From Afipia sp. GAS231 (lineage in GTDB: Bacteria; Pseudomonadota; Alphaproteobacteria; Rhizobiales; Xanthobacteraceae), in NCBI RefSeq assembly GCF_900103365.1, contig NZ_LT629703.1, positions 7,178,501 to 7,242,500 on the forward strand: a stretch of 64,000 nucleotides of DNA, read 5' to 3'. Position 1 is the stretch's first letter. Every line of letters starts with the position of its first letter. The translations under genes and the position numbers were made by a program. Under the pieces are notes generated by a model that worked only from the letters and a program-made list of their open reading frames with translations, made no database searches and had not been told where the DNA came from. Shown piece after piece: positions 1 through 64,000 of the stretch.

Positions 1-277
1 CTGCGACTACGGCTGCGATGTCGGCCGAGCCGAGATAGCCCGACAGGATCATGCTGCACGCATCGACCGCGCCGCGCTCCTCGATGCCGAGCAGCAAATC
101 TGAAACCAGTTGGGCGTCCAGCACCCGGCCGCGGAGGGTCGGGTAGCCCGGCCGGTTGCTCAACAGCGTGGTCGGCACCGCGGTTACATCGATGCCGTGC
201 ATCTGCATCGGAAACACGGCAGCGCTGTTGCCGACATGGCCGAAGGCGACCTGCGACTGAATCGAAATCACATTCAT
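1..277 (-). CDS. pdxY: Pyridoxal kinase (PdxY family), N-terminal part
   Basis: This is the first 92 codons of a minus-strand gene that runs off the left edge of the window. The translation starts MNVISIQSQVAFGHVGNSAA and continues with SNRPGYPTLRGR and SGYLGSAD. These match the N-terminus of the ribokinase-fold pyridoxal/pyridoxamine kinases: the IQSxVxxGHxGNSAA substrate loop and the LSGYLGS strand of PdxY. The enzyme phosphorylates pyridoxal in the cytoplasm for vitamin B6 salvage. The ATP-binding C-terminal part lies outside the window, so PdxK and PdxY cannot be fully separated. It is divergent from the GapR-like gene, with about 108 bp between the two starts. Confidence 0.85.
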   Translation of the reverse strand, partial: MNVISIQSQVAFGHVGNSAAVFPMQMHGIDVTAVPTTLLSNRPGYPTLRGRVLDAQLVSDLLLGIEERGAVDACSMILSGYLGSADIAAVVA

Positions 278-385
278 GGGGACAAGTTGGGAGACGACCA
301 GGTTCCTGGAGAGGGCGCCCGAGAGGTTAACACATTGGTTATTTGTTTGCGGGCATTTTCACGACCTCATCAACCCGGAGGCATC

Positions 386-655
386 ATGTCAGACATCACC
401 ATTCCCGGCGGCAAAATTCGTTCCTTCGTCGAACGGGTCGAGAACATCGACGCCGAGTTGCAGGAGCTGAACGAGCAGAAGAAGGAAATCTTTGCGGAGG
501 CCAAGGGCGAGGGGTTTGACGTGAAAATCCTCAAGGAGATCATCAAGCTGCGGAAGCAGGACAAGGACGAACGCGACGAGCGCGAAGGCCTGCTCGATCT
601 CTACATGCGCGCGATGGATACGGCGCCGCCGGAAAAGGCCGCGAAGGCGGCCTGA
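386..655 (+). CDS. gapR: GapR-family DNA-binding protein (DUF2312)
   Basis: This 89-residue protein has the DUF2312 layout: a short polar N-terminus, then a long charged helix (about residues 10-70) rich in Glu, Lys and Arg, with the family stretch GFDVKILKEIIKLRKQ. Caulobacter GapR of this family forms coiled-coil tetramers that clamp overtwisted AT-rich DNA and support replication and segregation. The ATG at 386 was chosen because a GGAG lies six bases upstream and the protein then begins MSDITIPGG. The frame is open further upstream, but that part overlaps the divergent pdxY promoter region. A near-CtrA motif (TTAA, seven bases, GTTA; 327-341) lies upstream, one base off the consensus. The product is certain at family level; the cell-cycle role is inferred from Caulobacter. 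Confidence 0.9.
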   Translation: MSDITIPGGKIRSFVERVENIDAELQELNEQKKEIFAEAKGEGFDVKILKEIIKLRKQDKDERDEREGLLDLYMRAMDTAPPEKAAKAA

Positions 656-673
656 GCCGATCAATCCGATGAA

Positions 674-746
674 GTAGGGTGGGTTAGGCGTAAGCCGTAA
701 CCCACCATCTTCGCGCATTGGCGGATTACGCTATCGCTAATCCGCC
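674..746. repeat. Pair of REP-like palindromes downstream of gapR
   Basis: Two adjacent hairpins are visible. One has arms GGTGGGTTA and TAACCCACC (678-686 and 698-706). The other has arms GGCGGATTA and TAATCCGCC (720-728 and 738-746). This type of short palindrome is scattered between genes in Bradyrhizobium-like genomes. No gene is supported in 656-1055. The second half of that stretch is AT-richer and probably carries the promoter of the small secreted-protein gene at 1056. Confidence 0.7.
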
Positions 747-1055
747 CGACGAACTGCGCGCCTCCTCACCATGAGGAGTTGGTGGTTGCTACAAAGTGCA
801 TGTCGCCGACATCGCTTTCAGCACAAGCGAACGCATTCACGCGCGCACGACGCACCGATCGCGATCCGCCGCCCGCGGCGCCTGCAAAATTTTCACCGAA
901 CCTTCACAACCGGTCGTGCGACCAACCACCGGTTCCGCATTCGGTTACCTGTAAATCAACCTTATCATCACAATATTGTGCATCGCAACAACGAACTATT
1001 GCAATGCAACAAGCGACGTATAAGTCTGTATTTCAAGCCATTAAGGAGAACTGAC

Positions 1056-1298
1056 GTGAAGAAGATTTCCCTGTCCGTCGCTGCCGCCGCTGTCCTCGCG
1101 ATGACGGCTGTGACCGGCGCTGTCGCGGCCGAGTTGCCGTCTTACGAAAAGGCCGGCCTGCCGGTTTCCACCGTGCAGCTTCAGGTGATGGGCGCCGAAG
1201 GCGTCAGCGAAGCGCCGCCGGTTGCACTGTCGGCTTCGCCGGTTCAGCTCAGCGTGCTGACGCCGCGGCACAAGACCAAGACCGCGGCCATTCACTGA
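1056..1298 (+). CDS. Small secreted protein of unknown function
   Basis: This is an 80-residue product starting at a GTG seven bases after AAGGAG. The first 24 residues form a clear Sec signal peptide: KK, then a hydrophobic Ala/Val stretch, then a GAVAAE cleavage region. The mature part is only about 55 residues, with no cysteine and a basic tail (RHKTKTAAIH). It matches no domain I recognise. The GTG was preferred over upstream in-frame starts because only it has a ribosome-binding site and a signal peptide. It probably lies in the periplasm or outside the cell. The IS110 element begins about 30 bp downstream and may have separated the gene from its terminator. Confidence 0.7.
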   Translation: MKKISLSVAAAAVLAMTAVTGAVAAELPSYEKAGLPVSTVQLQVMGAEGVSEAPPVALSASPVQLSVLTPRHKTKTAAIH

Positions 1299-1331
1299 CG
1301 GTAGTGCGTATTACGTAGCAACCATTAAGAG

Positions 1332-2279
1332 CTAGGCGGCTTTTTCGGTCCACGGCGTACCGCGCTGGACCACGGTGTTGGCGTAGATCAGGAGCTTTCG
1401 GGCGCAAGCGATGAGCGCTGCGGTGTGGGCCTTTCCAGCGGCCGTCAGGCGGGCATAGAGCGCGACGAGTGCCTTGTTCCAGCGGAAGGCCGCTGGGAGG
1501 GCAGCCGCGAACAGGGAGCGGCGTAGGCGACTTCGCCCGCCAGCTATGCGACGTAGGCCTTTATGTTTTCCGCTGTCGTCGTCGAAGGGAGCCAGGCCGG
1601 CCAAGGCTGCAGCTTCCTCGCGGCTGACTTGCCCAAGCTCGGGCATGCGGATCAGAAGCGCCAGCGCCGTGCGTTCTCCGATGCCGGGAATGCTCAGCAC
1701 CAGATTGAGTCGCATGGCAAGATCGTCACTGGCGCGAAGTCGCTTGGCAATGTCGCGTATCTGCGCGGCCCGTCGTGCCTTCAGCCGGACGATGTCGCTG
1801 TTAACAATGCGCCGCAGGCCAGGTTCGTCGATATGTTCGAGCCGGGTCTTGTGACGCGCGATGTCTTCCTCGATCTGTTCGAGAAAGGTCAGATATCCAG
1901 CCAGTTGTGCCAGTCGAGGATCTGGCGCAGTCTTCGGCTGATCGAGTGTCGCTGTGCAAGCCGCGATCAAGAACGCATCGAGCGCATCGTTCTTGGCGCG
2001 ACGCAGATGGACCCGGCCAAAAGCCTTGACCTGGGTCGGCTGCAGCACCAGCACGGTGAAGCCCGCCTTGCGCAAATACTCCACCACACCGCGTTCATAG
2101 CCGCCCGTCGCCTCGATCCCGACGCGCGTCACGCCGGCTTTGGACAGGTTGGCCGCCAAGGCGCGCCAGCCAGGTAAAGCATTGGCAACCCGCCAGCGCT
2201 CGGACCGATCATGAACAGCAACGTCCAGTTTGGCCTTGGATGTATCGATTCCAGCCGTCGTTATGATAGTCTGTGTCAT
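1332..2279 (-). CDS. IS110-family transposase (DEDD plus Tnp_20)
   Basis: This is a 315-residue transposase of the IS110 family. The N-terminal RuvC-like domain shows the DEDD residues in GIDTSKAKLDVAVHD (about residue 10), GIEATGGYERG (about residue 57) and RAKNDALDAFLIA (about residue 96). The C-terminal Tnp_20 half contains the helix-hairpin-helix LSIPGIGERTALALL and the GGRSRLRRSLFAA motif, which should carry the catalytic serine. The start at 2279 (MTQTIITTAGIDTSKAK) fits the family better than the ATG 15 codons upstream. The frame looks intact, so the element may be active. The non-coding stretch upstream, rather than downstream, of the gene points to the IS110 rather than the IS1111 subgroup. 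Confidence 0.93.
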   Translation of the reverse strand: MTQTIITTAGIDTSKAKLDVAVHDRSERWRVANALPGWRALAANLSKAGVTRVGIEATGGYERGVVEYLRKAGFTVLVLQPTQVKAFGRVHLRRAKNDALDAFLIAACTATLDQPKTAPDPRLAQLAGYLTFLEQIEEDIARHKTRLEHIDEPGLRRIVNSDIVRLKARRAAQIRDIAKRLRASDDLAMRLNLVLSIPGIGERTALALLIRMPELGQVSREEAAALAGLAPFDDDSGKHKGLRRIAGGRSRLRRSLFAAALPAAFRWNKALVALYARLTAAGKAHTAALIACARKLLIYANTVVQRGTPWTEKAA

Positions 2280-2455
2280 CTTCGTCGACCCCGCCTTGTG
2301 AAGCGAACCAAGTTGTTCCGGCAACCATCCGGGTCCGATGAAGGTGCTGGCGCGATCACGCTACGGGGCAGCCACAAACTGCTCAGGATGGGTTCGATCC
2401 GATCGCCAGCGGCCTGCCGTGGATGGCCGTCCACGGCAGGCCATTCCTTTCGGAA
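2280..2455 (-). ncRNA. Candidate IS110 bridge RNA (left-end non-coding region)
   Basis: IS110-group elements encode a structured bridge RNA in the non-coding region just upstream of the transposase (about 177 nt in IS621). Here about 175 bp precede the transposase start. On the transcribed (minus) strand they begin with a perfect 13-bp stem and 6-nt loop (2411-2442, arm GGCCTGCCGTGGA), which would suit a 5' hairpin. The target- and donor-binding loops were not identified because the element's ends are not defined. This is an inference from position and structure only. Confidence 0.4.
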
Positions 2456-2487
2456 CAGGCCGACGATAACCGATTGCGCTATTACAA

Positions 2488-2560
2488 GGATGGGTGGAGC
2501 GAAGCGATACCCATCAATACTACCCGTGAAATGATGGGTATCGCTACGCTCCACCCATCC
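2488..2560. repeat. Long REP-like palindrome
   Basis: Two 28-bp arms (2488-2515 and 2533-2560) are complementary at 27 of 28 positions around a 17-bp loop. The arm reads GGATGGGTGGAGCG, AAGCG, then ATACCCATC. A half-like version recurs near 6575-6600. It belongs to the dispersed palindromic repeats of this genome type. Confidence 0.8.
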
Positions 2561-2563
2561 TAC

Positions 2564-2591
2564 AAAGCCCGCGATCCGTCGCGGGCTTTTG
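2564..2591 (+). terminator. Rho-independent terminator
   Basis: The stem AAAGCCCGCGA / TCGCGGGCTTTT has a 4-nt loop and ends in a T-run. No plus-strand gene ends immediately upstream except across the IS110 element (the gene ending at 1298), so this may be that gene's terminator displaced by the insertion. Confidence 0.7.
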
Positions 2592-2666
2592 TCGTGGCGG
2601 GCGCGTTTGTGCTAGCATCGTTCCCGCCGGCTCACGGAGATGAGCCGCACCGAGGGAGCGAGAGCC

Positions 2667-3068
2667 ATGAACAAGCCCGAAAAAACCTCAACGCCTGTCA
2701 ATCCGCCAAACCTTCGCTCGACCATCGTCGCCGCCTCAAGCATGCCCTGGCAGCCGACGCAGTTCGCCGGCATCGAGATGAAGATTCTCTACAGCGATGA
2801 CGAGGGGCGCTCCACCATCCTGTTCAAGATGGCGCCCGGCGCCGTGGTGCCGCTGCACGAGCACACCGCGCTCGAACAGACCTTCATGCTCGAAGGCTCG
2901 CTGGAAGACGCCGAGGGAAGCTGCGGGCCGGGCGACTTCGTGTGGCGGCCGGGCGGCAATATCCACGTCGCGCATGCGCCCAATGGAGCGACGTTCCTGT
3001 CCGTGTTCAACCGTCCGAACAGATTCTTCGACGGCACCAAGTTTTTTACGGCGGCAGGCGAAAACTGA
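2667..3068 (+). CDS. Cupin-domain protein (ChrR-like cupin)
   Basis: This 133-residue protein is a single cupin barrel. The metal-binding motif 1 is visible as PLHEHTALEQTFMLEGSLED (about residues 62-81), and motif 2 as GDFVWRPGGNIHVAHAP (about residues 90-106). His, His, Glu and the second-motif His are all present. It resembles the anti-sigma-factor-type cupins (ChrR C-terminal domain) but lacks the zinc-binding anti-sigma domain. A role as a small stand-alone metal-binding enzyme or sensor is therefore likely, with unknown substrate. The ATG at 2667 was chosen because GGAG lies nine bases upstream. The ATG at 2640 has its GGAG only one base away. Confidence 0.85.
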   Translation: MNKPEKTSTPVNPPNLRSTIVAASSMPWQPTQFAGIEMKILYSDDEGRSTILFKMAPGAVVPLHEHTALEQTFMLEGSLEDAEGSCGPGDFVWRPGGNIHVAHAPNGATFLSVFNRPNRFFDGTKFFTAAGEN

Positions 3069-3093
3069 CTGAACGCGCGAGATGCTAGAGTTC

Positions 3094-3210
3094 GTCATGC
3101 CCGGCCTTGTGCCGGGCATCCACGTCTTTTTTTACCCGCGAACAAGAAAGACGTGGATGGCCCGGACATCTAGCGCGAAGACGCGCTTCGCGCTTTTGCC
3201 CGGCCATGAC
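3094..3210. repeat. Dispersed palindromic repeat, copy A
   Basis: This is a 117-bp element that opens with GTCATGCCCGGCC and closes with the near-complement GCCCGGCCATGAC. Inside are the inner pair ACGTCTT/AAGACGT and the phrase GCGAAGACGCGCTTCGCGCT. Very similar copies lie at 3345-3459 and 4780-4896. The stretch 3069-3478 contains only copies A and B and no supported gene. Confidence 0.85.
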
Positions 3211-3344
3211 GGAAAGGGCGCGCGCAAACGCGAAGCGAACGTGTTGTTAAGAATTGGCCCGCGCCGATTTTTGCGACTCCGATTCGTTCTTTGCGAACAT
3301 AATTGAATCAGATCGAGAACAAGTTGCGACTTGCGCCAGTGCCT

Positions 3345-3459
3345 GTCATGCCCGGGCTTGACCCGGGCATCCACGCCTTCCTTCAGCAGTAGCAGGCAAG
3401 ACGTCGATGGCCGGGACGTCTACGCGAAGACGCGCTCCGCGCTTTTGCCCGGCCATGAC
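3345..3459. repeat. Dispersed palindromic repeat, copy B
   Basis: This is a second copy of the 115-120 bp element, in the same orientation as copy A. It starts GTCATGCCCGGGCTTGACCC and ends GCCCGGCCATGAC. It lies at the 3' end of the SDR gene on the minus strand. Confidence 0.85.
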
Positions 3460-3478
3460 GAGCAGGGGTTGCGAGCTG

Positions 3479-4231
3479 CTAGTGCAAGCCGCCCGTCACG
3501 TGCAAGGTTTCACCGGTGATGTACGAAGCATCATCCGACGCAAAGAACGCCACCGCCGCCGCGATCTCCTCGACCTTGCCGATCCGGCCCTGCGGCGTGG
3601 CGGATTCGATCCACTTGCGCATGTCGCCTTCGTGCAACCCTGCGGAAACCACGCCTTCGGTGGCGATCATGCCGGGGTTGACGGTGTTGACGCGGATCTT
3701 CCGCGGTGCCAGTTCCTTGGACAGTACCGAGGAGATGGCGTCCACCGAAGCCTTGGTCGCGGTGTAGACGGCGGTGTTCGGCGGTGCCAACGTCGATACG
3801 CCGGAACTGATGTTGACGATGCTGCCGCCCGCCTCGTTGAAGTGTCTTGCGGCTTCCTGCGAGACCAGCAGCAGGCCGAGCACGTTGAGATCGAAATGCC
3901 TGTGGAAGTGCTCAGGCGTAATGCCGTCCAGCGGCGCGAACTCGTAGAGCCCGGCATTGTTGACGAGGATGTCGATCGGGCCCAATGCCTTCACGGTCTC
4001 GGCCACCGCCGATTTCACCTGGCCGGCGTCGGTGAGATTGCCGTGCACGGCAACGGCTTTGCCGCCCTTGGCGGTGATGGCCGCGACCACGCGCTCGGCC
4101 GCCTGCTTGCTGGCGCTGTAGTTGACCGCGACCGCCGCACCCTCGGCGGCGAGGCGAACCGCGATTTCGGCGCCGATACCCTTCGATGCGCCGGTTACCA
4201 GCGCCACTTTACCTTCAAGTCTCTTGGTCAT
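3479..4231 (-). CDS. SDR-family NAD(P)-dependent oxidoreductase
   Basis: This 250-residue classical short-chain dehydrogenase/reductase has the Rossmann cofactor motif TGASKGIG near residue 13, NNAG near residue 90 and the catalytic Ser...Tyr-x-x-x-Lys (NISS, then YTATK). It ends with the usual SYITGETLHVTGG dimer segment. The residues after the second beta strand (NYSASKQAA) favour NADP(H). The start at 4231 was chosen because GAGGAGAGC sits just upstream and the protein then begins MTKRLEGKVALVTG. It is transcribed divergently from the ArsR-type regulator across a perfect operator-like palindrome, so that regulator very probably represses it. The substrate is not predictable. Confidence 0.9.
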   Translation of the reverse strand: MTKRLEGKVALVTGASKGIGAEIAVRLAAEGAAVAVNYSASKQAAERVVAAITAKGGKAVAVHGNLTDAGQVKSAVAETVKALGPIDILVNNAGLYEFAPLDGITPEHFHRHFDLNVLGLLLVSQEAARHFNEAGGSIVNISSGVSTLAPPNTAVYTATKASVDAISSVLSKELAPRKIRVNTVNPGMIATEGVVSAGLHEGDMRKWIESATPQGRIGKVEEIAAAVAFFASDDASYITGETLHVTGGLH

Positions 4232-4265
4232 CTTGCTCTCCTCATCCACGCGGGTGCGTGGTTTA

Positions 4266-4296
4266 TTCAATAGTTCAGTAATAGTGAACTATTGAA
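4266..4296. promoter_or_regulatory. Perfect 12-bp-arm operator between SDR and ArsR genes
   Basis: The arms TTCAATAGTTCA (4266-4277) and TGAACTATTGAA (4285-4296) are exact inverted repeats around a 7-bp spacer. Winged-helix ArsR dimers bind sites of this kind. The site lies between the two divergent starts, 31 bp upstream of the regulator's ATG, so one dimer could control both promoters. Confidence 0.8.
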
Positions 4297-4327
4297 TGTG
4301 TTCAAGGGGTGCGCTATATATTTAGGC

Positions 4328-4645
4328 ATGGTGCAATTCGTTCATCCGCAGCGCGAGGACATCACATTGGCCGGCGTGCTGGCAGCGCTCGCGGACCCGA
4401 TGCGGCTGCGCATCGTCAAAAGCCTGATGGAAGAGAAGGATTGCATGTCCTGCACGGCCGCAGCGCCGTGCCCCGACATGGCCAAATCGACGCTGTCGAA
4501 CCATTTTCGCATTCTGCGCGAAGCCGGACTGATCCAGACCTCGAAAAAAGGCGTCGAGCACCGCAATGTCGTCCGCGCGGCGGATATCAATGCGCGCTTT
4601 CCGAAATTGCTGAAGACGATTTTGGGATTTTCGGAGCAGGCATAG
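4328..4645 (+). CDS. ArsR-family winged-helix repressor
   Basis: This 105-residue regulator has the ArsR/SmtB fold: LAALADPMRLRIVKSL (helices 1-2), then TLSNHFRILREAGLI as the recognition helix, then the wing KKGVEHRNVV. A cysteine cluster, DCMSCTAAAPC (about residues 37-47), precedes the recognition helix and could sense metal or oxidation. Classical ArsR sites have a different spacing, so the inducer is open. The ATG at 4328 was preferred over the TTG at 4292, because the TTG lies inside the operator palindrome. No Shine-Dalgarno site is visible, and TATATA lies about 13 bp upstream, so the message may be leaderless. A truncated second copy of this gene is at 6352-6558. Confidence 0.9.
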   Translation: MVQFVHPQREDITLAGVLAALADPMRLRIVKSLMEEKDCMSCTAAAPCPDMAKSTLSNHFRILREAGLIQTSKKGVEHRNVVRAADINARFPKLLKTILGFSEQA

Positions 4646-4658
4646 CCTGCATGAGCGC

Positions 4659-4768
4659 GTAGCCCGGATGAGCGAAGCGATATCCGGGATGGTGTGAGAG
4701 CGGCCCCGGATATCGTGGAGCCTGTCATCGGGCGCGCATTCGCGCGACCCGTTGGCTCATCCGGCTAC
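4659..4768. repeat. Dispersed GTAGCCCGGATGAG palindrome
   Basis: The element opens GTAGCCCGGATGAGCGAAGC and closes with TGGCTCATCCGGCTAC, with the inner palindrome GATATCCGGG / CCCCGGATATC. It is a second class of long palindromic repeat between genes, directly followed by copy C of the 117-bp repeat. Confidence 0.75.
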
Positions 4769-4779
4769 AAAAGAAAAGC

Positions 4780-4896
4780 GTCATGGCCGGGCTTGTCCCG
4801 GCCATCCACGTCTTACTTGCGGCTGATAACAGAAAGGCGTGGATGCCCGGGACATCTAGCGCGAAGACGCGCTTCGCGCTTTTGCCCGGGCATGAC
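4780..4896. repeat. Dispersed palindromic repeat, copy C
   Basis: This is the third copy of the about 117-bp element (see 3094 and 3345). It starts GTCATGGCCGGGCTTGTCCC and ends GCCCGGGCATGAC. It abuts the 3' end of the thioesterase gene on the minus strand. Confidence 0.85.
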
Positions 4897-4905
4897 GACG
4901 AGGCG

Positions 4906-5826
4906 CTATTCCTCGTCCGTATCCGCCGTCCGCCGCAGCATGAAGTGCCCGAACGCCGTGGCGATCGGTTTGGCGCGGTCGTCCTGCCACGCCTGGGCCT
5001 CGAAGGCGACGATGCGCATGCCCTGCTTGACGATCGAGACGCTGGCATAGCTATCGAGCGCCCGTCCGGAGCGGAGATAATTCACCGTGAGGCCGATCGG
5101 CTTCGGCGTTGCGGACGCGCCGAGTTCGCGCGTGACGCCGACGATCGCGGTGGTTTCGAGGAACGCGCCGGTCATGCCGCCATGGATGGCGGGCAGGATC
5201 GGATTGCCGATGATCTGTGGCGAGAACGGCATCACCAGCGTGCCGTCATCATGGTCGCGAATGCCGAGCCAGCGCGCGAACGGGCTGTTGCCGAACAGCC
5301 CGGTGGTATCGGCCGGCGCCTCCAGCTTCGGCGGCGTGCCGAATTCATGTTCGGTCGGTCGCGTCAGCATGTTGGTGCGGTTGGCGCCGACCATGAAGCA
5401 GGCGGTCGCGGTGGCGACCGGTTCGTCCTCGGTCTCCTGGTAGGCGGTGGCGCGCACGAACGCGATCGAGCGGGTGACGCGGTAGCAGACCGAATGCGCG
5501 CGGATGTCGAGCCCCGGCGTCGCCGGCTTCTGGTAGTCGATCCGCAGGTCCAGGGTCGCGATCGAGCGGGTGCCGTCGAGTGCGAGCTGCACCGCCATAC
5601 CGCAGGTCTCGTCCAGCATCGCCGTGACCACGCCGCCATGGATCACGCCGGTCTCGGTGTCGCCGACGAACACCGGCCGGTACTTGAGGCTGGTCCAGAC
5701 CTCGCCGGGCGCGGCGCGGTCGAGCGCCAGCCCGCTGATGTAGCCGTAAGACGAGCGGCGGCTGCCGACGGCATGGAGAAGTTGATCGAACGGGAGGGGC
5801 GTGGAGGGCGTGGAAGGGCTGGACAT
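4906..5826 (-). CDS. Double-hotdog acyl-CoA thioesterase (PaaI-like)
   Basis: This 306-residue protein is made of two PaaI-type hotdog domains in tandem. The first has VIHGGVVTAMLDETCGMAV (about residues 61-79); the second has AIHGGMTGAFLETTAIVGV (about residues 213-231). Each carries the HGG...D/E active-site helix. Single-domain PaaI proteins of about 140 residues act as tetramers, so the fused form probably dimerises to the same architecture. The likely reaction is hydrolysis of acyl- or aryl-CoA thioesters in the cytoplasm; the natural substrate is not evident. The gene stands alone between a repeat element and the divergent cytochrome-like gene. Confidence 0.85.
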   Translation of the reverse strand: MSSPSTPSTPLPFDQLLHAVGSRRSSYGYISGLALDRAAPGEVWTSLKYRPVFVGDTETGVIHGGVVTAMLDETCGMAVQLALDGTRSIATLDLRIDYQKPATPGLDIRAHSVCYRVTRSIAFVRATAYQETEDEPVATATACFMVGANRTNMLTRPTEHEFGTPPKLEAPADTTGLFGNSPFARWLGIRDHDDGTLVMPFSPQIIGNPILPAIHGGMTGAFLETTAIVGVTRELGASATPKPIGLTVNYLRSGRALDSYASVSIVKQGMRIVAFEAQAWQDDRAKPIATAFGHFMLRRTADTDEE

Positions 5827-5974
5827 GCCGGGGTTCTAGCCCACGCAGGCCGGGCAGGCAAAGGTGGTGCGGCAGCCCACATTTCGCCACTGGCGGGCGC
5901 CAGATTGCGTTTCGCCTCTGCTGTCGCTCATGAAAGCGGCAGGTCCCTCATCCGCTCAGCCACCGGCCAAATCG

Positions 5975-6340
5975 ATGTCGTCAATGAAAACGGGCTGCAG
6001 TCTTCTTGTTGTTGCCGTCACGGCCGCGTTGGGCGGTTCGCCAGCCGTCGCGCAGAATCTCGATCAGAGCAAGCCGGCGCCAAAAATATTCGCCGAGAGC
6101 TGCGCGACCTGCCATCGCAGCGCGCGCGGGCTCGCGAAGGGCCGGTTCCGCCTCACGCTCTATCTGTTCCTGCAGGATCACTACGCCAGCAATTCCAGCT
6201 CGGCCTGGGCGCTGACGAGCTATCTGGAATCCGTCGACGAGGCGAAGCGCGGCCCATCGCGCGCTGCGGCGAAGCCGAAAGCCGCCGCCGGGTCGTCACG
6301 GTCATCGCTGCGTCCGCCGGCGCCGGTGCCGACGCGGTAG
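5975..6340 (+). CDS. Secreted mono-haem cytochrome c-like protein
   Basis: This product of about 121 residues has a signal peptide (MSSMKTGCSLLVVAVTAALG, cleavage near AVAQ) followed by the haem-binding motif CATCH inside the context FAESCATCHRSARGLAKGRF. The rest (LYLFLQDHYASNSSSAWALT) resembles the distal helix of small periplasmic cytochromes, but no clear methionine ligand follows. The tail is rich in Ala, Pro, Ser and Arg. The start could be 5975 or 5984 (MKTGC), and neither has a strong ribosome-binding site. The fragment of the ArsR gene starts 12 bp after the stop codon, so the 3' end may have been altered by that rearrangement. The periplasmic electron-transfer role is inferred. Confidence 0.7.
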   Translation: MSSMKTGCSLLVVAVTAALGGSPAVAQNLDQSKPAPKIFAESCATCHRSARGLAKGRFRLTLYLFLQDHYASNSSSAWALTSYLESVDEAKRGPSRAAAKPKAAAGSSRSSLRPPAPVPTR

Positions 6341-6351
6341 GGCGTAGGCAC

Positions 6352-6558
6352 GATTGCATGTCCTGCACGGCCGCAGCGCCGTGCCCCGACATGGTCAAAT
6401 CAACCCTGTCGAACCATTTTCGCGTTCTGTGCGAAGCCGGATTGATCCAGACCTCGAAAAAAGGCGTCGAACACCGCAACATCGTCCGCGAAGCGGATAT
6501 CAACGCGCGCTTTCCGAAGTTGCTGAAGACGATTCTGGGATTTTCGGAGCAGGGGTAG
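6352..6558 (+). pseudogene. Truncated duplicate of the ArsR gene
   Basis: This 207-bp stretch matches 4439-4645 of the intact ArsR gene base for base at roughly nine in ten positions and in the same length. It covers the Cys cluster (DCMSCTAAAPC), recognition helix and C-terminus, ending GFSEQG then stop. The first 37 codons, including the start and helices 1-2, are missing. It joins directly to the end of the cytochrome-like gene. The frame is still open, but without the N-terminal dimerisation helices it is unlikely to work as a repressor. Confidence 0.8.
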
Positions 6559-6672
6559 CACTCAGTAGCGTAGGATGGATTGAGCGAAGCGAGACGCCAT
6601 CAGCGTATTGGTAGCTTTCGAGAGTGATAAGCTTCGCGAGGGTTCAACCCAAAAATACATGTTGGCGTTCGG

Positions 6673-8280
6673 TCAGCTAGGAGCGACAGTCGGGAGAACT
6701 CTTCTGATCGCATCCGAAAGTTCAGGTGCTATATTGTTTCGCAATGCTCGGACGACCCATTGCTCGAACAAATTCTTAGTCGTGCCCTTTGCTTTGCAGG
6801 CAATTCCCAAAACACCCTTGTTATCATACCATTTTAGAAGTTCCGGAGCGTTCTTCTCCGCGATAGATTCTTGAATACTCTCCGATGCCATCTTCGCAAG
6901 AGCCGAAATGTCAATTCCGCTAGTTTGCGCGACATAGTCTGCGGCAAGCATCGCTACGTCTTCGGCGTCACCAAAGTCGATTTTCTTGAGAGTACGATCA
7001 ATCCGCCTTCGACAGTACCGCATCACTATAGGAGTCTGATTCTCAGGAATAGCGGCCTGTACGAAGAGCTCTTCTAGGACGGAAGAAACCTTGGCTTGAA
7101 GAGCTTCGAGCAAATAACCTTCGCTCTTAGCTATCGCTTCGACCACGCTCGGTAGAAGAAAGAGGTTCTCGATTTCTGACACGGGCAGAATAGCTATGCC
7201 CTTCTTCCTGAAGAATTCGATCTCCGTGGCGTCATAGGCGTCGGCATCTACTATACCTGCACAGGCTGCGCGCGTTAGATTTGAGTTCGCGCGCATGGTG
7301 ATCACGGCATGAATAACTTCCTCGCAGGCGCCGCGAGGGATTATAGTCCAATTGGGATAACATGCGCGGTAAATGGCCTGATCGAGGCTGTCGCCTCGGC
7401 CTTCAACAAATAGTACTGGTTTGCGGCTACCGAGGATGAGTGTCGTAATTTCTTCGCTAAAGCCCGTATCGTCTGGAACAGCCTCGATAGTCCAGCCGTT
7501 AACCGGATCATAGTCACGTAGGACGTATTTTTGACCCTCGCGCGAGGCCACGAATTCTAGGTCGTGGGAGATAAAAACCATGGCGCAATCGGGGCGTGCC
7601 GCTTCAAGTTCATCCCAGAGTCGCGACATGATAGAGCGGTGTATGTGCAATTCTGGTTCATCGAAGATGATGAGGCTATCGCGTGCAGCTACGAGCGTTT
7701 GACCGATAAGATAGAAAATTGCCCGCTCTCCGTCGCTCATTTCGGCGGCGCTGTATTTTACACCGGAATCTGCGACAAAAGTTTGTATGTCGTCTCCTGT
7801 GATATCGAGCTTTCGATGAGGAAGGATGCGATCCCAAATTTCAATGAGCTTCTCAAATTTTGTGGCAGTTGCAGTCTTTCCAGCGCCCGCGCGTGCGTTC
7901 CTGTGTGTATCCAAAGCGGTGTTCGCTTGTTCGGCAAAAAGTGACTGCAGTATGTAGTCGTAGTCGTTCAATATGAGAGTCGCGGCCTTCCCCTTCCAAC
8001 GCTGCCCTAGTCGATGAATGATGCTCGCTCCTTCGCCGTGATAACCCAATCTGAGCCCTAAAAGGGCGTCCTGCTCGGCTATCTTAGGAATTGTAGGATT
8101 GAGAACGAGAGCCCTATGTGCAGAAATGCGATGGGCAGTCTCTCCAAGTAACTCTTCAATTTTAGTGGCGAGTCTTGTCTTGCCACCTCCATTTGCCCCC
8201 ACAAACAAGAGTGATGTTCCGGTCTCCACTTCGAAATTGAGCGGCCCGGTCGGGGTGGGTATTGAAAACTTGAAGGTCAT
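6673..8280 (-). CDS. AAA/ABC-type ATPase fused to DUF4435 TOPRIM domain (PARIS-like defence candidate)
   Basis: This 535-residue protein has two parts. Residues 1 to about 285 form an SMC/ABC-like ATPase: Walker A GANGGGKT (28-35), signature SDGER (182-186), Walker B LIIFDEPELHIH (203-214) and switch histidine H239. Residues about 287-535 match DUF4435, a TOPRIM-type fold, with FVEGRGD (E293), GIVDADAYD (D345, D347) and SEIEN (368-372) as acidic sites. ATPase plus DUF4435 is the arrangement of PARIS anti-phage systems (AriA/AriB), which also occur as fusions; OLD-type defence nucleases are related. The start at 8280 was preferred because the ATG at 8346 leaves no room for a promoter after the nrdJ terminator (8354-8384). 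Base composition is visibly less GC-rich than the neighbours, suggesting transfer. No partner gene is adjacent. Confidence 0.88.
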   Translation of the reverse strand: MTFKFSIPTPTGPLNFEVETGTSLLFVGANGGGKTRLATKIEELLGETAHRISAHRALVLNPTIPKIAEQDALLGLRLGYHGEGASIIHRLGQRWKGKAATLILNDYDYILQSLFAEQANTALDTHRNARAGAGKTATATKFEKLIEIWDRILPHRKLDITGDDIQTFVADSGVKYSAAEMSDGERAIFYLIGQTLVAARDSLIIFDEPELHIHRSIMSRLWDELEAARPDCAMVFISHDLEFVASREGQKYVLRDYDPVNGWTIEAVPDDTGFSEEITTLILGSRKPVLFVEGRGDSLDQAIYRACYPNWTIIPRGACEEVIHAVITMRANSNLTRAACAGIVDADAYDATEIEFFRKKGIAILPVSEIENLFLLPSVVEAIAKSEGYLLEALQAKVSSVLEELFVQAAIPENQTPIVMRYCRRRIDRTLKKIDFGDAEDVAMLAADYVAQTSGIDISALAKMASESIQESIAEKNAPELLKWYDNKGVLGIACKAKGTTKNLFEQWVVRALRNNIAPELSDAIRRVLPTVAPS

Positions 8281-8353
8281 GTGGACGCCCCAATCTGGGA
8301 AATGGGATTTTCGCAAATTCGACAGAAAGAAGCATTGCAGTTTCATCGATCGG

Positions 8354-8384
8354 AAAAAGGCCGCTCTCTCGAGCGGCCTTTTTT
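8354..8384 (-). terminator. nrdJ terminator
   Basis: The stem AAGGCCGCTC / GAGCGGCCTT has a 4-nt loop, with A-runs on one side and T-runs on the other. It lies about 50 bp beyond the nrdJ stop on the minus strand and would end nrdJ transcription before the ATPase gene. A palindrome TGCCCGGG/CCCGGGCA (8390-8411), half of the dispersed repeat, sits between the two. Confidence 0.8.
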
Positions 8385-8431
8385 GTAGATGCCCGGGTCA
8401 AGCCCGGGCATGACGTTCGTTCAGCGCAAGA

Positions 8432-11400
8432 TCACGAACACCCCGTCGTCGAGCCACATGTATCGCACTTCATGCAGGTGCCGTTGCGCACCAGCGAGAA
8501 GTGGCCGCATTCGCCGCACATTTCGCCTTCGTAGCCTTTGGCTTTGGCTTCGGCGCGACGCTCGGCCTTGGAGGGCTGGGCGGCTTGCGCGGCGCCGGTC
8601 TTGCTCCACTGCAACGCTTCGAGCTTCTCCGTGGGAGAGAGATCGTGCTGGACTTCCTGCTTCAGCGCGACCGCGCCTTCCAGGGTGTCGGAGACGCGGG
8701 CAGAGGGGCCGTGGCCGGCGATCGCGGTGACATTGCCCGAGCCGCGGGCGTCGGTGTCGCTGGGGGCCTGGCGCATGACGACGAGGTTGTCGGTGCGCGA
8801 GCGGGTCAGGCCCTTCGACACATAACGGGTCGAGTGCGACGGATCCGGCTCCTTGCCTTCCTCGACGCCCTTGCCGAGCGCGTCGAAATTCGACTCGCTG
8901 GGATCGACATGGGCGAGATCGAAGCGCGACATGTAGCTGACCGCGAGTTCGCGGAACACATAGTCGAGAATCGAGGTCGCGTACTTGATGCTGTCGTTGC
9001 CCTGCACGGGGCCCGCCGGCTCGAAGCGGGTGAAGGTGAAGGCGTCGACATATTCCTCCAGCGGCACGCCGTATTGCAGGCCCAGCGACACCGCGATGGC
9101 GAAGTTGTTGATGAAGGAGCGGAGCGCCGCGCCTTCCTTGTGCATGTCGATGAAGATCTCGCCGATCCGGCCGTCGTCATATTCGCCGGTGCGGAGATAA
9201 ACCTTGTGGCCGCCGACGACCGCCTTCTGGGTGTAGCCCTTGCGGCGATCCGGCATCTTCTCGCGTTCGCGCATCACGATGATGCGCTCGACCAGCTTCT
9301 CGACGATCTTTTCCGAGACCTGGGCGGTACGCGCCGCCATCGGCTTGTCGTAATAGGCGTCGGTCGTATCCTCCTCGTCGTCATCATCCGAGATGAGCTG
9401 CGAGTTCAGCGGCTGCGACAGTTTCGAGCCGTCGCGATAGAGCGCGTTGGCCTTCAGCGCCAGTTTCCAGGACAGCAGATACGCGGACTTGCAATCCTCG
9501 ACGGTGGCGTCGTTCGGCATGTTGATGGTTTTCGAGATCGCGCCCGAGATGAACGGCTGCGACGCCGCCATCATCCGGATGTGGCTCTCGACCGACAGAT
9601 AGCGCTTGCCGATCTTGCCGCAGGGGTTGGCGCAATCGAACACGGGATAGTGCTCGGCCTTCAGATGCGGCGCGCCTTCCACGGTCATCGCACCGCAGAT
9701 GTGGACGTTGGCGGCCTCGATCTCGCGCTTGGTGAAGCCGACGGCGGCGAGCAGGTCGAAGCCGGGGGCGGCAATCGCTTCCGGCGCGAGCTTCAGCACG
9801 TCGCGCAGGAAATCTTCGCCAAAGGTCCACTTGTTGAAGGCGAACTTGATGTCGAACGCGGTCGGCAGCGCCTTTTCAACCTTGGCCAGCGCTTCGTCGG
9901 TGAAGCCTTTGGCCTTCAGGGTGGAGACGTTGATGCCGGGTGCGTTGGAGAGCGAGCCGTGGCCGACGGCGTAGGCTTCGATCTCGGCAATATCAGCCTC
10001 GGAATAGCCGAGCGTGCGCAGCGCGACCGGGACGGCCTGGTTGATGATCTTCCAGTAGCCGCCGCCGGCGAGCTTCTTGAATTTCACCAGCGCGAAATCA
10101 GGCTCGATGCCGGTGGTGTCGCAATCCATGACGAGACCGATGGTGCCGGTCGGCGCCACCACGGTGGTCTGGGCGTTGCGGTAGCCGTGCTTCTCGCCGA
10201 GCGCCAGCGCGTCGTCCCACGCCGCAATCGCATGGGTGACGATGTCGGTCTGCGGGCACGAGGCGTGGTCGAGCGGCACCGGGCTGACGGCCAGCGCCTC
10301 ATAGCCGCGGGATTCGCCATGCGCGGCGCGGCGGTGGTTGCGGATCACGCGCAGCATGTGCTGGGCGTTCTTCTTGTAGCCGGGGAAGGTGCCGAGCTCG
10401 CCGGCCATTTCGGCCGATGTCTTGTAGGAGATGCCGGTCATAACGGCGGTCAGGGCGCCGCACAGCGCGCGGCCTTCCTTCGAGTCATACGACAGGCCCA
10501 TGGTCATCAGCAGACCGCCGATGTTGGCAAAGCCGAGGCCGAGCGTGCGGAACTCGTAGGAGAGTTCGGCGATCGCGCGCGACGGGAACTGCGCCATCAT
10601 CACGGAGATTTCCAGCACCACGGTCCAGAGCCGGCACAGATGCTCGTAGGATTCGACGTCGAACCGCTTGGTCGTGGTCGAATAGAACGTGATCAGGTTG
10701 GCGGAGGCGAGGTTGCACGCCGTGTCGTCCAGGAACATGTATTCCGAGCACGGGTTCGACGCGCGGATATCGCCGGACGCCTTGCAGGTGTGCCAGTCGT
10801 TCATGGTGGTGTTGAAGTGCAGGCCGGGATCGGCCGAGGCCCAGGCGGCGTGACCGATCTTCTCCCAGAGGTCTCTGGCTTTAAGAGTCTTCGTCACCTT
10901 CTTGTTGGTGCGGCCGATCAGGTTCCAGTCGCCGTCGGTTTCGACGGCGCGGAGGAAATCGTCCTTCAGCGACACCGAGTTGTTGGAGTTCTGGCCGGAT
11001 ACCGTGAGGTAGGCTTCCGAATCCCAGTCGGTGTCGTAGGTCGGGAAGTCGATGTCCTTGTAGCCCTGCTTGGCGAACTGGATCACCCGCTTGATGACGT
11101 TGTCGGACACGAGGCTGCGGCGCGCGAGCTTGATTTCGCGGCGGAGCGCCGGGTTCTTCTCGGGATCGAAGCAGTCGTCGCCCGAACCTTCGCAGTTGAC
11201 GCAGGCCTTCAGCACGGCCTTGAGGTGCTTCTGGTTGATCTTGGAGCCGGTGACGAGAGCGGCGACCTTCTGCTCCTCCTTCACCTTCCAGTCGATATAG
11301 GTCTCGATATCCGGATGGTCGGCGTCGACCACGACCATCTTGGCCGCGCGACGGGTGGTGCCGCCGGACTTGATCGCGCCCGCGGCACGGTCGCCGATCT

Positions 11401-12175
11401 TGAGGAAGCTCATCAGGCCGGACGAGCGGCCGCCGCCGGACAGCTTTTCGCCTTCGCCGCGCAGGCGCGAGAAGTTGGAGCCGGTGCCGGAGCCGTACTT
11501 GAACAGGCGGGCCTCGCGGACCCAGAGGTCCATGATGCCGCCCTCGTTGACGAGGTCGTCACCGACGCCCTGGATGAAGCAGGCGTGCGGCTGCGGATGC
11601 TCGTAGGCCGACTTGGACTTGGTCAGTTTGCCGGTGAACGGATCGACGTAGTAGTGGCCCTGGCCGGGGCCATCGACGCCGTAGGCCCAATGCAGTCCGG
11701 TGTTGAACCACTGCGGGGAGTTCGGCGCGACCATCTGCTTGGCCAGCATGAAGCGCAGCTCGTCGAAGAACGCGCTCGCGTCTTCTTCCGAGGAGAAGTA
11801 ATTGCCCTTCCAGCCCCAATAGGTCCAGCAGCCGGCGAGGCGGTCGAACACCTGCTTGGCCGAGAGCTCGCTGACGAAGCGCTCGTTCTCGGGGAGGGCG
11901 GCCAGCGCCTCGGTGTCGGGCACTGAGCGCCACAGCCACGACGGCACGGTCTCTTCCTCGACCTTCTTCAGGCGTGCGGCGACGCCGGCCTTGCGAAAGT
12001 ACTTCTGGGCCAGGACGTCGGAGGCGACCTGCGACCAGAACTGGGGCACTTCGACGTTTTCCAGGCGGAACACGATCGAACCGTCGGGATTGCGGATCTC
12101 GGATGTCGTCAGCCTGAAATCAATCCCTGCATAGGGTGACTGGCCGGAAGTGGTGTTGCGCCGTTCGATTCGCAT
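8432..12175 (-). CDS. nrdJ: Vitamin B12-dependent ribonucleotide reductase (class II)
   Basis: This 1247-residue enzyme reduces ribonucleotides to deoxyribonucleotides using adenosylcobalamin. Features of the long class II family are visible. The N-terminal part has [11 protein letters not shown] and the long active-site loops [14 protein letters not shown] and [20 protein letters not shown]. The barrel contains [20 protein letters not shown]. The C-terminal tail has the cysteine pairs CGECGHF and [13 protein letters not shown], which probably bind zinc and/or shuttle electrons to the active site. No nrdA/B is seen in the window. It is a single-gene unit with an unusually long upstream non-coding stretch (718 bp to the next gene) and a terminator at 8354-8384. 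The length is normal and no frameshift is visible. Confidence 0.97.
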
Positions 12176-12893
12176 GGTCGTGCCCCGTCTCTTCTTTGAC
12201 CGGACCGCTTTCCGCGGAACCGGATGTTATTCCTTGAGCGGACTCCCTGACCATGGCTGTCATCAACAACCCTGATCGCGCCATCCGCAGCTCAACCGGT
12301 GGATCCGGTCCAGTTTCTCAGCTCACGCAGGTGCCGTTGCGCACCTTCGTGAACCCGCTCCAATTCAACGCCCCAAACACTTCACGCTGGGCCTATTCCG
12401 GCCCGTTTCTCGCGCCCCGAAGAACCCCGAATGAAGGCAGACAAGCCCTCCACCCGCTGCCTCAACCGGCCGTCGGGAGTGATCGTTTCGGAACCCTTTT
12501 GGGATGACCGGCGGGGACCCAAAACACACTCGCGCCGAACGGACTGAAAACTAGGCCAACTCCGTCTCGCCCGTCAAGGACTAGTACGAGTTCCTGAATC
12601 AAATACTAAATATGGTGGACAGAGGGGGATAACAGGGGTCAATGCCGCGCCTGTGATGGGTCCAAGTATCAGTGAGTCCTCACAGATTCCCAAGCGCAAA
12701 AAATTGTTTGGCGGGCTCAAAATCTGACTGCTCCCGCTGTTCACAGGGCAAGTATTTATTCGAGCCAAAGGATTGCGCTGGCGAGACTCACGTAGGCCTA
12801 CGGAAGGTTCCGCCCTGACATGCGTGGCGCCCGATAGTCGCGGGCCCAAATAGACGGCAGGGTGGCCCCCTGATTCTTGGCCCGGTACCCCTC
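12176..12893. other. 718-bp stretch without a gene, upstream of nrdJ
   Basis: No supported reading frame is present. On the minus strand a possible nrdJ promoter is TTGACG (12572-12577), 18 bp, TAGTTT (12548-12553), which would give a leader of about 370 nt. I found no cobalamin-riboswitch B12 box there. The part from 12590 to 12760 is AT-richer than the surroundings and may hold the promoter of the plus-strand DMT gene. Confidence 0.5.
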
Positions 12894-13790
12894 ATGACCA
12901 ACCCGCCACCAAACGCGCCCGCGCGACTCGCACCCGCGGGCCTGATGTTCCTCGCCATTACCTCGGTCGGCTGGGGCTTCAATTGGCCGGTGACCAAATA
13001 CCTCGTGAGCGAGCTGCCGGTGCTGACCATGCGAGGGGCCACCGGCGTGATCGGCGCGGCGCTGCTGGCGGCTTTCGCGCTGGCGATGGGGCAGAGTCTC
13101 CGGGTCGAGCGACATCTGTGGCCGCGGCTGATGCTGGCGGCAGTCCTCAACGTCACCGGCTGGATGGTCTTGATGGGGCTGGCGCTGTTATGGCTGCCGG
13201 CCAGCGAAGCCGCCCTGATCGCCTACACCATGCCGGTCTGGGCCTCGCTGCTGGCCTGGCCGGTGCTCGGCGAACGGCCGACCTTGCTGCGTAGCTTTGC
13301 GCTGGTGATGGCGTTTGCGGGGCTGGCGGTCATCATGGGCGGCAACGGCTTTTCGGCCAGCGCCGCCAAACTGCCGGGCATCCTGATGGCGCTGACCGGT
13401 GCGGTTGGTTTCGCGCTCGGTACGGTGCTCGCCAAGAAACTGCCGCTGCAACTGCCGCCGATCCCGGCGGCGGCCTGGCAGATCGGGCTCGGCTGCCTGC
13501 CGGTCGCGGTGGCCGGCCTTCTGATCGAGACCACGCATATCGAAAAAGTCAGCCAGCTCGGCTGGTGGCTGTTGTCCTATTCGATACTGATCCAGTTCTG
13601 CATCGCCTATGTCAGCTGGTTTGCGGCGCTGGCGCGCCTGCCGGCCTCGGTGGCCGCGATCGGCACCATGGCGGTACCCGTGATCGGCGTAGTGGCGTCG
13701 GCGATGGCGCTGCACGAACCACTGGGGCTGACGCAAATCGCGGCGCTGGTCTTTACGCTCGCCGGCGTGGTGCTGGCGACGCGCTCGTAA
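12894..13790 (+). CDS. DMT-superfamily exporter (EamA), copy 1
   Basis: This 298-residue membrane protein has about ten hydrophobic helices arranged as two EamA repeats. The first begins near SVGWGFNWPVTKYL (residue 24); the second begins after LPGILMALTGAVGFALGTVL (residue 160). The repeat signatures LPASEAALIAYTMPVWASLLAWPVLGE and LPASVAAIGTMAVPVIGVV are both visible, the first spanning a longer segment. Such transporters export amino acids or small metabolites; the substrate is unknown. A paralogue of the same length, with the same motif order, lies at 16664. The two genes flank a minus-strand two-component pair. Confidence 0.88.
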   Translation: MTNPPPNAPARLAPAGLMFLAITSVGWGFNWPVTKYLVSELPVLTMRGATGVIGAALLAAFALAMGQSLRVERHLWPRLMLAAVLNVTGWMVLMGLALLWLPASEAALIAYTMPVWASLLAWPVLGERPTLLRSFALVMAFAGLAVIMGGNGFSASAAKLPGILMALTGAVGFALGTVLAKKLPLQLPPIPAAAWQIGLGCLPVAVAGLLIETTHIEKVSQLGWWLLSYSILIQFCIAYVSWFAALARLPASVAAIGTMAVPVIGVVASAMALHEPLGLTQIAALVFTLAGVVLATRS

Positions 13791-13823
13791 CATTAAGAAA
13801 ACGCATCAAACAAAAAAACTACG

Positions 13824-16064
13824 CTACGCGCCCTTTAGCGCGCGGCGGATCATGTTGGCCAGTTGCGACTTGCGATAGGGCTTGCTCAGCAGCAGCACGC
13901 CGGGGTCGAGCTTGCCCTGATGCACGATCGCGTTGTCGGTGTAACCCGACGTATAGAGCACCTTCATGCCGGGGCGGCGCAGCGCCACTTCATCGGCCAG
14001 TTGCCGGCCGGTCATGCCGCCCGGCAGGATGACGTCGGTGAACAGCAGGTCGAACGGTTCGCCTTGGTCGACGATGGCGAGCGCGGCCGCGCCGTCGGCG
14101 GCTGCGACCGTCTGGTAGCCGAGCGCCTGCAATTGCGTGGCGACGAAGTTGCGCACCAAAGCGTCGTCCTCGACGACGAAAATGGTCTCGTTGCCATGCA
14201 ACGGCGGCGCCGCCGCGATGGCCGGCGCCTCGGTCTGGCCGCGGGCCGGCGGCAGATACAGCTTGATCGTGGTGCCGTGGCCGAGCTCGCTGTAGATCTT
14301 GATGTGGCCGCCCGACTGCTTGACGAAGCCGTAGACCATGGAGAGCCCGAGCCCGGTGCCCTTGCCGACCTCCTTGGTGGTGAAGAACGGCTCGAACACC
14401 TTGTCCTGCACCTTCCGGGACATGCCGGTGCCGGTATCGCTGACGGCGAGCATCACGTAGGCGCCGGGCCGCGCGTCCGGATTGTCCTGGACGTAGGCCT
14501 CGTCGAGCACGACGTTGCGGGTCTCCAGCAACAGCTTGCCGCCGTTCGGCATCGCATCGCGGGCGTTGATCGCCATGTTGAGCAGCGCGTTGGCGAGCTG
14601 CGAGGCGTCGATATGCGAGGTGGCTACTTCTTGATCGAGGATCGAGTCGATCTCGATCTGCTCGCCGAGCGTCGGGCGCAGCAGTTTGGCGATATCGAGC
14701 ACGGTGCCGTTGACGTCGATATTGCGCGGATGCAGCGGCTGCCGGCGGGCGAAGGCGAGCAGGTGCTGGATCAGCTCGCTGCAGCGCTCCGCCGCCTGGT
14801 CGATCATCGCTGCGGTCTTCTGCAGCGTCGGCATGTCCTTAAGACTCGCAACCAGCGTTTCCGTGGTGCCGGTGATGACGGTCAGCATGTTGTTGAAGTC
14901 GTGGGCGACGCCGCCGGTCAGCTTGCCGATGGCGTCCAGCTTTTGCGACTGCTGCAGCTTGCGCTCGGTCTCGCGCCACTGCGAGACGTCGTGATAGACC
15001 AGCGCGGCGCCGCTGATCGACCCCGAGGCGTCGCGCAGCGGCCGGCCGCTGACCACCAGATCGAGCGGATCGCGGCCATCGGCGGGGCGGATGACGATTT
15101 CCTGCTCGTCGAACGGCTCGCCGCGCAGCACCTGCTCGGAAGGCATTTCATGGGCCGTCAGGCGCGTAACCCCGTCGGCGTGATAGGCGACGCTCAGCCG
15201 TCGCAATTCCCGGACGTTCATGCCCGGCTCGTATTGCAACAATTTCTTGGCCGCCTCGTTGGCGAGGATGATCTCGCCCCTGGCGTCGAGGACGATCACC
15301 GCTTCCGCCACGCTGTTGAACGTGTTTTGCAGCACCGCGGTCGAATGGCGCAGCTCCTCGTGGGCGGCGACCAGATGCTCGGTGCGTTCGGCCACCGCAG
15401 CCTCCAGCGATTCGTTGGCAGCCTGCGTCGCGCTCAGTGAATTCTGCAGCTCGCGGCTCGATCGGCCGGACGCCCGGATCAGTACGGTGGCGAGGATGAG
15501 AATGAGGACCGTGCCGGCAAGATCGATGGCCAGCAGGAAGCGCCGCGTGGTGCGGGAAGCGGTGTAGCGATCCGCGAGGCGCGTCCTTACCTGGGCCATG
15601 GCCTTGTCGAGGTTCACGCCGATCTTTTCCATCGTCGTGCGGCCTTCGGCTTGGGCCATCAGCGCCAATCCCCCCGCGGTATCGCCCGCCGTTTGAAGCC
15701 GGATCATCTCGCTGGAGATCTCGACACGGCGAACTGCGAGGGCTTTGGTCTCTTCGAGCAGTTGCTTCTCTGCCGGATTGTCCTTGATCTCCTCAATCAG
15801 CTGGTCGAAGGCCGCCGGAACTCCTTCGCTCGCATTGCGATGTTCTCCGAGGAAATACGGGTCTTTGCTGAGCGCAAAACCACGGGCGGCACTTTCGGCA
15901 CGCCGAAGCAGCAACTCGATATCCGGGATCTTCTTCAACACCCCGAGCGCGCGACTGACGGTCGCCGCGTCGTACTGTGACTTAAGGTCGAGGCCGATTG
16001 AGGCAGCGCTGATAGCCAGGAGAATCGCGAGGCCGATTCCAAGAATGATACGCTGCGACGGCAT
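13824..16064 (-). CDS. Hybrid sensor histidine kinase (CHASE3-PAS-HisKA-HATPase-REC)
   Basis: This 746-residue inner-membrane kinase has a first membrane helix at about residues 7-26, a CHASE3 sensor region with RRAESAARGFALS, and a second helix at about 186-206. A PAS domain follows (AVIVLDARGEIILANEAAKK, about residue 265). The phosphoacceptor is H388 in GGVAHDFNNML. The ATPase boxes are NALLNMAINARDAMP (N), DTGTGM (G1) and GTGLGLSMVYG (G2). The C-terminal receiver domain has D677 in LLFTDVILPGG. It lies 17 bp downstream of the response-regulator gene and is surely co-transcribed. The signal is unknown; CHASE3 kinases sense extracytoplasmic conditions. Confidence 0.93.
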   Translation of the reverse strand: MPSQRIILGIGLAILLAISAASIGLDLKSQYDAATVSRALGVLKKIPDIELLLRRAESAARGFALSKDPYFLGEHRNASEGVPAAFDQLIEEIKDNPAEKQLLEETKALAVRRVEISSEMIRLQTAGDTAGGLALMAQAEGRTTMEKIGVNLDKAMAQVRTRLADRYTASRTTRRFLLAIDLAGTVLILILATVLIRASGRSSRELQNSLSATQAANESLEAAVAERTEHLVAAHEELRHSTAVLQNTFNSVAEAVIVLDARGEIILANEAAKKLLQYEPGMNVRELRRLSVAYHADGVTRLTAHEMPSEQVLRGEPFDEQEIVIRPADGRDPLDLVVSGRPLRDASGSISGAALVYHDVSQWRETERKLQQSQKLDAIGKLTGGVAHDFNNMLTVITGTTETLVASLKDMPTLQKTAAMIDQAAERCSELIQHLLAFARRQPLHPRNIDVNGTVLDIAKLLRPTLGEQIEIDSILDQEVATSHIDASQLANALLNMAINARDAMPNGGKLLLETRNVVLDEAYVQDNPDARPGAYVMLAVSDTGTGMSRKVQDKVFEPFFTTKEVGKGTGLGLSMVYGFVKQSGGHIKIYSELGHGTTIKLYLPPARGQTEAPAIAAAPPLHGNETIFVVEDDALVRNFVATQLQALGYQTVAAADGAAALAIVDQGEPFDLLFTDVILPGGMTGRQLADEVALRRPGMKVLYTSGYTDNAIVHQGKLDPGVLLLSKPYRKSQLANMIRRALKGA

Positions 16065-16080
16065 TGACGGCTTTATTTCA

Positions 16081-16485
16081 CTATTTCGAGAAACGCGCGG
16101 AAGCTGTCGGTTTGTTGAGACATTCGTTTATCGTGGTCAACAGCGCGTTCGGCGTGAACGGCTTGCGCAGGCAGCATGCCGCGCCGAGTTCGATGGTCAT
16201 GCGCAGGAAATCCGGCGCGCGCTCGGTATTGGCGAAGGCGTAGCCCGACATCGCGACGATCGGCACTTCAGGCAAGCGCTCGTGAAACATCCGGATCGAT
16301 TCGAAGCCGCGCATATGCGGCATGAAGACGTCGATCAGCATGACGTCGAAGCTGGATGAGTCGAGGGCGCGCATTCCCGCCTCACCACCGTCGGCGACGG
16401 TGACCTCGAAACCTTGGCGCGTCAGACAGAGCTCGATGGCGACACACACCATCGGGTCGTCATCCACCACGAGAACGCGCGGCAC
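16081..16485 (-). CDS. Single-domain response regulator
   Basis: This 134-residue CheY-like receiver has no output domain. It begins PRVLVVDDDPMVC with the acidic pocket DDD near residue 9, phospho-acceptor D52 in MLIDVFMPHMRG, and the conserved KPF at the end of beta-5. The GTG at 16485 was chosen because GGAGAAGGA precedes it and the protein then starts where the receiver domain starts; the frame is open 33 codons further up. It is the first gene of a unit with the hybrid kinase and probably acts as its phosphorelay partner. Confidence 0.85.
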   Translation of the reverse strand: MPRVLVVDDDPMVCVAIELCLTRQGFEVTVADGGEAGMRALDSSSFDVMLIDVFMPHMRGFESIRMFHERLPEVPIVAMSGYAFANTERAPDFLRMTIELGAACCLRKPFTPNALLTTINECLNKPTASARFSK

Positions 16486-16663
16486 GATGATTCCTTCTCC
16501 AGCGGGCTGCGGTCCGGCGACTCGCATGGCCCATGCCGAGATTAAGTCGGAACCACGACAAAACGTCTGTATGATATGGTGCATATAGCATTGGCGTGGC
16601 GCAAATTCCTCTGCGCTGTGTCAGAACGAGAACAACGCCTTCCCGCCGAGATCCAGTTTCACC

Positions 16664-17560
16664 ATGTCCGTCATTCGCCAAGCGGGTCGCGCCCGAACGT
16701 CGCCGCTCGGGCTCGCCTTTCTCGCCGTCGCATCGGTGGGGTGGGGGCTCAACTTCCCGATCATGAAACATCTCTTGACCGAGTGGCCGCCGCTGTCCTC
16801 GCGCGGCCTGTGCGGCATCGTCGGCGCCGCGGCACTCGCATTGATTGCGGTCGCACGGCAGCAACAACTGCGCGTGCCGCGGCGGATGTGGCTGCGCCTG
16901 TTGCTGGTCTCGACGCTGCAAATCGGCAGCTGGACCGCGTTCATGGGATTAGCACTGCTTTGGCTCAGCGCCAGCGAGGCCGCGGTGCTCGGAATTTCGA
17001 TCCCGGTCTGGGTCGCGTTGCTGGCGTGGCCTGTTCTCGGCGAACGGCTGTCGCCGCTGCGTGCGATCTCGCTGACCGTCGCGCTCGCCGGCATCGTCGT
17101 GCTGATCGGCGGCAGCGGCCTCGAGGCCAACGTTGAAAAGCTGCCGGGCATCCTGTGTGCGCTGGCGGGCGCGGTGTGCGTCGCGCTCGGCACCGTGTTG
17201 ACCAAGCATTTTCCGTTGGCGATGCCGCCATTGTCGCTGGCGGCGTGGCAGATCGGCCTTGGCTGCCTGCCGATCGCGATCATCGGCCTTGCTGTCGAGC
17301 ATCCGCAGCTTGCTGATCTCTCGACCACCGGCTGGGCGTCGATGCTCTATATGACGGTCATCCAGTTCTGCCTGAGCTACGTCTGCTGGTTCGCGGCATT
17401 GGAGCGGCTGCCGGCGGCGACGGCGTCGATCGGCACGCTGCTGGTGCCGGTGGTCGGCGTGCTCGCGGCGGCGGCGATGCTGCACGAGCCGCTGGGCCTG
17501 CGCGAGGTCGGAGCGCTCGTGGTCACGCTCGGCGGCGTCGCCATGGCGCTGCGTTCGTAA
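16664..17560 (+). CDS. DMT-superfamily exporter (EamA), copy 2
   Basis: This 298-residue, ten-helix transporter is clearly paralogous to the product at 12894. It shares VASVGWGLNFPIMKHLL, LLWLSASEAAVLGISIPVWV, LAWPVLGERLSPLRAI and the ending GVAMALRS. It starts at an ATG downstream of a poor ribosome-binding site (GAGATCC). The role is export of an unidentified metabolite across the inner membrane. The two copies, in the same orientation with the two-component pair inverted between them, suggest an old duplication with an insertion in between. Confidence 0.88.
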   Translation: MSVIRQAGRARTSPLGLAFLAVASVGWGLNFPIMKHLLTEWPPLSSRGLCGIVGAAALALIAVARQQQLRVPRRMWLRLLLVSTLQIGSWTAFMGLALLWLSASEAAVLGISIPVWVALLAWPVLGERLSPLRAISLTVALAGIVVLIGGSGLEANVEKLPGILCALAGAVCVALGTVLTKHFPLAMPPLSLAAWQIGLGCLPIAIIGLAVEHPQLADLSTTGWASMLYMTVIQFCLSYVCWFAALERLPAATASIGTLLVPVVGVLAAAAMLHEPLGLREVGALVVTLGGVAMALRS

Positions 17561-17632
17561 GGTAATTGGCAATGAAGAGGGCGGCGCACCGGAATGGGCG
17601 CCCCTCGAACTCCCGAGCCACTGATGCCGTGA

Positions 17633-17743
17633 CGGGCAGGGGTGCCGGTAGCCGTCGTCGCCGAGATAACCCCGACCGTCGCAATAGCCGAAACTCTGCG
17701 AAACGATTGCGCCGCCGATCACCGTACCGGCAGGCGGCGCAAC
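17633..17743 (-). pseudogene. Remnant of a BA14K-family gene
   Basis: On the minus strand this segment reads VAPPAGTVIGGAIVSQSFGY, then CDGRGYLGDDGYRHPCP. It aligns with the C-terminus of the intact BA14K protein at 19065 (GAVIGGAIASGG and GTYLGNDGYRHPCP). A TAG stops the frame a few codons upstream of the first matching residue. At the C-terminal end the stop codon has become TCA. Only about 110 bp survive. The stretch 17561-17882 otherwise holds only an AT-rich segment (17755-17860) that probably carries the promoter of the DUF2089 operon. Confidence 0.7.
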
Positions 17744-17882
17744 GTCCGTGTGCTAGCATTCGTTCGATAAAAATTCATTTTTCAACATCGAAGGCCAGCA
17801 AAAAGTAATTTTATTATAAATTCCGCTTGAAATATTAAAATACTCAATGTATCTCTTGAAAAGGTCAATTAGAGGCTGTCCC

Positions 17883-18263
17883 TTGAAGCAGATAAAACCA
17901 GACGACTGGCAAGCCCTCACTGAACTCACCCAAGGACGATCTTTCGTGGTCGAACGGGTTCGCCTGATCGATTCCTGCATCGCGATCGAAGGCGCGTTCG
18001 AACTGCCGCAGCTTGCCCGGCTGTCGGCGGAAGATCAGGTCTTCGTGGCAGCCTTCCTGCGCAGCCATGGCTCGATCAAGGAAATGGAGCAGGTGTTCGG
18101 CGTCAGCTATCCGACCGTGAAGGCGCGCCTTAACCGCATCGCGGGTGGGCTCGAATTCGTCGATCTCGATCCTAAACCGCCGCGCGCCGAAGTGATCGAG
18201 CGTCTGAAGCGCGGCGAGATTACGGCCGACGAGGCGATCGAAGTCCTGGAGGGACGAAAATGA
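17883..18263 (+). CDS. DUF2089-family helix-turn-helix protein
   Basis: This product of about 126 residues has IAIEGAFELPQLARLSAEDQ and a helix-turn-helix (GSIKEMEQVFGVSYPTVKAR), and it ends RGEITADEAIEVLEGRK. These are the DUF2089 hallmarks. The usual N-terminal zinc ribbon of that family is replaced by a cysteine-poor segment. It starts either at TTG 17883 (GAGG seven bases upstream) or at ATG 17847 (no ribosome-binding site); the first was chosen. It overlaps the next gene by 4 bp (ATGA), so the two are translationally coupled. In other bacteria such proteins sit with SHOCT/YvlB-like envelope-stress genes, which fits the third gene here. It is probably the operon's regulator. Confidence 0.8.
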   Translation: MKQIKPDDWQALTELTQGRSFVVERVRLIDSCIAIEGAFELPQLARLSAEDQVFVAAFLRSHGSIKEMEQVFGVSYPTVKARLNRIAGGLEFVDLDPKPPRAEVIERLKRGEITADEAIEVLEGRK

Positions 18264-18532
18264 TGCAGTTGCCCGAACCCAGCAGCGCCCGGCGTTCGAA
18301 GGCGTTTGCCGCGCCGAAACGCTTTCGCCTGTGGCTGCCGCTCACGCCGCTGCTGATATTGCTGTCGCCGCTCCTGCTGCTGGCGATCGTCATCGCGGCT
18401 TTCCTGCCGTACCCCCTTGGGGTGAACCCCACGCACATCGTGATCGAGGGCGTCCGCACCTTGCTGGCGCTCCACGGTACCCGCGTCGAAGTCCAAAGTC
18501 CGGACGCCTCCATCCTCATCAATATCTTCTAA
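18260..18532 (+). CDS. Small membrane protein in DUF2089 operon
   Basis: This 90-residue protein has a basic N-terminus (RRSKAFAAPKRFR), one strongly hydrophobic helix of about 28 residues (LWLPLTPLLILLSPLLLLAI, continuing), and a short C-terminal domain (about residues 52-90). No named family is recognised. Its ATG overlaps the DUF2089 stop, and the following gene starts 13 bp after its end. It probably anchors or senses at the inner membrane as part of the three-gene unit. Confidence 0.8.
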   Translation: MMQLPEPSSARRSKAFAAPKRFRLWLPLTPLLILLSPLLLLAIVIAAFLPYPLGVNPTHIVIEGVRTLLALHGTRVEVQSPDASILINIF

Positions 18533-18544
18533 GGAGAATGCCCC

Positions 18545-18982
18545 ATGATCGAAGATCGTCGCTCCATTCTGCAGATGCTGTCCGAAAGCAAGATCACGCT
18601 CGACGAAGCCGATCGTCTGATCGCCGCCTTGGAGCGCGGACACGCCGATGCCCCGCAAAGCTCAAATCGGCCCCCCGCAGGCTATGACCGGGCGCCGTCG
18701 AAATATCTGCGCGTCATCGTCGACACCGACGAGGATGAGGGCGGCCCGACCAAGGTCAACGTCCGCGTCCCCATGCAATTGCTGCGCGCCGGCGTGAGGC
18801 TCGCCAGCATCATCCCGCCGCACGCCCGCGATAAGGTGAACGCTGCGATGGCCGAAAACGGCGTGCCGTTCGATATCAACGCGCTGAAGCCGGAAAACCT
18901 TGAGGAATTAGTCGAACAGCTCAATGACCTCACGGTCGATGTCGATCAGGAACGCACCAAGGTGCGGATTTTCTGCGAATAG
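18545..18982 (+). CDS. SHOCT-like domain protein in DUF2089 operon
   Basis: This 145-residue protein begins EDRRSILQMLSESKITLDEA, the SHOCT/YvlB N-terminal helix pair of proteins that also carry DUF4097 adhesin-like domains. A domain of alternating strands follows (YLRVIVDTDEDEGG, KVNVRVPMQLLRAGVRL), and the end is LNDLTVDVDQERTKVRIFCE. A good ribosome-binding site (AAGGAG) lies in the 13-bp gap from the previous gene. The trio of DUF2089, membrane protein and SHOCT-like protein resembles small envelope-stress modules, though no function is proven. Confidence 0.78.
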   Translation: MIEDRRSILQMLSESKITLDEADRLIAALERGHADAPQSSNRPPAGYDRAPSKYLRVIVDTDEDEGGPTKVNVRVPMQLLRAGVRLASIIPPHARDKVNAAMAENGVPFDINALKPENLEELVEQLNDLTVDVDQERTKVRIFCE

Positions 18983-19002
18983 GGTCGTTCGTGGCACAAA
19001 AG

Positions 19003-19030
19003 AAGGCGGCGCAAGGAATGCGCCGCCTTT
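19003..19030. terminator. Bidirectional terminator
   Basis: The stem AAGGCGGCGCA / TGCGCCGCCTT has a 5-nt loop. It lies about 20 bp beyond the SHOCT-like gene and about 35 bp beyond the convergent BA14K gene, so it can serve both. Confidence 0.75.
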
Positions 19031-19064
19031 CCAATTCAAGAAGCCATGCCGTTACGGGCAAGAG

Positions 19065-19628
19065 TTACGGGCAAGGATGCCGGTAGCCGTCATTGCCAAG
19101 ATAGGTGCCTGAGTTCGGATCGTAGGAACGATAGCGCTGCATGCAATAGCCGACGGAATCGTCGTCAGCGGGCGCCGGAGCCACCGCCACCGCACCATCG
19201 TCATAAGATCCGTCATCATAATATCCGGACGCGTAGGCCGGGCCGCCATAGCCGCCATAATAGCCGCCCGAGGCAATGGCGCCGCCGATCACAGCACCTG
19301 CGACTGCGCCGGGAATGAAGCCGCCGCCACCGCCACCGCGATAGTAACCGCCTCCGCCGCCGCCGCGGTAATAACCGCCGCCACCACCGCCACTGAAGCG
19401 CGGGCCGGGCGCGCCGCCGCCGCCATTAAAGCGCGGAACACCGCCACCACCGGCTTGCGGAACGCCGCCGCCCTTGAAGCCGCCGCCACCGCCGCCGGGG
19501 GCTCTCGCGCCACCACCGCCGCCGCCCTTGTAGCCGGGGACAGCCTGGGCGAAGCTCGCGCTCGGCAACACCACGGGCAACACCAGCGCCAATATGGCGG
19601 CGGTACTCAAAACCTTAAGATTGATCAT
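19065..19628 (-). CDS. Glycine-rich BA14K-family surface protein
   Basis: This 187-residue product has a signal peptide (MINLKVLSTAAILALVLPVV, cleavage near SFAQA). A strongly repetitive low-complexity region follows, with repeats such as GGGGG, FKGGG and two copies of GYYRGGGGG. It is followed by a glycine-rich hydrophobic segment (GAVAGAVIGGAIASGG) and the C-terminal BA14K motif YCMQRYRSYDP / GTYLGNDGYRHPC. The family is named after a Brucella immunogenic protein with lectin-like properties. Location in the outer membrane or at the surface is inferred. The start at 19628 is supported by GGAG upstream. A remnant of a second copy is at 17633. Confidence 0.85.
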   Translation of the reverse strand: MINLKVLSTAAILALVLPVVLPSASFAQAVPGYKGGGGGGARAPGGGGGGFKGGGVPQAGGGGVPRFNGGGGAPGPRFSGGGGGGYYRGGGGGGYYRGGGGGGFIPGAVAGAVIGGAIASGGYYGGYGGPAYASGYYDDGSYDDGAVAVAPAPADDDSVGYCMQRYRSYDPNSGTYLGNDGYRHPCP

Positions 19629-19919
19629 TCCTGGCTCCATCTGCGGGATATAGCCCAACCCTTTCAGGGGGTGGACGTTCCCGAGCCCGCGCACCGATCG
19701 TGCGCACCGCTCACCCTGTCAGATAGGAACTGTATGCGTGATGAACAGATTGCGCCGGTTCCGCGACAATGCGCCGCTGACGCGCGGGGCCTCCAAACAG
19801 CCATCAGGGACGCCGAAATCGCCGGTTCGAACAGGGCAGGGATACCGTCGCCCCGTCTGGACAATTCGGCCCGCCGATGGCATCAGAACGGCACGTACTC
19901 TCCAACCGGCCGAGTCCCT

Positions 19920-20330
19920 ATGAAGCAGTTTCTGCTCAAGTTTTTCACATGGTGGAGCGGCCAGACCTTTGGCACGCAATTGTGGACGTGGCGGTTCGGC
20001 GAACTGGTCGGCCAGGACGCGCAGGGCAACACCTACTATCGCACCAAGGGCGGCAAGATCGACCCGACGCTTGGTTTCCAGCGGCGCTGGGTCGTCTACA
20101 ACGGCTATGCCGAAGCGACCAAGATCCCGCCGGAGTGGCACGGCTGGATGCATCACACCGTCGACGTCGCGCCGACCGAAGAGAGCTACACGCCGCGCGA
20201 ATGGGAAAAGCCGCATATCCCGAACCTGACCGGCACGCCGCAGGCCTATCGCCCGTCCGGCTCGACGCTCGCCAGCGGCCGCCGGCCCAAGGCCACCGGC
20301 GACTACCAGGCCTGGACGCCGGGTAACTAA
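19920..20330 (+). CDS. NDUFA12 (17.2 kDa) subunit of NADH:ubiquinone oxidoreductase
   Basis: This 136-residue protein matches the bacterial NDUFA12 family. It has WWSGQTFGTQLWTWRFGELV, then GQDAQGNTYYRTK, RRWVVYNG, ASKIPPEWHGW-like (here ATKIPPEWHGWMHH) and a proline-rich tail with YQAWTPGN. Alphaproteobacterial complex I carries this accessory subunit at the peripheral-arm junction, as mitochondria do. In many relatives this gene lies next to a DUF2155 gene and aat. Here DUF2155 is 12.5 kb further on, so the block has been opened by accessory DNA. The start was chosen at the ATG giving MKQFLLKFF. Confidence 0.92.
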   Translation: MKQFLLKFFTWWSGQTFGTQLWTWRFGELVGQDAQGNTYYRTKGGKIDPTLGFQRRWVVYNGYAEATKIPPEWHGWMHHTVDVAPTEESYTPREWEKPHIPNLTGTPQAYRPSGSTLASGRRPKATGDYQAWTPGN

Positions 20331-20740
20331 AATCGTGTTCATGGCGTCACGGCGCGCAACGCTGTTGTGCCCGACGGAATACCGCATTGGGCTCTACGCG
20401 AAGAGGACCGCTTGATCTGGATGTCCCCGCATAGATGTTGAAGCGGGGGCACGACGTTGAGCCGGCCTCTCGCATTTTTAGACGCAGTACAGCCGTGGCG
20501 CATTGCGCGGAAATCGACCTGTCATAGAAACTGTCGAGCACGTGCGTGGCGGACGCACAGGCAAGATTACTGCCGCTTTCGGCGCGATAACGGACATGGC
20601 CGGACATGCTGCCAATTCGACGCGGTGGCGAATGGACCCGAACGGAACTGAGCCGTACGACGCGGTGGTGCTTCCAAGCCGGGCTATTTCGAGAAGGTTG
20701 ACTGGGCGCATCCTTGCTGAATCAGGATGTCGGTCTCCGG
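20331..20740. other. 410-bp stretch without a supported gene
   Basis: Only short frames without ribosome-binding sites or recognisable domains are seen. The lower-complexity text and scattered stops suggest decayed sequence. No hairpin with a T-run was found here. Confidence 0.5.
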
Positions 20741-22447
20741 TCATTTCTCCTTAAAATGCCAAACCCCGTCCCAATCGGCCGGCGGCGGACTGCTGCGCAA
20801 CAGGCTGATACGTTCGATAAACAGGCGGGACGGTCCATCTTGGGCGTCGCCGAGCTGGCAGCTTTCGAAGCACCGCTGCGCCTCTTCCCAGTCCTGCCGG
20901 CGATAGGCGGCCAAGCCGTTCGCGTACATCTCGCGAAGCTGAATCTGCTCCGGCGCGATCTCGCCTGCGCGGCCCATTGCTTCATAGATGCGGACCGGCT
21001 CGGTTTTGCCGGCGACCGTGATGAGATCAAGCTCGCGTGCCTCAATGACGTGCTGGGCCGTTCGATAGGTCTCTTCGCTGAGGATGAGCGAGGTGCCATA
21101 GAGTTTGTTGATACTCTCCAGACGCGAGGCGAGATTCACCGTGTCGCCGATCACGGTATAGGACCGTGACGAATCCGAGCCGATGGTCCCGACCACGGCT
21201 TCGCCGGTAGCGATGCCCATACGGATGGCAAGTTCGGGCGGATTGCGTCGCATCCCGGTGATCTCGGGCAACTGTGCGCGAAGCTGGATGACCGCTTCCT
21301 GTTGTGCCAACGCCGCGAGGCAGGCATCGCTGGCGTGGTCGTCGCCGGCAGAGAAGGGTGAGACCCAAAAGGCCATGACGGCGTCACCGATATATTTGTC
21401 GATGAAGCCGCGATGGGCATGAATGACCTCGGCGACCGTTCCGAAATAGCTGTTCAGCAGGTTGACGACGGCGCTCGCGGTCAGTTGCTCGCTGATGCCG
21501 CTGAAGTCCTTGATGTCGGAAAAAAAGATCGTGAGCGTACGGCGCTCAGCCTGTTCGGCGCCGCTGCCGATTAAACGGCTGACGATGCGTGGGTCGACGA
21601 ATTTGCCGAAGGTATCCTTGATACGCTCCCGCGTGCGAAGCTCCTCGACCATCCGATTAAACGACAGCGCGAGTTCGCCGACCTCGTCACGCGTGAGGAT
21701 CGACAACGGCTCCGAAACCGAGCCGGCCTCGATGGCGCGGGTGCCGACGACCAACTGGCGAAGACCTCCGACGACACGCGCCGATCCCACCGCGCTGACG
21801 CCGAGGCCAATGCCGCAGGCGAGCAGGAACAAGCCAAAGCTCAAGTAAGTGTTAAGCCGTTGTCGGGCGAGTACATCGCGGGTTGCGCGATCCGTGAGAC
21901 CGGCGAGGTTAAGGCGGACCTCGGAAAGGTCCGGTCCGAAAGCCTGGGCATATTTGGCGAAGCCAAGCGAAGCCGTCCGGGCATCCTCACGCCGGCCATC
22001 GACAAGGGCAGCCATTACCTGCTCGCCAGTAGCGAGAAACCCCTCCAGGCTGCGGATTAGATACTTGAACGCTCCCTCGATGCGCGCCAGTTCGACGCGC
22101 TCCGAAGTCCCGTAGCCCCGGTCCTTGATTGCCTTGGCGATCAATGCCGTTGCCGCGTCAGCATCGACGCGCAATTCGTCGCCGACCTGCTTTTTTGCGG
22201 CAATTGCCGCCGCCAGTTCTGGAGGATTCAGGGGATCGAGCCGCAGCGCACGCAAAATACCGAGTTCGTACCTGTCGGTATCGACATCGAGCTCTGCGAC
22301 CAGCCGCGTCAGCGGCAGTTCGTATTCGGCGATGTTGCTGATTTGATCGCTGTCCAGCTTTTGAACAATGGCGAGGACGCCGACCACAGCGCCAAACAGC
22401 GCCAGCAGGATGCCGGCAAGAAGAAAAATTTTCTTGCGGATCGTCAT
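20741..22447 (-). CDS. Membrane adenylate/guanylate cyclase (HAMP-class III)
   Basis: This 568-residue protein has an N-terminal membrane helix (about residues 7-27), a periplasmic helical sensor of about 160 residues, and a second helix (about 188-208). A HAMP domain follows (AIEAGSVSEPLSILTRDEVG). The class III catalytic domain (about 285-460) has metal-binding aspartates in LTIFFSDIKDFSGISE and DKYIGDAVMAFW, and the GIATGEAVVG and YTVIGDTVNLASRLE motifs. It makes cAMP (or cGMP) in response to an unknown periplasmic signal. A C-terminal segment with a TPR-like helix pair (YANGLAAYRRQDWEEAQRCF) follows. A 41-bp piece of its coding sequence recurs in inverted orientation 460 bp upstream of it (22614-22654). 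Confidence 0.93.
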   Translation of the reverse strand: MTIRKKIFLLAGILLALFGAVVGVLAIVQKLDSDQISNIAEYELPLTRLVAELDVDTDRYELGILRALRLDPLNPPELAAAIAAKKQVGDELRVDADAATALIAKAIKDRGYGTSERVELARIEGAFKYLIRSLEGFLATGEQVMAALVDGRREDARTASLGFAKYAQAFGPDLSEVRLNLAGLTDRATRDVLARQRLNTYLSFGLFLLACGIGLGVSAVGSARVVGGLRQLVVGTRAIEAGSVSEPLSILTRDEVGELALSFNRMVEELRTRERIKDTFGKFVDPRIVSRLIGSGAEQAERRTLTIFFSDIKDFSGISEQLTASAVVNLLNSYFGTVAEVIHAHRGFIDKYIGDAVMAFWVSPFSAGDDHASDACLAALAQQEAVIQLRAQLPEITGMRRNPPELAIRMGIATGEAVVGTIGSDSSRSYTVIGDTVNLASRLESINKLYGTSLILSEETYRTAQHVIEARELDLITVAGKTEPVRIYEAMGRAGEIAPEQIQLREMYANGLAAYRRQDWEEAQRCFESCQLGDAQDGPSRLFIERISLLRSSPPPADWDGVWHFKEK

Positions 22448-22654
22448 TGGACGGCCCCCCGCGACATCGAAAGACGCGTTCGAATTGAGCTAGCCCTCAG
22501 TCGGAGACAGGATTTAAGCAGTTCCACCGGACTTCAGCAAACACCGGCGCCCAACGCCTGCGATGCGCAAGCAGGCCCGGTTTTGGCACATCGCGTCGTT
22601 TCGCTGCTGCGCAGCAACGGCATTGATCGCCAAGGCAATCAAGGACCGGGGCTA
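22113..22654. repeat. 41-bp perfect inverted repeat pair (22113-22153 and 22614-22654)
   Basis: The coding segment for AATALIAKAIKDRGY of the cyclase is repeated exactly, in opposite orientation, in the non-coding stretch upstream of the gene. The copies are 41 bp without mismatch and enclose 460 bp that include the cyclase start and its promoter region. Upstream of 22654 no further similarity to the cyclase is seen. Confidence 0.85.
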
Positions 22655-22706
22655 TCGGGGCGTAGCGGACGCTGGCGAGCCGCTGGCGCGGGCCGCGCAC
22701 AGGCAG

Positions 22707-22916
22707 CCTGTGAACAACGGGATCAGCGGGGACATCTATCGCCGCGGTCTTGAGCGTTCGGCGTCGTCGCGGTTCAATGCGACATCTTACGGAGATGGGA
22801 GACCATCGCGTCGGTGTCGGGCTCCAGTTCGCGACTGCCCCGATTTGCAGCGGTCACCGAGTAGGACACGGCCGGGAAATAGGCCCCTGGTGCAGAGGTT
22901 CTGAAATCGCCCGCTA
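22707..22916 (+). repeat. About 210-bp conserved element, copy 1 (possible ncRNA)
   Basis: This block begins CCTGTGAACAACGGGATCAG and ends AGGTTCTGAAATCGCCCGCT. It is about 90% identical to 27469-27678, without length changes as far as I can align by eye. It is not conserved as protein, because most substitutions would change amino acids in the one shared open frame. It contains local stems, for example around GGGCTCCAGTTCGCGACTGCCCC read as two short arms. A GC hairpin (22970-22991, CCCGCCGG/CCGGCGGG) follows 54 bp later. An RNA gene or structured DNA element is possible; the strand is inferred. Besides this and the 41-bp repeat, 22448-23006 holds no gene. Confidence 0.6.
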
Positions 22917-23006
22917 GTCTAGTGTCGGCGTCGAACTCTGATAAAACATCTCGCCATCGTCACTAAGCGCCCGCCGGTTCACGCCGGCGGGTGTCCCATG
23001 GCATTT

Positions 23007-23426
23007 TCAACCAGCTGATACCGGTACCGCCGCATTTGTATCGGCAGCGGATTGCGCGTGCTCCGTAACCTGATGAACCACGGGCAATTGCAGCACGGTC
23101 ACTCGCTGCCCTTCAGAGAGATGCGTGACGAGTACATTACTTCCATCTGGAAATTCGATCGCATCATGGTAACGATGCGGAACAGCTGGGTCTATCGCGC
23201 CGAATTTCCCTACTCGGAAATTGGTTGCCTTTGTCCTCCATCCGTTGTCGTATTTGACATCGTCGGCGAACGCCAGTTCGGTCCCCGGAAGCATGCAGAC
23301 CGCTACGGCGGGCTCACTTTCTGATGCGAAACCGCGAGTCGAAGTCCCGCGGAACGTCGTGGTGATCAGCGTCTCTCCAACTTGGGCGGGGCGCGTTGCT
23401 ACAGCGTGCAGACTATAGTCACACAT
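23007..23426 (-). CDS. Conserved hypothetical protein, 139 aa
   Basis: The protein begins MCDYSLHAVATRPAQVGETL and contains TTFRGTSTRGFASE, AVCMLPGTELAFADDV, then HRYHDAIEFPDGSNVLVTHL and QRVTVLQLP. I recognise the type as a small conserved protein found in rhizobia, with no assigned function. The fold looks beta-rich, with no signal peptide or membrane segment. GAGGAG eight bases upstream supports the start. It lies inside the patchy region between the two 210-bp elements but has normal codon use, so it is probably functional. Confidence 0.75.
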   Translation of the reverse strand: MCDYSLHAVATRPAQVGETLITTTFRGTSTRGFASESEPAVAVCMLPGTELAFADDVKYDNGWRTKATNFRVGKFGAIDPAVPHRYHDAIEFPDGSNVLVTHLSEGQRVTVLQLPVVHQVTEHAQSAADTNAAVPVSAG

Positions 23427-23719
23427 CGGGTTGCTCCTCGTTCGAGATAGCCAACCCGCGCCCCCTCGGAGGCGCAGGCCTCTATCAGAGTGGACAGTGG
23501 GCTGTGAGCTTTTGCTTCATTGTGGGCGATTGTACGGCCCTCGGGCGACCGCCCTCATCACAAATACGTTTGAGGAGGCATCCAATCCTTGCCACCCCGC
23601 CGGCCGTCTGAATCGCTTTCCGCGCTGGCCGGTGGTCGGACAGCCTTCGAGACGGGAAACGCGCCAGCTTGTGCTTCTGGATCTCGCAACAGCGCCAACG
23701 ATCGTGTACCGGGGCGGTC

Positions 23720-24022
23720 TCATGGTTTGAATTTATCGATTTCCGCCGCGATATCGTCGTCGGTAGCCTTTTCAGCGGTGATCAGTTCCTGCGCAAGCCC
23801 GCGCCGAAAATCGCGCTCCGCTGTTTCCATCAGCCCGGCCACCAAATCTTCTGGCACTCGGTCGAGAGCGGCGTCTTGATAGACTTCGGAGTCGACCGAA
23901 TAAGTAACGCCATTTGCCGGGATGCCCTCGACGAAAATGCGAACCTTCCAGCCGCTTAACGTCGGGATCGCGCGAACTTCGTAGACCTTGCCGCCGTGTT
24001 CGAAGGCCGTAGTCTTGTGCAT
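23720..24022 (-). CDS. Small hypothetical protein, 100 aa
   Basis: The product starts MHKTTAFEHGGKVYEVRAIP, with GGAGAG five bases before the ATG. The first half reads as beta strands (WKVRIFVEGIPANGVTYSVD) and the second half as charged helices (EDLVAGLMETAERDFRRG, AEKATDDDIAAEIDKF). No domain is recognised. It is soluble and cytoplasmic by appearance. A neighbouring upstream ATG (24064) has no ribosome-binding site. Confidence 0.6.
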   Translation of the reverse strand: MHKTTAFEHGGKVYEVRAIPTLSGWKVRIFVEGIPANGVTYSVDSEVYQDAALDRVPEDLVAGLMETAERDFRRGLAQELITAEKATDDDIAAEIDKFKP

Positions 24023-24323
24023 CGCACTCTCCACTGCCAATGGCCGACGCCCGCGCAAATGCACAAAGCTCCCGGTGGGGAATTGTCAAATCAGCAAATC
24101 AGCAGACCGCGCCTAACCTTCCGGGAACAGCTTGTCGGTCGTTTTGTCCAAACGCTTCTCCTTGCTGCGCGCATCCGACAAATGACCAAGTAGGTCGCCA
24201 TTCAACTTATAAATGCTCGCACCTTTAAGATCGTAAAGCTTTTATGGCCGGGGCTTGGAAGCCCGCCGGACATGGGGAGCGTTCTGGGTGCGCGCAAGGA
24301 ATTCCCCAAACGGGGATGGATTT

Positions 24324-24518
24324 TTAAGTGTCACAGAAAGCGCTCCAGAGGCCGATCGCTATGGGGACGAGAGCGACGCAAATCCATAAAGCCGGCGCGC
24401 TGGAGCTTGGGCCGGCAATAAGGATCCAAACACCGAAGCCGACGATTAAGGCTGAGATCGCATAGGCGGCCGCTTTGTCCATGCTCGATCCAAAAGCGAA
24501 ACTGGAATCGATTGCCAT
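24324..24518 (-). CDS. Small two-helix membrane protein, 64 aa
   Basis: After a polar start (MAIDSSFAFGSSMDK) come two hydrophobic helices, AAAYAISALIVGFGVWILIA and APALWICVALVPIAIGLW, with a short tail. It is a plausible small inner-membrane protein of unknown function. The ribosome-binding site is weak and the gene lies in a low-confidence region. The 300 bp before it (24023-24323) hold nothing I can support. Confidence 0.45.
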   Translation of the reverse strand: MAIDSSFAFGSSMDKAAAYAISALIVGFGVWILIAGPSSSAPALWICVALVPIAIGLWSAFCDT

Positions 24519-24608
24519 TGCTACTATTTGCTACGGGCCAAAACGTTCCAATCAGGACTTTGGCCTCGTCTTCAGCCTGAGCTGGACCAAGCGGGCGGAT
24601 GCCGTCGA

Positions 24609-24785
24609 TTAATATGTTCCCGTCAGCGGCAGTACTCGTTGCAAAATCGCGCCGAGGCAAATGAGCACCACGAGCAACTTGAGCAGGTTTGCTAGTCGAC
24701 CATCGGTGGCAAACTTGTCGATGGCCCAAAAGCAGATTGCGCCGACGACGACGATAATCAAAACTCCTATTAAGGCTGAAATCAT
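24609..24785 (-). CDS. Small membrane protein resembling Thivi_2564 family, 58 aa
   Basis: This 58-residue product has two hydrophobic helices: MISALIGVLIIVVVGAICFW, then LLKLLVVLICLGAILQRVLP, separated by AIDKFATDGRLAN. The helix-loop-helix pattern with a charged loop resembles the tiny Thivi_2564-type membrane proteins. GAGG lies six bases before the ATG. It is only 25 bp downstream of the AT-hook gene on the same strand, so the two may be co-transcribed. Function unknown. Confidence 0.6.
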   Translation of the reverse strand: MISALIGVLIIVVVGAICFWAIDKFATDGRLANLLKLLVVLICLGAILQRVLPLTGTY

Positions 24786-24810
24786 GGCAACCTCGTTGTG
24801 CTTTCGAAAC

Positions 24811-25200
24811 TCATTTCCCCTTCGCCTTGGTCTGGTCGACCCGATCTTCGCGAAACTCCGGTGGTCCCTTGGTAAGCCTGCGCCGGCGCTGGGCGCGTTC
24901 TTCCGGCGGTGCGGCAGGATCGATAATCTTTTCGATGGCCTTTGTGGCGAGCTCCTGAGCGCGCAATCTCCGGCCGGGCTTGCCGATGGGCTGCGCGGGC
25001 GTCTTGACCCTGAGCCCGAGCGCGACCAGGCGGCGAATGGCGTGCGCTCGGGTAATGTTCTTGTCGGGTGATGATGCGATCCAGGCATCGATCGCCGCGA
25101 GCTCAGTGGGGTGCCAGCGCTCGCCCACTTGCGTACCGCGCCCGGTCGTGGCCGGCCTTCCCCTTTTCTTTTTAGTGGTAACCCGAATTGACTTGGTCAT
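24811..25200 (-). CDS. AT-hook/ribbon-helix-helix-like DNA-binding protein
   Basis: This 129-residue basic protein has an N-terminal AT-hook-like motif (KKKRGRPATTGRG, residues 10-22). A segment resembling a ribbon-helix-helix follows (GERWHPTELAAIDAWIASSP, then THAIRRLVALGL-like ITRAHAIRRLVALGLR). The C-terminus is lysine/arginine-rich. A role as a DNA-binding regulator is likely. Its start codon lies between the arms of a perfect 12-bp inverted repeat (25171-25182 and 25209-25220), one arm inside the coding sequence, which suggests autoregulation. A divergent small reading frame begins at 25206. Confidence 0.75.
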   Translation of the reverse strand: MTKSIRVTTKKKRGRPATTGRGTQVGERWHPTELAAIDAWIASSPDKNITRAHAIRRLVALGLRVKTPAQPIGKPGRRLRAQELATKAIEKIIDPAAPPEERAQRRRRLTKGPPEFREDRVDQTKAKGK

Positions 25201-25220
25201 GAATTATGGTTACCACTAAA
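25171..25220. promoter_or_regulatory. Inverted repeat spanning the AT-hook gene start
   Basis: The arms TTTAGTGGTAAC (25171-25182) and GTTACCACTAAA (25209-25220) are exact inverted repeats, 26 bp apart. The minus-strand start codon (25198-25200) and the plus-strand ATG at 25206 lie between them. A dimeric repressor bound here could block both genes. Confidence 0.5.
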
Positions 25221-25349
25221 GCAAGTCGAGGGGAAGCTGGAACCACGGACCGGGAACTGGTGTTTGCGGTTAAGCACACAGCGGAAATCACGGCACTCAA
25301 GGCGCACTATGAAGCGGCATGGTACGGTGAGAAGAGGGGCGCTTCGTGA
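25206..25349 (+). CDS. Possible 47-aa small protein
   Basis: A 48-codon frame, MVTTKASRGEAGTTDRELVF, continues with AVKHTAEITALKAHYEAAWY and ends GEKRGAS. It has an amphipathic helical middle and is followed 33 bp later by a good terminator (25382-25409). No ribosome-binding site is visible directly upstream, because the divergent gene start lies there. It is listed because the terminator needs a plus-strand transcript. No function assigned. Confidence 0.35.
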   Translation: MVTTKASRGEAGTTDRELVFAVKHTAEITALKAHYEAAWYGEKRGAS

Positions 25350-25381
25350 AGCGCCGGCGCCGATCGCGCTGAAACGACCTG

Positions 25382-25409
25382 CCGCCCGGCTCATCCCCGG
25401 GCGGTTTTT
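25382..25409 (+). terminator. Rho-independent terminator
   Basis: The stem CCGCCCGG / CCGGGCGG is followed by five T residues. It faces the plus strand and would end a transcript over the small frame at 25206-25349. Confidence 0.7.
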
Positions 25410-25474
25410 GTGCTGCCGGCCGCACCACGCGGCTCCGGTCGCGGGCCTCGGCGAGAGGCCCAACTGACGCGGCC

Positions 25475-25705
25475 TTACTTGGGTGGACTTAATCCGCTTT
25501 GGCTCCAGCCAGTATTGGCCGATTGGAACGGATCCTGAGCCAGCACCTTGTGGACGTGCTCGCACTTGGGGCACTCAAACGTCCGCAGATCGGACCCCGC
25601 GGGGCCGGGTTCGATACGGGCCAGCATCATGCGCCCGCCCTGACACTTTGGGCAGCGCGGTCGCTCGGTCGGGAGAAGCGAGGGGTCTTGCCGAATATGA
25701 GCTAG
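25475..25705 (-). CDS. Zinc-ribbon protein, start codon apparently lost
   Basis: The frame encodes LLPTERPRCPKCQGGRMMLA, then RTFECPKCEHVHKVLAQDP and a short tail ending GLSPPK. Two CPKC pairs form a clear zinc ribbon of a type common as small proteins in bradyrhizobia. The frame is open from about 25763, but no ATG, GTG or TTG occurs before the first CPKC. At the expected start (before AHIRQDPSLL) the codon is CTA. It may therefore be a recent pseudogene, or it may use a rare start. Function unknown; zinc binding is very likely if it is made. Confidence 0.55.
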   Translation of the reverse strand, partial: LAHIRQDPSLLPTERPRCPKCQGGRMMLARIEPGPAGSDLRTFECPKCEHVHKVLAQDPFQSANTGWSQSGLSPPK

Positions 25706-25828
25706 GGCATGTGACGCATCCCTTGATCCGGCGGAAGTGCAACACTCTCAGTCACCGGTAGAGGCCGGAGCGGATCGGTGATGGAACTATGATGGAACCA
25801 CCGCGGTTCCGCCGCTGTTCAATTTTGC

Positions 25829-26014
25829 TCATTCGCGAAAAGTTAGTGAGCAGGCAGCCTCCACAACTGAGGCATCGACTGAGGGCGCCATCTTAAGCCA
25901 TTCCTCGGCGAGCCGGTGCCACGCCTCCTTATCGATAGGACTGACCACCTTGGCGGCCTCCTCTCGGCATTCCTCGGCCTGCTTGCGAAACCTGGCTGCA
26001 TAATCATCGGACAT
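25829..26014 (-). CDS. Small hypothetical helical protein, 61 aa
   Basis: The protein starts MSDDYAARFRKQAEECREEA and continues SPIDKEAWHRLAEEWLKMAP. It is almost entirely amphipathic helix and of a type I recognise as recurring in bradyrhizobial genomes without known function. The frame is open 79 codons further upstream, but that part has no similarity to anything and the family starts at MSDDY. The 473 bp beyond it (26015-26487) hold only a terminator at 26461-26483. Confidence 0.6.
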   Translation of the reverse strand: MSDDYAARFRKQAEECREEAAKVVSPIDKEAWHRLAEEWLKMAPSVDASVVEAACSLTFRE

Positions 26015-26460
26015 GGCAGCCGGATAATGCACCAAGGCGAACTTGGACCCTCGCTCTGACGAATTAAGAAAGAGTCCTTGGAACCATTGGCCGAAGAAAA
26101 ATCTTGGAATAGTCGGGTGCGCCCACCGCCGCGGCGCTAACTGATCCGGAACGGCCTCAGCCTTGCCCCCCTTACGCTGGGGCCGTTTCTTTTGACAGGC
26201 GGAGTCGTCCATGCGCCGGTGCCGATCGACCGGCACCACAACGGCCCGCACGAACTTAAAAGGCCGCAGGCATTTTCGCGCTGCGACCTACCGGGCTCAA
26301 AATAATTTGGTTTTACAAAATGGTTGATCCGCCGTTCAGCCCCGGTCCTCAAAGACTGAGCCAAATTTTTATGAGCGGGGAGTCAAAACCGTGGTTCCAG
26401 CCAGAGGAACACGGCAGGTGTTGCAAAACTGCAGCGCACGAACACCACGAAGAACGAAAG

Positions 26461-26483
26461 AGGCCGCCAGCTGAGGCGGCCTT
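26461..26483 (-). terminator. Terminator of the frameshifted small gene
   Basis: The stem AGGCCGCC / GGCGGCCT has a 5-nt loop. Read on the minus strand it is followed by CTTTCGTTCTTCG. It begins 5 bp after the stop codon at 26488. Confidence 0.55.
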
Positions 26484-26487
26484 ACTG

Positions 26488-26680
26488 CTAAGTCGGGGGT
26501 TGCAAGCCGGGCGATGAAAGCCACTCGCTCATGTGAGATGCGGTCTCTAGCTCTGATCTTTTTGAGGAGCCCGTCCATCTGAGGACCGGGCTTGAGCTTG
26601 GCGACTTGGGCTTCCAGCTTGGATTTCTCGGCTGCGATGTTTTCTTCAAATGTGTGAGGGGCGGATCGGCGACGCTGCAT
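26488..26680 (-). pseudogene. Frameshifted small conserved gene
   Basis: The frame starts MQRRRSAPHTFEENIAAEKS and runs to QMDGLLKKI. It then loses the pattern, while the next frame continues with ELETASHMSEWLSSPGLQPP and a stop at 26488. Joined, the two parts give an about 63-residue helical protein of a kind common in bradyrhizobia (LLxKxRQxETAxHMxEWLxSPGLQPP). The shift lies near 26550. A ribosome-binding site (GAGG) and a terminator 5 bp after the stop show it was once a full gene. A sequencing error is the alternative explanation. Confidence 0.6.
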
Positions 26681-26777
26681 GACACAACCTCGGGCTTACG
26701 GGTCCTGACCGTAGGGTTAAGAGCACTGCCGATCCTAATATGCCGCTGCCCGGCGGTCGGTTCCGAAGTGAGCATTC

Positions 26778-26813
26778 AAATTTGGCCACTGCAAAAGTCA
26801 AATTAGGCCACTG
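26778..26813. repeat. Two 14-bp direct repeats, possible IS-end remnant
   Basis: AAATTTGGCCACTG (26778-26791) and AAATTAGGCCACTG (26800-26813) recur with a 22-bp period. Repeated TGGCCACT-like units occur at the ends of IS21-type elements. No transposase remnant is seen nearby, so this is only a suggestion. Confidence 0.35.
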
Positions 26814-26913
26814 AGGGTCGGAGCAGGCTAGTACCAAATGTAGCGACGGGGATTGATGCTCAAAATGACCGCTGCCCTTGCAATCCGGGCATTCATCCCG
26901 GGCGGGAAGGTGG

Positions 26914-27156
26914 TCAATTTCTATCTGAACGCAAAAAAAGTGGCAGGTCGTCGGCTTCTTCATTGGCTGGAAAGCCCGTATCAGGTTCGGGAATTTTGTA
27001 TGTCTTACGTTCCAGGCGCGCCCATTGCGTCGCCTGGCGATAGTCACGGCAGTGGAGAATCATTTCCTGGTCCCGAACGACAACCACGACGTCGCAGATC
27101 GGAGAATCCGGATAACTCCGGATCGTAACTGCCGGCGGAGCGTATTTGCCGGTCAT
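26914..27156 (-). CDS. Small hypothetical protein, 80 aa
   Basis: The product MTGKYAPPAVTIRSYPDSPI continues CDVVVVVRDQEMILHCRDYR and QATQWARLERKTYKIPEPDT. It is a compact alpha/beta protein of a type I recognise from bradyrhizobial genomes (YPDSPxCDVVVxVxDxEMVL...WAxxExKxYxI). There is no signal peptide or membrane segment. The ribosome-binding site is weak. It appears intact, unlike its neighbours. Function unknown. Confidence 0.6.
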   Translation of the reverse strand: MTGKYAPPAVTIRSYPDSPICDVVVVVRDQEMILHCRDYRQATQWARLERKTYKIPEPDTGFPANEEADDLPLFLRSDRN

Positions 27157-27468
27157 CGCAACATCTTTCTTTGCCTGAAAGCATTTCCCGGCTGGATGAC
27201 ACGGGGCTGTAACAGCCGGGCGGCTTCACGGAGCGCGGTCCCTGAGTTATCGACTCAAACTAGCCTGAGAGGATTCGTTCCACCCGCCTAAGACGCAACC
27301 AGCCTAAAGTTTTGTCGGCTGCTGGTCTCAGGTAGGCGCTGGCGTTGGGCACGCACGCCACCCGCGCCATCAGGCCTTACGTTTGGGTGCATCCGGACGA
27401 GGAGCGGTGAGTGTCATCGGTGACGTCGTCGGCGTGTGCGTGCGCCAACGATCTCCGACCTCATCCCC

Positions 27469-27678
27469 CCTGTGAACAACGGGATCAGCGGGGACATCTA
27501 TCGCTGCAGTCTTGAGCATTCCGTGTGGTCGCGGTTCAATACGACATCTTACGGAGATGGGAGACCATCGCGTCGGTGTCGGGCTCCAGTTCGCGACTGC
27601 CCCGATTTGCAGCGGCCACCGATCAGGATACGGCCGGGAGATAGGCCCCCGGTGCAGAGGTTCTGAGATCGCCCGCTA
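27469..27678 (+). repeat. About 210-bp conserved element, copy 2 (possible ncRNA)
   Basis: This is the second copy of the element at 22707-22916, in the same orientation. The central 80 bp (around TACGGAGATGGGAGACCATC) are nearly unchanged between copies. A strong terminator follows 25 bp later (27703-27733), which would fit a transcript of about 250 nt. The two copies bracket 4.55 kb of small, partly broken genes. The rest of 27157-27778 holds no supported gene. Confidence 0.6.
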
Positions 27679-27702
27679 ATGTGTGGCCGCCGTAGGACAG
27701 GA

Positions 27703-27733
27703 AAGGCCGTCTGGGAAACCAGGCGGCCTTTTT
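27703..27733. terminator. Bidirectional terminator
   Basis: The stem AAGGCCGTCTGG / CCAGGCGGCCTT has a GAAA tetraloop and is followed by TTT. It lies between copy 2 of the 210-bp element and the end of the convergent isonitrile hydratase-like gene, and can serve both. Confidence 0.75.
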
Positions 27734-27778
27734 CTTTGCGTTGTGGCGGATAGCTCGTCCCGGACGCGCCTGTGTGCC

Positions 27779-28465
27779 TTACACCAGCCTCGCCGCGGCG
27801 CGGTCGATCATCTCACCGCGGCGGATTTGCGCCTGGGCAATCCGGTCCTTCATGAAGGCGAGCACTTCCGGCGGCGCGGTATCGGGCGAACCGGAATTGA
27901 ACGGCGGCGCCGGGTTGTATTCGAGCCGGAGCTGGATCGCTTCCGCGGTGCGGCGGTCATGCAGCAGCGAGACCAGGGTCAGCGCGAAATCGATCCCCGC
28001 GGTGACGCCGCCGCCGGTGACGCGGTTGCGGTCGACGCAGACGCGCGTTTTGGTCGGGACGGCCCCGAAGGCGGGGAGGAAATCCATCGCGGTCCAGTGC
28101 GTCGCCGCGCGATAACCCTTCAGAAGACCGGCAGCGCCGAGCACAAGCGATCCCGTGCAGACCGAGGTGACGTATTTGGCGCCGTCGGCCTGCTTTCGCA
28201 GGAAGGCCAGCATCTCCTCGTCATTGACCATGTCGTCGGTGCCGACGCCGCCGGGCACGCAGATCACGTCGAGTTGCGGGCAGTCCGCGAAGGTGATGGT
28301 CGGCGTCAGCATCAACACGGAGTCGGTGGCGACCGGCTCGATCCGCTTCCAGATCAGATGCACCTTGGCGCCGGGCAGGCTGGCAAACACCTGCAACGGT
28401 CCGGTGAAGTCGAGCTGGGTCACCTTCGGAAACAGCACGAGACCAATCTGAAGCGGTGCGGACAT
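27779..28465 (-). CDS. DJ-1/PfpI-family protein, isonitrile hydratase-like
   Basis: This 228-residue protein has a DJ-1/PfpI fold with the nucleophile elbow TSVCTGSLVLGAAGLLKGYR (C103), preceded by VPGGVGTDDMV and followed by ATHW and TGGGVTAGIDFAL. This layout matches bacterial isonitrile hydratase (InhA) and its close relatives, which convert isonitriles to N-formamides. The exact substrate cannot be read from sequence. It is divergent from a GlxA-type regulator that has the same DJ-1 fold fused to an AraC domain. This pairing usually means that the regulator senses a related compound and controls the enzyme. Confidence 0.88.
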   Translation of the reverse strand: MSAPLQIGLVLFPKVTQLDFTGPLQVFASLPGAKVHLIWKRIEPVATDSVLMLTPTITFADCPQLDVICVPGGVGTDDMVNDEEMLAFLRKQADGAKYVTSVCTGSLVLGAAGLLKGYRAATHWTAMDFLPAFGAVPTKTRVCVDRNRVTGGGVTAGIDFALTLVSLLHDRRTAEAIQLRLEYNPAPPFNSGSPDTAPPEVLAFMKDRIAQAQIRRGEMIDRAAARLV

Positions 28466-28515
28466 CGAAATCCTCCTTGTCGGCTTGACGTCGGCATCCT
28501 GTCATGGTCGTCTGT

Positions 28516-28550
28516 TGTCCGAAATGCCATATTTCCCTCATTTCAGGACA
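28516..28550. promoter_or_regulatory. Imperfect palindrome in the GlxA/InhA-like intergenic region
   Basis: TGTCC-GAAATG (28516-28526) and CATTTCAGGACA (28539-28550) are inverted repeats with a one-base bulge. A further GGACA follows near 28562. This lies 28-62 bp upstream of the GlxA start and 50 bp upstream of the divergent gene, a suitable place for an AraC-type operator. Confidence 0.45.
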
Positions 28551-28577
28551 TCTGTCTTTTAAAGGACATGGCGATCC

Positions 28578-29516
28578 ATGATCGGCATTCTCGTCTTTCC
28601 CGATTTCCAGTTGCTCGACGCAGCCGGGCCGATTTCGGTGTTCGAAATCGCGGCGCGCTATGCCACCGGCAAGCCGTCGATCAGGGTCGTGGCGGCGACG
28701 CCGGGGCCGGTGCGCAGCACGTCCGGCGTCGAGATGCTGGCGCGGGGCATGAGGTCGGCCAGTGCGATCACCACCTTGGTCATCGCGGGCGGCGAGGGCG
28801 TCGAGGCGGCGGCGCGATGTCCGCGGACGCTTGCCTTCGTGCGCGGCGTGGCCAAACGCGGCGTTCGCATCGCCAGCGTCTGCTCCGGCGCCATTGTGCT
28901 TGCGGAAGCCGGGCTGCTCGACGGCCGCCGCGCCACCACGCATTGGCAACGGACGCGGCATTTTCTCAAGCTCTATCCGAAGGTGAAGCTGGAGGCCGAC
29001 CAGATTTTCACCCGCGACGGCAATATCTGGACGTCAGCCGGCATCACCGCCGGCATCGATCTGGCGCTGGCGATGGTGACGGAGGATTTCGGCGACGAGA
29101 TCGCGCAGAAGACCGCCAAGCAACTCGTGCTCTATCACCGGCGCAGCGGCGGCCAGTCGCAATTCTCCTCGCTCTTGGAATTGAAGGCGCCGAATGGCCG
29201 GTTCGGGCCGCTATTGGCGTGGGCACGCGAACATCTCGATGCGCCGCTCACGGTCGAGGATCTGGCCGAGCAGGCCAACATGAGCTCGCGGCATTTCACC
29301 CGCGCCTTCATCGCGGAGACCGGCACCACGCCGTCGAAGGCGGTGGAGCGGTTGCGGATCGAGGTGGCGCGGCAGCGTGTGCAGTCTTCCAGCGAGGCGA
29401 TCGAACGCGTCGCCGAGACCACCGGGTTTCGCGATCCGGAGCGGATGCGCCGCGCCTTCATCCGCGCCTTCGGCCAGCCGCCGCAATCGCTGAGAAGGGC
29501 GGCGCGGGCGGGTTAA
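28578..29516 (+). CDS. GlxA-family transcriptional regulator (DJ-1/PfpI plus AraC HTH)
   Basis: This 312-residue regulator has an N-terminal DJ-1/PfpI-like ligand domain (residues 1 to about 190, including ASVCSGAIVLAEAGLLDGRR and TSAGITAGIDLAL). A C-terminal AraC helix-turn-helix pair follows (about 215-310: VEDLAEQANMSSRHFTRAF and AIERVAETTGFRDPERMRRA). GlxA/FtrA-type proteins activate genes for small-molecule catabolism. It is divergent from the isonitrile hydratase-like gene, with a palindrome between them. Its stop overlaps by 4 bp the stop of the convergent antiporter gene. Confidence 0.92.
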   Translation: MIGILVFPDFQLLDAAGPISVFEIAARYATGKPSIRVVAATPGPVRSTSGVEMLARGMRSASAITTLVIAGGEGVEAAARCPRTLAFVRGVAKRGVRIASVCSGAIVLAEAGLLDGRRATTHWQRTRHFLKLYPKVKLEADQIFTRDGNIWTSAGITAGIDLALAMVTEDFGDEIAQKTAKQLVLYHRRSGGQSQFSSLLELKAPNGRFGPLLAWAREHLDAPLTVEDLAEQANMSSRHFTRAFIAETGTTPSKAVERLRIEVARQRVQSSSEAIERVAETTGFRDPERMRRAFIRAFGQPPQSLRRAARAG

Positions 29517-30751
29517 GGTTTCTCCAGGAGCCCCAGCCGGCGCCCGAGCCATTCGGTGGTCGGTGCCTGGATCAGGATCGTCATCAGGATTGCGATGAAG
29601 GTGACGGACGCGATCATTTGCGCGCCCGGCGCCTTCATGCCGAGCAGCAGGCCGGCGAGGGCGGCGGGGATGACGCCGGTTTCGCGGGTCCAGCACATGA
29701 ACAGCAGTTCGGCAACGCTCCAGCGCGCGCGGCGGTCGGGCCCTGCGCACAGGAACACGGTCGCCGGTCGCGCCACCAGCATCAGCACCGCGACCACGGC
29801 AGCACCACCGAGCCAGTATTGTTGCATCAGCGCGAAATCGACCTGCGCGCCGAGCAGAATAAAGATGAACAGACGCATGATGAACGCGGTCGTCTGCACG
29901 AACTCGTCGAGCCGTTGGGTCTCGCCGGCTTCCATCCGGAAACCGAAAACTTCCTTGTTGCCGAGCACGATGCCGAACACGAACACCGCCATGAAGCCGG
30001 ACGCATGCAGGCCGTCGGCGGCGAAGTAGGCGCCGATGACCGCGACCAGCGTTACGACGGGCGCGTATTCGGCGAGGAAGTCGAGCTTTTCATGCGCGAT
30101 CAGTAGGGCCGCGAGATAGCCGAGCCCGATGCCGGCGACGATGCCGATGACGGATTCCTTGGCGGGGTTGAACAGCGACCCAACGAAGGAGAACTCGCCG
30201 CTGCCGGTCGCCACCGCCAGCACGCCGAAGGTGATAATTGCGCCCATGGCGTCGTTGAACGCGGACTCGCTCATTACGGTTTGCGCAACACGGTCCCTGA
30301 TCCGCACCTGGCGAAAGATCGGCACCAGCGTCGCCGGATCGGTCGAGGCCAGCGTCGACGCCAGCAACAGCGCCGTGACCAGGGGAATGCCGAGGATGTA
30401 GTGCGCGGCAATGCCGGTGATAACCGCCGTGATCAGCACGCCGACGGTGGCGATGACGAGAATAGTGATCCAGACTCGTTTCAGCACCTCGAGCCGCAGC
30501 GACGCGCCGCCGTCGAACAGGATGTAGCTCGCGCCGAACAGCAGGATGATCTGGTTCAACGCTGAGTCCGCTGAAATGTCGACCAGCCCGAGCGCCTGCG
30601 GGCCGATCGCAATCCCCGTGACCAGGAATACCGCGACGTCGGGGATCCTGATCTTCTGCGCGACGAAGCCGGCGATGGTGCCGATCGCGAGGATCAGCCC
30701 GCACGACAGCAACGTGTGCTTGGCGACCTCGATGGAGGCGGAGGCTTCCAA
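29513..30751 (-). CDS. CPA1-type cation:proton antiporter
   Basis: This 412-residue membrane protein has about 12 helices. It shows the CPA fold: FLVTGIAIGPQALGLV near residue 45, LFDGGASL near residue 78, and the ion-binding motif STDPATLVPIF and ESAFNDAMGAI (Asn-Asp pair) near residues 135-170. This pattern fits NhaP-type Na+(K+)/H+ exchangers of the inner membrane, active in pH and salt homeostasis. The C-terminal TrkA domain of some relatives is missing. It begins 37 bp from the preceding esterase stop on the same strand but converges with the GlxA gene. Confidence 0.88.
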   Translation of the reverse strand: MEASASIEVAKHTLLSCGLILAIGTIAGFVAQKIRIPDVAVFLVTGIAIGPQALGLVDISADSALNQIILLFGASYILFDGGASLRLEVLKRVWITILVIATVGVLITAVITGIAAHYILGIPLVTALLLASTLASTDPATLVPIFRQVRIRDRVAQTVMSESAFNDAMGAIITFGVLAVATGSGEFSFVGSLFNPAKESVIGIVAGIGLGYLAALLIAHEKLDFLAEYAPVVTLVAVIGAYFAADGLHASGFMAVFVFGIVLGNKEVFGFRMEAGETQRLDEFVQTTAFIMRLFIFILLGAQVDFALMQQYWLGGAAVVAVLMLVARPATVFLCAGPDRRARWSVAELLFMCWTRETGVIPAALAGLLLGMKAPGAQMIASVTFIAILMTILIQAPTTEWLGRRLGLLEKP

Positions 30752-30787
30752 AACGATTCCCTTCGACCTGACGCGGCCAGCTTAGCG

Positions 30788-31735
30788 TTACTTCAGCGCC
30801 TTGAGCCAGCCTGCGATTTCGGTCAGCGCGACGTTGGCCTGCGGCAGCAGCTTGCCCATGGTGAAGAAGCCGTGGAACTGGCCGGGGAAATGCCGGTAGG
30901 CCACGGGCACGCCGGCCTGCTTCAGCCGCGCGGCATACTCGTCGCCTTCATCGCGCAGGGGATCGGCGCCCGCGGTCATGACATAGGACGGCGGCAATCC
31001 GGCGAGCGACTTGGCGCGCGCGGGCGAGGCCTTCCAGTTGTCGATATCGGCGGTGCCGGTGAGATAGTGGTTGCAGAACCACTTGATCACGGAATGGGTC
31101 AGGAGAATGCTGGTCTCGGGCTCGCGGTGCGAGGGATGCGACATCGCAAAATCGGTGGCGGGATAGATCAGCACCTGGCCGGCGATTTTTGGGCCGTCGC
31201 CGTCGCGCGCGGCCAGCGCTACCACGGCGGCGAGATTGCCGCCGGCGCTGTCGCCACCGACGATGAGTTGAGCCGCGTCGATGCCGAGCGTTGTCGCGTT
31301 GGCGGCGATCCATTTGGTCGCCGCGATCGCATCATCGGCGGCGGCGGGGAATTTGTGCTCGGGGGCGAGACGGTAGTCGACCGAGATGACGATCAACTCG
31401 CCTTCATGCGCGAGCTTGCGGCAAACCACGTCATGCGAGTCGAGATCGCCGATCACCCAGCCGCCGCCGTGGAAGAACACCAGGCAGGGCGCGAGGCCAT
31501 TGCTCTTGCGCAGCGTCTTCGGCGCGTAGATGCGCGCCGGGATCGCGCCAAGCGGGGCAGGGATCGACAGCGGTTTGGCGGATTCCAGTTCCGGCGGTTC
31601 GGGGTTGGAGACGGGCCGGCCGGCCAGATAGAACTCGCGCGCCACGGTTGGCGATACCGATTCATAGGGCGGACGGTTGGCGGCCTGGAAAGCCGCGAAT
31701 ACAGCGGCGGCATCGGGATCGAGAACGACGGGCAT
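30788..31735 (-). CDS. Alpha/beta hydrolase of the HSL esterase family
   Basis: This 315-residue protein has the oxyanion motif HGGGW (89-93), the nucleophile elbow GGDSAGG (S163), and the catalytic Asp and His in the last third (DPLRDEGDEYAARL and FPGQFHGFF). This is the hormone-sensitive-lipase group of carboxylesterases, acting on short-chain esters. The ATG at 31735 (GAGAGG upstream) was chosen because the longer frame runs into the palindromic repeat at 31758-31837. It lies downstream of an SDR gene on the same strand, separated by about 100 bp of that repeat. Confidence 0.9.
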   Translation of the reverse strand: MPVVLDPDAAAVFAAFQAANRPPYESVSPTVAREFYLAGRPVSNPEPPELESAKPLSIPAPLGAIPARIYAPKTLRKSNGLAPCLVFFHGGGWVIGDLDSHDVVCRKLAHEGELIVISVDYRLAPEHKFPAAADDAIAATKWIAANATTLGIDAAQLIVGGDSAGGNLAAVVALAARDGDGPKIAGQVLIYPATDFAMSHPSHREPETSILLTHSVIKWFCNHYLTGTADIDNWKASPARAKSLAGLPPSYVMTAGADPLRDEGDEYAARLKQAGVPVAYRHFPGQFHGFFTMGKLLPQANVALTEIAGWLKALK

Positions 31736-31757
31736 TGAAGACCTCTCATTTAGAACT

Positions 31758-31837
31758 GTCATTCCGGGATGGTCCGAAGGACCAGACCCGGAAGTTCGAA
31801 CTTCCGGGTTCGATGCTTCGCATCGCCCCGGAACGAC
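31758..31837. repeat. Palindromic repeat between esterase and SDR genes
   Basis: The element opens GTCATTCCGGGATGGTCCGA and closes CGCCCCGGAACGAC, with the inner palindrome CCGGAAGTTC/GAACTTCCGG. It belongs to the same family of dispersed GTCAT...ATGAC-type repeats as 3094-3210 but is a distinct variant. Confidence 0.75.
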
Positions 31838-31841
31838 AACA

Positions 31842-32621
31842 TCAAGCCGCGGTCCTTCCGCCATCTACCGTGTAAGCAGAACCTGAGACGTAGCTGGCCT
31901 CGTCGGAAGCCAGGAACGCCACGATGGACGCGACTTCGGAAGCCTGTCCGAGCCGGCGCGCCGGAATGCGGTCGACGATCTTTTCGTTCGGCGGCGGCTC
32001 GTTGCCGGGACTGCGGCCCTGCAAGATTGTAGAGAGCATCCGGCTGTCGATCAGGCCGGGGCAGACGCAATTGACCCGCACGCCGGTGCCGGTGCATTCC
32101 CACGCCGCGCTCTTGGTGAGGCCGATCACCGCGTGCTTGCTGGCTGAGTAGACCGCGATCATCGGCGAGCCCATCAGGCCGGCGATGGAGGCGGTGTTGA
32201 TGATGCTGCCCTTGTTCTGCTTCAGCATGACAGGCAGCACATGCTTCATGCCGAGGAAGACGCCGACCACATTGACGTCGAGCACGCGGCGAAAACTCTC
32301 CAGCGAATATTCCGGGATCGGCTTGATGTCGCCCTCGATGCCGGCGTTGTTGTAGAAGGCGTCGATGGTGCCGAACTTGTCGACCGCTGATCGGACATAG
32401 TCGGCGACCTCGTCTTCCCTGGTGACGTCGGCGGTGATTGCCAGCGCCTCGGCGGAGGCCGGCAGGCCCTTGATGGCGTCCGCCAGATCCTGCGCCTTGC
32501 GGTCGACGGCGACGATGCGGGCGCCACGCTCGGCCAGCAGGCGGAGGGTGGCGGTTCCGATGACGCCGGCCGCACCGGTGACGACGGCGACCCGGCCATC
32601 GAGGCGAATTCGATCGGTCAT
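31842..32621 (-). CDS. SDR-family oxidoreductase
   Basis: This 259-residue classical SDR has TGAAGVIG (cofactor loop, residue 16), an Asp at the end of beta-2 (AVDRKAQDL) that favours NAD, NNAG near residue 92, the catalytic Ser (INTAS) and YSASK. It closes with SYVSGSAYTVDGG. The substrate is not predictable. It probably shares a transcript with the downstream esterase. No dedicated regulator is adjacent. Confidence 0.9.
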   Translation of the reverse strand: MTDRIRLDGRVAVVTGAAGVIGTATLRLLAERGARIVAVDRKAQDLADAIKGLPASAEALAITADVTREDEVADYVRSAVDKFGTIDAFYNNAGIEGDIKPIPEYSLESFRRVLDVNVVGVFLGMKHVLPVMLKQNKGSIINTASIAGLMGSPMIAVYSASKHAVIGLTKSAAWECTGTGVRVNCVCPGLIDSRMLSTILQGRSPGNEPPPNEKIVDRIPARRLGQASEVASIVAFLASDEASYVSGSAYTVDGGRTAA

Positions 32622-32884
32622 GTCAGGGGTTTCCTCTGGCTCGTCCGGTTATCCCGGATTTTGGTGGTTTTCGCGCGGGGGAACAGGCGCGAACGGCCGC
32701 AACTATTTCATTTGTGGCCAAGCCTGACTAGTGAGCCTGACCAGCGGGGCTGGCGGCGGGCCAGGAAGGGTGGGGAAACCGCCCTTTCCCCGCCGTATTC
32801 GGCGTGTTAACCGGTGGGTACGCGAGCGGCGGATATTGTCTGTACTATGTCGCGAGCCCGATTCGCCTTTAAAGCCGCGCGAGA

Positions 32885-33901
32885 ATGTTTCGAACCATTG
32901 CCCTGACCGGTTTTGCGGCCCTGGTGGCCGCCTCGACCATCTCGTTTGCGCCTGTGGCGCAAGCGCAGATCGGCAATATCTTTTCGGATCAGCCGCTGCG
33001 CCCGCCCGGCGCCATTCCGCGCGGCAATCAGCCGCCGCAGCAAGCCCCTGATGACGACGAGGAAGTGCCGGAGTTGCCGCGCGGCCGGCTGCTGCCGACC
33101 CCGAACCGGCCGCCGCCGGGCCAAGGCGTTCCCGCGCCCGGAAGCGTGCAATCGCAGCCGCTGGCGCCGCCGCCCGGTACCACCGTGATTCCGCAGAACA
33201 CACCGCCGGGCATTGCGGTCGCGCCTCCCCAGCCGGGCGGTCCCGGCGCGCCGGCCGCGGCCAATGCGCCGCCAGGCGCCAATCCGTTGCCGGGATTGCC
33301 GCCCGGACAGAAACAGCCCAAGAGCGTGCCGGGCGCACCGGCGACCCTGCAGCCGGGCGACGAAGTCGTGTCCGAGCCGCCGGCGACCAAGATCACCAAC
33401 AAGAAGGCGAGCTTCTCCGGTCTCGACAAGATCACCGGCCGCATCATCAATTTCGACGAGGATATCGGCGAGACCGTGCAGTTCGGTGCGCTGCGCGTGA
33501 AGACCGATGCCTGCTACACCCGCCCGTCCACGGAAGCCGCCAACACCGACGCCTTTGTCGAGGTCGACGAGATCACGCTGCAGGGCGAGGTGAAGCGGAT
33601 TTTCTCCGGCTGGATGTATGCCGCGAGCCCCGGCCTGCATGGCGTCGAGCATCCGATTTACGATATCTGGCTGACCGACTGCAAAGTCCCCGACCAGACC
33701 ATCGTCTCTGCGCAGCCCGATCCGCCAAAACCGCCACCGCCGCCGCCCGCACAGAAGCGTCCGCCCGCGCCGCCGAAGCAGGCTGCGCCGCGCCCATCAG
33801 GTCCGCCGCCGCAACCGCAATTCCAGCAGCAGCCTCCGCCGCCGCCCCCGCAACAACAGCGTCCGGGCGGGCTGTTCGGCGGCCTGTTCGGGAATAACTA
33901 G
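32885..33901 (+). CDS. Secreted proline-rich DUF2155 protein
   Basis: This 338-residue product has a signal peptide (MFRTIALTGFAALVAASTIS, cleavage after VAQAQ) and a proline-rich linker (about residues 35-160). The DUF2155 domain follows (about 165-275: ASFSGLDKITGRIINFDEDI and CYTRPSTEAANTDAFVEVDE, with SGWMYAASPGLHGVEHPIYD). A second Pro/Gln-rich tail ends GGLFGGLFGNN. DUF2155 proteins are conserved in alphaproteobacteria beside NDUFA12 and aat and probably act in the periplasm; their function is unknown. The long proline tails are species-specific additions. Confidence 0.88.
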   Translation: MFRTIALTGFAALVAASTISFAPVAQAQIGNIFSDQPLRPPGAIPRGNQPPQQAPDDDEEVPELPRGRLLPTPNRPPPGQGVPAPGSVQSQPLAPPPGTTVIPQNTPPGIAVAPPQPGGPGAPAAANAPPGANPLPGLPPGQKQPKSVPGAPATLQPGDEVVSEPPATKITNKKASFSGLDKITGRIINFDEDIGETVQFGALRVKTDACYTRPSTEAANTDAFVEVDEITLQGEVKRIFSGWMYAASPGLHGVEHPIYDIWLTDCKVPDQTIVSAQPDPPKPPPPPPAQKRPPAPPKQAAPRPSGPPPQPQFQQQPPPPPPQQQRPGGLFGGLFGNN

Positions 33902-33902
33902 T

Positions 33903-34030
33903 CGCGTGTCCCGGGCGCTGCGCAGCACGAAGTGATGCGCTGCAGACCCGGGATCCAGACATTCTCGTGAACTTCTAGGTCCCGGCTCTGCGGCGCACCG
34001 CAAGGGCGCTGCACCGCGTCCGGGACACGC
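33903..34030. repeat. Palindromic repeat between DUF2155 gene and aat
   Basis: The intergenic stretch begins CGCGTGTCCCGGGCGCTGCG and ends CGCGTCCGGGACACGCG, forming a long imperfect hairpin with inner GCGCTGCAGACCCGGGATCC. It lies between two converging genes and may also help terminate them. Confidence 0.65.
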
Positions 34031-34036
34031 GCTAAG

Positions 34037-34711
34037 CTAGCCACGTTCGGCAATGATCGCGAGTGCTTGCGCGCCGCTGATGCTGGCCGGCAATCGCATG
34101 AAATCCGCGGGCTCGCCTGATATCGCTCTGTCCAGCATTGCGCGATAGCGCCGCCGGGGGATTTCGACCGCGCCAAAACTGCGCAGATGCTCGGTGACAT
34201 ATTGGGTATCGAGCAATTCGAAACCACCGGCGTTGAGCCGCGCCACCAAATGCACCAGTGCCACCTTGGACGCGTCGCGGGCGTGGTGAAACATGCTCTC
34301 GCCGAAGAAAGCGCGGCCGAGGCTGACGCCATAGAGCCCGCCGACCAGCGCGTCATTCTGCCACACCTCGACGCTGTGGCAGTGCCCAATTTCGAAAAGC
34401 CCGACATAGAGATCGCGGATGCGCTTGTTGATCCAGGTGTCGTCGCGCCCGGGCTGCGGCGCCGCGCAGCCGGCAATCACCGCCTTGAACGCGGTGTCGA
34501 CGGTGACGGTAAACGCTTCGGAACGCACGGTGCGGGCCAGCCGCGAGGCGATGCGGAAGCCGTCGAGCGGGATCAGCCCGCGCAGTTCCGGCTCGACCCA
34601 GAACAGCGTTGGATCGTCGGCGCTTTCGGCCATCGGGAAGATGCCGCAGGCATAGGCCCGCAGCAGCACCTCGGGCGTGATTTCGGAAGCGGCAGAGTCG
34701 CGCGATGTCAT
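34037..34711 (-). CDS. aat: Leucyl/phenylalanyl-tRNA--protein transferase
   Basis: This 224-residue enzyme transfers Leu or Phe from aminoacyl-tRNA to N-terminal Lys or Arg of proteins (N-end rule, leading to ClpS/ClpAP degradation). The family motifs are visible: YACGIFPM near residue 20, [47 protein letters not shown] and [20 protein letters not shown]. Length and motifs are complete. The gene is convergent with the DUF2155 gene and would normally follow accC. Here accC is about 9.5 kb away, with accessory genes in between. Confidence 0.97.
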
Positions 34712-34824
34712 GGGCTGAGGATAGCAGGACGCAGCGGGCCTATGCTACGTTCCAAAGAAAACGGCGGCGCGTCCGGAACATCGGGACAGCGCGAACGCCG
34801 TCAGGGGAAACAAGAGGGGCATTC

Positions 34825-36270
34825 GTGAAAATTACCTGGAAGACCATCGCGCCGCTGGCCGTCTGGCTTGCGCTCTATCTGGTGCCGGTGCCGGCCGGCC
34901 TCAACGCCGATCAATGGCATTATTTTGCGATATTCGCGGCCGTGATCACCGGGCTGATCCTGGAATCGATGCCGGTCGGCGCGGTCGGCATCATCGGCCT
35001 GACGGCGGCCGGCGTCATGGGCTATGTCGAACACGATCCCAACAAGTCGTTGCGCTGGATGCTGGGCGGATTCGCCGAAAGCACGGTGTGGCTGATCGTC
35101 GGCGCCTTCGTGTTCTCGATCGGCTACCGCAAGAGCGGCCTCGGCCGCCGGCTGGCGCTATTGCTGGTCCACAAGCTCGGCCGCAGCACCATCGGGCTCG
35201 GTTATGCCGTGGCATTTTCCGATCTGGTGCTGGCGCCGGCGACACCGTCCAACACCGCGCGCAGCGGCGGCACGGTCTATCCGATCGTCAGCAACATTCC
35301 CAGGATCTACGGCTCGGAACCCGGGCCAACCGCCGGCAAGATCGGCACCTATGTGATGTGGACGGCGTTTGCGACCACCGCGGTGACGAGCTCGCTGTTC
35401 CTCACCGCGCTGGCGCCCAATGCGGCCGCGCTCTCGATCGCCAAGAAGATCGTCAATGTCGATGTCGGCTGGTCGCAATGGTTCGCGGGCTTCGCGCCGC
35501 TTGGCATCCTGCTGCTGATCCTGGTGCCGCTGCTGAGCTATTTGGTGTGCCGGCCGGAGGTGAAGGAAAGCCCCGAGATCGTCGAATGGAGTGCGGGCGA
35601 ACTCAAGACCATGGGACCGATGTCGCGCAGTGAACGGATCATGGCAGCCCTGGTGCTGCTGGCGATGTTCCTGTGGATCTGCGGCTCCAACCCGACCATC
35701 AGCCTGCCGGTGCTGGGATCGAATTTCATCAACCCGACCATGGTCGTGTTCGTCGTGATCTCGCTGATGCTGTTGACCGGCGTCATCGACTTCGACGACA
35801 TCGTCCGCGAAAAGGCCGCGTGGGAGGTGTTCTTCTATTTCACCTCGCTGCTGACGCTATCGTCGGGCCTGAACGAAATCGGCTTCATCAAATGGGTGGC
35901 GGAGGGATTTGCAAAACCGCTCGCAACGATGAGCCCGTTGACCGGCATGATCCTGCTGGTCTCGTTCTTCTTCTGGGTGCACTACTTCTTTTCCAGCATC
36001 ACCTCGCATACGGCAGCGGTATTGCCGGTCGTACTCGCCGTCGGCACCAGCATTCCCGGCCTGTCGATACCGACGTTGACGCTACTCTGCGTCTATTCGC
36101 TGGGCCTGATGGGGGTGATCTCGCCCTATGCCACCGGACCCGCGCCGATGTATTACGGCAGCGGCTACATCGGGAAGGGTGACTTCTGGAAGTTCGGCCT
36201 GATCTTCGGCGTGATCTATTTCGCCGGCCTGCTGCTGATCGTGATGCCGTGGCTGCAGGTGATCGGGTAG
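34825..36270 (+). CDS. DASS-family anion transporter (SLC13/2-oxoglutarate-malate type)
   Basis: This 481-residue membrane protein has about 12-14 helices. The two substrate motifs characteristic of the family are seen as APATPSNTARSGGTVYPIV (about residue 147) and SSITSHTAAVLPVV (about residue 395), with ISPYATGPAPMYYGSGY near the end. Such proteins carry C4-C6 di- and tricarboxylates or 2-oxoglutarate/malate, often with sodium. The GTG at 34825 was chosen because AGAGGGG precedes it and the first helix then starts a few residues in. It is divergent from aat. The 225 bp to the autotransporter gene hold no gene. Confidence 0.88.
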   Translation: MKITWKTIAPLAVWLALYLVPVPAGLNADQWHYFAIFAAVITGLILESMPVGAVGIIGLTAAGVMGYVEHDPNKSLRWMLGGFAESTVWLIVGAFVFSIGYRKSGLGRRLALLLVHKLGRSTIGLGYAVAFSDLVLAPATPSNTARSGGTVYPIVSNIPRIYGSEPGPTAGKIGTYVMWTAFATTAVTSSLFLTALAPNAAALSIAKKIVNVDVGWSQWFAGFAPLGILLLILVPLLSYLVCRPEVKESPEIVEWSAGELKTMGPMSRSERIMAALVLLAMFLWICGSNPTISLPVLGSNFINPTMVVFVVISLMLLTGVIDFDDIVREKAAWEVFFYFTSLLTLSSGLNEIGFIKWVAEGFAKPLATMSPLTGMILLVSFFFWVHYFFSSITSHTAAVLPVVLAVGTSIPGLSIPTLTLLCVYSLGLMGVISPYATGPAPMYYGSGYIGKGDFWKFGLIFGVIYFAGLLLIVMPWLQVIG

Positions 36271-36495
36271 ACGAAAAGACCCGTGGCAGCACGGCGAACA
36301 CGACGGGAATAGCCGCTCTGGCGATCCCCTGAATCGCCGTGCAGCACCATCCTTCGGCGTGGTGCAAATGACACAACCTCGACCAAACCGCGTCATCCTG
36401 CCGCAGATGTCATTGCTGGTTCCCAATCGCGGAACTAGCGTTGGACGTCGGTACAAGCGGCCGGGCATGGGCTGACCCGCGTTCTGGGGCGTGCA

Positions 36496-39400
36496 ATGGG
36501 GTGGGTGGCGTGCCGCTTCGAAAAGGCGGCTTTGGCGTCGGTAACGGTTGCGCTGACGTTGCTGATCGCCGTCGCAGCAACGCATCCCGCTACCGCGCAG
36601 ACCCCGGCTCAGGCTCAGCCGCAGGCCCAGGTCCAGGTCAATCAAACCTTCGTATCGCAAGGACCGGCGGCTGAATTCGGCAACTACAACTGGATCGGAG
36701 CCGCCGACCTGACGCCGAACGGCACCGCAGCCGGCGCCGTGCAGGCGGTGCTGCTCGACCCGGCGCTTGGCGCGGGAACGATATTTGCCGGCTCGCCCAA
36801 CGGCGGAATCTGGATGAGCAGCAACGGCGGTGCCAACTGGACGGCGCTCACCAGCAACCAGGCATCGCTGTCGATCTCGAGTCTCAGCCTCGATCCGATG
36901 GACCCCAAAGGCAAGACGATCATCGCGGGCATCGGCATGACCGACAACGGCGAGTACAGCCAGTTCAACCTTGCCCATGGCGCCAGCGGCGCCCTGACCG
37001 GACTGCTCTATACCACCAACGGCGGTGCGAGCTGGAGTGCGCTGTCGCTGGGTGTTGGGTCCCCCGAGAGTGTGGTCAGCGCGATGGTGCGCGGCAGTAC
37101 GATCCTGGCTGCAACATACGAAGTGCAGGCGCCCAACGGCAGCACCACGGGCTATGGCCTTTTTCGCAGCACCGACGGCGGGGTCAGCTTCACAAATATG
37201 GCGACCGTTGCCAGCAGCAGGTTGCCGGCCGGCGCCGTGACCTCGCTGGTCGCCGATCCCAGCGATCCCACCACTTTCTACGCCGCGGTAAAGAACTCCA
37301 GCAACATTGGCGCGACCGCCGTCTATGTCAGCCACGACATGGGCGAGACCTGGACGTCGATCTTCACAAAAACCGACAGCCACCGCCTGATCGTATCCGG
37401 CGGTGACCCAACGACGATCACGCTTGCCGCGGGTCCTGACCATTCGGTCGCGATCGCCGTCAGCGACCTCACGACGAAATCGCTCGCCGGAGTGTTCCTG
37501 TCATCAAGCTCCGGCGGCTGGAATAAATTAACCCATGTACCCAACGTCGTCGCCGGCCTCGGTCAGACGCCGGTGAATCTTCATATCGCCATCGATCCCG
37601 GTAACCAGAACATCGTCTATCTCACGGGTGACGGCAACAGTTCGGCCTCGGGCGTCGCCGAGCGTCTGAAGTACGATCCGCTCAGCAACGTCACGACGCT
37701 CGCCAGCCTCACCTTCGAAGGTACCGGCACCGGCCAGAACGCCAGCACGCTCCACTCCGACTCGCGCGCGATCACATTCGACCCGGCCGGCAACATGATC
37801 GTGGCGACCGACGGCGGCATCTATCTGCGCACCAATCCGCAAGGCGACGGCACCTGGCAGGGCGGTACCGGGACCTGGCAGGGCTTGAACGGTAACCTCA
37901 ACGTGTTCGAGGGCTATACCGTCGCCTACGACGCCAACAGCAAGCGCGTTGCGATCGCCCTGCAGGACAACGGCTCGGCGTTGCAGCACCTCGCGGGCAG
38001 CGGACAGTTCGATATCATCAACGGCGGCGACGGCACCAATGTTGCCATCAACGACCGCACGCTCAATTCTCCGACCACGCCGCTGGCGTCGAGACAGAGC
38101 GCGATCTACTCGACCACGGCGAATTTCGGGCTTCCGTCCCGCCTGATTGTCAACGCGGATGGATCGGTGGCGGATCCCCAGCCGTACGATTCCGTGCTGC
38201 ATCCCGGCGGCGTTCCGATCAGATGCGCGGACGCCGCCAGCCCGACCTATACGTTCTGCGTGGACGTCGTGCACGCGGGGCCGGCCTTCTCGGCGCTGTT
38301 CCTCCTGAACCGGGTCGATCCCAGCCTGATTGCCATCAGCGGCGCCACCAATGTCTTCACGACGCAGGACACGCTGTCCGGCGCCAACGGCCCCACCGCG
38401 ACCACGGTCAATCTGTTTCTGACCGATCTTGGAGCCGTGGGAATCGGTACGCCGAGCGTCATCAGCTATGGCGCAAACGACAACACGCAGGCCATCGTCG
38501 TCGGCGCTTCCGGGAATCCCAACAACAATTTCGCAAACGGGTCGGTCTGGTTCAGCGCCACCGGCGCGACCAACTCGCTGGCCCAGCTCACTGGCTACAA
38601 CGGGGATACCCCGACCGGTATCGTGTTCGACAATCGGAGCTCCGCGCACCTGTATGTGGCCGATGCCACCAACATCTATTACACGACCAGCAACACAAGT
38701 GCGGCCGCGACCTTCAACCAGGTGGCGTCGAGCCTGTTGCCGGCGGGCTTCACCCGTCCGACCTCGGTCGAATTCATCGCCAATAACGGCGTCAATGCGT
38801 TGCTCGTCGGCGGTCTGAACACGACGCTTTCCTGCACGCTCGGAGTGCAGAACGGCTGCATCATCCAGCCGACGCAGAGCCCGATCACGGTCGCCGATGC
38901 CGATATCAACGGGACGCCGTCGAACTGGCGTGCGTTCGGCCAGGGCCTGCCTAACGCGCTGGTCTATCAGATGGCCTATAACCCGGCGGTCGATGTGCTC
39001 GCGGTGTCCTCGATCGGCGCCGGCGCTTATGTGCTCTATGACGTCACCAGCTACTTCCAGCAGGCCACCACGCTGCAATTCGGCCTTGCCAACAACGATT
39101 CCCGGCCGGACGCGTCGTATCTCACCGACGGCAGTGTCGGCGTGCGTCCGTTGATCAAATACGGCACCGGCACGCTGACGATCGCGGGCGATGCGAGCTA
39201 TACCGGCGGCACCACGATCAAGGATGGCGCGCTCGTGCTCGGTAATGGTGGTGCGAGCGGCAGCGTACGCGGCAATATCGCGTTCTGCGCAGACACGAGC
39301 GATGTCTATTGCAACGCCTCGACCAACAAGTTCCTCATGTTCAACCGATCCGACATCTACACGTTTGCCGGCAGCATCACGGGCGCCGGCCAATTGAAAC

Positions 39401-41088
39401 AGGAAGGGCCGGGCACCACCGTACTGAGCGGCCAGAGCACCTACACCGGCCCGACCAGCGTCGATGCCGGAACACTCTCGGTGACCGGCTCGATCGCCTC
39501 GGCGGTATCAGTCAATTCCGGCGGCGTGCTCGCGGGCAGCGGCACGGTCGGCTCGACCACGATCAATCCCGGTGGCCTGCTGGCGCCGTCCAATCCCGGC
39601 GCGCCGCTTACCGTGCAGGGCAACCTCGCGTTCGCGACCGCCGGCGCCTACCTCGTCGAGATCAGCAACAACCTGGCGGATCGCGTCAACGTCACGGGCA
39701 GCGCCGCGCTCGCGGGCACGGTCTATGCGGTGCTGGTCGGGACGACCGTGTCGAAGCGGTACACGATCCTCAATGCAACCGGCGGCATCACGGGGACCTT
39801 CGCGGGCATCAACAATCTGCCGGCGACGCTGCCGGGCACGCTGAGCTACGATGCGAACAATGTCCTTCTCAATCTGTCGCTGAACTACAACGCGCTCGGC
39901 AGCCTCAACACCAACCAGCAGAACGTCGCCAACGTGCTGTCCCGCTTCTTCAACGCCAATGGCAGCATTCCCGTCAGCTTTGCGACGCTGACGTCATCGG
40001 CGCTGTCGCAGGTCGCGGGCGAGAGCGCGACCGGCTCGCAGCAGACGACGTTCCAGGCGATGACGCAGTTCGTCACGATGCTGCTCGATCCCTTCATCGG
40101 CGGACGTGAGCGCGCGCCGGCGCCGCCGCCCGCGACGGGTTACGCCGAAGACGATAGCGCCAGCGCCAATGCTGCGCGCGGTCAAAGGTTGTCGGCAAAC
40201 GAGCGCGCCGCCTATGCCGCCGTCTTCACCAAGGCGCCGCTGCGCCAGTTCTATGACCCGCACTGGAGCGTATGGGCCTCCGCGCTCGGCGGCTCGCAGA
40301 CGACCGACGGCAATGCCGTGACGGGATCGAACGGAACCACCAGCCGCATCTTCGGCATGGCCGCGGGCGCGGACTATCTGCTCTCGCCGCACACCATTGC
40401 GGGCTTCGCTCTCGCCGGCGGCGGTACCAGTTTCAGCGTTGCCAATGGCGGCACCGGCCGCTCCGACCTGTTCCAGGCCGGCGCCTTCGTGCGGCATACG
40501 TCCGGTGCGGCCTATGTCTCGGCCGCGCTCGCCTATGGCTGGCAGGACGTCACCGCCGACCGCCTGGTCATCGCCGACAAGCTCCATGCCGAGTTCAACG
40601 CCAACGCGCTGTCAGGGCGCGTCGAGGGCGGCTATCGCTTCGCCACCCGGTGGTTCGGCATTGCGCCTTATGCAGCGGGGCAGTTCACGAGCTTCTTCCT
40701 GCCGGCCTATGCGGAAACCGCGATCTTCGGCGCCAACAATTTTGCGCTGGCGTATGGCGCGCAGACGGTGACGGATGCGCGCACCGAGCTTGGCTTCCGC
40801 ACGGATCGATCCTTTGCGTTGACGACAGGACTACTCACACTACGCAGCCGGGTGGCTTGGGCGCATGACTACAATCCCGGCCGCGCCGTTGCCGCCACCT
40901 TCCAGACCCTGCCGGGCGCGTCCTTTGTCGTGAACGGTGCGGCGCAGGCAAGCGATGCGGCGCTGGCGGGTGCTTCCGCCGAGCTGATATGGCGGAGCGG
41001 CTGGTCGGCCTCAGCGACCTTCGAGGGCGAGTTCTCCAACGTCACCGCCAGTTACACGGGCAGGGGGACGGTAAGGTACGTGTGGTAA
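36496..41088 (+). CDS. Type V autotransporter with Asp-box (BNR) passenger
   Basis: This 1530-residue protein has a long signal peptide (residues 1 to about 35, ending THPATAQ). The passenger has at least four Asp-box repeats of the sialidase/sortilin type (SSNGGANWTAL, TTNGGASWSAL, STDGGVSFTNM, SHDMGETWTSI) between about residues 110 and 300, indicating a beta-propeller. Further degenerate repeats follow to about 880. From about residue 890 come passenger-associated repeats (YTGGTTIKDGALVLGNGGAS and TYTGPTSVDAGTLSVTG), then the autotransporter barrel (about 1255-1530, ending in Trp). It would be a surface-anchored or released propeller protein, perhaps an adhesin or glycan binder. No sialidase catalytic residues were identified. 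It stands alone; the stop is 22 bp from the convergent signalling operon. Confidence 0.9.
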   Translation: MGWVACRFEKAALASVTVALTLLIAVAATHPATAQTPAQAQPQAQVQVNQTFVSQGPAAEFGNYNWIGAADLTPNGTAAGAVQAVLLDPALGAGTIFAGSPNGGIWMSSNGGANWTALTSNQASLSISSLSLDPMDPKGKTIIAGIGMTDNGEYSQFNLAHGASGALTGLLYTTNGGASWSALSLGVGSPESVVSAMVRGSTILAATYEVQAPNGSTTGYGLFRSTDGGVSFTNMATVASSRLPAGAVTSLVADPSDPTTFYAAVKNSSNIGATAVYVSHDMGETWTSIFTKTDSHRLIVSGGDPTTITLAAGPDHSVAIAVSDLTTKSLAGVFLSSSSGGWNKLTHVPNVVAGLGQTPVNLHIAIDPGNQNIVYLTGDGNSSASGVAERLKYDPLSNVTTLASLTFEGTGTGQNASTLHSDSRAITFDPAGNMIVATDGGIYLRTNPQGDGTWQGGTGTWQGLNGNLNVFEGYTVAYDANSKRVAIALQDNGSALQHLAGSGQFDIINGGDGTNVAINDRTLNSPTTPLASRQSAIYSTTANFGLPSRLIVNADGSVADPQPYDSVLHPGGVPIRCADAASPTYTFCVDVVHAGPAFSALFLLNRVDPSLIAISGATNVFTTQDTLSGANGPTATTVNLFLTDLGAVGIGTPSVISYGANDNTQAIVVGASGNPNNNFANGSVWFSATGATNSLAQLTGYNGDTPTGIVFDNRSSAHLYVADATNIYYTTSNTSAAATFNQVASSLLPAGFTRPTSVEFIANNGVNALLVGGLNTTLSCTLGVQNGCIIQPTQSPITVADADINGTPSNWRAFGQGLPNALVYQMAYNPAVDVLAVSSIGAGAYVLYDVTSYFQQATTLQFGLANNDSRPDASYLTDGSVGVRPLIKYGTGTLTIAGDASYTGGTTIKDGALVLGNGGASGSVRGNIAFCADTSDVYCNASTNKFLMFNRSDIYTFAGSITGAGQLKQEGPGTTVLSGQSTYTGPTSVDAGTLSVTGSIASAVSVNSGGVLAGSGTVGSTTINPGGLLAPSNPGAPLTVQGNLAFATAGAYLVEISNNLADRVNVTGSAALAGTVYAVLVGTTVSKRYTILNATGGITGTFAGINNLPATLPGTLSYDANNVLLNLSLNYNALGSLNTNQQNVANVLSRFFNANGSIPVSFATLTSSALSQVAGESATGSQQTTFQAMTQFVTMLLDPFIGGRERAPAPPPATGYAEDDSASANAARGQRLSANERAAYAAVFTKAPLRQFYDPHWSVWASALGGSQTTDGNAVTGSNGTTSRIFGMAAGADYLLSPHTIAGFALAGGGTSFSVANGGTGRSDLFQAGAFVRHTSGAAYVSAALAYGWQDVTADRLVIADKLHAEFNANALSGRVEGGYRFATRWFGIAPYAAGQFTSFFLPAYAETAIFGANNFALAYGAQTVTDARTELGFRTDRSFALTTGLLTLRSRVAWAHDYNPGRAVAATFQTLPGASFVVNGAAQASDAALAGASAELIWRSGWSASATFEGEFSNVTASYTGRGTVRYVW

Positions 41089-41109
41089 GGTCGCATCAAG
41101 GTGTTGCGG

Positions 41110-42204
41110 TCAGCTCGCCGCGGCGCTGGCCGATTTCGACGCCGGCGGCTTCTGGACGCGGCGGAAATGCAGCACGATCCTAGTGCCGCTATGGGCCGGA
41201 TCGCGTTCGACATCGGCTTCCAGCTTGGAGGCCATGGCGCTGACGATACGTTGGCCCATGCCGGTCGAACGCGGGTCGACCTTGACGTTGAGGCCGACGC
41301 CGTCGTCGGCGATCGCCAGAACGATGTCGTCACCGTCAGATGTGAGCTCGACATGGATCGGGCCGGCGCCGTCGGGATAGGCATATTTCACGGCGTTCAT
41401 CACCAGTTCGTTGACGATGATGCCGATGGCAACCGCGCGATCCGGGTCGATCTCGATCGGTTCGGCGGTGAGCGTCAGCCGCGACATCTTGTTGCCTTCG
41501 GCGGAGCGTCGGAGGTCTTCCAGCAACGCTTCGAGATATTGATTCAGCAACACGCTCTTCAGGTCGTGCGAGGTGTAGAGCCGGCGGTGCACCTGCGCCA
41601 CCGCGGCGACGCGTCCCATTGCGTTGGTCAGCGCCGCCTTGACGTCGTCCTGGGTCGCGGAATTGGCCTGCAAATGCAACAGCGACGCGATGATCTGCAG
41701 GCTGTTGCCGACGCGGTGATTGACCTCGCGCAGCAGCACCTCGCGCTCGGCCGCCAGCGCCGCGTAACGGTCGCGGGAAGCGTGGACCTCGGCTTCGGCC
41801 TCGTCGCGGGCCCGCTGCATCGCGGCCTGCCTGAGCGCGCCGTTGACGGCGACCTGCAGCAGCGGAATGAATTCGCCCTGCGCGTCCTTGACCAGATAGT
41901 CGGCCGCGCCGGCCTTCAGCGCGGTGACCGCAATCGCCGAATCCTGCGAGGCCGTGACGAACACCACCGGAGGTGCGCCGGGTATCGCGAGAATCCGCTC
42001 CAGCGTCTCCAGGCCGTCGAGACCGGGCATGTACTGGTCGAGCGCGACGGCGTCGATGCCGCCTTGCGCCAGCCGCGCCAGTCCTTGCTCGCCGCCTTCC
42101 GCATGCACGACCTTGAAGCCGGCACGCGTCAGGCCGCGGTCGACCAGCCGCGCCAAGCCGGCGTCGTCGTCGATATACAGCAGTGTCGGCGTCGCTGGGG
42201 TCAT
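41110..42204 (-). CDS. Receiver domain fused to HisKA_2/HWE-type histidine kinase
   Basis: This 364-residue soluble protein has an N-terminal receiver (D56 in VALDQYMPG, preceded by IDDD) followed by a coiled-coil. A HisKA_2 kinase follows, with H163 in LREVNHRVGNSLQIIASLLH and an ATPase domain with IIVNELVMNAVKYAYPDG and IADDGVGLNV. HisKA_2 kinases of alphaproteobacteria often feed the general stress response (PhyR/NepR) or light and redox pathways. The gene is the last of a three-gene operon and overlaps the preceding response regulator by 4 bp. There is no membrane segment. Confidence 0.9.
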   Translation of the reverse strand: MTPATPTLLYIDDDAGLARLVDRGLTRAGFKVVHAEGGEQGLARLAQGGIDAVALDQYMPGLDGLETLERILAIPGAPPVVFVTASQDSAIAVTALKAGAADYLVKDAQGEFIPLLQVAVNGALRQAAMQRARDEAEAEVHASRDRYAALAAEREVLLREVNHRVGNSLQIIASLLHLQANSATQDDVKAALTNAMGRVAAVAQVHRRLYTSHDLKSVLLNQYLEALLEDLRRSAEGNKMSRLTLTAEPIEIDPDRAVAIGIIVNELVMNAVKYAYPDGAGPIHVELTSDGDDIVLAIADDGVGLNVKVDPRSTGMGQRIVSAMASKLEADVERDPAHSGTRIVLHFRRVQKPPASKSASAAAS

Positions 42205-42641
42205 GTGGCGGCTGGCGGTACCTGAATAACGGAAAAGAACAGCCCGAGCTGGCGAATGGCGTTGGCGAAGCTTTCGTAGTTCACGGGCTTGGTGATGTAG
42301 ACGTTACAACCGAGTTCGTAGCAACGCTTGATTTCCTGGGAATCGTCGGTGGTTGTCAGCACCACGACGGGCGTCGCCTTCAGGTATTTGTTTTCCTTGA
42401 CCCGTTTGAGAATATCGATGCCGCTGGTATCGGGCAGATTGAGATCGAGCAGGATCAGCAGCGCGTTGCCCTTGTGCTCAAGGCCGGTCCCGTCCTTGCC
42501 GAACAGGTAGTTCAGCGCGTCTGTACCTGACGTGAACGGCACGATCTCATTGTTGACGCCGGATCGGCGGATATTCCGCTCGATCAGCCGGGCGTGGCCC
42601 TCGTCGTCCTCGATCATGATGATGGTGACAGGATTGCTCAT
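42201..42641 (-). CDS. Single-domain response regulator (Rcp1-like)
   Basis: This 146-residue receiver has IMIEDDEGHARLIERNIRRS at the N-terminus and D66 in LLILLDLNLPDTSGIDILKR. The insert between beta-4 and alpha-4 (VVVLTTTDDSQEIKRCYELG) and the KPVNYESFANAIRQL end are typical of Rcp1-like regulators coupled to phytochrome or CHASE3 kinases. The ATG at 42641 was chosen because it overlaps the kinase stop by 4 bp and has GAGAG upstream. It presumably shuttles phosphate between the kinase at 42638 and the one at 41110. Confidence 0.9.
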   Translation of the reverse strand: MSNPVTIIMIEDDEGHARLIERNIRRSGVNNEIVPFTSGTDALNYLFGKDGTGLEHKGNALLILLDLNLPDTSGIDILKRVKENKYLKATPVVVLTTTDDSQEIKRCYELGCNVYITKPVNYESFANAIRQLGLFFSVIQVPPAAT

Positions 42642-44167
42642 GTCTCTCGGTTCCGGTTGGTGTTGTTCCATTTGATCGGCAGCGTGACCGTAAACGTGCT
42701 GCCCTGATGAAGTTCCGATGCGACCGACATGGTGCCGCCGAGCCGCCGCACCAGCGCGCGGACATGGGCGAGGCCGATGCCCTGGCCGGGTCTGTCCTGG
42801 GTTCCGGCGCGGCGAAACAGATCGAAGATGCGCTGGTGGTCCTTGGGGTCGATGCCGCGGCCGTTGTCGGAGACGTCGAAGATCGCAAAGCCGAGCTTGG
42901 TGCGGCCGCGGATATGGATGTCGCCCGGGACGCCGCTCCTCCGATACTTCAGCGCATTGTCGATCAGATTGGAGAATATCTGTTCCAGTGCCAGCCGGTC
43001 GCTGACGATATTGGGCAGCGGTTCGATCCGGATCTGCGCTTCGGCTTCCGCGGCCTGATGCGCGACCGTCGAAACGATGCCTTCCATCAGTTCACGGGTA
43101 TCGATCCGCTCCGGCTTGAACTCGCGTCGCCCTTCGCGGGTCAGGTTGAGGATCGCCGATATCAGCCGGTCCATCTTGCCGATCGACGACTTGATGAAGC
43201 CCAGCGCCTCGGTGAAATCCTCCGAGAGCTGCTTGTCGGCGCCTTCAAGCACGGGTTCGGCGGTGTCGGTAGCGTTATCGGCGGTCAGAGGGGCTGCGGA
43301 TTGCGTGCGGGCGAGCGCCGCGATCCGCCTGAAGATATCGCCGCGCAATTCCTCCAGCTCGCTGGTGAAGCCCATGATGTTCACCAACGGCGAGCGCAGA
43401 TCGTGGCTGACGATATAGGCGAAGCGCTGAATCTCATCATTGGCTTCGCGCAGGTCGGCGGTGCGCTCGTCGACCGTGCTCTCGAGGTTGAGATTGTTGT
43501 CGCGCAATTGCACTTCCGCTTCGTCACGGGCGCGCGCCGAGCGTCGCACCAGCAGGATCGAAATGCCGGCCAGCGCGATGACGAGGCCCGAACCGGCCAC
43601 GGTCACGATCGAGGCCAGTTGCTGGGTACGGTCGGCGGTCGCCGTGCGCATCGCGAACAAGCGGTTTTCTTCGGCGCGCATGGCGTCCGCGACTTCGCCG
43701 ATTTTCTGGACGGAATCGCTGGCGCCAGCCTCGCGGAGCATGGCGATGCCGCCGGCGATATCGTTGCGTTTGACGAAATCGACCGCTCGGGCGAATTCGG
43801 CCAGCCGCGCCTCGACCGGCGGCCGCAGCCGTTTGACGTTGTCGCCCTGAACCGAATTGTCGCCGGTCAGTTGCATCAGCTTGTCGACATCGGGAAGGAT
43901 GGTCGCAGCCACTGCTTCGTGCTCCGCCAGAAAACGCGGCTCGGAGGTCAGCAGATAGCCGCGCGCGGCGCTCTCGGCCCGGCGGATCTGCAGCAGCAGG
44001 GTGGAGAGCTGGTTTTCCGCCTCGACTGTGTGCACGACCCAGCCATTGTCTTCCCGTGATTTGTTGACCAGCAGGACCGAGGACGCGCTGATCGCAATCA
44101 GCACCAATAATGCCGCCGCAAGCAGCAGGATTTGTCCCATGGCGCGCCGGCGCTGGGCATCAGCCAT
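42638..44167 (-). CDS. CHASE3 sensor histidine kinase
   Basis: This 509-residue inner-membrane kinase has a helix at about residues 10-32. The CHASE3 sensor carries RRAESAARGYLLTSEPRFLA, the same signature as in the hybrid kinase at 13824. A second helix lies at about 190-210. The phosphoacceptor is H255 in FAYIVSHDLRSPLVNIMGFT, and the ATPase domain has FSNLIDNALKYR, DNGRGIDP and GQGIGLAHVRALV. An insert rich in Ala and Thr separates the H-box helix from its continuation. It is the first gene of a three-gene operon with 4-bp overlaps. The start at 44167 (ATG, GAGG upstream) was preferred over the GTG one codon earlier. Confidence 0.92.
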   Translation of the reverse strand: MADAQRRRAMGQILLLAAALLVLIAISASSVLLVNKSREDNGWVVHTVEAENQLSTLLLQIRRAESAARGYLLTSEPRFLAEHEAVAATILPDVDKLMQLTGDNSVQGDNVKRLRPPVEARLAEFARAVDFVKRNDIAGGIAMLREAGASDSVQKIGEVADAMRAEENRLFAMRTATADRTQQLASIVTVAGSGLVIALAGISILLVRRSARARDEAEVQLRDNNLNLESTVDERTADLREANDEIQRFAYIVSHDLRSPLVNIMGFTSELEELRGDIFRRIAALARTQSAAPLTADNATDTAEPVLEGADKQLSEDFTEALGFIKSSIGKMDRLISAILNLTREGRREFKPERIDTRELMEGIVSTVAHQAAEAEAQIRIEPLPNIVSDRLALEQIFSNLIDNALKYRRSGVPGDIHIRGRTKLGFAIFDVSDNGRGIDPKDHQRIFDLFRRAGTQDRPGQGIGLAHVRALVRRLGGTMSVASELHQGSTFTVTLPIKWNNTNRNRET

Positions 44168-44281
44168 CACAATGGCCTCGCGTCATGAAAAAAATGGAAC
44201 AAGATGCCCCTGGCAGAATGGACCCCAATGCAGCCCCAACGCCGGGGAGCGGCGATGGGTTCCATGTGCCGTGGTATTCTT

Positions 44282-45643
44282 TCAGGAAGTTTTGCCGTCC
44301 GCGGCCTGGCCGGCGAGGTACTGCTCCAGCCAGTGGATATGATAGTCGCCGTCGATGATGCCGGGCTCGCGGACCAGGGCGCGGAACAGCGGCAGGGTGG
44401 TCTCGATGCCGTCGACCACCATCTCGTCAAGCGCCCGGCGCAGCCGCATCAGGCATTCGGCGCGGGTCTTGCCGTGGACGATCAGCTTGCCGACGAGGGA
44501 ATCGTAATAGGGCGGGATGACGTAGCCCTGGTAGACGGCGGAATCGATCCGCACGCCGAGACCGCCGGGCGGGTGAAACTGGGTGATCTTGCCGGGTGAG
44601 GGGCGGAAGGTCTGCGGGTTTTCCGCATTGACGCGACATTCGATGGCGTGACCGATGATGGCGATCTCAGCCTGCGTCGCGGGCAGGTCGCCGCCGGCGG
44701 CGATGCGGATCTGCTCCAGCACGAGGTCGATGTCGGTGATCATCTCGGTGACGGGATGTTCGACCTGGATGCGGGTGTTCATTTCGATGAAATAGAACTC
44801 GCCGTCCTCGTACAGGAACTCGATGGTGCCGACACCGAGATATTTCATGTCCTGCATCGCCTTGGCGCAGGTCGCGCCGATCTTGGCGCGTGCAGCGGCC
44901 GACAGAACCGGCGAGGGGCCTTCTTCCCACACCTTCTGGTGCCGGCGCTGCAGCGAGCAGTCGCGCTCGCCGAGATGGATGGCGCCGCCACGGCCGTCGC
45001 CGAGCACCTGGATTTCGATGTGACGCGGCTTCTGCAGGTATTTCTCGAGATAGACCGAGGCGTCGCCGAACGCCGACTTGGCCTCGTTGGAGGCGGTCGA
45101 GAGCGCCATCATCAATTCGTCGGCGGTGTGTGCGACCTTCATGCCGCGTCCGCCGCCGCCGGCGGCAGCCTTCACCAGCACGGGAAAGCCGATCGCCTTC
45201 GCGATCGCCATCGCGTCGTCTTCGGGACCGACGCCGCCGTCGGAGCCGGGCACCACGGGAATGCCGAGCCGCTTGGCGGTCTTCTTGGCTTCGATCTTGT
45301 CGCCCATCAGGCGGATGTGTTCGGCCTTCGGGCCGATGAAATGCAGATTGTGCTCGCCGAGGATTTCGGCAAACCGGGCGTTTTCGGACAGGAAGCCATA
45401 GCCGGGATGCACGGCGTCGGCGCCGGTGATCTCGCAGGCTGCCAGCAGCGCCGGGATGTTGAGATAGCTGTCCTTCGACGGCGGCGGTCCGATGCAGACG
45501 CTCTCGTCAGCGAGGCGCACATGCATCGCATCGGCGTCCGCCGTGGAATGCACGGCAACCGTGGAGATGCCGAGTTCCTTGCACGCGCGCAAGACGCGCA
45601 GGGCGATTTCGCCGCGATTGGCTATCAGGATTTTATCGAACAT
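44282..45643 (-). CDS. accC: Biotin carboxylase subunit of acetyl-CoA carboxylase
   Basis: This 453-residue enzyme carboxylates the biotin on AccB using ATP and bicarbonate, the first step of fatty-acid synthesis. All landmarks are present: [31 protein letters not shown], the ATP-grasp glycine loop [21 protein letters not shown], the metal site [17 protein letters not shown], and [13 protein letters not shown]. The start at 45643 gives the standard [12 protein letters not shown]. It follows accB by 25 bp on the same strand. The unit order aroQ-accB-accC is common in alphaproteobacteria. Confidence 0.98.
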
Positions 45644-45668
45644 CGCAGCGCCTGAAGGTTGCCGAACG

Positions 45669-46166
45669 TTATTCAATGATGACGAGGGGTTCGCCGAATT
45701 CGACCGGCTGGCCGTCTTCGATGAGAATCTGCGTCACGGTGCCCGCGCGCGGCGAGGGAATCTGGTTCATGGTCTTCATCGCTTCGATGATCAGCAGCGT
45801 CTGGCCGGCCGATACCTTGCTGCCGACCTCGATGAACGGCTTGGCGCCGGGCTCGGGCGACCAATAGGCCGTACCGACCATCGGCGAGGGCACCACGCCC
45901 GGGTGTTTTGCCAGATCGGCAACGGCGGCAGGCGTCACGGACGCGCCGGCGCCAACGGAAGCCGGGGCCTGATAATTCGCCGGCATCGAGGCCGTCATCG
46001 TGATGGTGCGCGCCACCCGCACCCGCAGGCCGGCGCGCTCGATCTCGATTTCGGTGAGGCTGGTCTCGTCCAGCAGCAGCGCGAGCTCGCGAATGAGCGC
46101 ACTGTCGTTGCTGATGGAGTTTGCGGAGGACTTGTCCGCGGCTTTGTTCTCGGGCTGGCGCGCCAT
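45669..46166 (-). CDS. accB: Biotin carboxyl carrier protein of acetyl-CoA carboxylase
   Basis: This 165-residue protein has an N-terminal helical part ([20 protein letters not shown]) and an Ala/Pro linker (about residues 60-88). The C-terminal biotinyl domain ([30 protein letters not shown]) has K131 as the biotinylated lysine, and the thumb region lies between them. It shuttles the carboxyl group from AccC to the AccA/AccD transferase. It sits between aroQ (97 bp upstream) and accC (25 bp downstream). Confidence 0.98.
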
Positions 46167-46263
46167 GCTCTTGATCCGGAATTCTCGATGTGGGTGACGG
46201 CTGAAGCGTCAGGCTTTGGTGTCGGTCGTCTGATCTCAGGTCTTCGAAGTCAGGGCTTGGCTA

Positions 46264-46746
46264 TCAGGTCTTGGCCTTGGCGCCGATTTTGGCGGCAAGG
46301 CCGTTGATGGCGAGCCGGTAGCCATCGATCCCGAAGCCGCATAGCGACGCGAAGGCGGCCCTGGCGGTGAAGGAATGATGCCGAAAATCCTCGCGGGCGT
46401 GAATGTTGCTGACGTGTACTTCAACCGTCGGAATTTTCACCCCGACGATGGCGTCGTGCAGCGCGATCGAGGTGTGCGAATAACCGCCGGCGTTGATGAT
46501 GATGCCGGCCGCCTTTGTCTCACGCGCCTCGTGGATGAAATCGATCAACTCGCCTTCACGGTTCGACTGCCGGCAATCAGCCTTGAGGCCGAACTGCGCG
46601 GCGGTTTCCGCGCACAGCTTCTCGACATCGGCGAGCGTCGCGTGGCCGTAGGTTTCCGGCTCGCGCGTCCCCAGCAGATTGAGGTTCGGGCCGTTGAGCA
46701 CGTAGATCGTCGCGGCGGAGGCTCTTGCGGCGGAGGCTTGGGCCAT
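46264..46746 (-). CDS. aroQ: Type II 3-dehydroquinate dehydratase
   Basis: This 160-residue enzyme dehydrates 3-dehydroquinate in the shikimate pathway. It shows [16 protein letters not shown] with the catalytic Tyr, the mobile loop [31 protein letters not shown] and [18 protein letters not shown]. An Ala-rich N-terminal extension of about 12 residues precedes the strand YVLNGPN. It is the first gene of the aroQ-accB-accC unit; the 259 bp upstream contain only a terminator belonging to the preceding gene. Confidence 0.97.
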
Positions 46747-46941
46747 CGGATTCCGTTGAATGGGGGCGGGTTGGTCGCGGGGTTATAGGTAACAACGGGG
46801 CCAAGGGGAAGCCTTGTGGGCCTCTGGAAGACCTGCCAACGGCCTCATCCGGTTGGTAAAAAGCCCTGTGGAACCTATGGAAATCATTGATTAACCAATA
46901 TTTGGAGATGGCTTGGCAACCACGCAGGCCGGCACGCAAAA

Positions 46942-46968
46942 GGGGTGGGCATCTCTGCCCACCCCCCA
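46942..46968 (-). terminator. Terminator of the DUF1236 gene
   Basis: The stem GGGGTGGGC / GCCCACCCC has a 6-nt loop. Read on the minus strand it is followed by TTTTGCG. It lies about 40 bp beyond the stop of the DUF1236 gene. Confidence 0.7.
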
Positions 46969-47005
46969 AAGCGTTGGCTGCTAAGCCTCGCCTGCGCGAA
47001 AGCCG

Positions 47006-47800
47006 TTAGCCTTCGATGATGTAGACGATCTCATGCGTCTGCGGGCGGACGATGATGTACCGGCCGTGCACGAAGATCACGTCATAGCCACGCCACTCCG
47101 GATAGATCTCGACGATCCGGGCCGGCAGCGGATGGAAACGCACCGTGCCGGGGACAGTGGCGCCAACCGAAATGTTGAAGTTGACGTTGGTGGTCTCTTC
47201 GATCTTCTCCGACTTGATGGCGGAAACGATCTGGGTGCGCTTCTCGGCCGGCGGCGCCGCGGTCGCCGACGTGGCGGCGTTGCCCGTCGTGGTCTGCGCC
47301 TTCGTGTCCGCTCCGGTCTTGGTCTGAGCGTTCATGTTGCCGTTGGTCTTGGAACCTTCAGCAGCGTTCGTGGTGCCGGACTTGCTGTCGCGGCCCTCGG
47401 CAGCCGTCGTGCCGGACTTGCTGTCGCGGCCTTCCGCCTTCATGTCCTTGCCGCCCTTGGCCGAGTCGTTCTCGGAGCTGATGCTCTTCGACTTCTCGCC
47501 CTTAGTGTCTGGCCTGGTATCCTGGGCGCTCTTCGCAGCCGGCATCTTCTCGTTGGACTCCGCCTTCATGCCGGATTTTTCAGAGCCCTTGGTGCCGGAG
47601 GATTCCGCACCCTTTGTGCCGGCCGAGTCGTGGTTCATGGCGCCGGACGGAGCGGCGCGCTCCGACGAAGGCGCGGTCTGCTGAGTTGCGGCACCACCAG
47701 CAGCGCCGCTGCCTTCACGGTTCATGCCCTGCGCATTGGCAAAACCGGTTCCGGCGATCAGCGCCGCCGCAGCGACCGAAATCAAAAAGCGATTAGTCAT
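47006..47800 (-). CDS. Secreted DUF1236-family protein
   Basis: This 264-residue product has a signal peptide (MTNRFLISVAAAALIAGTGF, cleavage after ANAQ). A long low-complexity region (about residues 25-180) rich in Ser, Lys, Gly and Thr follows, with two tandem copies of AEGRDSKSGTT and several GTKG/SGTKG units. The C-terminal DUF1236 domain (VNFNISVGATVPGTVRFHPL, then YDVIFVHGRYIIVRPQTHEI) is intact. The family is abundant in bradyrhizobia and its role is unknown; periplasmic location is inferred. The repetitive region is likely to vary in length between strains. Confidence 0.85.
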   Translation of the reverse strand: MTNRFLISVAAAALIAGTGFANAQGMNREGSGAAGGAATQQTAPSSERAAPSGAMNHDSAGTKGAESSGTKGSEKSGMKAESNEKMPAAKSAQDTRPDTKGEKSKSISSENDSAKGGKDMKAEGRDSKSGTTAAEGRDSKSGTTNAAEGSKTNGNMNAQTKTGADTKAQTTTGNAATSATAAPPAEKRTQIVSAIKSEKIEETTNVNFNISVGATVPGTVRFHPLPARIVEIYPEWRGYDVIFVHGRYIIVRPQTHEIVYIIEG

Positions 47801-47885
47801 AGGTAGTTCTCCTCACGTGTATGCATTGCCCGACCGACAACGGGGGGAGGTGGTCGATGTTCCCTGCTATTTGCGGTTCCCTCGA

Positions 47886-47960
47886 TTTTGTTTTGTGCAA
47901 GCTGGTTTTGTTCGAGCGCGTTTGACGCAAGTTCGCTTGATGCAGGTGCTTTTGATGAAT
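47886..47960. repeat. Degenerate 15-bp tandem repeat upstream of the DUF1236 gene
   Basis: About five units with a 15-bp period can be lined up (TTTGTGCAAGCTGGT, TTTGTTCGAGCGCGT, TTGACGCAAGTTCGC, TTGATGCAGGTGCTT). They lie between two genes, in the leader of the minus-strand DUF1236 gene. Both strands are open in one frame, with a five-residue period. Confidence 0.55.
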
Positions 47961-47996
47961 AGGTGATGAACGGTTTTGCCGAAGATTGCCGCAAAC

Positions 47997-48025
47997 AAAA
48001 AGGCCGGCTTGTAAGCCGGCCTTTT
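47997..48025 (-). terminator. Terminator of the DsbA-like gene
   Basis: The stem AAAAGGCCGGCTT / AAGCCGGCCTTTT has a 2-nt loop and flanking A- and T-runs, about 40 bp beyond the stop at 48067. Confidence 0.8.
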
Positions 48026-48066
48026 CGACGTTTCGCTGGATCGATGTTCGCCGGATCGGCGAGGCG

Positions 48067-48834
48067 TCAGCAGGTCGCCTTGCCGCAGCGGGCGATGCCG
48101 ATCTTTTCCTTCAGGCTGTCGACGCCGACCGCGCCGATCACGACCTGCTTGCCGATCACGTAGCTCGGGGTGCCGTTCATGCCCATGGCTTCGGCCAGCT
48201 TGAAGTTTTCCTCGATCGTGTTCTTCACCTCGGAGCTCGCCAGATCCTTCTCCAGTTTGCCCATGTCGAGGCCGACCTCCTTGGCAACGGCCATCGCGCG
48301 CGCCTTGTCGGCAGCACCCCGGCCGCCGAGCAGCTTCTGGTGGAAGTCGAGATACTTCTTGCCGGTCGGATCCTGCATGCGCACGGCAACCGCGACCTGG
48401 GCGGCTTCGACCGAGCCGGCGCTCAGCACCGGAAATTCCTTGAGCACGACCTTCAGCTTCGGATCGGCCTTCATCAGTTCCATCATGTCGGCCATCGCGC
48501 GTTTGCAGTAGCCGCAATTGTAGTCGAAGAACTCGACGAAGGTGACGTCGCCGTCCTTGTTGCCGAGCATGACGCCGCGCGGCGAGTTGAAGATCGCATC
48601 GGCGTTCTTGGAGACGCCGGCCTCGTGCTTTTCGGCTTCCGCCGCCGACTGGCGCTTCGACAGTTCGGTCATCGCCTCTTCGAGCACTTCCGGATGCGCA
48701 ATCAGATAATTCCGGACGATGCTCTCGATATCGCCGCGCTGGGTATCGTTGAAGCTCTGTGCCGAGGCGGGCAGCGGGACGCCGCCGAGCGCGAGCGCCA
48801 GCAGTGCGGGAGCGAGGAAACGGAACGAGGCCAT
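48067..48834 (-). CDS. DsbA-family thiol:disulfide oxidoreductase (Com1-like)
   Basis: This 255-residue periplasmic protein has a signal peptide (residues 1-25, cleavage after ASAQ). A helical N-terminal segment follows (SIVRNYLIAHPEVLEEAMTE), then a thioredoxin fold with the active site CGYC (C107-C110) in FFDYNCGYCKRAM. The cis-Pro loop is NGTPSYVIG. This layout (N-terminal helices plus DsbA domain) matches the BdbD/Com1 group. Two extra cysteines at the very end (ARCGKATC) are unusual and could form a second redox pair. The start at ATG 48834 has AAGGA seven bases upstream. Confidence 0.92.
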   Translation of the reverse strand: MASFRFLAPALLALALGGVPLPASAQSFNDTQRGDIESIVRNYLIAHPEVLEEAMTELSKRQSAAEAEKHEAGVSKNADAIFNSPRGVMLGNKDGDVTFVEFFDYNCGYCKRAMADMMELMKADPKLKVVLKEFPVLSAGSVEAAQVAVAVRMQDPTGKKYLDFHQKLLGGRGAADKARAMAVAKEVGLDMGKLEKDLASSEVKNTIEENFKLAEAMGMNGTPSYVIGKQVVIGAVGVDSLKEKIGIARCGKATC

Positions 48835-48943
48835 CAGCAAATCCTTTTACGGCGAGTTCCCGGCGGTGTCGTGAAGCCGGCTCTTGGAATACGTTTCAAT
48901 TTCGGTTCGGTTCTAGCTTGATCTATCTTAACCCGGTTTATTT

Positions 48944-50347
48944 CTAGTTGCTTCTCTGCCCCGGCAGCGGCTTGGCGCTCACAATGTCGTCAGCCTTGAC
49001 CCATCCCGGCGTCCCGATCGCAAAACGGGTCTTTGCCCTTGAAGCGAGGTCGCGCGCGGTCTTGTTGTCACCGCGGAGGTAGGCCGCCTGTGCCGATGCG
49101 AGATCGGCCTGCGCGTAGTCCCCCTTGCGGCCATAGGCCATGGCAAGCTGCGAGAAACCTAACGGCGCTTCGGTCTCGCGCGCCACCGCCGCGCGAAGAA
49201 TCGTGATCGCCTCATCCGTGTTGGCGGTATTATTAGCCGCTACCAGTGCCTGCCCAAGTAACATCTCCATGAGCGGGGCGTTATTGGAGAGCTGCACCGC
49301 CTTGCGGAGCGGCGCGATGGCTTCCGCCGGCTTGCCGCCCTCCAGCAGCGCCTGGCCGCGCACCTCATAGAAATAGGGGTTGCCGGGCTGCAACGCGATC
49401 AGGCCGTCGATCTGGGCGATCGCGCTGCGCAGATCGCCATGCAGGTAGGTGGTGATGGCATGCGCATAGCGGGCGGGCAGGCTGGTGTTGGACATCGGAT
49501 AGCGCCGGTACACGGTTTCCTGCCGCTCCATGAAAGCCGAGATCTTGGCCCGCACCATGTCGTGGCGCATCTGCAAAGCGGGGTCGTCCTTCTTGTCCCA
49601 ATACGGGCTGGAGCGCGCCAGTTCCTCCAGCGCGCGGACGCGCTCGGCCGGCATCGGATGCGACTGCAGGTAGGGGTCAGCGCCGCGCGCCGCGAACAGG
49701 CTCTCGTCGGAAAACCGCTTGAAGGTTTCCCACATGCCCCTGGGCGATTGACCGGTCGCGGTCAGAAACTTCACGCCGGCCTTGTCGGCGTTTTCTTCCT
49801 GCTGGCGCACGTAAGACAGCAGGTTGCGCTTGATCATTTCGCCCGGTGCGGAAAACGCGGCCGCGCCGGCATTGGTCAGGCCGCTACCGGCGCCGCCGCG
49901 CGCGCCGGCCACCATCGCGCCGGCGCCGAGCAGCATGGCGATGATCATCTGGGTTTGTGCCTGCGCGAGCTGCTCGCGCATCTTGGCGAGATGGCCGCCG
50001 GCCAGATGGCCGGTTTCGTGGGCCAGCACGCCGATGATCTGGTTCGGCGTTTCCGACTGCATCATCGCGCCGTAGTTCACGAAGATGCGGCGGCCGTCGG
50101 CGACGAACGCGTTGAACTGGCTGTCGTTGATGATCACCATCTGGATGTTCTGTTTTTCCAGACCGGCGGCGCGCAGGATCGGCCTTGTATATTCGCGCAG
50201 CAACTGCTCGGACTCGGTGTCCCGCAGGAACGACGGACCCTTGCCCTCCTGCGCAAGTGCTGCCATCGGCGCGACGGTGAGCGCCGCCGCCACCGTCAGG
50301 GCGGTCAGCTTCAGCTTTTTCTTGGCAAAGGCGATACGAAGCAGCAT
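48944..50347 (-). CDS. M48-family periplasmic metalloprotease with TPR repeats (BepA-like)
   Basis: This 467-residue protein has a signal peptide (ending ALAQE) and an M48 peptidase domain with the zinc motif HETGH (H110, H114) and the third ligand in EENADKAGV. A C-terminal TPR region follows (about residues 305-440: YAHAITTYLHGDLRSAIAQI and YFYEVRGQALLEGGKPAEAI). This is the architecture of BepA/YfgC, which assists assembly and quality control of outer-membrane proteins. The ATG at 50347 was chosen because it gives the signal peptide; the open frame continues 110 codons upstream over the divergent promoter without similarity. It follows the DsbA-like gene in the opposite order, about 110 bp apart. 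Confidence 0.93.
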   Translation of the reverse strand: MLLRIAFAKKKLKLTALTVAAALTVAPMAALAQEGKGPSFLRDTESEQLLREYTRPILRAAGLEKQNIQMVIINDSQFNAFVADGRRIFVNYGAMMQSETPNQIIGVLAHETGHLAGGHLAKMREQLAQAQTQMIIAMLLGAGAMVAGARGGAGSGLTNAGAAAFSAPGEMIKRNLLSYVRQQEENADKAGVKFLTATGQSPRGMWETFKRFSDESLFAARGADPYLQSHPMPAERVRALEELARSSPYWDKKDDPALQMRHDMVRAKISAFMERQETVYRRYPMSNTSLPARYAHAITTYLHGDLRSAIAQIDGLIALQPGNPYFYEVRGQALLEGGKPAEAIAPLRKAVQLSNNAPLMEMLLGQALVAANNTANTDEAITILRAAVARETEAPLGFSQLAMAYGRKGDYAQADLASAQAAYLRGDNKTARDLASRAKTRFAIGTPGWVKADDIVSAKPLPGQRSN

Positions 50348-50543
50348 GAGCGGTCTTTTGTCGGGGCGGTAGGAGATGGGGCGCGTCCGGATTGGCCGTG
50401 ATCCGTTCGGTTCTAATTCTTGTCGCGAACCGGTATCACTTCGCCGGAAAACGCTATAACAAGCCACCGAATGCGGCCAGTCTGGGGCGGTAACCGGTTC
50501 GGGAACCCAATATCGGCGATAGCCTCCCAAATAGCAGAAATCG

Positions 50544-51731
50544 ATGCACGAAGCGACACTTAGAGACCGCGTGAAAACCCTGCTGACCCCGTCGGCGCGG
50601 AGCGATGTTCCGCCGTTCATGGTGATGGACGTGATGGCGGCCGCAGCAAGGATCGAAGCGGCGGGCGGGCATGTCATTCACATGGAAGTCGGCCAACCGG
50701 CGGCCTCCGCCCCGAAGGTCGCGATCGCAGCGGCCCATGCGGCGCTCGACGAGATCAGGATCGACTACACCTCGGCGCTCGGCATTCCCTCGCTACGGGC
50801 GCGCATCGCCAGGCACTACCGCGATACTTACGGCTGTTCGGTCGATCCTGACCGGATCGTGGTCACCACCGGCTCGTCCGGCGGGTTCATCCTGGCGTTT
50901 CTGTCGATGTTCGAACCCGGCGACCGGGTTGCGGTGACCGTGCCCGGTTACCCGCCTTACCGCCATATCCTCACGGCGCTCGGCTGCGAGCCGGTGCTGA
51001 TCGAGACGACGAACGAGACGCGCCATGCGCTGACCGGGGAAGCGTTGCTGGCGGCGCATCGCAAGGCGCCGCTGAAGGGCGTGCTGGTCGGCAGCCCCGC
51101 CAATCCGACGGGAACGATGATGTCGCGCGAGGCGCTCACCGGCCTGATCGCGGCGGCCGAGGGGGCCGGCATCCGTTTCATTTCCGACGAAATCTATCAC
51201 GGCCTCGATTACGCGTTTCCGGCCGTCACCGCCGCGGAGCTCTCACCGCAGGCGCTGGTGATCAACTCGTTCTCGAAATACTTCTGCATGACCGGCTGGC
51301 GGGTCGGCTGGATGGTGGTGCCGGAGCCGCTGGTGCGGCCGATCGAACGGCTGCAGCAGAACCTGTCGATCTCGGTGCCGACGCTGTCGCAGATCGCTGC
51401 CGAAGCCGCCTTCGAAGGGCGCGAGGAGATGGAGGCGATCAAGCACGGCTACGAGGCGAACCGCCGCATCCTGATCGAAGGCCTGCCGAAGGCCGGACTG
51501 ACAAAATTCCTGCCGGCCGATGGCGCGTTCTACCTCTATGCGGATGTTTCCAACTTCACATCGGACAGTTTCGAATTCGCCAGCCGGATGCTGGAAAAGG
51601 CCCATGTCGCGGCCACGCCGGGCGTCGACTTCGATCCGATCCATGGCCGGGCCTTCGTGCGCTTCTCCTACGCGCGCTCGGCCGACGAGATGCGCGAAGC
51701 GGTAGCGCGCATCTCGCGCTGGCTCGGCTAG
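50544..51731 (+). CDS. Class I/II PLP-dependent aminotransferase
   Basis: This 395-residue enzyme has the fold-type I layout: MDVMAAAARIEAAGGHVIHM, GQPAASAPKV, YTSALGIPSLRARIARHYRD, TGSSGGFILAF, NPTGTMMSREAL, SDEIYHGLDY and the PLP lysine K245 in SFSKYFCMTGWRVGW, with the closing RxSY (RFSYARS). The amino-acid substrate cannot be assigned. It resembles aspartate/aromatic aminotransferases of the AspC/AlaA-like subgroup. It is divergent from the BepA-like gene, with about 200 bp between the starts. Confidence 0.92.
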   Translation: MHEATLRDRVKTLLTPSARSDVPPFMVMDVMAAAARIEAAGGHVIHMEVGQPAASAPKVAIAAAHAALDEIRIDYTSALGIPSLRARIARHYRDTYGCSVDPDRIVVTTGSSGGFILAFLSMFEPGDRVAVTVPGYPPYRHILTALGCEPVLIETTNETRHALTGEALLAAHRKAPLKGVLVGSPANPTGTMMSREALTGLIAAAEGAGIRFISDEIYHGLDYAFPAVTAAELSPQALVINSFSKYFCMTGWRVGWMVVPEPLVRPIERLQQNLSISVPTLSQIAAEAAFEGREEMEAIKHGYEANRRILIEGLPKAGLTKFLPADGAFYLYADVSNFTSDSFEFASRMLEKAHVAATPGVDFDPIHGRAFVRFSYARSADEMREAVARISRWLG

Positions 51732-51790
51732 CGTCCGGCCGTCATCGATCCATCCTTCCTTCATGCGACCTCAAAACCGGAGTACTGTCC

Positions 51791-52408
51791 TTGTCCGCCA
51801 GAACCCTGTCCGATCCCGCCGCCGTCAGGCATTTTCCGCTTGCCGAGCTGCTGTGGCCGCGCCGCGAAGACCGGTCGTTCCGTGTTTTGCGCGGCGCCAT
51901 CCTGATTGCGCTCGGAACCGCGCTGCTGACGCTGTCGGCCAAGGTCAATCTGCCGCTGCCCTATGTGCCGATGACGCTGCAGACGCTGGTCGTGCTGATG
52001 ATCGGCGCCGCCTATGGCTGGCGGCTCGGCAGCCTTACCGTGATCGCCTATCTGGCCGAGGGTGCGATCGGTCTGCCGGTATTCGCCGGTCCCGTCGGCG
52101 GTCTCGCGCCGCTGGTCGGTCCGACCGCGGGATATCTCTACGGTTTCGTGCTGGCGGCGTTCGCCACGGGCTGGCTGAGCCAGCGCGGCTGGGACCGGTC
52201 GGTGCTGTGGCTGTTCGTCGCAATGGGAATTGGGCACGTCCTCATTCTCGGCACAGGCTTCGCCTGGCTCGCGTTCGGCATGAAGCTCGGCACAGGCAAG
52301 GCGTGGCTGGTCGGCATCGCGCCGTTTATCGCGGCATCGCTGGTCAAGAACGCGCTCGGCGCCACGCTGGTGCCGGCGATCCGGCGGCTGTTCGCGCCGC
52401 GCGCCTAG
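51791..52408 (+). CDS. bioY: Biotin transporter BioY
   Basis: This 205-residue membrane protein has six hydrophobic segments and the BioY signatures LPYVPMTLQTLVVLMIGAAYG, LAEGAIGLPVFAG, GPTAGYLYGFVLAAF and the late Lys/Asn motif FIAASLVKNALGATLVPAI. BioY is the S-component of biotin ECF transporters and can also work without the energising module; no bioM/N is in the window. The TTG at 51791 was chosen because GGAG lies nine bases upstream. Biotin uptake is functionally related to the AccB/AccC genes elsewhere in the window. Confidence 0.93.
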   Translation: MSARTLSDPAAVRHFPLAELLWPRREDRSFRVLRGAILIALGTALLTLSAKVNLPLPYVPMTLQTLVVLMIGAAYGWRLGSLTVIAYLAEGAIGLPVFAGPVGGLAPLVGPTAGYLYGFVLAAFATGWLSQRGWDRSVLWLFVAMGIGHVLILGTGFAWLAFGMKLGTGKAWLVGIAPFIAASLVKNALGATLVPAIRRLFAPRA

Positions 52409-52569
52409 AACGATATCGTCCGCGCGCCTAGAACGATACCGTCTGGAATCAGTGGCGCGCGGCGTAATGGCATTGACTTCGCTGGCCCATTTGATTTGGC
52501 TGTAAATCAGCGGAAGCGCGCGCGATGCGCGTAACTCCGGAAAAACTTTCTGAGGGGGGAGTAAACATC

Positions 52570-53898
52570 ATGGCAGCAACGATTGCGGTGGACGCACCGG
52601 CGAAGGCGGCAAAGCCCTGGTACCGGGTTCTCTATGTTCAGGTGCTGATTGCCATTGTGCTCGGTGCGCTTTTCGGCTGGCTTGAGCCCGCCTACGCGAC
52701 CAACGACTGGATCAAGGCGCTCGGCGACGGCTTCATCAAGCTGATCAAGATGGTGATCGCGCCGATCATCTTCTGCACCGTGGTATCTGGCATCTCGCAT
52801 ATCCAGGACGCCAAGAAGGTCGGCCGCATCGGCGTCAAGGCGCTGGTCTATTTCGAAATCGTCTCGACCTTCGCGTTGCTGATCGGGCTGATCGTCGGCA
52901 ACGTCGTCAGGCCCGGCTCGGGGTTCGGCGGGGCGGGCGCGAACGCGCAAGCCGTCGCCGGTTTCGCCAAGCAGGCCGAGGCGCAGAAGAGCGTCGATTT
53001 CTTCCTGCACATCATTCCCGACACCGTGGTCGGCGCCTTCGCGCAGGGTGAAATCCTCCAGGTACTACTGTTCTCGATCCTGTTCGGCTTCGCGATCATG
53101 GGGCTCGGCGAGCGCGGCCATACCATTCGATCCTTCATCGACGATGCCGCGCATGCGGTGTTCGGCGTCATTTCGATCGTGATGAAGGCTGCACCGATCG
53201 GCGCGTTCGGCGCCATGGCGTTCACGATCGGCAAGTTCGGCACCGGTGCGATCCTGAACCTGATGGGGCTGATCGCGACGTTCTATCTCACCGCCGCGCT
53301 GTTCGTGTTCGTCGTGCTCGGCGTCATCGCGCGCATCGTCGGCTTCTCGATCTTCAGGTTCCTGGCCTACATCAAGGACGAACTGTTGATCGTGCTCGGC
53401 ACGTCGTCCTCGGAAAGCGCGCTGCCGTCCTTGATGGAAAAGCTCGAGCGGCTCGGCTGTTCCAAGTCGGTCGTCGGTCTCGTGGTGCCGACCGGTTACT
53501 CGTTCAATCTCGACGGCACCAACATCTACATGACGCTGGCGACCTTGTTCATTGCGCAGGCGCTCGGCTTCGACCTGACGCTCGGACAGCAGATCACCAT
53601 TCTGCTGGTCGCGATGCTGACCTCGAAGGGGGCATCCGGCATCACCGGCGCCGGCTTCATCACGCTGGCGGCGACGCTGGCGGTGGTCGATCCGCGGTTG
53701 GTGCCGGGCATGGCGATCGTGCTCGGCATCGACAAGTTCATGAGCGAGTGCCGCGCGCTGACCAACCTGTGCGGCAACGGCGTCGCCTGCGTGGTGGTGT
53801 CGTGGTGGGAGGGTGAGCTCGATCAGGACAAGCTGCGTGTCAGCCTCACCAGGCAGATCGATCCGACCGACATGGAGACCGCAGTCACGACCGATTAG
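52570..53898 (+). CDS. dctA: C4-dicarboxylate transporter DctA
   Basis: This 442-residue DAACS-family symporter imports succinate, fumarate and malate with protons or sodium. Seen are [20 protein letters not shown], the serine-rich loop [20 protein letters not shown], the motif [20 protein letters not shown], and [16 protein letters not shown] with [20 protein letters not shown] near the end. The ATG at 52570 has a very strong site (GGGGGGAG) eight bases upstream. It is the first of a likely unit with an RraA-like enzyme and LigJ. DctA is essential for symbiotic carbon supply in rhizobia; whether that applies here is unknown. Confidence 0.96.
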
Positions 53899-53925
53899 CG
53901 CGTTAAAGACCTTTGCGGCTCAAAA

Positions 53926-53953
53926 GGCGCCGGCAGGCTAATCTGCCGGCGCC
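53926..53953. terminator. Hairpin between dctA and the RraA-like gene
   Basis: A perfect 11-bp stem, GGCGCCGGCAG / CTGCCGGCGCC, with a 6-nt loop is followed by AATAAAAAA rather than a T-run. It may be a partial terminator or RNA-stability element that lowers expression of the downstream genes relative to dctA. Confidence 0.55.
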
Positions 53954-53975
53954 AATAAAAAACGGGAGAGAGAAA

Positions 53976-54644
53976 TTGATCGGATTTCGAATTCTGCAGC
54001 GAACCCGCAAGGTCGACGCCGATACGGTGGCGAAGTTCAGCGCGCTGCCGGTCGCCAATATCAGCGATTCGATGTCGCGGATGACGGCGGGCGGCGCGGC
54101 GCTGCGCCCGATGCATGCCGGCGGCGTGCTCGCCGGACCTGCGTTCACGGTCAAGACGCGGCCGGGTGACAACCTGATGCTGCACAAGGCGATCGATACC
54201 GCCGAACCCGGCGACGTCATCGTGGTCGACGGCGGCGGCGACCTGACCAATTCGCTGATCGGCGAAATGATGTCCGCGCATGCCGAGCATCGCGGCATCG
54301 CCGGCATGGTGATCTACGGTTCGATCCGCGACTACGACACGATCCATGCCGGTAAATTTCCGATCTTCGCCGCCGGCGTCACCCACCGCGGCCCCTACAA
54401 GGACGGCCCCGGCGAGATCAACGTCCCGATCGCGATCGACGGCATGGTGATCGAGCCCGGCGACCTCATCGTCGGCGACGGTGACGGGATCGTCTGCGTT
54501 CCCTTTGGAAGCACCGCGGAGGTGCTGAAGGCCACGACCGCGAAGCACGAGGCGGAAACCAAGCAGCTCGCCGCGATCAAAGCCGGCAAGAGCGACCGTA
54601 GCTGGGTCGACGCCAGCCTGAAGAAGCTCGGCGTCATCGCTTAA
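53976..54644 (+). CDS. RraA-like aldolase/decarboxylase
   Basis: This 222-residue protein belongs to the RraA-like family, with NISDSMSRM, GPAFTVKTRPGDNLMLHKAI, VVDGGGDLTNSLIGEMMSAH and the active-site GSIRDYDTI (Arg-Asp). Members include 4-carboxy-4-hydroxy-2-oxoadipate aldolase (LigK/ProA) and oxaloacetate decarboxylases; RNase E inhibitors (RraA) share the fold. Placement directly before ligJ (17 bp) favours a metal-dependent aldolase or decarboxylase role in aromatic-acid breakdown. The TTG at 53976 was chosen because GGGAGAG lies about six bases upstream. It may share the dctA transcript across the hairpin at 53926. Confidence 0.85.
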   Translation: MIGFRILQRTRKVDADTVAKFSALPVANISDSMSRMTAGGAALRPMHAGGVLAGPAFTVKTRPGDNLMLHKAIDTAEPGDVIVVDGGGDLTNSLIGEMMSAHAEHRGIAGMVIYGSIRDYDTIHAGKFPIFAAGVTHRGPYKDGPGEINVPIAIDGMVIEPGDLIVGDGDGIVCVPFGSTAEVLKATTAKHEAETKQLAAIKAGKSDRSWVDASLKKLGVIA

Positions 54645-54661
54645 GCGAGAGGGAGCGGATC

Positions 54662-55876
54662 ATGCCGAACGGAATGGCAATGCCGGGCCGTCACGCCATG
54701 CCGCGACGGCTCGCTTGTGGCTGCTATGCGCCGCCGGCCGGCATGCTGGCGGCGATGGCGGTCAACGAGGTATCCCCCGATGCCGCCGCTTCGCCGGTCA
54801 ATGTCGAGGCGGCAGCGGGAGCCAGGTCGAAGTCCGCAGGCGCGGCGGCGAGTAGCCTGGTGATCGATTGCCACGGGCATTACACCACCGAGCCGAAGGC
54901 CCCGTTCGATTGGCGCAAACGTCAAATTGATGCGATCGGCGATCCATCCCGGGCGCCTCGTATCGACGAGTTAGAGATCTGCGACGACCAGTTGCGCGAG
55001 AGCGTCGAGGGCGCACAGTTGCGGCTGCAACGCGAGCGCGGCACGTCGCTGACGATCTTCTCGCCACGCGCCTCCGGCATGGGCCACCATGTCGGCGACG
55101 CCTCGATCTCCGCCGCGTGGTCGCGGGTCTCGAACGACCTGATCTTCCGGCTCACAAAACTCTATCCGAAGAATTTTACCGGCGTCTGCCAGTTGCCGCA
55201 GTCGACCGGTGTCGCGCCCAAAAACTGCATTGCCGAACTCGAACGCTGCGTCAACGAACTCGGCTTTGTCGGCTGCAACCTCAACCCGGATCCGTCAGGC
55301 GGATTCTGGAAGGAGCCGCCACTATCAGACGAATGGTGGTATCCGCTCTACGAGAAGATGGTCGAGCTGAACGTTCCGGCGATGGTCCATGTCAGCGCCT
55401 CCGCCAATTCCGTCTTCCACGCCACCGGCGCGCACTACATCAATGGCGACACCACCGCGTTCATGCAGTTCCTGACCTCGGACCTGTTCCGCGACTTCCC
55501 GACGCTGAAGTTCATCATCCCGCATGGCGGCGGCGCGGTGCCCTATCACTGGGGCCGCTATCGCGGGCTGGCACAGGACATGAAGCGTCCGCCGCTGTCG
55601 GAACTGCTGCTGAACAACGTGTTCTTCGATACCTGCGTCTATCATCAGGCCGGTATTGATCTGCTGACGAAGGTGATCCCGGCGAAGAACATCCTGTTCG
55701 CCTCAGAGATGGTCGGCGCGGTCAGGGGGATCGATCCGGAAACCGGATATCCCTTCGACGACACCAAGCGCTACATCGAGCAGTCGCCCGCGCTCGGCGC
55801 CGCTGAGCGGCGCGCGATCTTCGAAACCAATGCGCGGGCCGTCTACGGGCGGCTGTCCGCGAGGCTCGACGGCTGA
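54662..55876 (+). CDS. ligJ: 4-oxalomesaconate hydratase (LigJ-type amidohydrolase)
   Basis: This 404-residue amidohydrolase-fold protein follows SYK-6 LigJ closely in my memory: IDCHGHYTTEP with the metal histidines H71/H73, FSPRASGMGHHVGDASIS, NPDPSGGFWKEPPLSDEWWY, HYINGDTTAFMQFLTSDLF, IPHGGGAVPYHWGRYRGLAQ and FASEMVGAVRGIDPETGYPF. LigJ hydrates 4-oxalomesaconate in the protocatechuate/gallate 4,5-cleavage route; its product is then cut by a LigK-type aldolase. A 66-residue Ala-rich N-terminal extension with an MPRRLACGCYAPPAG segment is unusual. The start at 54662 is supported by GAGGGAG. The ring-cleavage genes are not in the window. Confidence 0.85.
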   Translation: MPNGMAMPGRHAMPRRLACGCYAPPAGMLAAMAVNEVSPDAAASPVNVEAAAGARSKSAGAAASSLVIDCHGHYTTEPKAPFDWRKRQIDAIGDPSRAPRIDELEICDDQLRESVEGAQLRLQRERGTSLTIFSPRASGMGHHVGDASISAAWSRVSNDLIFRLTKLYPKNFTGVCQLPQSTGVAPKNCIAELERCVNELGFVGCNLNPDPSGGFWKEPPLSDEWWYPLYEKMVELNVPAMVHVSASANSVFHATGAHYINGDTTAFMQFLTSDLFRDFPTLKFIIPHGGGAVPYHWGRYRGLAQDMKRPPLSELLLNNVFFDTCVYHQAGIDLLTKVIPAKNILFASEMVGAVRGIDPETGYPFDDTKRYIEQSPALGAAERRAIFETNARAVYGRLSARLDG

Positions 55877-55901
55877 GGCCGCGTCCAGGCACGGACAAAA
55901 C

Positions 55902-55938
55902 AAAACCGCCCGGTTTTGCCGGGCGGTTTTTCTTTTTT
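55902..55938. terminator. Bidirectional terminator between ligJ and rne
   Basis: The stem AAAACCGCCCGG / CCGGGCGGTTTT has a 5-nt loop and is followed by a T-rich tail on the plus strand and TTTTGTTTTG on the minus strand. It serves the convergent ligJ and rne genes. Confidence 0.88.
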
Positions 55939-55950
55939 TGAATGTTGGCG

Positions 55951-58900
55951 TTACTCGCCGTTGCCGAAGCGCCGTGACCACCAGCCGGCCTTGCGCGGCG
56001 CGGCAGCTTCGCCGCTCTCGGCCGGTGCGGGTTCTGCAGGTGCCGGAGCCGAGACCGGCTCCGGCGCGCTGTGGCTGATGACAGGCGCCGGATCGGCAGG
56101 AACGGTGCTGCTGGTCGCGAAGCTGACCTTTTCGCGCACGGTCGAACGGCGCCGCGCGGCGGCCCGGTCGGCTTCCTGCGTGGTTTCTTCAACCACTGGG
56201 GCGCTAACCGTGGGCGCACTCGCGACCGGCTCAGGCGGAGCATAGGCCGCTGATGCGGGTTCATGCTGCGCCGGTTGCCAGGCCGGCTCGGGCTGGATCA
56301 GCGTTGGGGCGGGCTCGTACGAGCCGCCGTCGAAGTCGGCCACCGCGTTGGCGGCTTCCGGAGCCGATGTCGGCCCGAGTTCGTCCGCGATCGATCCGGC
56401 CAGACCGTCTTCCGGCCCGTTGCCGCGCCGACGGCGTCCGCCACGGCGACCGCGGCGGCGCGGACGGCGCTCGCCATTCGCCGGCTGATCGCCGCGAACC
56501 ACGCCGGGCTGGTCGTCGCCTTCGTCCTCGTCGGATTCGCTGTCGTCGCCGGTGCCGGGGCTTTCCATGGCTTCGGCCACGACACGCATGGCATCGTTTT
56601 CTTCGCGGGGGGCACCATTGTCCTCGCGGGGCGCGCCGCCCTCGCGGGGTTCGCCGCGGCCGCGCCGGCGCCGGCGCCGCTTGCGACGGTGACCGTCCGC
56701 GTCGGTTTCGCCGCCGGCTTCTTCGCCGCCGACGGCGTCTTCCACCAGACCCTCGGTCTCTTCGGTTTCGACTTCGCCTTCGGTCTCGAGATCGAACCCT
56801 TCCTCGTCGTCATAGGGCTCGTCGACCTGCGGCGGGGAGGCGGCGGCCTGCGCTGCCAGCAACGCCTTGGCGGCTTCCAGCGTATGCACCTGTTCGCCGC
56901 GGTCGATGATGAACGACTGCTGGCCGCTCACGGTCGGATCGGCAACGATGGCGAGCGAGACCTTGAAGGAATTTTCGAGATCGCGCAGATGGCCGCGCTT
57001 GTGGTTGAGGACATAGAGCGCGACGTCGGTCCGGGTCCGCACCACCAGATTGTGGGTGGCGCCCTTCATCAGGATCTCTTCGATGCCGCGCAGCAGTTGC
57101 AGCGCCACTGACGATACCGAGCGAACGTGACCGCTGCCGCCGCACTGCGCGCAGGGCTCGGTCGAGCTTTCCAGCACGCTGGCGCGAATACGCTGGCGCG
57201 ACATTTCGAGGAGGCCGAAATGCGAGATGCGTCCGACCTGGATGCGGGCGCGATCCTGCCGCAGGCAGTCACTGAGCTTGCGCTCGACCGCGCGGTTGTT
57301 GCGCTTCTCGTCCATGTCGATGAAATCGATGACGATCAGGCCGGCGAGGTCGCGCAATCGAAGCTGGCGGGCGACTTCCTCTGACGCCTCCAGGTTGGTC
57401 TTGAGCGCGGTATCCTCGATGTGGTGTTCGCGGGTCGAGCGGCCGGAGTTGACGTCGATCGAGACCAGCGCCTCGGTCTGGTTGATGACGATATAACCGC
57501 CGGAGCGCAGTTGCACCGTGGGCGAGAACATCGCGTCCAACTGGCTCTCGACTCCCATCCGCGAGAACAGCGGCTGGCCGTCGCCATACTTGCGCACCGC
57601 CCGCACATTGGAGGGCATCAGCATCTTCATGAAGTCGCGCGCTTCCTGGTAGCCGGCTTCGCCGGCGACCTGGATTTCGTCGATTTCCTTGTTGTAGAGG
57701 TCGCGCAGCGAGCGCTTGATCAGCGAGCCTTCCTCGTAGACGAGGGTGGGGGCCTGCGACTTCAGCGTCATGTCGCGCACGGTTTCCCACATCCGGATCA
57801 GATATTCGAAGTCGCGCTTGATCTCGGGCTTGGTTCGTGAGGCGCCGGCGGTACGCAGGATGATGCCCATGCCCTCCGGCACGTCGAGATCCTGCACCAC
57901 TTCCTTGAGCCGCGAACGGTCCTGAGCCGAGGTGATCTTGCGGCTGATGCCGCCGCCACGGGCGGTATTGGGCATCAATACGGCATAGCGGCCGGCCAGC
58001 GACAGATAGGTGGTCAGCGCAGCGCCCTTGTTGCCGCGCTCTTCCTTGACGACCTGAACCAGCATCACCTGGCGGCGCTTGATGACTTCCTGGATCTTGT
58101 ACTGGCGACGCGGACGGAAGGCGCGCTCCGGAACTTCTTCCAGAACGTCGTCGCCGCCGACGGATTCGACGACTTCTTCCTCGGCGTCGTCGCCATCGTC
58201 TTCTTCATCGTCATGATGTTCGTCGCCATGATTTCCGTCACCATGGGCGGCGGCATGCTCATCATGCGCGTGGGCTTCGTGCCCTTCGCCGGCGTGCTCG
58301 CCATGCGGCGCGTCGTCGGCATGGGCGGCGTTTTCGAGCGCGTGCTCCTCGGCATGTTCGTGCGCGTGATCGACATGCGCATGCTCATGCGCTTCAGCGC
58401 CGGGTAGTTCATGCGCGATCGCAACGGCCGGCGCCTCGTGGGTCGCGGTGCTCGATTCAGCGGCCGGCGCTTCGGCTGCAACAGGCTCATGGTGATGGTC
58501 GTCACCATGCGCATGGTGATCTTCATGCTGGTGATCGTGATCATGGCCATGATCGTGGTCATGCGAATGATCGTGCGCGTGCTCATGTCCTTCATGGTCA
58601 TGCGCGTGATCGTGATGTTCCGCGTCGGTGTGCGAATGCTCGCCGTGGGCTTCGCCGGCGTGGAGGCCTTCTGAATGTTCTTGCGGATGTTCCGGCGCAT
58701 GCTCCTGCCCCGGATAGGGCTGCTGAGGCTGCGAAGGGTCGACGCCGGCGTTCTCGACGACGTCGCTCTGGACGCGGTCGCCATGGCCGCGCCGGCGGGC
58801 GTTGCGATGACGGGAGCGGCCGCCGCTGCGGCGGTGGCTGGAGCGGTTCTCGCTCTCTTCCTCGGCCTCGCGATGGGCGCGTTCGTCGGCTTCGATCAGC

Positions 58901-59163
58901 GCCTGACGGTCGGCGACCGGGATCTGGTAGTAGTCGGGGTGGATTTCGCTGAAGGCCAGGAAGCCGTGGCGGTTGCCGCCATACTCGATGAAGGCGGCCT
59001 GCAGCGACGGCTCTACGCGCGTGACTTTGGCGAGATAGATATTGCCGCGCAGTTGTTTGCGCTGGGCGGTCTCGAAATCAAATTCTTCGACGCGATTGCC
59101 GCGGACCACGACAACCCGGGTCTCTTCCGGGTGGGTAGCATCGATCAACATCTTGTTGGGCAT
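55951..59163 (-). CDS. rne: Ribonuclease E with histidine-rich S1 insertion
   Basis: This is a 1070-residue endoribonuclease. The N-terminus MPNKMLIDATHPEETRVVVV starts the RNase H-like and S1 region, as in other alphaproteobacteria. S1 is interrupted from about residue 95 to 350; within it, residues 154-317 hold nearly 50 histidines in His-Asp/Glu/Ala runs, followed by an acidic stretch. The catalytic core resumes at RRQYKIQEVIKRRQVMLVQV, with catalytic aspartates in VSIDVNSGRST (D570) and VIDFIDMDEKRN (D613/D616), and the zinc link CAQCGGSGH. The C-terminal half is disordered, with Arg-rich (RRKRRRRRRGRGE) and acidic segments for RNA and degradosome partners. The long 5' region (59164-59880) fits an autoregulated leader. 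Confidence 0.95.
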   Translation of the reverse strand: MPNKMLIDATHPEETRVVVVRGNRVEEFDFETAQRKQLRGNIYLAKVTRVEPSLQAAFIEYGGNRHGFLAFSEIHPDYYQIPVADRQALIEADERAHREAEEESENRSSHRRSGGRSRHRNARRRGHGDRVQSDVVENAGVDPSQPQQPYPGQEHAPEHPQEHSEGLHAGEAHGEHSHTDAEHHDHAHDHEGHEHAHDHSHDHDHGHDHDHQHEDHHAHGDDHHHEPVAAEAPAAESSTATHEAPAVAIAHELPGAEAHEHAHVDHAHEHAEEHALENAAHADDAPHGEHAGEGHEAHAHDEHAAAHGDGNHGDEHHDDEEDDGDDAEEEVVESVGGDDVLEEVPERAFRPRRQYKIQEVIKRRQVMLVQVVKEERGNKGAALTTYLSLAGRYAVLMPNTARGGGISRKITSAQDRSRLKEVVQDLDVPEGMGIILRTAGASRTKPEIKRDFEYLIRMWETVRDMTLKSQAPTLVYEEGSLIKRSLRDLYNKEIDEIQVAGEAGYQEARDFMKMLMPSNVRAVRKYGDGQPLFSRMGVESQLDAMFSPTVQLRSGGYIVINQTEALVSIDVNSGRSTREHHIEDTALKTNLEASEEVARQLRLRDLAGLIVIDFIDMDEKRNNRAVERKLSDCLRQDRARIQVGRISHFGLLEMSRQRIRASVLESSTEPCAQCGGSGHVRSVSSVALQLLRGIEEILMKGATHNLVVRTRTDVALYVLNHKRGHLRDLENSFKVSLAIVADPTVSGQQSFIIDRGEQVHTLEAAKALLAAQAAASPPQVDEPYDDEEGFDLETEGEVETEETEGLVEDAVGGEEAGGETDADGHRRKRRRRRRGRGEPREGGAPREDNGAPREENDAMRVVAEAMESPGTGDDSESDEDEGDDQPGVVRGDQPANGERRPRRRGRRGGRRRRGNGPEDGLAGSIADELGPTSAPEAANAVADFDGGSYEPAPTLIQPEPAWQPAQHEPASAAYAPPEPVASAPTVSAPVVEETTQEADRAAARRRSTVREKVSFATSSTVPADPAPVISHSAPEPVSAPAPAEPAPAESGEAAAPRKAGWWSRRFGNGE

Positions 59164-59880
59164 TTTGGAGCTCTTGACGGCGGCGGGCGCGGAGCAGGAC
59201 GCGCGCAAATTGCGCGGCCCGGTGACGCGACGGTCCACCTGATTCGGGGGTGAGGGGAAGGCCAAAACGCAAACCTTGGCGCCGCACCGAACGGGGTCCC
59301 ACCGGGGCGAGACGACGCGCGAAGCTTTCGCTTCGCGTCGGCGCGATCGTTCCGTGGATCTTGGTCGGCAACACAGTCTGGCGCATCAAGCGTCGGCCCG
59401 TCTGAACATGTTGGCGGCAAAAAGATACCGCCTTGTCTCTTCGCTGAAAGCCCCGGCGCGGCGCCAAAGCGCCCGCCAGCCATCGCATATCGGACCGTTT
59501 TGGGTCCGGATAATCGGTTCTGCCATGTCTCAAACCGTCCCTGGAGCAGAAAGATACCTGGGACCGGACGCCGCTCGGGCTCGAAACCGCCACTCCGTGT
59601 CAGCCGCGCGCGGCGCTGGCCGTGGAGGGATCGGGAAAGACGCTGGACACTTCAACTTCGAAGGATCCGGCGCTGCACCGGGAGGCTGAACGCGACACAA
59701 CCGGGAGTATTAGCCTTCAGCACCTCGTACATACGTGGATCGGGGCTTCCGTGCAAGGGAAGCATCCGCTAAGCGTCGCTGCACGGCAACACTCAACCCT
59801 TTTCGCGGCAACGGGCTTAAGGTCCGATTAACCCTGTGGTTCTAATGCGGTATTGAGGGGTCTCCGGAGGCACCGAATCG
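59164..59880. other. 717-bp intergenic region between rne and the AmiC-type gene
   Basis: No gene is supported. The minus-strand part should hold the rne promoter and a long leader, as RNase E commonly controls its own message through the 5' UTR. The plus-strand part holds the amidase promoter with a CtrA-like box at 59817-59832. Several GC-rich stems are visible but none was matched to a known RNA family. Confidence 0.5.
59817..59832 (+). promoter_or_regulatory. CtrA-like binding box upstream of the amidase gene
   Basis: The sequence TTAA-GGTCCGA-TTAAC matches the alphaproteobacterial CtrA consensus TTAA-N7-TTAA(C) exactly. It ends 48 bp upstream of the TTG start at 59881, inside the likely promoter. 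CtrA commonly controls cell-division and envelope genes, which suits an amidase. Confidence 0.55.
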
Positions 59881-61200
59881 TTGGCCAACCGCGCAAATCA
59901 CCGTGTTTTGCTGGGATACGGCCTGTTGTGCGCCGCAGCATTTCTGTGCGCCGAAACGGCCGGCCCAAGCGCGGCTGAGGGGCCCGCCACGGGTTCCGCG
60001 ATGACTTTACCGGTTCCCGCCGCGGGCTTCCCGATTGCCTCGGACGCCCGCTTGGCCGGGGATGCCAAGCAGACCCGTTTCATCCTCGATCTCGACCGGA
60101 CCATCTCGTTTCGCGCCTTCGCGCTCGCCGACCCCTACCGGGTGATTCTCGATATTCCCCAGGTCAACTTCAAGCTTGCGGCCGGAACCGGGGCCGCGGG
60201 GCGGGGGCTGATCAAGGCGTTCCGCTACGGCCTCGTCATGCCCGGCGGTTCGCGAATCGTGTTCGATCTGACGGGACCGGCGAAAATCGCCAAATCCTAC
60301 GTGCTGGAAGCTGCCAACGAACAGCCGCCCCGGCTGGTCATCGAGTTCGAGGAGGTCGACCGCACCGCCTTCGTTCAGTTGCTGGCGCCGGAGAATCGCC
60401 CCGAACTGCGGCCGGCGATTGCGGATGCCAATGCCGCTGTGGCGCGGGCCGATGGGTCGGCTACGGCCAAGCCCGTTCAAGTGAACGACACCAGGCCACT
60501 GATCGTGATCGACCCCGGCCATGGCGGCATCGACAACGGCACCCAGGCCGGCGGCGGCGACGTCATGGAAAAGAACCTGGTGCTGGGATTTGGCCTGGCG
60601 CTGCGCGACAGAATAGAGAAATCAGGCAAGTACCGCGTGGTTATGACCCGAACCGACGACACGTTCATTCCGCTGAATGACCGGGTGAAGGTGGCGCGCT
60701 CCCAGTCGGCGGCGCTGTTCGTCTCGATCCATGCCGACGCCCTGCCGCGTCATGAGGGCGATGCCCAGGGCGCTACGATCTACACGCTGTCCGACAAGGC
60801 CTCCGACGCCGAGGCCGAGCGGCTGGCCGAGAACGAAAACAAGTCCGACGCGATCGGCGGGGTGAACCTCACCGACGAACCGACCGAAGTCGCCGACATC
60901 CTGATCGACCTGGCGCAGCGCGAGACGCGAACGTTTTCAAACCGGTTCGCTCGCCTGTTGATGGGCGAGATGAAGAACACGGCGCGGATGCACAAGCATC
61001 CTTTGAAATCGGCCGGCTTCCGGGTCCTGAAAGCCCCCGACGTGCCGTCGGTTCTGGTCGAACTCGGCTACGTCTCCAACAAGGGCGATCTCGAACATCT
61101 GGTGTCGGACAACTGGCGCACCAAGACCGTCGGATCGATGGCGCAGGCGATTGATGCATTTTTCGCCAAACGGCTGGCAACTGCCGGAGCCGCCAAATGA
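59881..61200 (+). CDS. amiC: N-acetylmuramoyl-L-alanine amidase with AMIN domain (AmiC-type)
   Basis: This 439-residue periplasmic protein cleaves the amide bond between N-acetylmuramic acid and L-alanine, separating daughter cells. It has a signal peptide (residues 1-32) and an AMIN domain (about 45-155: TRFILDLDRTISFRAFALAD and FRYGLVMPGGSRIVFDLTG). The amidase_3 domain (about 205-430) has zinc ligands in VIDPGHGGIDNG, Glu in VMEKNLVLGFGLALRD, and SIHADALP, with VLVELGYVSNKGD at the end. It starts at TTG 59881, with GGAGG ten bases upstream. It is likely controlled by CtrA through the box at 59817. PBP1A follows 236 bp downstream. Confidence 0.93.
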   Translation: MANRANHRVLLGYGLLCAAAFLCAETAGPSAAEGPATGSAMTLPVPAAGFPIASDARLAGDAKQTRFILDLDRTISFRAFALADPYRVILDIPQVNFKLAAGTGAAGRGLIKAFRYGLVMPGGSRIVFDLTGPAKIAKSYVLEAANEQPPRLVIEFEEVDRTAFVQLLAPENRPELRPAIADANAAVARADGSATAKPVQVNDTRPLIVIDPGHGGIDNGTQAGGGDVMEKNLVLGFGLALRDRIEKSGKYRVVMTRTDDTFIPLNDRVKVARSQSAALFVSIHADALPRHEGDAQGATIYTLSDKASDAEAERLAENENKSDAIGGVNLTDEPTEVADILIDLAQRETRTFSNRFARLLMGEMKNTARMHKHPLKSAGFRVLKAPDVPSVLVELGYVSNKGDLEHLVSDNWRTKTVGSMAQAIDAFFAKRLATAGAAK

Positions 61201-61436
61201 AAAGGCGAATTAAAAGTCGAATGAAAAGCGTGCCTTCGTTTGGTCCAAGCCCTAGTTTGGCCACAGCGGCAAAGGTATAAAAAACCACCGCAGGGTCTTC
61301 GGAATCGGCCAGTATTGTGCCGGAGTATTTGTATTGTGGGCCCGGTTGATTGATAGACCGCACAACGGCTGACCGTTGGTGTAGATTTTTAGCTGCTGGC
61401 CGCTGATCACGGCGCAAGGTTGGAACGGAACTTCGA

Positions 61437-63938
61437 ATGCGCTTGCTGGTGCGATTTCTGGGCTTCCTGTTCGCCGCCGGAACCGTCGTGTTCCTGGTGG
61501 GCGTCGCCGGCGTTGCAGGGGCGATCTGGCATTTCTCCAAGGACCTGCCGGATTATTCGCAGCTTCAGGATTACGAGCCGCCGGTCATGACGCGCGTGCA
61601 CGCCTCCGATGGCGCGCTGCTCGGCGAATACTCCAAGGAGCGCCGGCTCTATCTGCCGATCCAGGCGGTTCCAAAGCTCGTCATCAACGCCTTCCTCGCC
61701 GCCGAGGATAAGAACTTCTACGAGCACGGCGGCATCGACTTCTCCGGCATGGCCCGCGCCGCTGTGGTGTACGCCCAGAACTACGGCTCCAATCGCCGGC
61801 CGCAGGGCGCCTCGACCATCACCCAGCAGGTCGCCAAGAACTTCCTTTTGACCAACGAGGTTTCGTTCGCCCGCAAGATCAAGGAAGCCTTGCTGGCGAT
61901 GCGCATCGAGCGCGCCTATTCGAAGGACCGCATCCTCGAACTGTACCTCAACGAAATCTACCTCGGGCTTGGCGCCTACGGCATTGCCGCGGCCTCGCTG
62001 GTCTATTTCGACAAGTCGGTGAACGAACTCACGGTGGCTGAAGCGGCTTATCTCGCGGCGATGCCGAAGGCGCCGGGCGCGCTGCATCCCGTGCGCAACC
62101 GCGACCGCGCCGTCGAGCGCCGCAACTACGTGATCGATCGCCTGCTGGAAAACGGCTGGATCAAGCAGGCCGACGCCGACAAGGCCCGCAAGGATCCGCT
62201 GATCGTCACCAACCGCAGCAACGGCGCGCATATCTTCGCCGGCGAATATTTTGCCGAGGAAGTCCGTCGCGACATCTTCGAGCGTTACGGCGAAAAGAAA
62301 CTCTACGAAGGCGGACTGTCGGTCCGCGCCACGCTTGATCCGAAGATTCAGGTGATGGCGCGCAAGACCATGGTGGCCGGCCTCGTCAATTTCGACGAGG
62401 CGACCGGCTGGCGTGGTGCGCCTTCGAAGCTGGACATCTCCGGTGATTGGGGCGTGAAACTCGCCGACATCAAATCGCTGAGCGACATCTCGCCCTGGCG
62501 CATGGCCGTGGTGCTGGAGACGTCCGACCAGTCGGCACGGATCGGTTTTCAGCCGGCCCGCGAACTCGGTGGTGCGGTCAGTAAGCAGCGGCAGACCGGC
62601 ATCATTGCGATCGACGGCGTGAAATGGGCCAAGGCCGCGTCGGGACCCCAAAAGGGCAAGACGCCGACCTCGGTGGCGCAGGTGGTGGCGGCGGGCGACG
62701 TGATCTATGCCGATCCGCTGTTCGGCAAGGACGGCAACCCCGTCGAAGGTCAGTACCGGCTGCGTCAGTTGCCCGAAGTGTCCGGCGCGATGGTCGCGAT
62801 GGATCCCTGGACCGGCCGCGTGCTGGCGATGGTCGGCGGCTTCTCGTTCGACCAGAGCCAGTTCAACCGCGCGACGCAAGCCTATCGGCAGCCCGGCTCG
62901 TCGTTCAAGCCGCTGGTCTATTCGGCGGCGATGGACAACGGCTACACGCCATCAACCGTCGTGGTCGACGCCCCCATCGAAATCGACCAGGGGCAGGGCG
63001 CCGGCGTCTGGCGCCCGGAAAACTACTCGTCCGGCAAATACCAGGGGCCGGTGACGCTGCGTAACGCGCTGCGGCAGTCGCTGAACACGGTGACGGTGCG
63101 GCTGGCGCAGGACATCGGCATGCCCCTGATCGGCGAATATGCCCGGCGTTTCGGTGTCTACGACGAACTTCCGAATTTCCTGTCCTATGCGCTGGGCGCC
63201 GGCGAAACCACGGTCATGCGGATGGTCACGGCGTATTCGATGTTCGCCAATGGCGGCCGTCGCGTGAAGCCGACCTTGATCGATCGCATCCAGGACCGTT
63301 ACGGGCACACCATCTTCAAGCACGACGCCCGCGAATGCCGCGGCTGCGACGCGCCCGCCGGCTGGAAAAACCAGCCCGAGCCGCAACTGGTCGATCGCCG
63401 CGAGCAGGTGCTGGATCCGATGACGGCCTACCAGATCACGTCGATGATGGAAGGCGTGGTGCAGGCCGGTACGGCGATGGCCGTGAAGGAAGTCGGCAAG
63501 CCGATCGCCGGCAAGACCGGTACCACCAACGATGAAAAGGACGCCTGGTTCGTCGGCTTCTCGCCGGACCTCGTGGTCGGCATCTATGTCGGCTACGACA
63601 AGCCGCGCAACCTCGGCCGTGGCGCCACCGGCGGTCATCTGGCCGCGCCGATCGCCCGCGACTTCCTGAAACTCGCGCTGGCCGACAAGCCGCCGATTCC
63701 GTTCAAGGTGCCGGCCGGCATCAAGCTGGTTCGCGTCGATGCCAAGTCCGGCATGCGCGCCGGTCCCGGCGACGGCGGCCGCACTATCCTGGAAGCGTTC
63801 AAGCCGGGCACGGCGCCGCCGGATAACTACTCCGTCATCGGCGTGGCCGATGCCGACGGGCAGCGCACGATCATCCCGCAGGGCACCGCACCTGACGCCG
63901 GCAACATCATGCGGCCGGGAACCGGCGGGCTGTACTAG
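61437..63938 (+). CDS. mrcA: Penicillin-binding protein 1A (class A, glycosyltransferase-transpeptidase)
   Basis: This 833-residue bifunctional murein synthase has an N-terminal anchor (about residues 5-32). The glycosyltransferase family 51 domain has AAEDKNFYEHGGIDF and GASTITQQVAKNFLLTNEVS (about 85-145) and IYLGLGAYGIAAASL. The transpeptidase domain has SxxK in PGSSFKPLVY, SxN in RQSLNTVTVRL, and KTGTTND. An insert with FEIQPA-type OB fold elements lies between them (about residues 320-440). It polymerises and cross-links peptidoglycan in the periplasm and acts against the amidase encoded just upstream. The last 62 bp of the window contain no further gene start that I can support. Confidence 0.97.
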   Translation: MRLLVRFLGFLFAAGTVVFLVGVAGVAGAIWHFSKDLPDYSQLQDYEPPVMTRVHASDGALLGEYSKERRLYLPIQAVPKLVINAFLAAEDKNFYEHGGIDFSGMARAAVVYAQNYGSNRRPQGASTITQQVAKNFLLTNEVSFARKIKEALLAMRIERAYSKDRILELYLNEIYLGLGAYGIAAASLVYFDKSVNELTVAEAAYLAAMPKAPGALHPVRNRDRAVERRNYVIDRLLENGWIKQADADKARKDPLIVTNRSNGAHIFAGEYFAEEVRRDIFERYGEKKLYEGGLSVRATLDPKIQVMARKTMVAGLVNFDEATGWRGAPSKLDISGDWGVKLADIKSLSDISPWRMAVVLETSDQSARIGFQPARELGGAVSKQRQTGIIAIDGVKWAKAASGPQKGKTPTSVAQVVAAGDVIYADPLFGKDGNPVEGQYRLRQLPEVSGAMVAMDPWTGRVLAMVGGFSFDQSQFNRATQAYRQPGSSFKPLVYSAAMDNGYTPSTVVVDAPIEIDQGQGAGVWRPENYSSGKYQGPVTLRNALRQSLNTVTVRLAQDIGMPLIGEYARRFGVYDELPNFLSYALGAGETTVMRMVTAYSMFANGGRRVKPTLIDRIQDRYGHTIFKHDARECRGCDAPAGWKNQPEPQLVDRREQVLDPMTAYQITSMMEGVVQAGTAMAVKEVGKPIAGKTGTTNDEKDAWFVGFSPDLVVGIYVGYDKPRNLGRGATGGHLAAPIARDFLKLALADKPPIPFKVPAGIKLVRVDAKSGMRAGPGDGGRTILEAFKPGTAPPDNYSVIGVADADGQRTIIPQGTAPDAGNIMRPGTGGLY

Positions 63939-64000
63939 GCCCAATCGCCTGCTTGTCTGGAGCGTTCGCACCAGGACAGGCGCTGAAGGTTGCACTGCAA

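Follow-up and report, generated by a model that had tools for sequence, protein, structure and literature searches.

PARIS systems combine an ATPase of the AAA_15 or AAA_21 type with a DUF4435 protein that is either joined to it or encoded beside it, as outlined in PMC9122126. In the two-protein form, an AriA hexamer is described as holding up to three copies of the effector AriB, which a phage anti-restriction protein such as Ocr loosens, so that an AriB dimer forms and cuts tRNA-Lys (PMC11455837; PMC12409363). The account in PMC12409363 has the effector cutting tRNA, Lys UUU first in Escherichia coli, and points to the lysines K60 and K64 of AriB. Defence hotspots between core genes are also on record (e.g. 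PMC10250203). The locus described here, in a stretch of 64,000 nucleotides from a soil bacterium (the window), carries a one-piece relative of these systems, ariAB, behind a gene that we take to be nrdJ, a name given in the first-pass annotation. The less expected result is the site, not the gene.

The strand of ariAB was absent from the first-pass annotation; the plus frame at 6673-8280 is full of stops (Table 1). A longer frame of 557 aa would open with an ATG at 8346, close to the nrdJ terminator; in an alignment of 27 relatives, the majority begin where the ATG at 8280 lies. The proposed fusion of an ATPase with DUF4435 was borne out by a Pfam search, in which the same protein scored 43.3 bits for AAA_21 and 37.4 bits for DUF4435, the cut-off being 27 bits for each. 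The fused AriAB profile PDLC02982 of PADLOC (570 positions) matched residues 1-534 with 663.8 bits, whereas the other fused profile, PDLC02981 (694 positions), reached 47.9 bits only. We infer that PDLC02982 corresponds to the AAA_21-type fusion presented in PMC9122126; PDLC02981 is probably the AAA_15-type fusion of the same paper. The ATPase is complete, as had been claimed: G28-T35 form Walker A, S182-R186 the signature, residues 205-210 Walker B, and H239 is the switch histidine. As for the five acidic residues pointed out in the first pass, none of E293, D345, D347, E369 and E371 varies among the 27 aligned relatives, and four of them withstood a wider, more diverse alignment of 62 sequences, in which E369 varies. 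Since E371 is invariant there, it is the likelier candidate for the third acid of the putative TOPRIM site.

Table 1. Features of the ariAB locus, in window coordinates, and of open reading frames found behind nrdJ in other genomes.
Feature	Position or genome	Strand	Remark
fused ariAB gene	6673..8280	minus	ATG at 8280, 535 aa + stop at 6673-6675; PADLOC match
ABC/AAA_21 ATPase half, residues 1-285	7426..8280	minus	
Walker A, residues 28-35 (GANGGGKT)	8176..8199	minus	G28, N30, G31, G33, K34 invariant in 62 aligned sequences
ABC signature, residues 181-186 (MSDGER)	7723..7740	minus	S182, G184, E185 invariant in 62
switch histidine H239	7564..7566	minus	invariant in 62 aligned sequences
DUF4435/TOPRIM effector half, residues 286-535	6676..7425	minus	
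TOPRIM E293-G294	7399..7404	minus	invariant in 62 aligned sequences
TOPRIM D345-x-D347	7240..7248	minus	D345 and D347 invariant in 62
third acidic residue E371 (candidate)	7168..7170	minus	invariant in 62 aligned sequences
nrdJ (presumed), 1247 aa	8432..12175	minus	fixed upstream flank of slot
terminator-like hairpin of nrdJ, between nrdJ and ariAB	8354..8383	minus	about -22 kcal/mol
intact ArsR-like gene	4292..4645	plus	distal flank common to G165
partial 3' duplicate of ArsR-like gene	6349..6549	plus	within direct repeat
SIR2/PDC-S25-like slot ORFs	G235, G234		PADLOC
PDC-S45 slot ORF	G062		PADLOC
OLD/Gabija-type ATPase fragment, slot ORF	G088		PADLOC
PD-T7-1 slot ORF	G036, L096:1518-2693		PADLOC 323 bits
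retron-type PRTase slot ORF	G125		PADLOC
SIR2 slot ORF	G115, L132:2535-3500		PADLOC 328 bits
restriction-helicase-like slot ORF	G252		PADLOC
CBASS cyclase slot ORF	G179, L109:2298-3578		PADLOC 475 bits
retron RT-Toprim slot ORF	G244, L157:1534-3336		PADLOC 729 bits
PDC-S34 slot ORF	G009, L164:203-1009		PADLOC 394 bits

With its two domains over threshold, its full-length match to a fused profile and an effector half that combines an acidic active site with the TOPRIM fold of AriB in a predicted structure, ariAB is an ordinary one-piece PARIS, a known family in one more host. It shares domain order, length class, full-length match and catalytic residues with the single-gene AAA_21 and DUF4435 systems of the PDLC02982 type; we saw nothing in sequence class that sets it apart from them, and it differs in carrier and site. 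Its identity to the other 119 relatives listed is 60-81%. The first-pass annotation had judged 535 residues much shorter than expected for an AriA-AriB fusion and had suggested a minimal, separate lineage. Neither idea is supported, the protein fitting the shorter profile over its full length and 107 of the 120 relatives listed (own protein included, out of 1898 found among 7997 candidates scored) measuring 518-560 aa. The surprise is what one would expect if the yardstick was the longer class of fusions, which has the ATPase-DUF4435 fusion in common with ariAB. Frames extended at 28 ariAB loci gave 518-559 aa at 25 of them, the other three being a TAG-broken frame, a fragment and a frame running off its contig; a scan of genome contigs gave at least seven relatives. 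Unlike the two-gene PARIS of E. coli (AriA and AriB; 8ux9, 8v45-8v47, 8v49), ariAB has its effector covalently fused. Going by residue numbering, AriA exceeds its ATPase half by about 180 residues in the range that aligns, and identity to the two-gene structures is 11-14% in structural alignments.

If ariAB were of the OLD or Gabija kind, the TOPRIM half would nick or cut DNA, not tRNA, and the ATPase would sense nucleotide or DNA state. We consider this unlikely. The predicted single-chain model of the C-terminal half is closest in fold to AriB, with a match that spans residues 3-268 of the half and is stronger than that to OLD nucleases; AriB appeared on a second look, Foldseek with this half having returned no match at E <= 0.001. 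With the full predicted model, Foldseek matches were dominated by ATPases, and AriA and AriB were not among the matches listed in PDB sequence searches with the protein. In Pfam, DUF4435 is over its cut-off and no OLD TOPRIM family appears at E <= 1. Gabija is made of GajA and a neighbouring GajB helicase; the GajA profile gave 29.4 bits at best, and no GajB-type profile matched any of the 37 further genes scanned in the window (PADLOC, E <= 1e-10). The predicted fold agrees with the TOPRIM/DUF4435 reading of this half in the first pass. As for Septu, its PtuA and the retron-associated PtuA ATPases have an HNH protein as partner, and PtuAB is named in PDB titles; ariAB has a fused TOPRIM half in its place. 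PtuA profiles scored 27.4 bits or less on the protein, and no Septu profile was found at E <= 1e-10 in the 37 window genes, a scan outside which several short frames fell.

The gene is patchily distributed. A protein search of 265 genomes of the genus (Bradyrhizobium) gave matches in 19, of which five hold close full-length copies (own included, 66-100% identity), one an N-terminal fragment (G107, L011), six distant relatives of 28-32% identity, and the remaining seven short matches to the ATPase part. One of the five close copies (G058, L079) is interrupted by a TAG. Any DUF4435 match was found in 14 of the 265 genomes, and over the cut-off in 12. A core gene is ruled out by this distribution, and the composition is not host-like either: ariAB has a GC content of 0.507 (0.58/0.42/0.52 by codon position), and its third-position value of 0.52 contrasts with 0.88 in nrdJ (0.60/0.45/0.88), in line with the lower GC content than the flank that had been noted. 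Among four copies, dN/dS is 0.09 and 0.08 in the two computable pairs, the other four pairs being saturated at synonymous sites; where measurable, ariAB is under purifying selection. That selection would also suit an ATPase-nuclease that serves a housekeeping role and not defence, and an archaeal OLD-family ATPase is reported to act in the cell cycle, according to PMC12796447. In addition, only one of the 37 other window genes matched PADLOC at E <= 1e-10, with a cyclase profile that may denote an ordinary cyclase. Such a role is nevertheless very improbable, given close copies in so few congeners, the scarcity of any DUF4435 match, the third-position composition and a slot common to recognised defence genes. 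It is just as hard to believe that ariAB, though intact, is a passenger at an exchange site that is silent or decaying and serves the strain no longer, as the missing sigma-70-type promoter (see below), the broken homologue at the same site and the G107 fragment might suggest, but the frame is intact, the catalytic residues are kept and dN/dS is about 0.1 in the two measurable pairs.

Relatives are found in 54 of 72,556 plasmid records, none above 60% identity, and in two of 50,697 phage records; these two belong to a single phage and match half of the query. Two small (6.4 kb) E. coli plasmids, NZ_CP030330.1 and NZ_CP047879.1 (H29, H30), carry a distant relative with 23% identity over 96% of the query.

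Single-gene PARIS, a fused AriAB of the AAA_21 and DUF4435 type acquired by cargo exchange behind nrdJ, is the probable identity of ariAB. It is the best explanation of the domain make-up, the ATPase and TOPRIM residues, the predicted AriB-like fold, the purifying selection, the patchiness and the foreign composition. The anti-phage role proposed earlier by analogy with PARIS thus gains from the full-length AriAB profile and the defence-rich site as well.

The surroundings are largely as first read. No partner gene was seen for ariAB among the 37 other window genes (PADLOC, E <= 1e-10), in keeping with the remark that it has no neighbour of its own. The rearranged ArsR fragment is the partial copy of Table 1; it belongs to a direct repeat, 4439-4680 and 6352-6592 (243 columns, 89% identical), that derives from the 3' part of the intact gene. 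These repeats bracket about 1.7 kb with a frame that we assume, from its CxxCH motif, to be cytochrome-c-like. More than 4 kb from ariAB, the frame at 1332-2324 (minus) is presumably an IS110-type transposase, judging by motif. A terminator of nrdJ had been placed before the gap, and a hairpin does lie there, with a fold z-score of -4.7 for 8340-8400; a consensus scan did not report it. The promoter assigned to the same gap found no such backing: the consensus scan, which covers only sigma-70-type sites, reported none there, and a single promoter-like site in 6300-8900, inside ariAB, against 1.2 expected.

All five close copies, the TAG-broken one included, are located behind nrdJ, the last 969 bases of which have a DNA match in 259 of the 265 genomes. 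With distances measured from the first base of the stop codon of nrdJ, ariAB starts at 66 (G025), 85 (G137), 92 (G238) and 155 (window); the G058 homologue starts at 698, with about 0.7 kb of other sequence between. In the stretches examined, neither the G107 fragment nor any distant relative lies within 1.5 kb of nrdJ. A single insertion may have been inherited by all five carriers; a tree that includes four of the close copies, but not G058, places them in an unresolved fork, while the two closest genomes at nrdJ (G089 and G139, 92%) carry other cargo.

We surveyed this slot in 101 of the 265 genomes (loci L077-L096 and L104-L183, and 8280-8432 of the window), a sample that is neither complete nor random. 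It comprises our own genome, four deliberately chosen carriers, 16 hand-picked non-carriers and 80 genomes hand-picked from the listing of nrdJ matches; some listed genomes were passed over, several of them because of nearby contig ends and others without a noted reason, and contig ends truncate the slots of G189 and G052. A co-directional first ORF (90 aa or longer, with its start no more than 450 bases from nrdJ) is present in 86 of the 101 and absent in 15, and these ORFs, called mechanically and in part perhaps spurious, form 67 clusters, 56 of them single. The 1.2 kb behind nrdJ have a mean GC content of 0.54, and 75 of the 101 genomes fall under 0.56. By blastn, slots match in 122 of 5050 genome pairs, and over at least 300 bases in 48. 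For comparison, in 30 nearby genomes the stretch behind recA, our single control gene, matches in 266 of 435 pairs (137 at 300 bases or more), and that before recA in 424 of 435, only eight of them at 300 bases or more, so that the longer measure fails to separate nrdJ from this flank; pairs are not independent in any of these counts. For the 16 genomes common to both sets, nrdJ slots match in 2 of 120 pairs.

On the far side, one and the same gene, which we tentatively call ParB-like, lies 809-4189 bases from the nrdJ stop within the stretch read in 31 of the 101 genomes, mostly with differing genes before it. The window has none, its far side being an ArsR-SDR flank common to G165. That genome comes nearest to an empty site, sharing nrdJ and the ArsR-SDR flank with other genes between; no clean empty site matching the window on both sides was found in 20 other regions, and one earlier look covered, on the correct side of nrdJ, the 16 plus-strand loci of 30. 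A tRNA-borne integration site was rejected, since neither the window nor any of six loci gave a tRNA call with ARAGORN. Hairpins with a tRNA-like CCA 3' end occur within the first 100 bases behind the nrdJ stop in G160 (L085) and G028 (L092). Very probably, Bradyrhizobium as a genus exchanges anti-phage genes at a single slot at the 3' end of nrdJ. We found no description of a defence hotspot at nrdJ in a literature search conducted mostly without subscription papers, which is weak evidence of novelty.

To characterise the cargo, 40 slot ORFs were scanned singly with PADLOC: ten hand-chosen (two from one genome) and 30 drawn at random from the 61 ORFs of at least 150 aa in the 80 newly read genomes. 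Matches at E <= 1e-10 were obtained for 11 of them, four of the hand-chosen and seven of the random ones (Table 1), AriAB not being among the 40; by Fisher's test against one in 37 window genes, p is 0.018 for 7/30 and 0.0035 for 11/40. No match even at E <= 1e-3 was found for 22 of the 40. A tally of the 86 first ORFs includes Drt4, Drt6, SAVED-HNH and a CBASS endonuclease-effector among the 25 families shown of 150. Pfam detects DUF4062 and DUF2971 in slot ORFs with no PADLOC match, and AbiTii and HEPN domains in ORFs outside the single scan. Judged by such profile matches, the slot is defence-rich, and most of its cargo has no known name. The largest slot cluster, present in six genomes (G022, L181; G079, L178; G095, L128; G131, L086; G182, L165; G222, L158), is a candidate new defence family, with a Peptidase_M78 match in G131 (25.7 bits) and capP scoring weakly in G022 (24.8 bits) and not at all in G079. 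In the slot of G124 (L091:9036-10845), a ParA-type ATPase gene is followed by one for a HEPN (RiboL-PSP) protein, possibly a two-gene system.

Among slot ORFs of 150 aa or more that begin no further than 700 bases from nrdJ, the longest has the orientation of nrdJ in 81 genomes and is antisense in 15; five genomes have none. Of the 101 genomes, 65 have a terminator-like hairpin with a T tail no more than 240 bases behind nrdJ. Only some 20 bases separate the end of this hairpin from the ariAB start codon in G025, which leaves little room for a promoter between them. These features suggest that cargo may be expressed by read-through from nrdJ. Coupling of cargo expression to nrdJ is speculative, and the joint reading, an exchange slot with usually co-directional, low-GC cargo that differs between strains and is expressed as an extension of the nrdJ unit via terminator read-through, is one that we hold tentatively and think doubtful.

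As for the mode of action of ariAB as a single-gene PARIS, the ATPase halves would assemble and keep the TOPRIM halves inactive. A phage protein, which in the studied PARIS systems is an anti-restriction protein such as Ocr, would change the ATPase; the TOPRIM halves would then pair and cut a host tRNA, translation would stop and the infected cell would make no more phage. Since the effector is covalently joined, only a cut in the chain would allow release of free AriB to act as the switch, and activation should instead consist of rearrangement or pairing within the assembly. The trigger surface probably differs from that of the studied systems, and with it the trigger, because the ATPase half is so much shorter than AriA. 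The fusion thereby makes testable how PARIS switches on when the effector cannot simply leave the sensor. If coupling to nrdJ were true, the defence gene would also be armed by any condition or phage that increases antitermination or the transcription of nrdJ. For Bradyrhizobium, nrdJ as a constant core flank whose neighbour keeps changing offers a simple handle for new defence genes.
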